A stretch of DNA of 32,585 bases, taken from Chitinophagales bacterium (lineage in GTDB: Bacteria; Bacteroidota; Bacteroidia; Chitinophagales; CAIODY01). The DNA lies in assembly GCA_026461075.1 (NCBI GenBank), contig JAPJNH010000036.1:1-32585 (forward strand). Direction: 5' to 3'. Shown piece after piece: positions 1-32,585 of the stretch (position 1 is the first letter of the stretch; each line of letters starts with the position of its first letter). Position numbers and translations under genes: made by a program. The notes beneath the pieces are model-generated. The model searched no databases. It was not told the origin of the DNA and saw only the letters and a list, made by a program, of their open reading frames with translations.

Positions 1-851
1 GATACATAGGCGGTTGCACTGGCGGCGCCTACCAATGATGCGATTTGTTCATGACCAAGAGATCCTGTTAGAATGAGGTCTTGGCGATGCTGCATGCTTG
101 CTATGGTAGCACTTACTTCATTGTCGGAGCCGTACATAAAATTTCCTACCAGGATTAATTGGTGCGGTGCTGTCGGATTGTTTTGTTTAAACTGATCGAA
201 GGCTTTGAGTAGGGCGGGAATATTTTTTCTCGGATGGATTGAGCTTACGCAAATAATGTAGGGCAGGCCATTGCTGTACTTCTGTCGGATAGCTTCTATT
301 TCTACAGGATGTAAAGGCTTAAAATAATCGCTTACGCCATTGTAGACAATATCGATTTTGTTTGACTGTATGGAATATTGCTGTATCAAGTCGTTTTTCG
401 TGAACTCTGACACTGCTGCAATGCGCGTTGCTTTCTTTGTAAAGCGCGGCACGTAATGACGATAATATTGATTCACCAAAAATGGAACGGCCTTTGGAAA
501 ATGTTCAAAGGCTAAATCATGGATGGTGAGATGTTGTGGTATGTTTGTGTTCAGACTTGCGTATCCATCGGTGCTCCAGAAATAATCGGCTTTTATTTCT
601 TTTAGCTTTTTTGGAACGGCCCATTCGAAATACGCGTACCAGAGGAATGGATGTCGTGCTGGTGGGAAGAGCACGTGCGGGACGATGTTTTTTGAAAAGA
701 TAAACTCTTCCGAAAAAGGACGGTCGAAGAGAAAATGAAATTCAATTTCCGGATGCGCCTGCACGATGCGTTTCAATACTTCAAAGCTAAATCGGCCGAT
801 TCCTTCGAGCTTATTCGGGAGCAGTAAACGTGTATTGACAGCGATGCGCAT
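1..851 (-). CDS. Glycosyltransferase family 4-like protein, 3' end cut by window
   Basis: Reading leftward from ATG 849-851, an uninterrupted frame of 283 codons runs off the window. The N-terminus reads MRIAVNTRLLLPNKLEGIGR, the usual opening of a GT-B glycosyltransferase acceptor domain (beta strand, then a glycine-rich loop that includes GIGRF). In the middle are the linker motif VYNGVSDYF and the donor-domain opening ICVSSIHPRKN, both typical of GT4 enzymes. The catalytic EX7E motif would lie beyond the left edge. The protein most likely transfers a sugar from a nucleotide-sugar donor during cell-surface polysaccharide synthesis; donor and acceptor cannot be told. It is divergent from the toxin-antitoxin pair, 103 bp away. 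The family assignment is firm, the substrate unknown. Confidence 0.85.
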   Translation of the reverse strand, partial: MRIAVNTRLLLPNKLEGIGRFSFEVLKRIVQAHPEIEFHFLFDRPFSEEFIFSKNIVPHVLFPPARHPFLWYAYFEWAVPKKLKEIKADYFWSTDGYASLNTNIPQHLTIHDLAFEHFPKAVPFLVNQYYRHYVPRFTKKATRIAAVSEFTKNDLIQQYSIQSNKIDIVYNGVSDYFKPLHPVEIEAIRQKYSNGLPYIICVSSIHPRKNIPALLKAFDQFKQNNPTAPHQLILVGNFMYGSDNEVSATIASMQHRQDLILTGSLGHEQIASLVGAASATAYV

Positions 852-923
852 TGCTGTAAATTTAAATAAAATGTCACGCATATACGAAAAATGCTTTTCG
901 GAGTGTTTTACTGTAGAAAATAC

Positions 924-953
924 TTGTTTCTTTATAACGAAACATTAATTTTG
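924..953 (+). promoter_or_regulatory. Bacteroidota-type promoter abutting the toxin start
   Basis: TTG at 924-926, a 19-nt spacer and TAATTTTG at 946-953 match the Bacteroidota consensus (TTG, then TAnnTTTG). The box ends one base before the ATG at 955. Transcription would therefore start at or inside the annotated start codon. Either the toxin mRNA is leaderless or translation starts further in. Confidence 0.5.
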
Positions 954-954
954 T

Positions 955-1302
955 ATGCTAAGAAAGGGAGAAGAGAAATTTGATGTAGAAATAGAAAAGG
1001 ATGTGGTTGATGAGTTGGCTAAATTGCCGCTAAAGCACCGAATGAAAATTCTTTACAATATTCGTAAGGCTAGTTTTTTGAATGATCCAATATTATTCAA
1101 AAAACTGGATGATGAAATTTGGGAGTTTAGGACATTGTATGCCTCCTGTCATTATCGATTGTTGGCAGTTTGGGATAATTCAAAAAAATATCCAACTGTA
1201 CATGTACTCACCTTTTTTATTAAGAAATCAAAAAAGACACCATTGAATCAAATTGAAAAAGCACAAGAAAGATGGCAAAGAATATTAAAAGAAAGGAAGT
1301 AA
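955..1302 (+). CDS. HigB/Gp49-like toxin (RelE superfamily)
   Basis: A 115-residue basic protein. Residues 8-60 resemble the RelE/ParE fold (helical hairpin, then strands around the WEFRTLYAS segment). The second half, HYRLLAVWDN to FFIKKSKKTP followed by a C-terminal basic helix, is characteristic of the phage-derived Gp49-like (HigB-type) family. Members usually cleave mRNA at the ribosome and are neutralised by a partner encoded immediately downstream, as here: the antitoxin frame overlaps by 31 bp. Toxin-first order is typical of HigBA. The promoter box touches the ATG, so the exact start is uncertain; no other in-frame ATG occurs before codon 28. Activity is not shown by sequence alone. 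Confidence 0.8.
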   Translation: MLRKGEEKFDVEIEKDVVDELAKLPLKHRMKILYNIRKASFLNDPILFKKLDDEIWEFRTLYASCHYRLLAVWDNSKKYPTVHVLTFFIKKSKKTPLNQIEKAQERWQRILKERK

Positions 1303-1586
1303 GCAGTTTACGATTAAATGCCGTGGAAGACCTTTTGATTGGCAAACGTGGGAGTGCTTTGCGTAATAAATATGAATTAGATTTACGCGTGGAAGAATTG
1401 GGTTGGATGATTCGTCAGGCGAGGATGGATAGACATTTAACGCAAGAGGAATTAGGGGATTTGGTAGGCGTAAAACGGGCTCAAATTTCACGATTAGAAA
1501 ATCACCCGGGCAATATTTCTTTTTCAACTGTGTTGCGTATTTTTAATGCACTCCATGCAAAGGTTCGTTTGCAGGTAGAATTATAA
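1272..1586 (+). CDS. HigA-like antitoxin, XRE-family HTH
   Basis: A 104-residue protein with a helix-turn-helix of the XRE/Cro type in residues about 45-100: IRQARMDRHLTQEELGDLVG is helices 1-3 and VKRAQISRLENHPGNIS the recognition region, followed by the usual FSTVLRIFNAL helix. It overlaps the toxin by 31 bp, so translation is probably coupled. By family precedent it neutralises the toxin and, with it, represses the shared promoter at 924-953. It is followed after three bases by recX, so a read-through transcript is likely. The alternative, a lone XRE regulator, is unlikely given the toxin partner. Confidence 0.82.
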   Translation: MAKNIKRKEVSSLRLNAVEDLLIGKRGSALRNKYELDLRVEELGWMIRQARMDRHLTQEELGDLVGVKRAQISRLENHPGNISFSTVLRIFNALHAKVRLQVEL

Positions 1587-1589
1587 TAG

Positions 1590-2072
1590 ATGGAATCAAA
1601 TTCAAAGCTGATAGAGCAAGCAGGGAAGGAACCACATTGGCTAGCGAAGGCACGGAATTTCTGTACCTATCAGGAGCGCTGTCAGCAAGAGCTCCGTGAT
1701 AAACTATATGATTGGAAAGCTAAGCCCGATGAAGTAGAGGAAACCATTTCTGCTATGATTAGTGAAGGGTTCTTAGATGAGGAGCGCTATGCGAAAGCAT
1801 TTGCTGGTGGCAAGTTTAGAATTAAGAAATGGGGCAAACGAAAAATTATCTATGCTTTAAAAGCAAAACAGATTTCTGATTATTGCATTAAAAAAGGACT
1901 GTTGGAAATTGACGAGGAGGATTATCTCGCAACGCTGCAATCTATATTGCTATCGCGCGATAGAAATTATAAGAATGTCGGACCGATTAAGCAAAAGCAG
2001 TTAGCGACTTATCTCATCGGTCGTGGCTTTGAGTCGGATTTGGTATGGAAATGTATAAAAACAAAAGATTGA
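1590..2072 (+). CDS. recX: Regulatory protein RecX
   Basis: A 160-residue protein, normal RecX length, built of three-helix repeats. The diagnostic stretches are ARNFCTYQERCQQELRDKL (first repeat), ISEGFLDEERYAKAFAGGKF (the LDDxRYA..F signature) and the C-terminal repeat with LATYLIGRGFESDLVW. RecX binds the RecA filament and limits its recombinase activity. recA is not in the window. The gene starts three bases after the antitoxin stop and ends one base before the next ATG, so it is embedded in a tight run of four co-directional genes. Confidence 0.9.
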   Translation: MESNSKLIEQAGKEPHWLAKARNFCTYQERCQQELRDKLYDWKAKPDEVEETISAMISEGFLDEERYAKAFAGGKFRIKKWGKRKIIYALKAKQISDYCIKKGLLEIDEEDYLATLQSILLSRDRNYKNVGPIKQKQLATYLIGRGFESDLVWKCIKTKD

Positions 2073-2073
2073 T

Positions 2074-2610
2074 ATGGCTTTGATTTTACCGGTAAAAGGA
2101 ATTACCCCACAAATGGGAAAGGATTGTTTCATTGCGCCCAACGCTACGATAGTTGGGGATGTGCAAATGGGCAATGAATGTAGTGTTTGGTTTAATGCGA
2201 TTATTCGAGGCGACGTACACCAAATACGTATCGGAGATCGCGTGAATATCCAGGATGGCGCCTTGATTCATTGCACGTATCAAAAGGCCTTTGTAACGAT
2301 CGGCAACAATGTGAGTATTGGTCATCATGCAATTGTGCACGGCTGTACTTTAGAGGATAATGTATTGATTGGTATGGGTGCAATTGTTATGGATCATGCG
2401 GTGATACAGTCGAATGCGATTGTGGCTGCCGGAGCCGTGGTTTTGGAAAATACCATCGTCGAAAGCGGAAGTATCTATGCGGGTTGCCCAGCTAAAAAAG
2501 TGAAAAGCATCGACCCTGAGCAAACAGAGCGGTTGATTCATGGAATCGCTTCTAATTACCTCATGTATAGCCAGTGGTTTGAAGGTGAAATCAATAAAAA
2601 GACCGACTAA
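2074..2610 (+). CDS. Gamma carbonic anhydrase family protein
   Basis: A 178-residue left-handed beta-helix protein. Hexapeptide-repeat turns run from about residue 12 to 145 (for example IGDRVNIQDGALIHC and IGHHAIVHGC), followed by a C-terminal helix (ERLIHGIASNYLMYSQWF). The histidines in the DGALIHC and GHHAIVHG motifs correspond to the zinc ligands of the Cam/YrdA family, which forms trimers with metal at the subunit interfaces. Family members hydrate CO2 or have undetermined activity. It starts one base after recX stops. Cytoplasmic, as no signal peptide is present. Confidence 0.9.
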   Translation: MALILPVKGITPQMGKDCFIAPNATIVGDVQMGNECSVWFNAIIRGDVHQIRIGDRVNIQDGALIHCTYQKAFVTIGNNVSIGHHAIVHGCTLEDNVLIGMGAIVMDHAVIQSNAIVAAGAVVLENTIVESGSIYAGCPAKKVKSIDPEQTERLIHGIASNYLMYSQWFEGEINKKTD

Positions 2611-2628
2611 TATTGTATTTTTACAGTA

Positions 2629-3921
2629 ATGAAAACTAGCGTCCTTAAAATTATAACTATCCTTAGTTTACTCTGTTTGGTAGGCTCTTGTTATGCGCAA
2701 GTACCAGGTACTCCGGGAGCTATCAGCGGTTTGACCACTGTCTGTAGTAATACCACGCAAACCTATAGCGTGGCACCTGTTGCAGGCGCCTTGTTTTATA
2801 ATTGGTCTTTGCCAAGTGGTTGGACAGGTTCTTCCTCTTCCAATAGCATTACTGTACAAGTAGGTTTAAATACCGGCAGTATCAGCGTCAACGCTGGGAA
2901 TGTTTCTGGCAATAGCGCGAATACAAGTATCACGGTGGTGGTAAAAGCTTCTCCGAATCTAAGTTTGCAGCCTGCTGGTCCGATTCATATCTGCCCGGGC
3001 GCTTCCCCGATTCCTGTTCAAGCTATAATAGATACTACCTATACTTATCAATGGTATTTTAATGGCTGGCCTATTTTATCGGCTACGCATGCGGATTATT
3101 CGGTGGTTACACCTGGAAGCTATCATGTTTTTATTAGTGCGCAAAATGGTTGTGCTGACAGCTCACAAGCGTTGCAATTAATCGTTGATGTTGCTCCTGC
3201 CAAGCCAAGTATTAGTGTCAGCGGACCGCAAGCGTTTTGCGAAGGTGGTGAAGTGACCATAAACACGACACTTAACAGCGGTATCTTATGGTCGACTGGT
3301 GCTAACTCACAACAGATTTACGTAACGGAGACAGGGACTTATTTTGTGAATGCTGTTGGTTCTAATGGCTGTCAAACACCTTCTGATACGGTTCAAATCA
3401 ATGTTTGGCCGAAGGCGACTGCCGACGCAGGACGAGATACATTTTTATTTAAAGGCGAGTCGATTACCTTGAATGGCACGGTTTATCTGAATGCTTTATG
3501 GACGCCAGGTGCTAGTTTGAATGATTCTACGATAGCCAATCCTGTTGCGAGTCCCTTACAAGCGACGGTTTACGCCTTGTTAGCTACGACAGATAAAGGA
3601 TGTACGGCAAGGGATACTGTTTTGGTAAATGTTTTGCCAGCGCCGTTTCTAGCTCCTCCTGCGGCCTTCACACCTAACGGAGACGGGAATCATGATACTT
3701 GGGTGATAAAAAATTCAGAACATGCACACGCATATCGTCTGCAGATTTTTGATCGTTATGGCGCAAAGGTGCTTTTATGGCAAGGAGATGTCTATACCCC
3801 TTGGGATGCGACTTTCCAAGGAAAGGAACTACCAGATGCCGACTATTATTATACACTGGAATACACACAGACAGATGGTGTAAACCAAGCTATTCAAGGA
3901 GCTGTCACTATTATTCGTTAA
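2629..3921 (+). CDS. Secreted multi-domain protein with T9SS type B (gliding-motility) C-terminal domain
   Basis: A 430-residue exported protein. A signal peptide (residues 1-24, ending GSCYAQ) is followed by PKD/Ig-like beta-sandwich modules: residues about 27-105 (PGAISGLTTVCSNTTQTYSV), 115-190 (CPGASPIPVQA), 195-260 and 265-335. The last ~85 residues are a gliding-motility-associated (CHU_C, type B) sorting domain with the signature FTPNGDGNHDTWVI and the core LQIFDRYGAKVLLWQGD. Such proteins cross the outer membrane through the type IX system and are anchored with a PorP/SprF partner, which follows four bases downstream. The ligand is unknown. Paired cysteines in the sandwiches may form disulfides. 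Confidence 0.88.
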   Translation: MKTSVLKIITILSLLCLVGSCYAQVPGTPGAISGLTTVCSNTTQTYSVAPVAGALFYNWSLPSGWTGSSSSNSITVQVGLNTGSISVNAGNVSGNSANTSITVVVKASPNLSLQPAGPIHICPGASPIPVQAIIDTTYTYQWYFNGWPILSATHADYSVVTPGSYHVFISAQNGCADSSQALQLIVDVAPAKPSISVSGPQAFCEGGEVTINTTLNSGILWSTGANSQQIYVTETGTYFVNAVGSNGCQTPSDTVQINVWPKATADAGRDTFLFKGESITLNGTVYLNALWTPGASLNDSTIANPVASPLQATVYALLATTDKGCTARDTVLVNVLPAPFLAPPAAFTPNGDGNHDTWVIKNSEHAHAYRLQIFDRYGAKVLLWQGDVYTPWDATFQGKELPDADYYYTLEYTQTDGVNQAIQGAVTIIR

Positions 3922-3925
3922 GCAC

Positions 3926-4855
3926 ATGCGTAAATTATTTCTCTCTATTTCGATTATCGTTTTGAGCTTATCCAGTGTAGTGAAAGCGCAACAGCTTCCC
4001 TTATACACGTATTTGCTTACCAATCGTTTTATCATCAATCCTGCTACGATAGGATCTGTTCGTCAGCCATCCATAGATTTAATGGCTCGTCAGCAATGGC
4101 TCGGATTTAAGAACGCTCCTCGCGATATTTTTATTTCTTACCAAGCTTATGTGCCTAAAACGCATACAGGGTGGGGTATTGCGCTTTCTGGAGATCAAAC
4201 AGCCTCACTAAGCCGTAATACATTGCATCTTGCGTATGATTATCGTTTGAAGCTTAAGAAGGATTTGTCTATGAGTATCGGATTAGGAGCGCAGATTATG
4301 CAAGTAGGGGTGAATATGGATCGTATTGGGACGGCATTAGATAATAACGACGTGGTGTTGAACCGGAGCGGGAATTCTTATACTGCTGACTTAGGCGTTG
4401 GCGTATTTGTTTTCAATAGCAAGTGGAATGTCGGTATAAGTACTTTGCAACTTACACAAACGAAGCTTGGGTTACTAGAAAATAAAGTAAGTGATGCGCG
4501 TAACGCTCGTCACTATTATCTGTTAGGAGGTTATAATTCTAAGTTGAACAGCAAATGGGTGCTCCGTAATATGGCTTTGGTGACGGCATCATTCCGTTCT
4601 CCGTATACCGCTGAATATTTAGGTCAGTTTCGTTACAAAGAACGTATCTGGTTTCATGTAGGCGGTCGTTCGCAAGGTTCTGCGTTAGTTGGTGGAGGAA
4701 TGGGCTTAGATAATGGAATTCGCATTGGTTATACCTTCGAAACACCGTCTTTCTCCAAAGGAGCATTGCCTGGCACTTCCCATGAAATCAATATCAGCTA
4801 CGTATTTGTGAATGTGAAGTATAAGCCTAAAGTTGTTCCTGGCTCAACGCTATAA
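3926..4855 (+). CDS. PorP/SprF family outer-membrane protein
   Basis: A 309-residue protein with a signal peptide (to about residue 21, VVKAQ) and the PorP/SprF opening QQLPLYTYLLTNRFIINPAT, followed by RQQWLGFKNAPRDIFISYQA. Alternating strands run to the C-terminus, as in an outer-membrane barrel. In Bacteroidota one paralogue of this family is commonly found next to each type B sorting-domain protein and serves its secretion or surface attachment. The adjacency to the 430-residue protein fits that role. The last 29 bp overlap, tail to tail, the 3' end of recF on the other strand. Confidence 0.88.
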   Translation: MRKLFLSISIIVLSLSSVVKAQQLPLYTYLLTNRFIINPATIGSVRQPSIDLMARQQWLGFKNAPRDIFISYQAYVPKTHTGWGIALSGDQTASLSRNTLHLAYDYRLKLKKDLSMSIGLGAQIMQVGVNMDRIGTALDNNDVVLNRSGNSYTADLGVGVFVFNSKWNVGISTLQLTQTKLGLLENKVSDARNARHYYLLGGYNSKLNSKWVLRNMALVTASFRSPYTAEYLGQFRYKERIWFHVGGRSQGSALVGGGMGLDNGIRIGYTFETPSFSKGALPGTSHEINISYVFVNVKYKPKVVPGSTL

Positions 4856-5894
4856 CTTCGCCTACGGTGATACGTTCGGCATGGGTATCCGTGAGGATTA
4901 CCTGACCGAAATCTGGGAATAATTCTGCTACGCGATTAATGCGCGTCTGGTCCATACGATCATACAAATCATCCAACAATAAGAGCGGTTTAAATCCTTT
5001 ATGCCGACTGCTGATTTGCCATTGTGCAAATTTCAGTGCTAGTAAAAAACTCTTCTGTTGCCCTTGTGATCCGTATTTCTTCACTAATTGTCCGTTCAAT
5101 TCCAACAACCAATCGTCGCGGTGGATCCCTTGTGAAGTGCGTTGTGAATGGATGTCGATAGGGCGATTGTCTTGTAATATCCGCTCCATCGTCTTTTCGT
5201 GCAATGGACTCTCATACTGAATATGTACTGCCTCACGACCTTGACTGATATGCGTATAGTAATGTTGTGTCGGAGCGAGGAGTTCTTGAAGGAATAGCTT
5301 ACGTGTCTCGTAGATGTATTGCCCTTTCGGAGCCATCTGCGCGTCGTAGGTGTCGAGCAGTTGTGTGAGTGCCGACTGACTGAAATTCTGCGTTTGTTTC
5401 AATAAGGCGTTACGCTGTTGTAATAGCTTATTGTATTGAATTAGATCGAGTAGGTATTGTTGATTCAACTGACAGAGGGCGGCATCGATAAATTTACGAC
5501 GGACTTCACTGCCTTCTAAAATCAGGGACACGTCGTAAGGGGTGATCATCACTACTGGAAAACGTCCGACTAGATCGGTAATGCGTTCGATCGGCTTTGC
5601 ATTTTCTGTCCATATTTTCTTGCCCTCCAAAGGCATTGCGCAACGGATTTTCAGACGTTCTTCCTGCAATTCCCAATGCGCTTGTAAAGTGAAAAAGGCG
5701 TTATTGAATTGGATGAGCTGTAAGTCGCTTTGTCCGAAATAGCTTTTGCTCATGCACAGGTAGTAAATTGCGTCTAAGGTATTCGTTTTACCAATACCAT
5801 TCAGGCCAGTGAAGGCGGTCACTTTTTCGTTAAAAGTCCAGTGCTTTTCAGCATGGCTTTTAAAGTGAATCATATCCAGTTGGCGTAGGTGCAT
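4827..5894 (-). CDS. recF: DNA replication and repair protein RecF
   Basis: A 355-residue SMC-like ATPase. Walker A is GLNGIGKTN at residues 30-38. The ABC signature is YGSQGQQKSF, and Walker B with the D-loop is LLLLDDLYDRMD. The motif QGIHRDDW is RecF-specific, as is the N-terminal LRQLDMIHFKSHAE. RecF loads RecA at gaps with RecO and RecR. It stands alone here rather than near dnaA/dnaN, as is common in Bacteroidota, and it converges on and overlaps the porP/sprF gene by 29 bp. Length is close to the family norm. Confidence 0.95.
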   Translation of the reverse strand: MHLRQLDMIHFKSHAEKHWTFNEKVTAFTGLNGIGKTNTLDAIYYLCMSKSYFGQSDLQLIQFNNAFFTLQAHWELQEERLKIRCAMPLEGKKIWTENAKPIERITDLVGRFPVVMITPYDVSLILEGSEVRRKFIDAALCQLNQQYLLDLIQYNKLLQQRNALLKQTQNFSQSALTQLLDTYDAQMAPKGQYIYETRKLFLQELLAPTQHYYTHISQGREAVHIQYESPLHEKTMERILQDNRPIDIHSQRTSQGIHRDDWLLELNGQLVKKYGSQGQQKSFLLALKFAQWQISSRHKGFKPLLLLDDLYDRMDQTRINRVAELFPDFGQVILTDTHAERITVGEVIALSQEQL

Positions 5895-5982
5895 ACTGCA
5901 AAGATGATATACATTTTAACGGTGTCCAAATCTTCTTGCAAATTCCGTAAAAAGAATGCTTTGTAGATTGTATTTTTAAAAG

Positions 5983-7410
5983 GTGAAATTCTCTTTCCAA
6001 TTACTACTGCTTTTGCTTTGGATCTGTGGCATTGCTTCGGCTCAAAACATCAGTATGACCTTGCCCGATAAAGTAGCTGGTCATAGTTACGACCATGTGG
6101 TGTTGGGCAAAACAGAAGAAGGGATTTTAGTGTATCGTTATAATAAATACGTCAATAAGATTTTGTGTTATGACGAAACAATGAGCAAGCGTTGGGAACG
6201 CGATGCACAGCTCGACAAGCACGTTGATATCTTTCATATTTCTCTACGCAATAATGAGGTGGTGATGTTTTTTACCATGCAATCGCCTACGAATAATATT
6301 GAATATGTTTGTCAGCAAAGCTTCACTGCTGAAATAAAGCCCAAAGGTGCTTATGTTAAAATAGATTCTTTATTACATGAGCGTTGGACTGATCCGACGG
6401 ATTGGTATGTGAAAATGGATGAAGCGAAAAAGTGGTATGCACTTTTTCGTTATGATAACTCTCGTGATGATCAAGCGATTCTTCATGGCGTTTTGTTAAG
6501 TGATAACGGACAGGTGGTACGCCATATGGATAAAGCCCTTTCCGGAGGCGAGCGTAGTATTCAGGATGAGTTCGTCGACTTAGACGGTAATTTTTATATC
6601 AGTTTTGCTGAGCATGATGCTGAAAAGGAATTGTATTCTAGATTTCGTGTCGATGCGTATTTGATGCGTCAAGATATATGGAAAGAAAAGTTACTTTGGA
6701 ATAAAGGTTTTTTGATTTCGCCTTTGATGAAATACGATGCCTTACATCATCAGCTTTGGTTAGTGGGTTTTGAATCGGCTTTGAATGCAGGAGCGCAAAG
6801 CTTCTTCACCGGACGCTATCAGCTAGCCGATCCTAGTTGGTTCGCAGACACGATGGTATTGCCTGTGGAGCAGTATGAGCCTTTGAATTCTGAGATGAGA
6901 AATTCTTGGAGCCTATATACGTTAAAAAATATCGTGTTTCGATTCGACGGGGCGGCGATTGTGGTAGGTGAACATAAGTATACGACCAGTCAGGTGGTAG
7001 AGGTGCCGAGCTATTATAATAACGGATATCCTACTTATAAAACCTATACTTATCTGCATTATGATGAGATACAGGTATGGGGCATTGCGCAGGATATGCG
7101 GGTGCAATGGACGCAAAACTTAGCTAAAAAGCAGGAGTCGAGTGGGGATGAGGGCGTGAATAGTTCGTATGCCTTGGTGAAGGGAAAGGACAAATTGATG
7201 TTATTGTATAATGAAGAGGTGGCGGAGCAGACGAATGTCATGGCCTACTCGATTAAGGCGGATGGAACAATTGTTCGTGGATGTATTTTAAATACCCGCG
7301 GCAGAAGTGTATTTTTGCAGCCGAAAAAAGGAAGACAAGTGTCTTTGTATGAAGAGGTAATACCGAGTGAGTACAACGGCTATTTTCAATTGGTAAAAAT
7401 CGATTTCTAG
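5983..7410 (+). CDS. Secreted protein of unknown function
   Basis: A 475-residue protein beginning with GTG at 5983; no upstream ATG in frame precedes the signal peptide, which is clear (FQLLLLLLWICGIASAQ). The mature part is rich in short beta strands with aromatic residues (HDVVLG-like, LWLVGFESA, YELVG-type segments), suggesting a beta-propeller or similar all-beta fold. I recognise no catalytic motif. It ends one base before the next gene starts, so the two are probably cotranscribed. A TATTTTTA box at 5971-5978, five bases before the start codon, resembles the one before the gene at 2629. Confidence 0.7.
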   Translation: MKFSFQLLLLLLWICGIASAQNISMTLPDKVAGHSYDHVVLGKTEEGILVYRYNKYVNKILCYDETMSKRWERDAQLDKHVDIFHISLRNNEVVMFFTMQSPTNNIEYVCQQSFTAEIKPKGAYVKIDSLLHERWTDPTDWYVKMDEAKKWYALFRYDNSRDDQAILHGVLLSDNGQVVRHMDKALSGGERSIQDEFVDLDGNFYISFAEHDAEKELYSRFRVDAYLMRQDIWKEKLLWNKGFLISPLMKYDALHHQLWLVGFESALNAGAQSFFTGRYQLADPSWFADTMVLPVEQYEPLNSEMRNSWSLYTLKNIVFRFDGAAIVVGEHKYTTSQVVEVPSYYNNGYPTYKTYTYLHYDEIQVWGIAQDMRVQWTQNLAKKQESSGDEGVNSSYALVKGKDKLMLLYNEEVAEQTNVMAYSIKADGTIVRGCILNTRGRSVFLQPKKGRQVSLYEEVIPSEYNGYFQLVKIDF

Positions 7411-8406
7411 GTGTTACGACTGTTTCAATCTAATCATCCCCTGACCTTATTGGTTTTGCTAGTATATGGCATTCTATTACGTTTGCCCTTATTCTTGCAT
7501 CCAGTGGTGGTGGCTTATCCGGCTGATGCTTCTTTGTTGGGACCAGCGGAGGCGCACTGGATGTTTTGGTTGCAGGAGTCGAATCCGATATGGTTGTATG
7601 TGGTGGCGTATGTGTTGAGCTTTTTGCAAGGGGTATTTTTGTCGGAGTTGTTGAATCGATTTAAGTTGCTACCGGAGCAGAATTATTATGCGGCGGCGGT
7701 ATACATTACGATCAGTTCGATTTTTACGGAATGGCAGACGATTTTAATGGCTTCTTTAATTATGTTTTTGGTGTTGTGGGTATTGATGCAGTTGGTGATG
7801 AAATACCGACATGATAAGGCTTACGGAGCGGTATTTGATATAGGTTTGGCGATTGGCTTGTCGTTTTTGTTGCAGGTGAATATGTTGGCGATGATTATCT
7901 TCATTCTCTTTGCCTTTGTTATTTTAAGGGCCTTTGTGGTGCGTGAGTGGTTGAATTTGTTTGTTGGAATAGTGGTGCCTTCGTTTTTGGCCTTTACCTG
8001 GTATTTCTATGATAATCGTCTAGGGCAGTTTGTAAGTCGATTGGCTGGCCACTTTATGATTAACAGGCGCGTGGCCTTTCCATTGGAATTGACGGATTTA
8101 TTGCAGTATAGTTGGATGATTTTCGGAGGATTATATGTTTTTGTGGTGCTGCAGGCCCGCCTGAACAATAGGGTGGTATTGGTGCGGAAGATGATGTGGA
8201 TATTTTTTCATTTGGTGTGGATGTCCTTACTAGCGTACTTCCTCGACCCTGATCGTACGCGCGGTGGTGTTTATTTATTGATTTTACCTATAAGCTTCTT
8301 TTTTAGTTATTACCTTTGCATTGAAAAGCGCTTATGGTTGCGCGACATTTTCTTTTTGTCGTTTGTAGCTTTAGTAGTTTTAAATTATTTACCAATAAAC
8401 CTATAA
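7411..8406 (+). CDS. DUF6427-like multipass membrane protein
   Basis: A 331-residue inner-membrane protein starting with GTG directly after the preceding stop. About ten hydrophobic segments run from HPLTLLVLLVYGILLRLPLF to FFLSFVALVVLNYLP. The opening (MLRLFQSNHPLTLL), the long aromatic helices and the location next to a purine-biosynthesis gene resemble the DUF6427 family of Bacteroidota, whose function is unknown. It ends two bases before purQ begins, so translation may be coupled. Naming the family is from memory of its N-terminus and context, so moderately sure. Confidence 0.65.
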   Translation: MLRLFQSNHPLTLLVLLVYGILLRLPLFLHPVVVAYPADASLLGPAEAHWMFWLQESNPIWLYVVAYVLSFLQGVFLSELLNRFKLLPEQNYYAAAVYITISSIFTEWQTILMASLIMFLVLWVLMQLVMKYRHDKAYGAVFDIGLAIGLSFLLQVNMLAMIIFILFAFVILRAFVVREWLNLFVGIVVPSFLAFTWYFYDNRLGQFVSRLAGHFMINRRVAFPLELTDLLQYSWMIFGGLYVFVVLQARLNNRVVLVRKMMWIFFHLVWMSLLAYFLDPDRTRGGVYLLILPISFFFSYYLCIEKRLWLRDIFFLSFVALVVLNYLPINL

Positions 8407-8408
8407 AT

Positions 8409-9107
8409 ATGAAATTTGGGGTAGTTGTATTTCCCGGTTCGAACTGTGACAAGGACATGATTCACGTTTTACGTGATGTTATGAAGCAGGAGGTGGTGGA
8501 GTTGTGGCATAAGGATGCCGATTTGAAGGGCTTGACAGCGAAAGATTGTGTGGTATTGCCAGGAGGCTTCTCTTATGGTGATTACTTGCGTTGCGGCGCT
8601 ATTGCGAATTTATCTCCGATTATGGCGGCGGTGAAGGAGCATGCGGCGAAGGGCGGATATGTATTTGGAGTATGTAATGGATTCCAAATTTTGTGTGAGA
8701 GTGGCTTGTTGCCAGGCGCTTTATTGCGTAATGATGGTCAGTTGTTTATCTGCGAGAACGTCTATTTAACGGCTACGCACCAAGATTCAGCCTTGACGTC
8801 GTTGATTACGCAAGATGATGTGTTAAAAATCCCGATTGCACATGCGGAGGGCAGATATCATGCGGATGAGGCTACGTTGAAGCAGATGATGAAGAATGGG
8901 CAGATTTTGTTCCAATATTGTGATGCGGAGGGAGATGTTGATCCGGACGTGAACCCTAACGGAGCGGTTTGGAATATCGCGGGTATTTGCAATGAGGGCA
9001 AGAATGTATTTGGGATGATGCCACACCCGGAACGTGCTGCTGAAGCGGCGTTGGGGAATGAGGACGGAAGAAAATTATTCGAAAGCTTGATACAAAGCAT
9101 AAATTAG
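8409..9107 (+). CDS. purQ: Phosphoribosylformylglycinamidine synthase subunit PurQ
   Basis: A 232-residue class I glutamine amidotransferase. MKFGVVVFPGSNCDKD is the family N-terminus, LPGGFSYGDYLRCGAIA follows, and the nucleophile elbow GVCNGFQ places the catalytic cysteine at residue 89. The His-Glu pair sits in MMPHPERA near the C-terminus. PurQ supplies ammonia to the PurL subunit in the fourth step of IMP synthesis. ATG 8409 is chosen because the conserved N-terminus starts there; an earlier in-frame start at 8334 would overlap the preceding gene and add 25 residues without family support. Confidence 0.96.
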   Translation: MKFGVVVFPGSNCDKDMIHVLRDVMKQEVVELWHKDADLKGLTAKDCVVLPGGFSYGDYLRCGAIANLSPIMAAVKEHAAKGGYVFGVCNGFQILCESGLLPGALLRNDGQLFICENVYLTATHQDSALTSLITQDDVLKIPIAHAEGRYHADEATLKQMMKNGQILFQYCDAEGDVDPDVNPNGAVWNIAGICNEGKNVFGMMPHPERAAEAALGNEDGRKLFESLIQSIN

Positions 9108-9108
9108 T

Positions 9109-9138
9109 TTGTAAATAATCGCAAAAAGCGTATATTTG
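9109..9138 (+). promoter_or_regulatory. Promoter of the tRNA-Ser gene
   Basis: TTG at 9109-9111, a 19-nt spacer and TATATTTG at 9131-9138 form a perfect Bacteroidota promoter. It lies 18 nt before the tRNA, as expected for a short 5' leader. The TTG overlaps the two bases after the purQ stop. This is the best promoter match in the window and supports the lineage assignment. Confidence 0.75.
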
Positions 9139-9156
9139 CAATCCCTTTTGTGGGAC

Positions 9157-9247
<91 letters not shown>

Positions 9248-9249
9248 TT

Positions 9250-9293
9250 AAAAAACCCGAAAAGCACGTTGTAGACGGCTTTTCGGGTTTTTT
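9250..9293. terminator. Rho-independent terminator after tRNA-Ser
   Basis: A perfect 16-bp stem (AAAAAACCCGAAAAGC, 9250-9265, with its complement 9278-9293) and a 12-nt loop, with a T tract on either strand. It starts four bases after the tRNA and can work in both directions. Confidence 0.85.
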
Positions 9294-9306
9294 CGTTATT
9301 GAAATT

Positions 9307-9328
9307 CCCCACATTTTCCCCACATTTT
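9307..9328. repeat. Two adjacent copies of CCCCACATTTT
   Basis: Perfect 11-bp tandem repeat 60 bp inside the tRNA-proximal end of the island. Short direct repeats in this position can be arm-type binding sites of a tyrosine integrase; that role is inference. Confidence 0.4.
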
Positions 9329-9530
9329 TCATAACTTGCGCTGTGCACAAGTATTTTTCTTGTAGGTCAAAAAAGAAGGCCTATTACACGGAATTGGCAC
9401 CGTAAACAGGTTCAATTAGTAGCTAAGTCGTCATTTACATTTGAATGGATAGGTATAAACCAGTGAATGCATAGCCACCATTATGGTATTGGATTCTCAA
9501 TAAATTTCAACCGCTTTTAATGCTTATCGC

Positions 9531-9746
9531 TCTATTTCCATTCTCACATACGTTCGTATACAAGAATAAAAAAGTCGCTAATTACCACTTTATTAATGAG
9601 CGAATTTTAACTGCCATTAACTCCACTTGACAGTTATTGATATGGTTCAGTTCATATCAATCTATGTTGATACACATCGATGTGTTTCGATTTATATACT
9701 TATAAATTGATTTAATTCGATTTGAATTGATGTGAATCTATTTGAA
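9531..9746. repeat. Direct repeat A, with 11 x 10-bp phased array
   Basis: 216 bp, highly similar to 17471-17680 in the same orientation; the main length difference is six bases after TCTATTTCCA. The first half contains the palindrome ATACG-TT-CGTAT. From 9637 to 9746 the sequence falls into eleven consecutive 10-mers, most of the form TYGATNTGAA (for example TCGATTTGAA and TTGATGTGAA). A 10-bp period does not fit coding DNA and puts each unit on the same face of the helix. Confidence 0.8.
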
Positions 9747-9909
9747 CTTAATGAGGTATTAATTTGTGTTAAAACGTACCTTATTTTACATGCATTTTAT
9801 GCTCAGGAATATCGTATTTGATAAATAAAAAATCTATTTTTTTTAATTTAATAATTCATTCGTTTTTTTTCTGTTTTTGTTTGGAGTGGTCAAAATGTTG
9901 AAAAATATA

Positions 9910-9974
9910 CCCTAAAACTAGTGAAAATGGAGTCGTTTTCGACTGCTTTTTGCAAAAATACCCTAGTTTTAGGG
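9910..9974. promoter_or_regulatory. Long inverted repeat with nested hairpin upstream of the giant gene
   Basis: CCCTAAAACTAG (9910-9921) is the exact reverse complement of CTAGTTTTAGGG (9963-9974). Inside the 41-nt spacer is a second perfect hairpin, AGTCG-TTTT-CGACT (9931-9944). The structure ends just before the TTG of the candidate promoter, so it could be an operator, a terminator for transcripts entering the island, or a recombination site. Confidence 0.55.
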
Positions 9975-9976
9975 TC

Positions 9977-10007
9977 TTGACAAACGTGATTTGAGGTTGT
10001 ACTTTTA
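9977..10007 (+). promoter_or_regulatory. Candidate promoter of the 2083-residue protein gene
   Basis: TTG at 9977-9979, a 20-nt spacer and TACTTTTA at 10000-10007 (consensus TAnnTTTG with the last base changed). It would give a leader of about 50 nt before ATG 10061. Confidence 0.4.
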
Positions 10008-10060
10008 TGAAAATATTTTTAATGTGATTCGCATTAATATTAATTACTAAAAAGTAAAGA

Positions 10061-13000
10061 ATGATTTCAACTACTCTAAAACAGCAAATCAAGTTAGGTA
10101 AAAGTTCGTTTGGGCTAAAATATCTAATTCAAAAAAGAAATTCAATTAACCCTATTCTTCGTTTCCTTTTCTTCTTTTGGTCACTTAATTTACTTGCCAT
10201 GTTCAATCCGCAAGTATCATTAGCACAAACAAACTCGCCTTTTACCGCCACCAAACCAGAGCATCTTGGTGTGGATAGAGCGTTTGATTCCATTTATGAT
10301 GGCTTTGGAAATAAGTGGGCTATTGAGGATTTAGAAATCAATGATTCGTCCGCTTCAAATACAACTTCAAAGCAATCTTTTCAGCTTTGTACTTCAGGCT
10401 ATTTTAAACTTTATTTTGAACAAGGGTGTGGAATGGAAGGGGCAACACCAATTGAAATCGCAAGAAGAAATGTAATTTGCAAATTATTTTTAGATATTTC
10501 GAATTTTATTAACTCTCCGCTTCTAACTTCAGGTCAACACATTAATATTTGGGTTCGCGATATAAACGCTGTGTTAAGCACCCCATGCTCTTCTAGTGGA
10601 CAACCCACTCTAGGTTTAGCCACTTCATTCTATTCGATTCCCAATAATTTAAGTGCAGGCGGAATTGCTGATAACCTTATTTGGCAAACTATCAATACAG
10701 GAGTTGATGCCTATAATAACTTCGCATTACCTTTGACAGCCCAAGGAATTGCAAGTAATGGCTATTTTAACTATAATTTGTATCATGGCGTTATTGCATT
10801 TAATTTTAATGCTTCATGTGGAATAAATTGGTGTCCAAGTAATTCATGGGCCACCTTACCTTTAGCCAATTCTTCAGAATTTGACTTATATACTGTTGCT
10901 TTGCATGAGATAACGCATTCATTAGGTTTTAGCTCAGCAATTTCCTCTAATGGAACTTCTATTTTCTCCTCTGGTGGCACTGGACAATATTTTACACGAT
11001 ATGATTCCTATTTAGAAACCTCAAATGGCTTGGGACGCCCAAGTGGAACCCATTTAATCACTTCCCCGTCAAGCTCATGTACGAATTATAATGTTGTGTT
11101 TAATGCTAATGTCAGTGCAAGTGTTTTAGCCCCTGCTGGAGCTAGCTCAAAGACTAATATCGAATATGTTAGTTCTAGCAATTTTGGACAGCCAGTCTAT
11201 ACCCCTGCAGTTTGGGCACCTAACTTAAGTCTAAGCCATTTTGATGATATGTCCTTTAATAATGGAGCTGTTGGAGGCTCTTTGGGCGCAACTAGTTATA
11301 CACCTTGCACAACTTTGGGCTGCTATTTCACGATGACACCCAATTATGGACTTGGTGTAAATAATAGGTACTTGATGGCTGAAGAAAAAAATGTTCTTTG
11401 TGATTTAGGTTATAGCTTGAATAATTCATTTGGAAGTAGTACTGTAATTGGATCTACTGAAACATATACCAATACTTGTAACAACTCTGTATTGGCAGGC
11501 CTAAATGATGGAATAATAGGAGGTGGATACACTTATACTGGTGTTTTAACTACTTCAGGCGGCAGTTTTTTAATAACTAATATTTTGAGTAATGATTATG
11601 ATGCGCATACATCAAATTTACACCCAACTAGCTTTAAATGCTTAGAAGATATTACTGACCCGACAATTACTTTATCTACCACAAGTGGATCGTTTCCTGG
11701 AAATTTCACTTTCAATTATACAGGTAGTTCGAAACTTGGTGTACATATTTTAAGGTATATTCCCTATGATAATGCAACTTATAATTCAGGTAACATTACC
11801 TACATTTTTGTTTATTTAAGTAATAAAGATTGCACACCTAGTATGTGTAACCTCGTTTCTAATGGTGACTTTGAAAGTAATATTGGGCCAATTAATCCTG
11901 CCCAATTTTTGTTTCCCTTGGATAATAAAGAGGCTTGCTGGCAAGATGTGTTGAATAATTATGATGTTTACTCTGATTTAACGACACCTGGAAGTACTTT
12001 CATCCCGAGTTCAGCTAACTATGTTCCGACTAGTCGTTTTTCTTCGCCTGCATTAAATTACTCTATGACCACTACGCCCAATCATAATTTTATTGGCATT
12101 GTTGGTTGGTATAACAAGACCAAAGGGTATTATTTGGAAGCAATTGAAAATGTCCTTCAAACACCTTTAATTGCTGGACAAAGTTATGTGCTTAGTTTGC
12201 AAGCAAACTTAGCAGATTCAAAAGGAAATGTATTATCACCATACCCTTTTGGACATCTACGAGTTTTAGGAACTAATTCACTTTTGCCAAGTAATAGTTT
12301 TCCTATTAGTCTTCTTTCAACTAATCCATCAAGCGCAGGTTACTATGATTTGGTTCAAAATATACCAACTGCTAATTGGTTTGAAGTTCCTTTAAATGGA
12401 AATGCATGGAATAATTTTACTTGCACATTTACCGCGCCTGTAAATTTGTCTTATATAGTTATTGTTAATGATGCTGTTAAAACATATTCAGTTTACGGAA
12501 GTGTTCCAAGTAATAAAGCATCTTACATATATATTGATAATGTAGAAATTCAGCCAGCATCTACAGCCGTTACTTTAAATTTGCCGAAGAGCGCTTGTTC
12601 TTCAAATGATATAATTAATAATTTATCTCAATACTTAAGCAATATAATGCCAGGCGGGGTATTTACAATTAATATACAAGGAAACGCAGGCTTAAGCTAT
12701 TCTGCTGGTCAATGCGATTACAATCCTGCCTTAGCGGGTGCAGGTTTGCATATAATTACATATACCTATACGGATGTTAATGGATGTAAACATTCAGTGA
12801 GTGATAATATTGGAATGCAACAAAGTTGGAGTCTTGCAGTTACTTCTACTCCAACCACTGTTTGCTATGGGTCTCCTTTGACATTTTATGCAAGTACTAT
12901 AAATTTACCCGTTGGCACTACGGTAAATTATATGCTTTATGACCCAAATAATGTCTTAATCCAGAACACTACTTCTAATGTTTTAACTGTAGCCAACACA

Positions 13001-16000
13001 ACTCAGTTTGGTGCATATACAATTGTTGCAAGTGCTTTAGGTTGTACTAACACTAGTACAATAGGTATTCAACAAGAGCTAAATCCTTTTACATTTACAT
13101 GCCAAGAGGAGGCTAATTGTAGTAACATTGTCCATCTAAGCTATATTGGTAATGGAGGTACAAATCCGACCCAAGTATATTCCATTAATATTGCTTTTCA
13201 ACCAAATGGAGGTTCTCCTATTCCTCTTTCAAATTTTACCTCACCAAGCCTAATTTCAGCACCAATAGCAATACCTCTTACAGGAGCACCTATACTTACT
13301 GGCGGTACAATTATAATAACTATAACTAGTGCAAAGGGTTGTACATTTACTCAAGTCATAAACTTAGAACCATGCTGTGATTATGGCATTTGGGAAGATT
13401 CGCATACTTCGAATTTTAGTTTGTTGTTTAAAAACACGACTACATCGGCCTTAATAGCTAACTTGGGAGGGAACACTATTTTTGCTTCCTATAATTCTAA
13501 CCCTTCTAGCAAAATAATTGTAATTGACGGAATTCTTACAGTGGATGCTAGCTTTACATTTCAAAATTGGGATAACATTAAGTTGACTAAAAATGCTAAA
13601 ATTGAATTGAGCGGTCCGAATGTGAAATTGACATTTGATGGCTGTCACTTAAGCGCCTGCGATAATTATATGTGGAAAGGAATTTTTGCTTCCAATTCAA
13701 CACAAGAAATTGTATTTACAAATTCATTAATTGAAGATGCTGAATGTGCTATTAAAAGTTTAAATGGTCAAATTTATGCGCAAAACACTGTTTTTAATAA
13801 GAATTTAATTTCTTTGAATATTATAAACATGGGGCAACATAACATTGTTTACAATGGTACTGCTGTTAATACGATTTGTAAAAATTGTAAGTTTTATTGC
13901 CATTCAAATATTGCATTTACTTCAAATGGTGGATCAAGTTGGATTGCTAGTTATTCCAATCCACCTTCCGCATTAGCAACTTTACTTCCTTCTATTAGTT
14001 TTCCTACTGGCAGTTATAGAAGTATGTATGGAATTGTTTTAAACAATGTTGGAAGTGGAAGCACTAATTTTATTAATGTTATTGGTAATAGAACGAACAA
14101 TTATGCTAATTCGAATCATTTCGATAATATAGATCAAGGGATTTACTGTAAGTCGATAAGTAATGTAAAGATTACAGATAACTATTTCTCCAATATTGGC
14201 ACGACACCAACTATTTATGCCGTCAATACAATTTTACAGGCGGGTGTTGCTTTGTATGTGAATCAGGTTAATCTTGCTTATGCGGCCTATAATAAATTTA
14301 ATGATTGTTCTTTAGGTATTGATTGGTTCAATTCTGGTGGAATTTCAAATACCTCACCTTGTGTTGAATACAATATATTTAATCAGAGTTCATTGCCTGC
14401 TCCATTTATTACTGCAACTGGGTTGAAAGTTAGAGGCGAGATATATAAGCGCTTTAATTGTTTCCAAAACAGTTTTACTAATTTGAATTATTCAATAACT
14501 ACTATACAAAATAGTGCATGTAAAATAACGATTGATCAAAATCACATTTATTCTCAGATAGGAAATACCTTGCAACAAACAAGGGGAATTTCGATTAACG
14601 AGATATCTACTGTTCTAAACAATAGATATTCTGTTACAAATAACGATATACATAATTGCAATACAGGTATTAGTGTTGTAAATAATCGTGCTGCAAGTAT
14701 TAATGTTCCATTAGGCGGTATTTTTCAACGCTTTTTGGGCAATACTATTTATTTTAATAAGTCTACTGGTATTGGCATTTCTTTAAATGGATCTCAAAAC
14801 CAAACAGTACAGTGTAATAGTGTAATTAATACAGGCAATATTTTCTATGCTTATCACGGACTAAAAATTTCAGGTTCTTCGCCTTATAATTTAATTGATG
14901 GAAATAATTTTCAAAATACTGCTATTGGCGCCTATGTATTAGGCAACCAAACACCTACTTATTTTACAGGTAATTATTTCTTTCATGATATAAGAGGAAT
15001 TGAACTGGATCAAAAAGGATATATAGGCGACCAGGGTAAATTTTTGAATCCAAGCTATGGGATTAATACCCAACATTGGGGTAATAAATGGGCATTACCT
15101 AATCTACCTAATGTATATGCAACCTATACTGATAATGGTTCTAATAAAACTACCACTACACCTGCCATGATGCAAAACCACATTTTTGTTTTGGCTAGTG
15201 ATAAAGGTGGCGCAACAAGTACTTATGGATTTAATACATTATTTTCTCAAAGTAATGCGAGCGCTGGAATTTTAGACTTTGCAAATCTTGGTAGTATTGC
15301 ACCATATTATACTTCAATAGCCTGTCAATGTAGTGGTTGTCGAAGTATTGAAGAAGGTGATGCGCCTATTACAGAAGGTGATGAAGCTTTAGCCTCGATT
15401 AATTTAGACTCATTAACCAATAGTTTTTCTGATGAAGAGTTGACAAGTACGTTCTTTCATCAGTTGGCGTTATATGAACAATTGCAGCAAAATCCAGATA
15501 TGCGAAGTTTTATTATAGCCCAGTCCTCTACTACTCCTGAAGCTGAAATAATTAGTGATTTTCTTGACAGGGTAGATTTGTTAGGAAATGAAGAAAGCAA
15601 TAATATTAAATTGATTTATCAACTTGAAACAGAGTTAGATGCAGCTTTTGACAGTACCATAACAGATAGTTCAGCATTTTTCGCAAACAGACAGGCGCAA
15701 ATACTAAATGCCATTAGTTTAAATGATCAAATAAATAGCGAGTTGATGTCAGTTACGTATTTAAAAATGGTGAATACAATTTATTTGCCTATGCTTTTAT
15801 CGGATTCTTTACCCATAATTGAAAATAATGATTTACTTTTATTACAAATGATAGCCAATAGTTGCCCTTCTCAGTATGGTCCTGCTGTTGAGAATGCGCG
15901 TACCTTATTGAGGGCTTACGGTATTCAAACTGAATATGATGATGAAGAGATATGTAGTGTTGGATTGCGAACTTCAAATAATCTTAACGATAATAGTTTA

Positions 16001-16312
16001 CAGAATGACATTGATGCCGCTAATGCTTCGTTAAAAGACAATTTGTTTTCAAATGAAGTTTTGCAAAATCTAAATATATACCCTAATCCAAGCGATGTAG
16101 TATTGAATTTTGAATATGAACAGGTTCCTGTAGGAAGTGTTTTAGAAATTGTAAATGCAGTAGGGGTTAATATGTTAAGTTTAAAACTGAATACTACCAG
16201 TGGTAAACAAGAAGTGATTGTAGATCAATTTCCTGCAGGAGTATATATTGCTAAAATAATAGCAGAAGGTAAAGTGGTTAAACTTGTTAAGTTTAATATT
16301 ATACACCATTAA
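10061..16312 (+). CDS. Giant secreted metalloprotease / beta-helix protein with T9SS type A sorting domain
   Basis: 2083 residues. A signal peptide with a long basic n-region ends at about residue 56 (VSLAQ). Residues about 80-460 form a zinc metalloprotease: HEITHSLGF puts H282, E283 and H286 at the active site. Position 292, where classic metzincins have the third His, is Ser; the likely third ligand is H393 in LSHFDDMSF and the Met-turn M439 in YLMAEE, the spaced layout of leishmanolysin-like (M8) enzymes. Next come a jelly-roll-like domain (CNLVSNGDFES, about 600-840), PKD/Ig-like modules, a right-handed beta-helix with many NxI and GI turns (about 1150-1700), a helical acidic segment (about 1760-1980) and a type A sorting domain (LNIYPNPSDVVLNF to the end). 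Surface adhesion or matrix processing is inferred. The DNA is clearly more AT-rich than purQ, consistent with island cargo. Confidence 0.85.
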   Translation: MISTTLKQQIKLGKSSFGLKYLIQKRNSINPILRFLFFFWSLNLLAMFNPQVSLAQTNSPFTATKPEHLGVDRAFDSIYDGFGNKWAIEDLEINDSSASNTTSKQSFQLCTSGYFKLYFEQGCGMEGATPIEIARRNVICKLFLDISNFINSPLLTSGQHINIWVRDINAVLSTPCSSSGQPTLGLATSFYSIPNNLSAGGIADNLIWQTINTGVDAYNNFALPLTAQGIASNGYFNYNLYHGVIAFNFNASCGINWCPSNSWATLPLANSSEFDLYTVALHEITHSLGFSSAISSNGTSIFSSGGTGQYFTRYDSYLETSNGLGRPSGTHLITSPSSSCTNYNVVFNANVSASVLAPAGASSKTNIEYVSSSNFGQPVYTPAVWAPNLSLSHFDDMSFNNGAVGGSLGATSYTPCTTLGCYFTMTPNYGLGVNNRYLMAEEKNVLCDLGYSLNNSFGSSTVIGSTETYTNTCNNSVLAGLNDGIIGGGYTYTGVLTTSGGSFLITNILSNDYDAHTSNLHPTSFKCLEDITDPTITLSTTSGSFPGNFTFNYTGSSKLGVHILRYIPYDNATYNSGNITYIFVYLSNKDCTPSMCNLVSNGDFESNIGPINPAQFLFPLDNKEACWQDVLNNYDVYSDLTTPGSTFIPSSANYVPTSRFSSPALNYSMTTTPNHNFIGIVGWYNKTKGYYLEAIENVLQTPLIAGQSYVLSLQANLADSKGNVLSPYPFGHLRVLGTNSLLPSNSFPISLLSTNPSSAGYYDLVQNIPTANWFEVPLNGNAWNNFTCTFTAPVNLSYIVIVNDAVKTYSVYGSVPSNKASYIYIDNVEIQPASTAVTLNLPKSACSSNDIINNLSQYLSNIMPGGVFTINIQGNAGLSYSAGQCDYNPALAGAGLHIITYTYTDVNGCKHSVSDNIGMQQSWSLAVTSTPTTVCYGSPLTFYASTINLPVGTTVNYMLYDPNNVLIQNTTSNVLTVANTTQFGAYTIVASALGCTNTSTIGIQQELNPFTFTCQEEANCSNIVHLSYIGNGGTNPTQVYSINIAFQPNGGSPIPLSNFTSPSLISAPIAIPLTGAPILTGGTIIITITSAKGCTFTQVINLEPCCDYGIWEDSHTSNFSLLFKNTTTSALIANLGGNTIFASYNSNPSSKIIVIDGILTVDASFTFQNWDNIKLTKNAKIELSGPNVKLTFDGCHLSACDNYMWKGIFASNSTQEIVFTNSLIEDAECAIKSLNGQIYAQNTVFNKNLISLNIINMGQHNIVYNGTAVNTICKNCKFYCHSNIAFTSNGGSSWIASYSNPPSALATLLPSISFPTGSYRSMYGIVLNNVGSGSTNFINVIGNRTNNYANSNHFDNIDQGIYCKSISNVKITDNYFSNIGTTPTIYAVNTILQAGVALYVNQVNLAYAAYNKFNDCSLGIDWFNSGGISNTSPCVEYNIFNQSSLPAPFITATGLKVRGEIYKRFNCFQNSFTNLNYSITTIQNSACKITIDQNHIYSQIGNTLQQTRGISINEISTVLNNRYSVTNNDIHNCNTGISVVNNRAASINVPLGGIFQRFLGNTIYFNKSTGIGISLNGSQNQTVQCNSVINTGNIFYAYHGLKISGSSPYNLIDGNNFQNTAIGAYVLGNQTPTYFTGNYFFHDIRGIELDQKGYIGDQGKFLNPSYGINTQHWGNKWALPNLPNVYATYTDNGSNKTTTTPAMMQNHIFVLASDKGGATSTYGFNTLFSQSNASAGILDFANLGSIAPYYTSIACQCSGCRSIEEGDAPITEGDEALASINLDSLTNSFSDEELTSTFFHQLALYEQLQQNPDMRSFIIAQSSTTPEAEIISDFLDRVDLLGNEESNNIKLIYQLETELDAAFDSTITDSSAFFANRQAQILNAISLNDQINSELMSVTYLKMVNTIYLPMLLSDSLPIIENNDLLLLQMIANSCPSQYGPAVENARTLLRAYGIQTEYDDEEICSVGLRTSNNLNDNSLQNDIDAANASLKDNLFSNEVLQNLNIYPNPSDVVLNFEYEQVPVGSVLEIVNAVGVNMLSLKLNTTSGKQEVIVDQFPAGVYIAKIIAEGKVVKLVKFNIIHH

Positions 16313-16354
16313 CGAAATATAGTATTACTTAATAATTAAAAGTATTTTAGAGAT

Positions 16355-17386
16355 ATGAAAAAATATATAATTTGCATTATTGCATTTTTATTTCATTCCC
16401 TTGATTCAAATTCTCAGAATTTAATAAAAAACCCAGGATTTGAACAACATAGTGGTCAGTGCGTTCCTTTCGTATATGCATCTTTCGGACTTGACAACCT
16501 ATGTAAAATTGACTTTTGGAAAAGTTCAGGAGGAACTCCAGATGCTTGTTCTACAGGCTTGTTAACAAGTTTACCAATTCCAGGAGCAGGTTTTAGTAAA
16601 AATATTTATCCACACCAAGATAGTTGCTGCGTAGGAATTATAACTTTTATACAAGGACAATTTGTCTCAAGTCCACATAATTGCAGAGAATTATTGCAGG
16701 GAGAACTAACAAAACCCCTTGTAAATGGTCATTTATATGAATTTAGTATATGGGTACATTTGTTAGACACGATTTACAGTATAAGTTCCTATGGGAAAAT
16801 AGCCGGAATAAACAGTTTGAGTGCTTATTTTAGCGATACTATGTTACCCTATAATTATACAGGTTTTCCACCTATACAAAAATTCACTCCACAAGTGCAA
16901 ATTAATCAAATGGTGAGTGATACAGGTAATTGGGTTAAACTAATTGACACTTTTAGGTATTTCGGCAATAAGGTACGATACATAAATATTGGTAATTTTA
17001 AAGCAGATGGTCAATTTCAATGGGTTTTAGTTGACAGTATTAATTTTATGCCAATATTTTCTTATTTCTTTATCGATGATGTTAGTTTAATTGATTTAAA
17101 TAATAACAATACTGGCTTGGAAGAGGAGGAACAAAACAGTAGTGAAGGATTGGTAGTGAGTCCAAATCCTACTACTGATCATATTTCAATGAGTGGAGTG
17201 AAAGTGGCAGAAAGTAGCACAATAGAGGTAATTGATTTATTAGGCAAACTTTGTATTTCGGTTGAAAATAAAACAGCAGAGTCAATTCCTGAAATAGACA
17301 TATCAAAACTTCCCGCAGGTGTCTATTTTGTAAAATTGATCGATATAAATGGTTTGAATCATCGGGTCAAATTCGTCAAGCAATGA
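16355..17386 (+). CDS. Secreted protein with T9SS type A sorting domain
   Basis: A 343-residue protein, 42 bp after the giant protein and in the same direction. The signal peptide ends near residue 20 (LDSNSQ). The mature part opens with NLIKNPGFEQ, the start of a jelly-roll, carbohydrate-binding-like domain common in Bacteroidota (about residues 22-250, with FWKSSGGTPDAC and a C-terminal FIDDVSLIDL strand). A similar NGDFES segment exists inside the giant protein. The last ~80 residues are a type A sorting domain (VVSPNPTTDHISMSG, then LPAGVYFVKL). It is probably exported with, and may bind the same target as, its neighbour. No catalytic motif seen. Confidence 0.85.
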   Translation: MKKYIICIIAFLFHSLDSNSQNLIKNPGFEQHSGQCVPFVYASFGLDNLCKIDFWKSSGGTPDACSTGLLTSLPIPGAGFSKNIYPHQDSCCVGIITFIQGQFVSSPHNCRELLQGELTKPLVNGHLYEFSIWVHLLDTIYSISSYGKIAGINSLSAYFSDTMLPYNYTGFPPIQKFTPQVQINQMVSDTGNWVKLIDTFRYFGNKVRYINIGNFKADGQFQWVLVDSINFMPIFSYFFIDDVSLIDLNNNNTGLEEEEQNSSEGLVVSPNPTTDHISMSGVKVAESSTIEVIDLLGKLCISVENKTAESIPEIDISKLPAGVYFVKLIDINGLNHRVKFVKQ

Positions 17387-17470
17387 CCCTGAATATATAC
17401 TAGGAAAACCTCAAAATAAGTTCACACTGGCGGTGAGTAGTTACAACTTAGTATTAAAGTATTCTGCAAT

Positions 17471-17680
17471 TCTATTTCCACATACGTTCGTATACAAGAT
17501 TAAAATAGTCTCTGATTATTACTTTATTAATAAGCGAATTTTAACTACCATTAACTCTACTTGACAGTTATTGATATGTTTCAATTCAAATCAATCTATG
17601 TTGATGCAAATCGATGTGTTTTGATTTATATACTTATAAATTGATTTAATTCGATTTGAATTGATGTGGATCTATTTGAA
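17471..17680. repeat. Direct repeat B, with 11 x 10-bp phased array
   Basis: Second copy of repeat A, 85 bp after the stop of the second T9SS cargo gene. The phased part is 17571-17680. Substitutions relative to copy A keep the 10-bp register (TCGAT and TTGAT are exchanged in places), and no insertion or deletion occurs in the phased part, which argues that the spacing is under selection. Confidence 0.8.
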
Positions 17681-17948
17681 TAGAAGATGTGCATTTAAGT
17701 ATTGGAAACAAGTATTATTGACTTATCGAATTATTAGATTTTCTGAGTAGAGTTTCAAAATATTTGCTACATCTAATTTATTATGTAATGTAAACAGAAC
17801 CTCCTATGAAGGGTAGGGTTAGGGTTGAAATGTTTCTATATTCAAATTGGTTGACTTTGTTCGTTTACGTTTGCAGCTAAGGTTTTCGGACTTAGTATTC
17901 GGGTGTGTTTCGGAGTTTAAAACTGTCATCCTACACTGAACTTAAATA

Positions 17949-17997
17949 GAAGAAAAATCTTCAAGATTGGACGTCAACGGGCTTATGCAACACCCGT
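17949..17997. terminator. Two small hairpins 3' of the 230-residue protein gene
   Basis: GAAGA-AAAA-TCTTC (17949-17962) and ACGGG-N11-CCCGT (17977-17981 with 17993-17997). On the minus strand they follow the stop at 18014 by 16 bp. Possibly a weak terminator; the second is also reminiscent of recombination-site cores, but I cannot establish that. Confidence 0.3.
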
Positions 17998-18013
17998 GTA
18001 ATTAACCGTCCTT

Positions 18014-18706
18014 TTATTGTTCGTCTAGTCCTTCAATTTGTCCATTATCTTGATGGTTTCCAAGTCTAATAAGTGGCTGAATAACAATTGCTGTGGCAAA
18101 CTGTCTTATTTCAGCATTACTATATCCAAGTTCTTTTAATGTTTCAATTCGTTGATTTACAATTCTGCCTTTACGTTCTTGGATTTCTAGTTCGCCTATT
18201 TCTTCTTCTTGTCTGCTTCGGTATTTTTCATCCTTTTTTCTTTCGTGTCTGTCCTTGATATATTCTCTTATTTGTTGCAATGGATTTAAACTTCCAAGCA
18301 CTTCCCAAAAACCAGGTGATTGAATGTTTACTTTTGAAATAATTAATCTGTCACTTGGTAAAACAATTTTTTCGATGTCAATTTTACTTTGCAGTTCAAG
18401 TAAGTTGGGCAAAGTGTCTTTGACTCTGTTATAAGCATACTCTTCAAATAACATTCGATAAATAAATTGATCAAAGTGGTAGTCTGTGTGATTTGAGAAT
18501 TCTTTCCAGTTTCTTCTAACTCTGTGAAAACGCTCGTCAACCTGTTTTAGTTTTCTTGCTCTGTCATACGATAAAGTGTCTACAAGAAAGTCAAAAACGT
18601 AAAGGCTATTGTATGCAGTTTCAAGGTCTGTGAGAAAAGTTGTTACTTCCGAAACAGTCCCAAGTCGTTGTGCTTTAATTCTTAATGATGTTATTTCTGT
18701 TGCCAT
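18014..18706 (-). CDS. Unknown cytoplasmic protein with charged helical C-terminal half
   Basis: 230 residues, no signal peptide. The first ~110 residues are predicted helical (YNSLYVFDFLVDTLSYDRA). A central motif reads NIQSPGFWEVLGSLNPLQQI at about residues 127-146, followed by a highly charged helix (REYIKDRHERKKDEKYRSRQ onward) to about residue 200, probably a coiled coil. The conserved-looking SPGFWE...LNPLQQI segment suggests a real family, but I do not recognise a function. It lies inside the tRNA island as a single-gene unit, so a role in accessory functions such as defence is possible but unproven. Confidence 0.7.
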   Translation of the reverse strand: MATEITSLRIKAQRLGTVSEVTTFLTDLETAYNSLYVFDFLVDTLSYDRARKLKQVDERFHRVRRNWKEFSNHTDYHFDQFIYRMLFEEYAYNRVKDTLPNLLELQSKIDIEKIVLPSDRLIISKVNIQSPGFWEVLGSLNPLQQIREYIKDRHERKKDEKYRSRQEEEIGELEIQERKGRIVNQRIETLKELGYSNAEIRQFATAIVIQPLIRLGNHQDNGQIEGLDEQ

Positions 18707-19122
18707 ATTTTTGTTTTATTGATTCGTTTGTCAGGCTTACCATTAGCTTATGTATATGCGCAAAGTACGTTCGTTAACATTGCACTAGATTATTGTACAA
18801 AAGAAGGTTTGAGAATTTTTTAGTTATTTATTCTTCCTTAAAAACAACATTTTACCTTCATATTTTTACTTAGACCTTACACACTCTCTTAGGGTATTTA
18901 CACGGATTTTTATAATAGAATTTTGTGTCCTAAACTTGTATCGCGTCCTTTATATTTTGACAAAATGAGTTTAAAAATTGAAGTAATATTATGTAGTTTA
19001 AATTTTTATAGGGAACGAATTTTAAGTTAAATAATTAATTATACTGTTCTGATGATTTTCTTGCATAGAGTTTGGTGAATAGATAAAGACTGCTTTTCCA
19101 TTTTTTATTTTTATTTTTTAAT
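18707..19122. other. 416-bp AT-rich intergenic stretch
   Basis: Between two minus-strand genes. It is rich in T tracts with frequent stops in all frames. I see no RNA gene, clear promoter or repeat in it. Confidence 0.6.
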
Positions 19123-19455
19123 TTATTTCAGCAAAACATACACAAAGTTCTTGCCTGCAACAGTTAATTTAGAACCTCCTCCTGGTTTTTTGTTTGCCAA
19201 TTCATCATCATGTTTTGCAATTAACCATGCTTCAATTTTATTCGCATAGTTTTCAGAATTAGTCTCATATATAACCACCATTCTATCCCAGTTCTTGGAT
19301 AACAAGTGCTCATTGAACCTTTCTTGAGGGTCTCTTCCTGTAATGCCTATTTTAACTTGTTTGTAGTTTCTTTTATATTGCCCTATAGTTCTATTTAAAC
19401 TTTCTATCACTTCGTTAATGTGTCCTGTAATTAAATTGTACTCAACCATTTTCAT
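19123..19455 (-). CDS. Small GIY-YIG-like protein, possibly permuted
   Basis: 110 residues. VKIGITGRDPQERFNEH (residues 34-50) matches the second strand and first helix of GIY-YIG nucleases, with the catalytic-type Arg46 four residues before His50. MVVIYETNSENYANKIEAWL carries Glu75 in the position of the metal-binding Glu. The usual first strand (the GIY part) is missing ahead of this, but the C-terminus ends FVYVLLK, which looks like that strand moved to the end. PGGGSKL precedes it. It may be a nuclease or only share the fold. It sits 198 bp from the second tRNA-Ser scar, inside the island. Confidence 0.6.
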   Translation of the reverse strand: MKMVEYNLITGHINEVIESLNRTIGQYKRNYKQVKIGITGRDPQERFNEHLLSKNWDRMVVIYETNSENYANKIEAWLIAKHDDELANKKPGGGSKLTVAGKNFVYVLLK

Positions 19456-19622
19456 TATTTTATTTTACCTACTCTTCTTCGGATTTTCGGTTTAACTCCG
19501 TTTTTACTTTATATAAATTATTAATTGAAATTTTTTTACTAATCATTTCTTCGTGTAGTAATCCTTGATTTGAATTATTAGGAACACTACTTCATCACCA
19601 CCACCTTATACTTGTTCTCCCA

Positions 19623-19650
19623 TTCCATGCTGTAAAATTACAACATGGAA
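19623..19650. repeat. Imperfect hairpin abutting the second tRNA-Ser core
   Basis: TTCCATG-c-TGTA (19623-19634), loop AAAT, TACA-a-CATGGAA (19639-19650): 11 pairs and one mismatch, two bases from the core at 19653. It could be a recombinase site or a terminator lacking a T tract. Confidence 0.45.
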
Positions 19651-19652
19651 TA

Positions 19653-19666
19653 CCCCCCCTCTCCGC
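19653..19666 (+). repeat. tRNA-Ser 3' core, copy 2 (attR-like)
   Basis: CCCCCCCTCTCCGC, identical to 9234-9247 and in the same orientation. With copy 1 it bounds a 10.4-kb segment. The rest of the tRNA is not present upstream, so this is a scar and not a second tRNA gene. Confidence 0.7.
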
Positions 19667-19706
19667 AAATAAAAAAAGCGAACCAGACGGTTCGCTTTTT
19701 TTATTT
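19667..19706. terminator. Terminator-like hairpin after core copy 2
   Basis: A perfect 18-bp stem (AAATAAAAAAAGCGAACC, 19667-19684) with loop AGAC and its complement at 19689-19706. It begins on the base after the tRNA core, just as the native tRNA is followed by its own terminator. Confidence 0.85.
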
Positions 19707-19792
19707 GAAGCAGCAGGATGTGAATTATGGGGAAAGGTTAAAAGTTAAAAGGGAAAGATTAAAGATTAAAGATTAAGAATTGAGAATTAAGT

Positions 19793-19866
19793 ATGGCCTA
19801 TTAGATGCAATTTGACGAAAAAGAAGCCAATTATTCATTTTTAATTTTTCATTATTAATTATCCAT
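19793..19866 (+). repeat. Dispersed repeat, copy 1
   Basis: Begins ATGGCCTATTAGATGCA and runs through TTTGACGAAAAAGAAGCCAA into an AT-rich tail that ends at the third tRNA core. Related copies are at 20133, 23796 and 28822. Confidence 0.7.
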
Positions 19867-19880
19867 CCCCCCCTCTCCGC
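19867..19880 (+). repeat. tRNA-Ser 3' core, copy 3
   Basis: CCCCCCCTCTCCGC again, 214 bp after copy 2. The unit between copies 2 and 3 holds only a terminator, low-complexity DNA and one dispersed repeat. Confidence 0.65.
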
Positions 19881-19926
19881 AAACAAATCTAAAAGCCCGG
19901 CTAATGCCGGGTTTTTAGATTTGTTT
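19881..19926. terminator. Terminator-like hairpin after core copy 3
   Basis: A 21-bp stem with one G-T pair (left arm 19881-19901, ending AAAAGCCCGGC), loop TAAT, right arm 19906-19926. It starts on the base after the core, is different in sequence from the hairpin after copy 2, and is the strongest in the window. Confidence 0.85.
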
Positions 19927-20132
19927 AAGCCTCCCCATTAAGGGATGTACGAAGTAAATCCCTTTTCCTAAGTCAAGCAATTGGTGATCCCGAAGTCTCG
20001 GAAGTGAAAGGTGAAAGGTTAAAGGTGAAAAGGGAAATGAATGATTTATGATGAATAATTAAAGGGAAAGGTCATTCTGAAGTCTCGGGAGTGAAAGGTT
20101 AAAAATTAAGAATTAAAAATTGAGGATTTAGG

Positions 20133-20206
20133 ATGGCCTGTTAGATGCACTTTGACAAAAAAGACGCCAACTATTCATTTATAATTTTTCATTATTAATT
20201 ATTCAT
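20133..20206 (+). repeat. Dispersed repeat, copy 2
   Basis: Starts ATGGCCTGTTAGATGCAC, then TTTGACAAAAAAGACGCCAA and an AT-rich tail, ending at tRNA core copy 4. Nearly identical to the start of copy 3 at 23796 and similar to copy 1. Confidence 0.7.
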
Positions 20207-20220
20207 CCCCCCCTCTCCGC
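20207..20220 (+). repeat. tRNA-Ser 3' core, copy 4
   Basis: CCCCCCCTCTCCGC, 340 bp after copy 3. Only a weak hairpin follows. It is the rightmost scar seen and probably marks the outer limit of the serial insertions. Confidence 0.65.
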
Positions 20221-20629
20221 AAATAAATCTGAAAGCATTGGAAACCTCAGGGCTTTTTATTAAATATTTAAAATGTTTTAGAATATGGATAACAAATTCA
20301 AAATCAAATCATATGGCTTTGGGGAACTTGCTTAGTTGTTTTTTTATATTTCGAAAAAAAACTGGAGTTACTCAATTTAAGAGATGGATTAGTACAAGTT
20401 GTATGGTTTTACCCATGCATGAAAACCTTGGATATAATATTGGTAGTAGAATACTGACTCTAGCTCAAGTGAAAGCAATAGTGGATGAGTTTGGGCAGCT
20501 GTGATTGAAGTTTTATAGATTAACAATAAATGGCTTTCAATTAAAATTATTAATTAGGAGCAATTCAACCAAACTGTTTTAAAGTACCTTATTAGCCCAC
20601 TCCTCTTTCTATTCGAAGTTGGATTAATA

Positions 20630-21376
20630 TTATTTACTTATTCTGATTTTTTCTCTGTTTATTTTTATCGTTGAAATTGATACTAATACAACAAGTATTG
20701 TGAATAAAATTAAGGAAGAACCAACTGTTCCTAAATTTAATCCTCCCTTTTCAGGTGTCTTAGTGAGTAAATCGCCTAAAGTTGCACCAAATGGGCGTGT
20801 TAGAACAAAAGCTAACCAAAACAAAATTACATGTGATATTTTAGAGAAGTAGTAAGCTAGTATAGTAAGTACTAATAAAATTGAAATTAGAAATGCTCCA
20901 CCTGAAAAACCAAGCCCTGAATTGTCCGCAAGAAAATCACCGAAAGCTGTACCTAATGTATTAGAAAATAAAATCGCAGTCCAATAAAAAACTTCTCCCC
21001 GTAATGTATTTATATTTATTACGGACAAAGATTTTTCAGTTAATTTCCAGATAATAAGTGTTAAAGTCAAAAGAGAAATTAAAATAACAGAACCTGTTGC
21101 ATAACCAAAACCTAATGTTCTATCCATATAATCTGACATAGTTGTACCTGCTATACTGGTGGAGAGTATAACAGCCCAATAAATTATAGGATGAAAATAT
21201 TTTGTTGAAAGTTGAACAAAAAGTGTTGCAAGAAAACAACTCAAAAGAATTGCTGAACTATATGCATAGCCGACATTCATTGTCATGGAAAGTAAATCCC
21301 CTGCGGTTTCACCTAGAGTAGTTGCACATATTTTCATTATCCAAAAGGAAAGTGTGATCGACGGTAATTTATTCAT
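20630..21376 (-). CDS. DUF347/COG4705 four-repeat membrane protein
   Basis: 248 residues, strongly hydrophobic, built of four tandem repeats of about 60 residues. Each has two membrane helices and a G-x3-G/S-D motif: TLGETAGD, IAGTTMSD, TLGTAFGD and PFGATLGD, preceded in three cases by an aromatic-rich helix such as YWAVIL or FWLAFV. This layout is that of the DUF347 repeat (COG4705), inner-membrane proteins of unsettled function. The start is three bases after the stop of the next gene upstream, so the two form an operon. The conserved Asp in each repeat suggests ion or proton handling (inference). Confidence 0.8.
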   Translation of the reverse strand: MNKLPSITLSFWIMKICATTLGETAGDLLSMTMNVGYAYSSAILLSCFLATLFVQLSTKYFHPIIYWAVILSTSIAGTTMSDYMDRTLGFGYATGSVILISLLTLTLIIWKLTEKSLSVININTLRGEVFYWTAILFSNTLGTAFGDFLADNSGLGFSGGAFLISILLVLTILAYYFSKISHVILFWLAFVLTRPFGATLGDLLTKTPEKGGLNLGTVGSSLILFTILVVLVSISTIKINREKIRISK

Positions 21377-21379
21377 CTG

Positions 21380-21796
21380 TTATATTGTTTTAGATTCGTT
21401 TGTATTGTCTCCAATATAGTTTCGGTAAAGCTCATAAGCCATAAACCACAATGAATAAACCGTTAGTCGCCCCCAAAAGTCTATAAACGGAAGAGTTGCT
21501 AAGTCGGGTGAAAGTTTGTTTAAATATCCGAGAGTAAGGAAAATCGGAATATTTACAACAACAATTGAAATTATAATTGCTTTCAAAATACTTTTTCCTG
21601 GCAAGAACTTTCTGTAAATCGCATAGGCCGTAAACCAAAGGGAGTAAACAGAAAGTCGCCCCCAAAAGTCAATAAATACAATTGCTCTCGGTGTGCTTGA
21701 AAACACTTGCAAGTATGCTAGAAAAAGAAATATAATAGCGTTTGCTGCAACAAGTGTTCCTAATACTTGTTGTACCATTTTTTTGTTTTTTGTCAT
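21380..21796 (-). CDS. Small membrane protein formed by internal duplication
   Basis: 138 residues with four membrane helices. Two halves are copies of each other offset by 63 residues: FIDFWGRLSVYSLWF at 41-55 and FIDFWGRLTVYSLWF at 104-118, both followed by AY.(I/L)YR, and the helices before them also align. The duplication is visible in the DNA (CGCCCCCAAAAGT at about 21467 and again at about 21657). I do not recognise a family. It is cotranscribed with the DUF347 protein (3-bp gap), and the terminator at 21812-21844 separates the pair from the genes upstream. Confidence 0.75.
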   Translation of the reverse strand: MTKNKKMVQQVLGTLVAANAIIFLFLAYLQVFSSTPRAIVFIDFWGRLSVYSLWFTAYAIYRKFLPGKSILKAIIISIVVVNIPIFLTLGYLNKLSPDLATLPFIDFWGRLTVYSLWFMAYELYRNYIGDNTNESKTI

Positions 21797-21811
21797 TTTA
21801 ATGAAATTTAA

Positions 21812-21844
21812 AAAGGCAAAACGCTTTTGGCGTTTTGCCTTTAG
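21812..21844 (-). terminator. Terminator after the PepSY-like gene
   Basis: A perfect 13-bp stem (AAAGGCAAAACGC, 21814-21826, with 21832-21844) and loop TTTTG, followed on the minus strand by a T tract. It starts four bases after the stop at 21849. Confidence 0.9.
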
Positions 21845-21848
21845 TTAA

Positions 21849-22274
21849 TTATCCTTTTATCTCTGTGCCGTCAGCTATGTAAAACAGTTCAATTGTTTTT
21901 ACACCTTGCTTAATCTCAATTTCAAATTTGGTTGTGCCTTTTGAAGATTCAATTTTAGCAATCGCTTTAACTGTTGCACCTTGGTGTGATGCGTTAAAAG
22001 TGGACTTTACTTTTTCTGGAAGTTGATTGAATGTAATTGGACTTTCAGTTTCTAACCATTCGCCATTATCGCTAAAGTTAGCTGAGTACTTGGTTCCATT
22101 TAATTCAAAAGATGCTTCGTATTCGTGTGCATTCTCTTTATCCCATTTTACTTTTACAGCGTTAGTGAATTTTTGATTGAATGCTGATATCACAGCCGCT
22201 GGAGTGTTGCTTTGTGCAAAACTTGTTGCATACGTGCACAAAAGTGACACTGCAACGATAATTGTTTTTCTCAT
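21849..22274 (-). CDS. Secreted PepSY-like (DUF2874-type) protein
   Basis: 141 residues from ATG 22272-22274, chosen because the signal peptide MRKTIIVAVSLLCTYATSFA starts there; an earlier ATG at 22325 would put 17 polar residues ahead of it and overlap the upstream gene. The mature protein has two short repeats of the BLIP/PepSY-like fold: AVISAFNQKFTNAVKVKWDK with YEASFELNGTKYSANFSDNG, then LPEKVKSTFNASHQG with KFEIEIKQG. Such periplasmic proteins are often encoded near two-component systems or metal and stress genes. The ligand is unknown. Confidence 0.8.
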   Translation of the reverse strand: MRKTIIVAVSLLCTYATSFAQSNTPAAVISAFNQKFTNAVKVKWDKENAHEYEASFELNGTKYSANFSDNGEWLETESPITFNQLPEKVKSTFNASHQGATVKAIAKIESSKGTTKFEIEIKQGVKTIELFYIADGTEIKG

Positions 22275-22296
22275 TGTTATAATTTTTTGAAGTTTA

Positions 22297-22950
22297 TTAA
22301 AATGCATAGCCGAACTTGATTCCAAGATGCGGTCTTATGCCTGTTTCGTTATGATTAATGGTAGATGGGTTTTCAATTAAGGTGTTATCAAAATAATTTC
22401 GTCTAAATATTCCAGCACCACTGAAAATATCAATTGCAAAACCTTTAGACTTTATTATTTGATAACCGATAAGCCCAACTAATCCATAATCTTGAATTCG
22501 AATGAAACCACCTGGCACACTTCCATCTTCATGCAACTTTACAGTATTGAAAATGAACTGAGGAGACATGTAAAAACCTGTTGGAGAATTATTCGAGTTG
22601 AAATAAAATTTGTTTCCAAATTGTAAATTCAATCCATTGGTTTTTATCTGCTCCTGCGTTTCTTGGGTTTCAATATCAAAGGTGAAGGGACCATGATACC
22701 CAATTTGAATTATCGGGCAAAGTGATTTCGTCATCCTTTTCTCAAAAGAAACTTTAAACGAAAAATCAAATAGGTAGTAACTCTCGTTGTTGTTATTGTC
22801 TATGAGATTTATTGGCAAACTCATCTGAACTATACTTGTCCGATTATTATTTAATTCGGATTGTGCAAACAACCTGCACATTTGCAATAGCAAAGCCATT
22901 GCAAACATTATTGTTTTGATTGTATGAAGTTTAATTATTTGAAATATCAT
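22297..22950 (-). CDS. Outer-membrane beta-barrel protein
   Basis: 217 residues with a signal peptide ending CRLFAQ (about residue 30). The mature chain is a series of amphipathic strands (YYLFDFSFKVSFEKRM, GLNLQFGNKFYFNS, GFYMSPQFIFNTVKL) and ends HLGIKFGYAF with the terminal aromatic typical of barrels. The size fits an 8- or 10-stranded barrel. It is 22 bp upstream of the PepSY-like start and probably in the same operon. Function unknown. Confidence 0.7.
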   Translation of the reverse strand: MIFQIIKLHTIKTIMFAMALLLQMCRLFAQSELNNNRTSIVQMSLPINLIDNNNNESYYLFDFSFKVSFEKRMTKSLCPIIQIGYHGPFTFDIETQETQEQIKTNGLNLQFGNKFYFNSNNSPTGFYMSPQFIFNTVKLHEDGSVPGGFIRIQDYGLVGLIGYQIIKSKGFAIDIFSGAGIFRRNYFDNTLIENPSTINHNETGIRPHLGIKFGYAF

Positions 22951-22993
22951 TTATGTTGAGCCGATTAAGCACAACTAAAAGTATTTGTAACAA

Positions 22994-23422
22994 TTAAACT
23001 ATAGGAGGACGAAATATCTTAGAAATGTACTCCGATTTAATAAAGTTATCGGAATGGTAAAAATTTGATTGTTTGACAACAAAATTATTTACTTTTTTAA
23101 AATTAAAAACGGAGGGTAATTGAAGTATAACAATTAAGGAAGAAGTGTGTTGATTTTGTATTGGAGAATGTGGCTTTTGTTCATCCCCATTATTGTGCTT
23201 GTCAAAAATGCCATCAATGTTTACCAAGTGATCAGTAATAAAATCAATAAGAGTCATGTCTTTATCCTCAGCCGCTTTGCAATGACGATACATTTCAGGC
23301 AGATCTTGAAGAGTAGCAAAGTCCCCCATTGGTAAACAGAATGTTCCAAATGAGTAAAACACTAAAAGAAATATGTTGACGGCTTTTATCAAAGTTTGAA
23401 GTTCAACGATAAATCTAATCAA
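22994..23422 (-). CDS. Small exported protein of a Bacteroidota family, FCLPMGDF type
   Basis: 142 residues. A single hydrophobic N-terminal helix (LIKAVNIFLLVFYSFGTFC) is followed by PMGDFATLQDLPEMYRHCKA, EDKDMTLIDFITDHLVNIDG and a His-rich stretch; it ends YISKIFRPPIV. I recall this pattern from small proteins encoded beside heavy-metal efflux (Cus/Czc) genes in Bacteroidota, which would fit the His/Asp-rich middle, but no efflux gene is in this window. It is the first gene of the minus-strand run toward the barrel and PepSY-like genes. Confidence 0.65.
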   Translation of the reverse strand: MIRFIVELQTLIKAVNIFLLVFYSFGTFCLPMGDFATLQDLPEMYRHCKAAEDKDMTLIDFITDHLVNIDGIFDKHNNGDEQKPHSPIQNQHTSSLIVILQLPSVFNFKKVNNFVVKQSNFYHSDNFIKSEYISKIFRPPIV

Positions 23423-23705
23423 AATATTGTTGATGCCAAAATTTTAGTTTCTCACATCAAAACTATATTATTAGTTCCCAGTTTATTAAGTTTATCATAA
23501 GATCGCATTTGTGCTCTGTAAATTATCGTTTTAGAATGAAAAAATCCCTACAATATGCTAATTCCGCAACCAAAGTAGCCCATCAAAATTAATTAAAAAA
23601 GCAAGAGAATATCTACATTGGCCGACAATAACCTACAACTACCTACAACCGCCAACTCTCTCTCACTACTTCTCCCGAATCTTGTCTCCACAAAAGGCAA
23701 GATTT

Positions 23706-23807
23706 ATGAATCACCCACAAGATACCGGCGCATTTACCACAGTCTCAGGAATGATAGGTGGCGTGGTAAAAGCTATTTCCGTGAAGCTGTTAGTGATGGC
23801 CTGTTAG
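23706..23807 (+). pseudogene. Possible 5' fragment of a small membrane protein cut by the dispersed repeat
   Basis: An ATG frame of 33 residues contains the protein-like hydrophobic run VSGMIGGVVKAISVKLLV and stops inside the dispersed repeat (TAG of GGCCTGTTAG). The composition suggests the beginning of a membrane peptide whose 3' part was replaced when the repeat arrived. Weak evidence; it could be chance. Confidence 0.25.
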
Positions 23808-23850
23808 ATGCACTTTGACAAAAAAGACGCCAACTATTCATTATTAATTA
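23796..23850 (+). repeat. Dispersed repeat, copy 3
   Basis: ATGGCCTGTTAGATGCAC, then TTTGACAAAAAAGACGCCAA, identical in its first ~50 bp to copy 2. The tail ends within three bases of the lipoprotein stop codon on the minus strand. Confidence 0.7.
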
Positions 23851-23852
23851 TT

Positions 23853-24449
23853 TCAAATGATTTTGCGTTTGGGTTTCTGGCCTTTGAGATGTAAATAGTT
23901 TTCAAACCCTATTTTATCCAACTCAAATTTGTTGGAGGAATTATTGAAGTTGAAATCGATAAAATAATCATATTGATGTTCGCCCCCATTTTTGAAAACG
24001 ACTAAAACAAATGCAGCTTTTTCTTTATCCACCCAGCCCATCATATTTACATAAACAAGTGAATGTCTTTCTGCCTGTTTTATTTGACCAAGTTCTGGGC
24101 TAACCAGTCGGATTTGTGTGTTCTCAATTGTAGCTGGAAGTTCTATGTCAGGAAAGTCGTCAGCTTGTCCGTAAACGTGCTTTCCAAAATACAAAGTGTC
24201 AAATGTGATTTGGTCGTTTTTGTAGGCCGCTTTTATAAACTCTGCAATGGCTTGGGTATAAATTGCGCTTAGTTCCGTTTTCTGGATCGTCAAAGAATCT
24301 GCCTGTTCAGCATTTTTTTGAGGAGTGGAAGAAGGGTCCGCGCTGATTGTATCTACCGGAGTTCTGTCTCCGTTATAATTGGAGCAAGCAGCCAAGCCTG
24401 TGCAAATTATCAAAATATAAAACTTCGTTATGTAATTCGGTCGTTTCAT
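23853..24449 (-). CDS. Lipoprotein of unknown function
   Basis: 198 residues with a lipoprotein signal (ILIICTGLAAC, lipid-bearing Cys22). A polar Ser/Asp/Thr linker follows, then an alpha/beta domain (AIAEFIKAAYKNDQITFDTL, YDYFIDFNFNNSSNKFELDK) that resembles small NTF2-like or phosphate-binding folds only loosely. The start codon overlaps the preceding hemerythrin gene's stop by four bases (ATGA), so the two are translationally coupled. Located in the cell envelope. Confidence 0.7.
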   Translation of the reverse strand: MKRPNYITKFYILIICTGLAACSNYNGDRTPVDTISADPSSTPQKNAEQADSLTIQKTELSAIYTQAIAEFIKAAYKNDQITFDTLYFGKHVYGQADDFPDIELPATIENTQIRLVSPELGQIKQAERHSLVYVNMMGWVDKEKAAFVLVVFKNGGEHQYDYFIDFNFNNSSNKFELDKIGFENYLHLKGQKPKRKII

Positions 24450-25096
24450 TTTATCATCGATAGAATTTCTTGCAGTTCATTATCGCTGATTTCGTTTTTG
24501 ATAATTTCTATTACCGTAATAAAGGCTACCTCTGGAACGGCCGATTTAAAGCCTGTTAGGACCTGTGCATTTTCTGCTGGTCTTCTAGCAGGGACGATAT
24601 ATTTAAACCACAATAATAATGTATCAAAGCTCATTTCTCCCATAATGGCTATTTGGTGCTGCATCAATTCTTCATCCGTAAAATGCTTTTGCATCTCCGC
24701 TTCTAGCACACTGTCTTCTTCATTGATATGTTCGAGGTAATGCGACTGGAATTCACAAATATCCAAATACAATTGATGACCTTCCTCATTCGTTTGTTGA
24801 CCGTTTAATGCCATTATTCGATCGAGCAATGCTTGTTCGGTGTTATCAATTTCCAAATGGTGTGCATAGTAATCATTGGTGAAGCCTGGATTTACTTTTT
24901 CGAGTGGCGCAAGAATAAATTTATTCTCTGTCGCGGTATGGTCTTTCAAGAGATGAAAAACTTCTTTTGCTACGAATTGCAATTTTTCTACACTGCTTAT
25001 TGAGGTATATTCCGTTTTGCCTGCGATGAATGCAAGTTTGCTAAGGGCATTACGCAATCCTTTGTGCGGGGGATCTAATGATTTAAGTCTTTCCAT
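24446..25096 (-). CDS. Hemerythrin-like domain protein
   Basis: 216 residues, all helical. The His/Glu pattern of a di-iron four-helix bundle is present: DPPHKGLRNAL (helix A), LLKDHTATENKFILAPLE (H..xE), YYAHHLEIDNTEQALL, and FQSHYLEHINEEDSVLEAEM. After residue ~150 a further helical part (MLQHQ...LLWFKYIVPA) follows, also seen in longer bacterial members. Hemerythrins bind oxygen, NO or iron, or sense redox. Coupled by a 4-bp overlap to the lipoprotein and 26 bp after the peptidase, forming a three-gene operon. Confidence 0.8.
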   Translation of the reverse strand: MERLKSLDPPHKGLRNALSKLAFIAGKTEYTSISSVEKLQFVAKEVFHLLKDHTATENKFILAPLEKVNPGFTNDYYAHHLEIDNTEQALLDRIMALNGQQTNEEGHQLYLDICEFQSHYLEHINEEDSVLEAEMQKHFTDEELMQHQIAIMGEMSFDTLLLWFKYIVPARRPAENAQVLTGFKSAVPEVAFITVIEIIKNEISDNELQEILSMIK

Positions 25097-25122
25097 TTTG
25101 TATGAATTAGGGTTGATTGATT

Positions 25123-26151
25123 TTAATTGACGCTCTTAATAAATTTGATTAGTCCTGTGAAATAAGTTTCCTGATCGTCATATAGACAAAGATGACTTCC
25201 ATTTTTGCAAAGCAGGAATTCTCCTTTAGGGAATTGTTTGCTCATCCATTCAAGATAGGCTGGATCCATCGTGTCGTAAGTTGCCCCAATAACGAGTGTT
25301 GGGACTGTTATTAGTTTTAACTCTTTACTAAGGTCCCAGTTTTTTAATTTTCCTGCAACGCCAAACTCGCTCGGCCCTTGCATAATAGTATAGAGATCTT
25401 TATTGAGTTTGCTGAACATTCTAGTTACAGGCTCTGGCCAATTAGCTAAACGGATGACATGCTTTGCATAGAAATGAGTGAGCAGCAATTCCATGTATTT
25501 TGGATTTTCAAAATCACCCGCTTTTTCTAATCTTCTTATGGTATCTAATACGCTAGGCGGCATTTGTTTGGATAATACCTCATCAGCGTATTTCCCATAT
25601 TGCGGACAACTAGCCATCATATCGGAAATAATTAGCCCTTTAATATTTTCCTGATACTTCAGCGCATATTGCATGGCAAGTAAACCACCCCAAGAATGTC
25701 CATATAGGTAAAAGTTACTTTTATCTAATTTTAAAGCTTGTCTAACTTGCTCCACTTCTTCCACATATCTTGAAAGGTCGTATAGAGAGCTGTCTTTGGG
25801 ATTATCTGAATTGCCACTTGCGAGCTGGTCGTAGTAAATAAATTCTATATTTTCCTTCGGAAGAAAACTCTCAAAACATTCATATCCTTCATGTGTTCCT
25901 CCTGGTCCGCCATGAAGAATCAAAACTTTCATTGTAGGATTATTACCAATTCTCTTAGTCCAAACATTAAAGGTCCCTTCGGGCGTTTGTATTGGGATTA
26001 ACTTCACGCCACCTGTTTGCACTGCGCTGTCTTGCTTATCAAAATAAGAAGATTGGATTTCATTACTTAGCTTCGGAGACTTAGAAGTACAAGATTGTAT
26101 GAATAATAGAGTGCTTAGCGAAAGTAGTAATGTAAAAATTCTGGAACTCAT
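25123..26151 (-). CDS. Lipoprotein prolyl aminopeptidase-like alpha/beta hydrolase (S33)
   Basis: 342 residues. A lipoprotein signal ends at Cys21 (LLFIQSC). The alpha/beta-hydrolase fold shows the oxyanion motif HGGPGG (80-85), the nucleophile elbow GHSWGG with Ser153, Asp293 in GATYDTMDP and His320 in NGSHLCLYD. HGGPGG plus GHSWGG is the signature of proline iminopeptidases, which release N-terminal proline from peptides. The lipid anchor puts it in the envelope instead of the usual cytoplasm. It heads the operon with the hemerythrin and lipoprotein genes, and is divergent from hipBA. Confidence 0.85.
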   Translation of the reverse strand: MSSRIFTLLLSLSTLLFIQSCTSKSPKLSNEIQSSYFDKQDSAVQTGGVKLIPIQTPEGTFNVWTKRIGNNPTMKVLILHGGPGGTHEGYECFESFLPKENIEFIYYDQLASGNSDNPKDSSLYDLSRYVEEVEQVRQALKLDKSNFYLYGHSWGGLLAMQYALKYQENIKGLIISDMMASCPQYGKYADEVLSKQMPPSVLDTIRRLEKAGDFENPKYMELLLTHFYAKHVIRLANWPEPVTRMFSKLNKDLYTIMQGPSEFGVAGKLKNWDLSKELKLITVPTLVIGATYDTMDPAYLEWMSKQFPKGEFLLCKNGSHLCLYDDQETYFTGLIKFIKSVN

Positions 26152-26252
26152 CTTTGGATTTCGATTGATTAATCGGATGCAAAATTAAAAATTAAGGATT
26201 AAGGTTGTTATGTCCTGAAAAAAGCCTTTAATTGTTAATTTAATTAATAACC

Positions 26253-26306
26253 AATATATTAGCTAAAAAGTCTTAAATTCACTATATTTGGATAATATAT
26301 TAGCTA
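26253..26306 (+). promoter_or_regulatory. hipBA promoter between twin operator half-repeats
   Basis: The 13-mer AATATATTAGCTA occurs at 26253-26265 and again at 26294-26306, 41 bp apart (about four helical turns). Between them is a perfect -7 box, TATATTTG at 26283-26290. The left copy overlaps the expected -33 region, the right one the transcription start and the bases up to the ATG. This is what an autorepressed XRE-controlled promoter would look like. Confidence 0.65.
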
Positions 26307-26308
26307 TT

Positions 26309-26599
26309 ATGAGAAAATTTGGAATCGATAAAAAACCATCTGATATTTTAGCAGAACTTGCATTAAAGCACAAAATGTTAAGAAAACAGTCGGGATTAAC
26401 CCAAGGAGAGTTAGCCAAACGTTCAGGTGTTTCTCTAGGTAGTATTAAACGCTTTGAATTATCAGGGCAAATTTCATTGGAATCATTATTAAAACTCGCG
26501 CAAATTTTAAATCGACTCAATGACTTTGAACCAGTTTTTAAACCGACGGAGAATTTGAAAGAACTAGAAAAATTATTTAGCGATAAAACAAGAATATAA
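26309..26599 (+). CDS. hipB: HipB-like antitoxin, XRE-family HTH
   Basis: 96 residues from ATG 26309. A TTG at 26288 in frame would add seven residues but is itself part of the -7 promoter box, so it cannot be translated from this promoter. The HTH is residues about 17-70: LAELALKHKMLRKQSGLTQG then ELAKRSGVSLGSIKRFE and LSGQISLESLLKLAQIL. The TAATG overlap with the next gene (one base shared) couples it to HipA. By family precedent it neutralises HipA and represses the operon. Confidence 0.85.
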   Translation: MRKFGIDKKPSDILAELALKHKMLRKQSGLTQGELAKRSGVSLGSIKRFELSGQISLESLLKLAQILNRLNDFEPVFKPTENLKELEKLFSDKTRI

Positions 26600-27825
26600 T
26601 GGAGTCTGTTGAGAAATTAAATGTTTCTATTCAGTTTAACGAAGAAGAAATTGCCGTTGGAGAATTAGTGCAAGATGCTAAAAATATCTACTTTAAATAT
26701 CATGTAGATTTTATTAAACGTGGTTTGGAAATATCACCAATCAAATTAAAATTAAACAGCCTAATAAATAAAGCTGATCCAATTCCTTTCGAAGGCTTGT
26801 TTGGTGTTTTTGCAGATTCATTACCGGATGCCTGGGGGAAATTATTACTGGATAGATCTTTAGCTGCAAGAGGCGTGGCTGTGGAAAATATTAATGCCCT
26901 CGACCGCTTGGCGTACATTGGAGGTAACGGCATGGGAGCATTGAGGTACAAACCGCAAATAGCAAACGACAGCCAGTTAGCATTTAAGGTTGAATTAGAT
27001 GAAATTGCCAAAGTAAGCAATCAAATAATAACGGGTGTTGCTACCAATGTGTTGGACGAATTATATCGACTTGGAGGTTCTTCAGGAGGTGCTCGTCCCA
27101 AAATATTAGTTGCATATAATCCAATTACAGAACATTTAATGGGCGTCGAAAAAATATTACCAAATGATTACGAGCATTGGCTAATAAAATTTCCTGCATC
27201 TTCAGATCGACCTGATATAGCAAACATTGAATATGCGTATTATAAAATGGCTTTAGATGCAGGTATTGAAATGAGTGAATCTAAGCTTTTTAAAGGGCTC
27301 TCCGGGCAAGCTTATTTCGGTACTAAACGATTCGATAGAAATGGAAGTAAATGTTTGCATTTGCATTCGGCGGCAGGAATGATGCACGATAATTTTCGCT
27401 TAAGCAATATTGATTATGGCGATTTAATGGATTGTGCTTTTAGACTTGAAAAGGATGTACGCGCCTATGAGAAAATATTACGCGTAGCTGCCTTTAACGT
27501 CTTTGCTCACAACCGAGATGATCATAGCAAGAACTTTGCTTTTTTAATGGATGCTTCAGGAATCTGGAAAGTTGCCCCTGCTTATGATTTAACATTTTCA
27601 AGTTCAAGCCATGGAATGCATAGCACAACGGTTGCACGAGAAAGTAAAAATCCCACTAAAAAACATTTGATGGATTTGGGGGATTATTTTAAAATTAAAA
27701 ATGCTAGTAAAATAATTGATGAAGTACAGGCTGTTGTAAATAATTGGAACTGGTATGCAGCAAGTTGCGAAGTAAGTAACGAGTCTAAAAAACAAATAGA
27801 AAAAGTACTTGTATCAAAGAGTTAA
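26599..27825 (+). CDS. hipA: HipA-like serine/threonine kinase toxin
   Basis: 408 residues, complete. The N-terminal couple_hipA part ends near residue 120 (DPIPFEGLFGVFADSLPDAW, YIGGNGMGALRYKP). The kinase has the P-loop-like SSGGARPK (161-168), the lysine in WLIKF, YFGTKRFDR, the catalytic NRDDHSKN with Asp307 and Asn312, and the metal-binding Asp330 in APAYDLTF. All key residues are present, so it is probably active. HipA enzymes phosphorylate and inactivate translation factors such as glutamyl-tRNA synthetase. Unlike E. coli, this is the long single-chain form paired with a small HipB. Confidence 0.9.
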   Translation: MESVEKLNVSIQFNEEEIAVGELVQDAKNIYFKYHVDFIKRGLEISPIKLKLNSLINKADPIPFEGLFGVFADSLPDAWGKLLLDRSLAARGVAVENINALDRLAYIGGNGMGALRYKPQIANDSQLAFKVELDEIAKVSNQIITGVATNVLDELYRLGGSSGGARPKILVAYNPITEHLMGVEKILPNDYEHWLIKFPASSDRPDIANIEYAYYKMALDAGIEMSESKLFKGLSGQAYFGTKRFDRNGSKCLHLHSAAGMMHDNFRLSNIDYGDLMDCAFRLEKDVRAYEKILRVAAFNVFAHNRDDHSKNFAFLMDASGIWKVAPAYDLTFSSSSHGMHSTTVARESKNPTKKHLMDLGDYFKIKNASKIIDEVQAVVNNWNWYAASCEVSNESKKQIEKVLVSKS

Positions 27826-27888
27826 TATTACGATAAGATTCCTCTATTCTTTTTTAAAATGCCAGTGAACGTGATTTGTAAATTTGAA

Positions 27889-27988
27889 TGTCAAGTTTTT
27901 GCTGCAATAAACTTGACAATTAACAAATATGCCTAATTTCATAACGTGGTTTTCGTAGTGAAAACCACATGGATAAATAGCTTTATCC
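27889..27988 (+). promoter_or_regulatory. Train of three hairpins before the 272-residue protein gene
   Basis: Three perfect inverted repeats follow one another: TGTCAAGTTT/AAACTTGACA (27889-27918, 10-nt loop), GTGGTTTTC/GAAAACCAC (27946-27968, 5-nt loop) and GGATAAA/TTTATCC (27971-27988, 4-nt loop). The last ends 14 nt before ATG 28003. The first may be the end of the hipA transcript; the other two look like a structured 5' leader. Confidence 0.6.
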
Positions 27989-28002
27989 GTAAACTCTTTA
28001 TT

Positions 28003-28821
28003 ATGCATCCGAACATAGATACAAGTGATATTTTCGAAGGGTTAAGTGTATCTGAAATTTATCAGTTAGTTAATTACCCTTTAACTCCACATTCGAAAGT
28101 ACAAATTGCAAGTGAAATTGACAATGCAACCTTAGCGCGAATTCCCTTTTTTAGAATAGCAGAAGAGTTTTTAAAAATTATTCAGCGTGATGAAGTGATA
28201 AAGTTAACCCCATTGGGAGCCTTGCCTAAAAAGTATATGGTCGAATTATATTCGTATAAGTTTATTGAAGATTATATGATTGAATCGGGCATAACGAAGC
28301 TAACAAGGGAACAAGATTGTAATAGCATTCAAAGCGCAAGGATTGTTTGTGAATTGGCTGGTCTTGCTAAAAAAGCGAATGGCCAACAAACCCTAACAAA
28401 GAAAGGGAAGGAACTTATCAAACCTGAAAATCGCCAAAAACTTTATTTCAGCATACTGAGCACGTTTACTGAGGTTTTCTCCTGGGGCTTTAATGATGCT
28501 TATCCCGAAGATCCGGTTGGACAAGAGGGTTGGGCATATTCAGTTTATTTGTTAAATAAGTATGGCGGTGACGAACATGCTTCTTATTTCTATTCGGAAA
28601 AATATTTGAAATTATTGCCTCACTCAACCCAATGTTTTGACGAAGGTATTATTGATTCTTTGTCATCGTTTCATAGTTGTTATCACATTAGAACGGTGGA
28701 ACGATTTTTTGTATGGTTTGGCTTTATTCCTACAAAAGTAACCCGTACTTCTTTAAGGGATTCTCACAATCATTTTTTTTACGCCACAGACTTAGTGCAT
28801 AAGGTTTTTGTCTTTGTATAG
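28003..28821 (+). CDS. Unknown protein with winged-helix-like segment
   Basis: 272 residues from ATG 28003; an in-frame GTG at 27946 is rejected because the added codons are two perfect hairpins. Recognisable parts are VIKLTPLGALPKKYMVELYS (winged-helix-like), the helix ITKLTREQDCNSIQSARIVC, a second wing-like LTKKGKELIKPENRQKLYFS, then WGFNDAYPEDPVGQEGWAYS and a C-terminal Cys/His/aromatic part. I recall similar proteins near plasmid pRiA4b ORF-3-like genes, of unknown function; that partner is absent here. Presumably cytoplasmic and possibly DNA-binding. A dispersed repeat begins on the base after the stop. Confidence 0.65.
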   Translation: MHPNIDTSDIFEGLSVSEIYQLVNYPLTPHSKVQIASEIDNATLARIPFFRIAEEFLKIIQRDEVIKLTPLGALPKKYMVELYSYKFIEDYMIESGITKLTREQDCNSIQSARIVCELAGLAKKANGQQTLTKKGKELIKPENRQKLYFSILSTFTEVFSWGFNDAYPEDPVGQEGWAYSVYLLNKYGGDEHASYFYSEKYLKLLPHSTQCFDEGIIDSLSSFHSCYHIRTVERFFVWFGFIPTKVTRTSLRDSHNHFFYATDLVHKVFVFV

Positions 28822-28918
28822 ACGGCCTATTAGATGCTTCGTGAATAATCATTAATAACTGTTCACTTTTTTCAGGACATGACAGCGCCAACAATTCATT
28901 TTTAATAATTCATCCCGA
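28822..28918 (+). repeat. Dispersed repeat, divergent copy 4
   Basis: Begins GGCCTATTAGATGC one base after the gene's stop codon, then diverges, with an insert that includes AATCATTAATAACTG, and rejoins at GCGCCAACAATTCATTTTTAA. It ends just before the stop of the NAD(P)-binding protein gene on the other strand. Confidence 0.5.
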
Positions 28919-28943
28919 ATATTCAGGATTAATTATTGTCATC

Positions 28944-29576
28944 TTATTTTTCAGCAATCGCAATATACTTTTTTAACTCAGTCTGCTTCTCTGCTTGTTT
29001 TATTAAAAAGTCGGCTACGTCGGCTCTGTTAATGCCACCAATATTTATGCCTTTAAATAAAGTGTTTTCAATTCGGTAATGCGCTGTTAATGGCTTGTCA
29101 AATAGTCTTCCGGGTCTTACTACGGTCCATTTTAAATCTGATTGTGTGATGATTTCTTCCATTTTGGTTTTGTCGGCATACACGTCTTTTAATAGATATT
29201 TCAAAAACATTTTTACCAGCCAAGGCACATAATTTTTGCTTTCTCCTGCGCCAAAGCCTGTTACAAAAATGAAGGGGACCTCTATTTTATGTTCTTTATT
29301 TATTGCAACGATTAGTTTTGCAAAATCCGAAAACAGGGTAGTTGCTTTCATATTTTTACTCGTTCCGAGCGTTACAATGATCGCCTCTGTGTTTTGAATG
29401 GCGCGTAATAGATCCGCTTTATTCAAGGCATCTCCGAGTATGCTCGTTAAAGATTTGCTTTCCTCTACTGGAACGGTGGATCTTGAAAGGGTCGTTATGG
29501 AGTGCTTTCTATCCAATCCTATTTTCACCGCTTCTAATCCAATTCCTGCGGAAGCGCCAATGATGCTTATATTCAT
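28944..29576 (-). CDS. NAD(P)-binding atypical SDR family protein
   Basis: 210 residues from ATG 29574-29576; the Rossmann motif begins right there (MNISIIGASAGIGLEAVKIG, GxxxGIG type). An earlier ATG at 29609 is in frame but its codons are a palindrome, so it is unlikely to be coding. Further landmarks are LGDALNKADLLRAIQNTEA, VTLGTS, FIFVTGFGAGESKNYVPWLV and WTVVRPGRLFDKPL, typical of NmrA-like/NAD(P)H-binding (PF13460) proteins that act as oxidoreductases or redox sensors. The catalytic YxxxK is not obvious. It is separated from the next gene upstream by the yfiT remnant. Confidence 0.8.
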   Translation of the reverse strand: MNISIIGASAGIGLEAVKIGLDRKHSITTLSRSTVPVEESKSLTSILGDALNKADLLRAIQNTEAIIVTLGTSKNMKATTLFSDFAKLIVAINKEHKIEVPFIFVTGFGAGESKNYVPWLVKMFLKYLLKDVYADKTKMEEIITQSDLKWTVVRPGRLFDKPLTAHYRIENTLFKGINIGGINRADVADFLIKQAEKQTELKKYIAIAEK

Positions 29577-29589
29577 TTGTTTGATTTTG

Positions 29590-29616
29590 CTTTTAATTGT
29601 TGATGACAATTAAAAG
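29590..29616 (-). promoter_or_regulatory. Palindromic operator candidate before the NAD(P)-binding protein gene
   Basis: CTTTTAATTGT (29590-29600), spacer TGATG and ACAATTAAAAG (29606-29616) form a perfect 11-bp inverted repeat 13 bp upstream of the ATG. On the minus strand a -7-like TACTTTTA box (29611-29618) overlaps one arm, consistent with repression by a dimeric regulator. Confidence 0.5.
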
Positions 29617-29670
29617 TAAGCATAATACCATAGAGTCTCTGATTTGTTTGAATTGTTAGGTTATAAACCT

Positions 29671-29721
29671 TTAACTACTCATTGCCTTCAACGCTATTTG
29701 AATATGCGCAAGATGATGCTT
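29671..29721 (-). pseudogene. Duplicated 3' end of the yfiT gene
   Basis: 33 bp (29689-29721) are identical to 30817-30849 near the end of the intact yfiT, in the same orientation and coding frame. Read in the yfiT frame the remnant gives KHHLAHIQIALKAMSS and then a stop at 29671-29673; the intact gene gives KHHLAHIQIALQADKN. It therefore holds a complete alternative gene end. The GyrI-like gene's stop codon (29720-29722) lies on the boundary. Confidence 0.7.
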
Positions 29722-30214
29722 ATATTCTATTTTTTTTATGTTTAGATTTTAAAGGAATCCAAATTTCTTCTTCTGAATTTCGATCATTATTTCTGTATTT
29801 GTCGCCCAATACTTCAAAATGCGGTCTGTCATCTAGAACATATTCAGAGTTTGGCAACCACGTTTCAAAAATATATTGAAAGATAGAATTGTCAGTATTT
29901 AGACCTTTGTAATTGAAAACCGCATAAAGACCGCCTGGTAAAACAAAGGTTTCCATTTCGGTTGGTACTTTGTCAAAGTCGGCAACTTCAACAGTTGCCC
30001 ACCTTTCAAATTCATTTGTCGGTTTGAAATCCGTAAAATGTGTGGGTGGGTAAATAACCATTGAAATTAAACTACTCGTCAAATTGTTAGTGATTTCTTT
30101 TCGTCTCGGTGTAAAGTCTCGCCATAGTTCGCCAATCTTGTAATTTGTAAAACTCATTGAAAGTCTCTTGCCGACTAACTTCTTTTCGCTTAATTGTTCA
30201 ATTCTAGGAGTCAT
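29720..30214 (-). CDS. GyrI-like small-molecule-binding domain protein
   Basis: 164 residues, all of one GyrI-like (AraC-effector, PF06445) domain: MTPRIEQLSEKKLVGKRLSM opens the first strand, the helix ELWRDFTPRRKEI and the second half (WATVEVADF, ETFVLPGGLYAVFNYKG, FQYIFETWLPNS, FEVLGDKY) follow. GyrI/SbmC of E. coli binds and inhibits gyrase and protects against some gyrase poisons; other members bind or degrade small molecules. Its start overlaps the pentapeptide gene's stop by four bases, so they are translated together. The stop codon falls exactly on the yfiT-derived repeat. Confidence 0.8.
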   Translation of the reverse strand: MTPRIEQLSEKKLVGKRLSMSFTNYKIGELWRDFTPRRKEITNNLTSSLISMVIYPPTHFTDFKPTNEFERWATVEVADFDKVPTEMETFVLPGGLYAVFNYKGLNTDNSIFQYIFETWLPNSEYVLDDRPHFEVLGDKYRNNDRNSEEEIWIPLKSKHKKNRI

Positions 30215-30774
30215 GATTCTATTTCTATATCATATTTTATTAGCAGTCCTGCAATCCCAGTGCTAGAAAACTTCGCCTTCTTTATGCGATTCTTTTCCGG
30301 ATCGAAAGCGTAATTGTACGCAGTACGAAAGTCGACTTTTTCAAGAATAGTTAGATCGAAAATGGCTGCCTCTAAATTGCAGTTATCAAAAACAGAACCC
30401 GTTAAATCTGAATCTGAAAAATCACATTCTTGAAGATTTGAATTTCTGAAAATTGTCTTTTTGAGTTTTCTATTATAAAATGAAGAATGATTCAAATGAC
30501 AAGCATCAAAAGAAAAAGTAACTCCATATTCATCGCAATTATTGAAATGTAATCCTAGCATTTTACATTCGATGAATTTCACGTCACGGAAAGAGGTATT
30601 CGTTAATTTAACAATACTTAAATTACAATTCTGAAAGGTGCAATCTGAAAATTTATAATCGGAAAAATCTTGATTTGCGAAGTCGCAATTTTTAAAAATG
30701 CAATTCTCATATTCAGCCTTCAATAAGCTGTCTGCTTTTTCAAAAGTTTTATCTGCAATGTAGCCTTCTTCCAT
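30211..30774 (-). CDS. Pentapeptide-repeat protein, Qnr-like layout
   Basis: 187 residues, of which about 20-155 are pentapeptide repeats with F or L at the centre: CDFANQDFSDYKFSDCTFQN, then FRNSNLQECDFSDSDLTGSV. The C-terminal part, VDFRTAYNYAFDPEKNRIKK then FSSTGIAGLLIKYDIEIE, resembles the end of Qnr-type proteins, which fold into a DNA-like right-handed helix and protect gyrase from quinolones. Not every family member does so, and this one is not a named Qnr. The 4-bp overlap with the GyrI-like gene and the 24-bp gap to yfiT suggest one transcript. Confidence 0.85.
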   Translation of the reverse strand: MEEGYIADKTFEKADSLLKAEYENCIFKNCDFANQDFSDYKFSDCTFQNCNLSIVKLTNTSFRDVKFIECKMLGLHFNNCDEYGVTFSFDACHLNHSSFYNRKLKKTIFRNSNLQECDFSDSDLTGSVFDNCNLEAAIFDLTILEKVDFRTAYNYAFDPEKNRIKKAKFSSTGIAGLLIKYDIEIES

Positions 30775-30798
30775 TTTTAATCTTCAATATAACATTAA

Positions 30799-31332
30799 TT
30801 AATTTTTGTCCGCTTGCAACGCTATTTGAATATGCGCAAGATGATGCTTGCAATGCCAGGCGTAAATACCGATGTTTTCATCTATTCTAAACGCTTTACC
30901 ATGTTCTGGATGAATGAAGGTTCGTGCGAGTTGTTCATCGCTTAAATGTTTTAATAAAACAGTCCATCTTTCATGGATCCCTTCAATAATTTTTAACGAA
31001 GCCTCGATAGGCAAATCTTTACTGTCTTCCATTTCAGCCCAACGATTTTCATGATATGGTTTAATAGTAGGCTTGTCTTCTGTTAACGCTAGTTTAAAGC
31101 GAATGAAGCTGTTTGCATGACTGTCGGCGCAGTGATGAACTATTTGTCGTATGGTCCAGCCATTCTGGCGATAAGTCGTGTTTAGTTGCTCTTCTGTTAA
31201 GGACGCTACGAGTTCTTTTAGACTTTTAGGGAAAGTCTCAATTTCTGAAATCCAGGTATCTAAAATTTCATGCGTTATGCATGCAGGTTTCTGAAAGTTT
31301 CCGATGGGATATTTGAGATTAACTTGGTGCAT
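30799..31332 (-). CDS. YfiT/DinB-family putative thiol (bacillithiol) transferase
   Basis: 177 residues. The N-terminal KYPIGNFQKP is the YfiT hallmark. The four-helix DinB bundle carries the metal-binding histidines in TIRQIVHHCADSHANSF and IYAWHCKHHLAHI. Such Ni/Zn proteins transfer low-molecular-weight thiols, typically bacillithiol in Bacteroidota and Firmicutes, to electrophiles. It lies upstream of the pentapeptide gene. Its last 16 codons exist as a near-identical second copy at 29671-29721, on the far side of the pentapeptide/GyrI-like pair. Confidence 0.88.
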   Translation of the reverse strand: MHQVNLKYPIGNFQKPACITHEILDTWISEIETFPKSLKELVASLTEEQLNTTYRQNGWTIRQIVHHCADSHANSFIRFKLALTEDKPTIKPYHENRWAEMEDSKDLPIEASLKIIEGIHERWTVLLKHLSDEQLARTFIHPEHGKAFRIDENIGIYAWHCKHHLAHIQIALQADKN

Positions 31333-31349
31333 GTGTAAACGATAAATAT

Positions 31350-32138
31350 TTATTTGTGTTCCTCCGTATGCTCGACTTTTGATTTGAAAAGCGGTCGTCC
31401 TTTCAAAGCCTGAAATAAAGTAAAAGCAGCCAATAGAAAATACAAAATGGCTACTGCAAAAGTTGCTTTTGTATTCTTCAAAAAATAGAACGCGAGCACC
31501 GGTAATACTTGTAAGGCGTGCATGCCGATAAAATGTGCAATGCGTAGATCGCCGACGGTTTTACTCCACCCGAGGATAAACAAATTAGAATTATCATTCA
31601 AGGCACCTACGCTATGGTTCATACGCGAGCCCATAGCAAATCCTTCAAAAGAAAAAATGACGAAAATGAATAGTGATAATCGAATTGCCCACACATAGTA
31701 GCTTGGTAGAGCAGGGAATGTTGTGGTAAAAAATAAAAAAGCAACATAGGCGGTGTAGAGCGTCACTAAGGTCGCTGCCAAGGCCATCATAGAATACAAT
31801 AGGGCGTAAGTGGGCGTGCTATTGTTGTAATGTGATAATTGACCTCTTCCAGCTTGAATGGCGATATAAATGATTTCAAAGCTCAGCAAAATAATGGTCG
31901 AGAGATTGAATAGGGTGGTATTGAAATTCGGTAGATAAAAACAATACCAAGCCATCGCCCAGGAGAATAGGAAAGTGGAAAAGGCGAATTTGAACGGCTT
32001 ATAGTAGGCGCTCACGTTAAATACTTTCGTGTTGCTAAATTTAGAAAGCAAGAGAAATGCAAGCGAGGCAATCAAACAGACCAGTCCAAAATAGTATAGT
32101 CCTTCATTTCTAAATTTTAACTCCTGTAAGAATTGCAT
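31350..32138 (-). CDS. Multipass membrane protein of unknown function
   Basis: 262 residues from ATG 32136-32138. Seven or eight hydrophobic segments are seen (for example YYFGLVCLIASLAFLLL and SFEIIYIAIQAG). Landmarks are YYKPFKFAFSTFLFSWAMAW after the first helix, AGRGQLSHYN and GMHALQVLPVLAF near the end. Homologues I recall open with a short N-terminus and a similar KPMKF..S.....W...W motif, which favours this start over the in-frame ATG at 32198; the latter has a better ribosome-binding-like GAGGG and adds 20 residues. It is 17 bp from yfiT. Confidence 0.7.
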   Translation of the reverse strand: MQFLQELKFRNEGLYYFGLVCLIASLAFLLLSKFSNTKVFNVSAYYKPFKFAFSTFLFSWAMAWYCFYLPNFNTTLFNLSTIILLSFEIIYIAIQAGRGQLSHYNNSTPTYALLYSMMALAATLVTLYTAYVAFLFFTTTFPALPSYYVWAIRLSLFIFVIFSFEGFAMGSRMNHSVGALNDNSNLFILGWSKTVGDLRIAHFIGMHALQVLPVLAFYFLKNTKATFAVAILYFLLAAFTLFQALKGRPLFKSKVEHTEEHK

Positions 32139-32235
32139 GGTAAAAAGGGCGTTGATTGAAATGTTCGAAATGGTGCAATTCACGCATTCGAATTTCATTT
32201 GTTCCCTCTCTAAGGTACTTAGAATTTGCTAATTC

Positions 32236-32585
32236 TTATTTGAAATCATATACAGCGCCAATCACGTAAGAGCTCACAAAAAGGCTATTGTAGACATTTC
32301 CTACTTCGCTGCCAACACCCGAGAAAAAGCGATAGCCAGCCTTTATGCTAAGATTTTTTGTTTTATAACTTAGGCCACTAAGATAATCGATAGCACCGCC
32401 TGTATTGTCGATATAGAATACGTCTCCGTCAATTAATAAGCGTATATTTTTATACAATTTATAATCAAAATAGGTGTTGATGAGTGGCACAAAACCTCTA
32501 TTGAAATTGCGTTCGTATTTATCCCCTTGACGGAGCGAGAATTCCGCATCTCTCAAGTTTAAGGTCAAGCCCAAAGCGAAATTCA
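32236..32585 (-). CDS. Outer-membrane beta-barrel protein, 5' end cut by window
   Basis: The frame is open to the window edge; the visible C-terminal ~115 residues read FALGLTLNLRDAEFSLRQGD onward. They alternate between amphipathic strands and turns (LYKNIRLLIDGDVFYI, SYKTKNLSIKAGYRFFSG, SLFVSSYVIGAVYDFK) and end in phenylalanine-lysine, as in outer-membrane barrels. Size and substrate cannot be given from this part. It lies 97 bp upstream of the membrane protein gene, on the same strand. Confidence 0.65.
   Translation of the reverse strand, partial: NFALGLTLNLRDAEFSLRQGDKYERNFNRGFVPLINTYFDYKLYKNIRLLIDGDVFYIDNTGGAIDYLSGLSYKTKNLSIKAGYRFFSGVGSEVGNVYNSLFVSSYVIGAVYDFK

Follow-up and report, generated by a model that had tools for sequence, protein, structure and literature searches.

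Genomic islands at tRNA genes have been defined by Islander (PMC4383910). Standard searches for tRNA islands require an integrase gene, so that islands without one are discarded. The 10K (10-kb) island of Riemerella anatipestifer lies at a tRNA-Arg gene and has 53-bp att repeats, the printed sequence of which closes with a terminator-like hairpin; it encodes an integrase for which both integration and excision of the island have been shown (PMC6764341). Arrays of short direct repeats occur in the parC-type centromere-like sites bound by ParR, where the repeats measure 10 bp in pB171 and 11 bp in R1 (PMC9426499). Here we analyse a window of 32,585 bp, the whole of contig C119 of a draft genome (G000; 2.5 Mb, 166 contigs, contamination estimated at 4%), in which genes for T9SS-tailed proteins lie behind a tRNA gene together with two copies of a repeat that ends in a phased array. 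The presence of the T9SS suggests a member of the Bacteroidota.

Paired repeats and the phased array

A sequence-only reading of the window had reported a pair of direct repeats of about 210 bp, each ending in eleven 10-bp units in phase. The pair is real: positions 9536-9746 and 17470-17680 align without gaps over 211 nt at 91% identity, the longest identical run being 46 bp. Of the 19 differences between the two copies, 7 fall in the 110-nt array and the other 12 in the 101 nt to its left; none is an indel, so that the register is unbroken, as that reading held; the differences in the array and in its flank (7/110 vs 12/101) are not significantly different in frequency (P = 0.23). The last 110 bp of each copy consists of exactly eleven 10-bp units with the consensus TYGATNTRAA, and the self-match at lags of 10, 20 and 30 is 0.57, against 0.32 +/- 0.035 in Markov shuffles (maximum of 20,000, 0.50), the two arrays being the top-scoring stretches of the entire 32.6 kb. 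The array limits given in Table 1 follow from the unit profile, which has sharp edges and falls to the random level in the flanking 10-mers of the same register on either side. Columns 1 and 5 of the unit are T in 22 of 22 units. Count and register of the units thus stand, but two of them (9657 and 9697) fit the consensus poorly. The array is non-coding, as had been proposed. Two further short direct-repeat pairs are present in the window, at 29684-29721 / 30812-30849 (95% identical) and 21420-21487 / 21609-21676 (81%).

Table 1. Features around the repeat pair, in window coordinates
Feature	Position	Strand	Evidence or remark
tRNA-Ser (GCT), intact	9157..9247	+	ARAGORN, Rfam; 3' end is the putative insertion target
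Terminator hairpin right after tRNA-Ser	9250..9293	+	inverted self-match; putatively island-borne
Putative island-end segment, copy 1 (full length)	9311..9746	+	vs C126:60473-60147(-): 90% over 269 nt, 93% over 59 nt
Array 1	9637..9746	+	eleven 10-bp units TYGATNTRAA; self-match, unit profile
2083-aa T9SS-tailed protein	10061..16312	+	beta-helix/NosD-like stretch
343-aa T9SS-tailed protein	16355..17386	+	T9SS sorting tail
Putative island-end segment, copy 2	17470..17680	+	without the left 225 nt; probable relic
Array 2	17571..17680	+	eleven 10-bp units, register same as array 1
230-aa protein	18014..18706	-	no family match
110-aa protein	19123..19455	-	GIY-YIG-like by eye; weak match to a PHROG endonuclease; nothing significant in Pfam
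Displaced tRNA-Ser 3' end, copy 1 (14 bp)	19653..19666	+	own terminator behind
Displaced tRNA-Ser 3' end, copy 2 (16 bp)	19865..19880	+	different terminator behind
Displaced tRNA-Ser 3' end, copy 3 (16 bp)	20205..20220	+	third hairpin behind

A third copy and the extent of the segment

The genome contains one additional copy, for a total of three, on the minus strand of contig C126 (60147-60473). Copy 3 is internally deleted: about 112 bp are missing from the middle of the segment, and the array is thereby reduced by more than half. Copies 1 and 3 have a further 225 bp in common on the left, beyond the extent of copy 2, and the full segment therefore spans approximately 9311-9746; the repeat as originally described was correct as a pair but too short on this side. 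Copies 1 and 3 are about as diverged as copies 1 and 2 (90-91% identity), which argues against a recent local origin of copy 2 by duplication of copy 1. Nor does a single local duplication, the explanation against which the sequence-only reading had set its own, account for the repeats, because the third, equally diverged copy lies in an island at another tRNA gene. A misjoin is possible at repeats longer than a short read, but the 9% divergence makes it less likely.

Another stretch of C126 (54208-54305) combines 8 bp of the tRNA-Lys end with the terminator and the initial 41 nt of the end segment, apparently as a second relic of the same island end; homologous recombination could be an alternative origin of the 98-bp and 43-bp repeats in this contig. 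No terminal inverted pair of at least 30 nt joins the ends of either 9311-9746 or 9536-9746 (shorter ones are possible), and a MITE or simple transposon was rejected on this ground. A small reading frame in the C126 copy (MEIERLALKAV...) was likewise discarded, given that it has no Pfam or PHROG match and that indels separate it from the corresponding sequence of copy 1.

Neither the end segment nor the array was found beyond the genome under study among 398 genomes of the order, and in 395 genomes of the class the array pattern occurred in this genome only, with no occurrence of a control pattern. Exact-pattern scans of genome and viral contig collections returned no end segment and, for the array, only brief resemblances spanning one to three units; judging from their surroundings, those of two or three units are due to chance. 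The phages and plasmids searched contain no copy of the repeat. The single copies at empty sites anticipated by the sequence-only reading did not turn up: relatives yielded no empty site with one array.

Position at tRNA genes, composition and comparison with a sister species

Copy 1 begins 64 nt past the 3' end of tRNA-Ser(GCT) and copy 3 begins 51 nt past that of tRNA-Lys(TTT), both oriented as their tRNA and immediately beyond its terminator. The tRNA-Lys end is repeated at C126 57189-57209 (21 bp, with half of the terminator). All displaced ends, three of tRNA-Ser and two of tRNA-Lys, are downstream and on the strand of their tRNA, a pattern that we take to mark repeated insertions into the 3' ends of tRNA genes. 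When 14-bp tRNA ends were scanned against the sequence examined (about 30 tRNAs of this genome), extra copies were found only behind the cognate tRNAs Ser-GCT, Lys-TTT and Phe-GAA. The corresponding ends in the sister species, G002, belong to one tRNA, Arg-TCT, and none were seen in G003, several contigs of which end near a tRNA.

On contig C15 of G002 (113-357), the 17-bp displaced end of tRNA-Arg(TCT) is located about 170 bp downstream and is followed by a terminator-like hairpin. On the minus strand of contig C69 of the genome under study (15400-16014), a 486-bp unit comes after tRNA-Phe. It holds one gene, for a GIY-YIG nuclease (Pfam E 1.2e-8), and ends in a second copy of the tRNA-Phe 3' end, terminator and about 30 further bp; a palindromic 30-bp sequence is found in the T-loop part of this second copy. 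In the window, a sequence of about 60-110 bp (GATGGCCTGTTAGATGCACTTTGAC...) lies immediately to the left of displaced ends 2 and 3 (19750-19896 and 20090-20236) and occurs again, without a tRNA end, at 23795-23855; it is possibly a distal island end.

The GC content is 42.4% before tRNA-Ser and 33.0% after it, and 33.4% in the C126 island vs 38.5-39.6% in its flanks. PurQ is 95% identical in G002. At tRNA-Ser, the homology between the two genomes stops at the last base of the tRNA gene, behind which G002 has a different hairpin and no such island in the 165 bp before its contig ends. At the tRNA-Lys locus, homology stops at the terminator; 8.4 kb with three T9SS genes in the genome under study stand against 1.5 kb in G002, comprising a different terminator of its own and another T9SS-tailed reading frame.

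Cargo and recombinases

The view of the region as a horizontally acquired island at a tRNA gene with T9SS cargo is borne out. Its largest gene product, labelled a giant protease in the sequence-only reading, has the T9SS sorting tail but no convincing protease assignment, the metalloprotease model scoring 26 bits where its cut-off is 80. A diverged paralogue (1849 aa) is encoded on contig C11 and there is a counterpart in G002, with approximately 41-46% identity over the first half. The repeat does not generally surround T9SS cargo genes, as had been suggested it might: the genome yields 96 T9SS-tail matches vs three repeat copies, and a rough estimate gave no impression of T9SS genes being strongly enriched next to tRNAs in general. 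Right of the displaced tRNA ends, the low-GC part contains a HipA-like kinase gene (26288-27825; Pfam HipA_C, Couple_hipA) with a small ORF ahead of it. A DUF4248-like reading frame was recognized by eye at 20285-20501.

A genome-wide search for tyrosine recombinases (PF00589) gave three matches, none of them in the window or in the C126 island. Two are also present in G002 and are probably XerC and XerD. The third, on contig C122 (2-1012), is cut by the contig end, does not clearly correspond to any of the G002 matches and is followed by hipB/hipA-like and T9SS genes; it may be regarded as a candidate enzyme for the islands. An integron cassette array was rejected, as this protein, the only candidate for an integron integrase, scores 53 bits on TIGR02249, for which the cut-off is 265.

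Interpretation and alternative explanations

Given the positions of the copies at tRNA genes, the displaced tRNA ends, the drop in GC content and the point where homology with G002 stops, we infer that the repeat forms the tRNA-proximal end of islands that are stacked and lack an integrase. In full, our preferred reading, to which we assign a probability of about 0.55, is that the repeat represents the conserved tRNA-proximal end of islands that target tRNA genes, carry T9SS cargo and form a small family, that copy 2 is a relic, and that the array binds a protein. Each island would arrive by site-specific recombination at a tRNA 3' end, restoring the tRNA and bringing a terminator, next to which the end segment comes; the older tRNA end would be pushed downstream by the newer island, leaving several such ends in a row. 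Copy 2 would then correspond to the right half of the end of an older island, the left half and the tRNA end having been deleted, and a truncated relic of this kind is probably the simplest reading. With no tyrosine recombinase among their genes, the islands would need one supplied in trans.

Register and column conservation, the two features on which this part is based, suggest that the array is under constraint as a phased protein-binding site. Located at the inner edge of the segment, it would most likely bind several molecules of a single protein along one side of the helix and might serve, at a guess, as an accessory site for integration, excision or some other step in the life of the island. 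The DNA bending proposed earlier is not borne out as an intrinsic property, curvature under the wedge model being unremarkable (P = 0.14 and 0.27), and the IHF consensus is absent from the array. Counting against the preferred reading, besides the lack of a tyrosine recombinase in the islands, the array is 390-500 bp from the tRNA end, farther than the usual arm sites of integrases, and copy 2 has no adjoining tRNA end. Copy 3 lacks more than half of the array, which is therefore either dispensable there or part of a dead island. A bolder version, in which a protein on the eleven phased sites forms a new type of nucleoprotein site and lets T9SS islands without an integrase move between tRNA-Ser and tRNA-Lys with a borrowed recombinase, seems to us improbable.

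Degenerate units, the absence of the array from every other genome searched and its partial deletion in copy 3 would all fit a decayed, functionless minisatellite carried along with the island end. This explanation deserves consideration but is doubtful: column conservation is too uneven for even decay, unevenness this strong arising in 0.9% of simulations of an old minisatellite (P = 0.009); not one of the eleven units has gained or lost a base between two copies about 9% diverged; and adjacent units are no more alike than remote ones. The claim that the repeats delimit an exchangeable 7.7-kb unit corresponds to another alternative, namely, that the T9SS gene pair is lost, gained or exchanged by homologous recombination between copies 1 and 2. 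The length, identity and longest identical run of the pair would suffice for RecA-type exchange, and a solo copy does exist at another locus. We nevertheless consider it unlikely, because the near-equal divergence of all three copies speaks against recent exchange within this pair, no strain without the unit came to light, and outer boundaries are already supplied by the tRNA-Ser 3' end (9247) and its displaced copies (19653-20220).

Two further proposals assign the array a role in expression. As a set of head-to-tail 10-bp sites for OmpR/PhoB-like tandem binding, with one site per helical turn, it could control the gene for the 2083-aa T9SS protein, on the same strand as array 1, which is 315 bp upstream of the start. 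Copies 2 and 3, however, follow T9SS genes and precede none on their own strand, and a scan for sigma-70-type promoters, which does not cover those of the Bacteroidota type, was at chance level, leaving such regulation distinctly unlikely. Even less credible is a structured RNA, that is, a long imperfect hairpin in the plus-strand transcript. Copy 2 has a folding energy of -33.3 kcal/mol (z -5.8 vs dinucleotide shuffles), but 270 of 300 orders of permuted units in copy 1 and 45 of 300 in copy 2 fold at least as well, so that most of the stability appears to come from the near-self-complementary unit itself; permutation of columns leaves 9 of 300 for copy 2, and the tRNA alone reaches the Rfam gathering score.

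Comparison with known systems

To our knowledge, little is known about the spread of T9SS surface-protein genes between related bacteria. At this locus, what appear to be stacked insertions at tRNA ends carry such genes, and an end sequence is common to islands at different tRNA genes. Should the array serve mobility, it would offer a handle for finding islands without an integrase.

One close parallel is with the Islander islands, which share with the present ones an intact tRNA gene, displaced pieces of its 3' end further downstream in the same orientation (three for tRNA-Ser; 21 bp for tRNA-Lys), stacking of these fragments and foreign base composition. Unlike in Islander islands, no integrase lies between tRNA and fragment here, and the islands have a common 435-bp end segment with a phased array, and T9SS cargo. 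The Riemerella 10K island is likewise a small island behind a tRNA gene, and its direct repeat includes a terminator-like hairpin; it differs in having its own integrase, and the description cited mentions no such array. With parC, the array shares short direct repeats near one helical turn in length, but no parM/parR-type partition gene was matched among the island proteins tested, the unit is unrelated, and the array is positioned at the end of an island.
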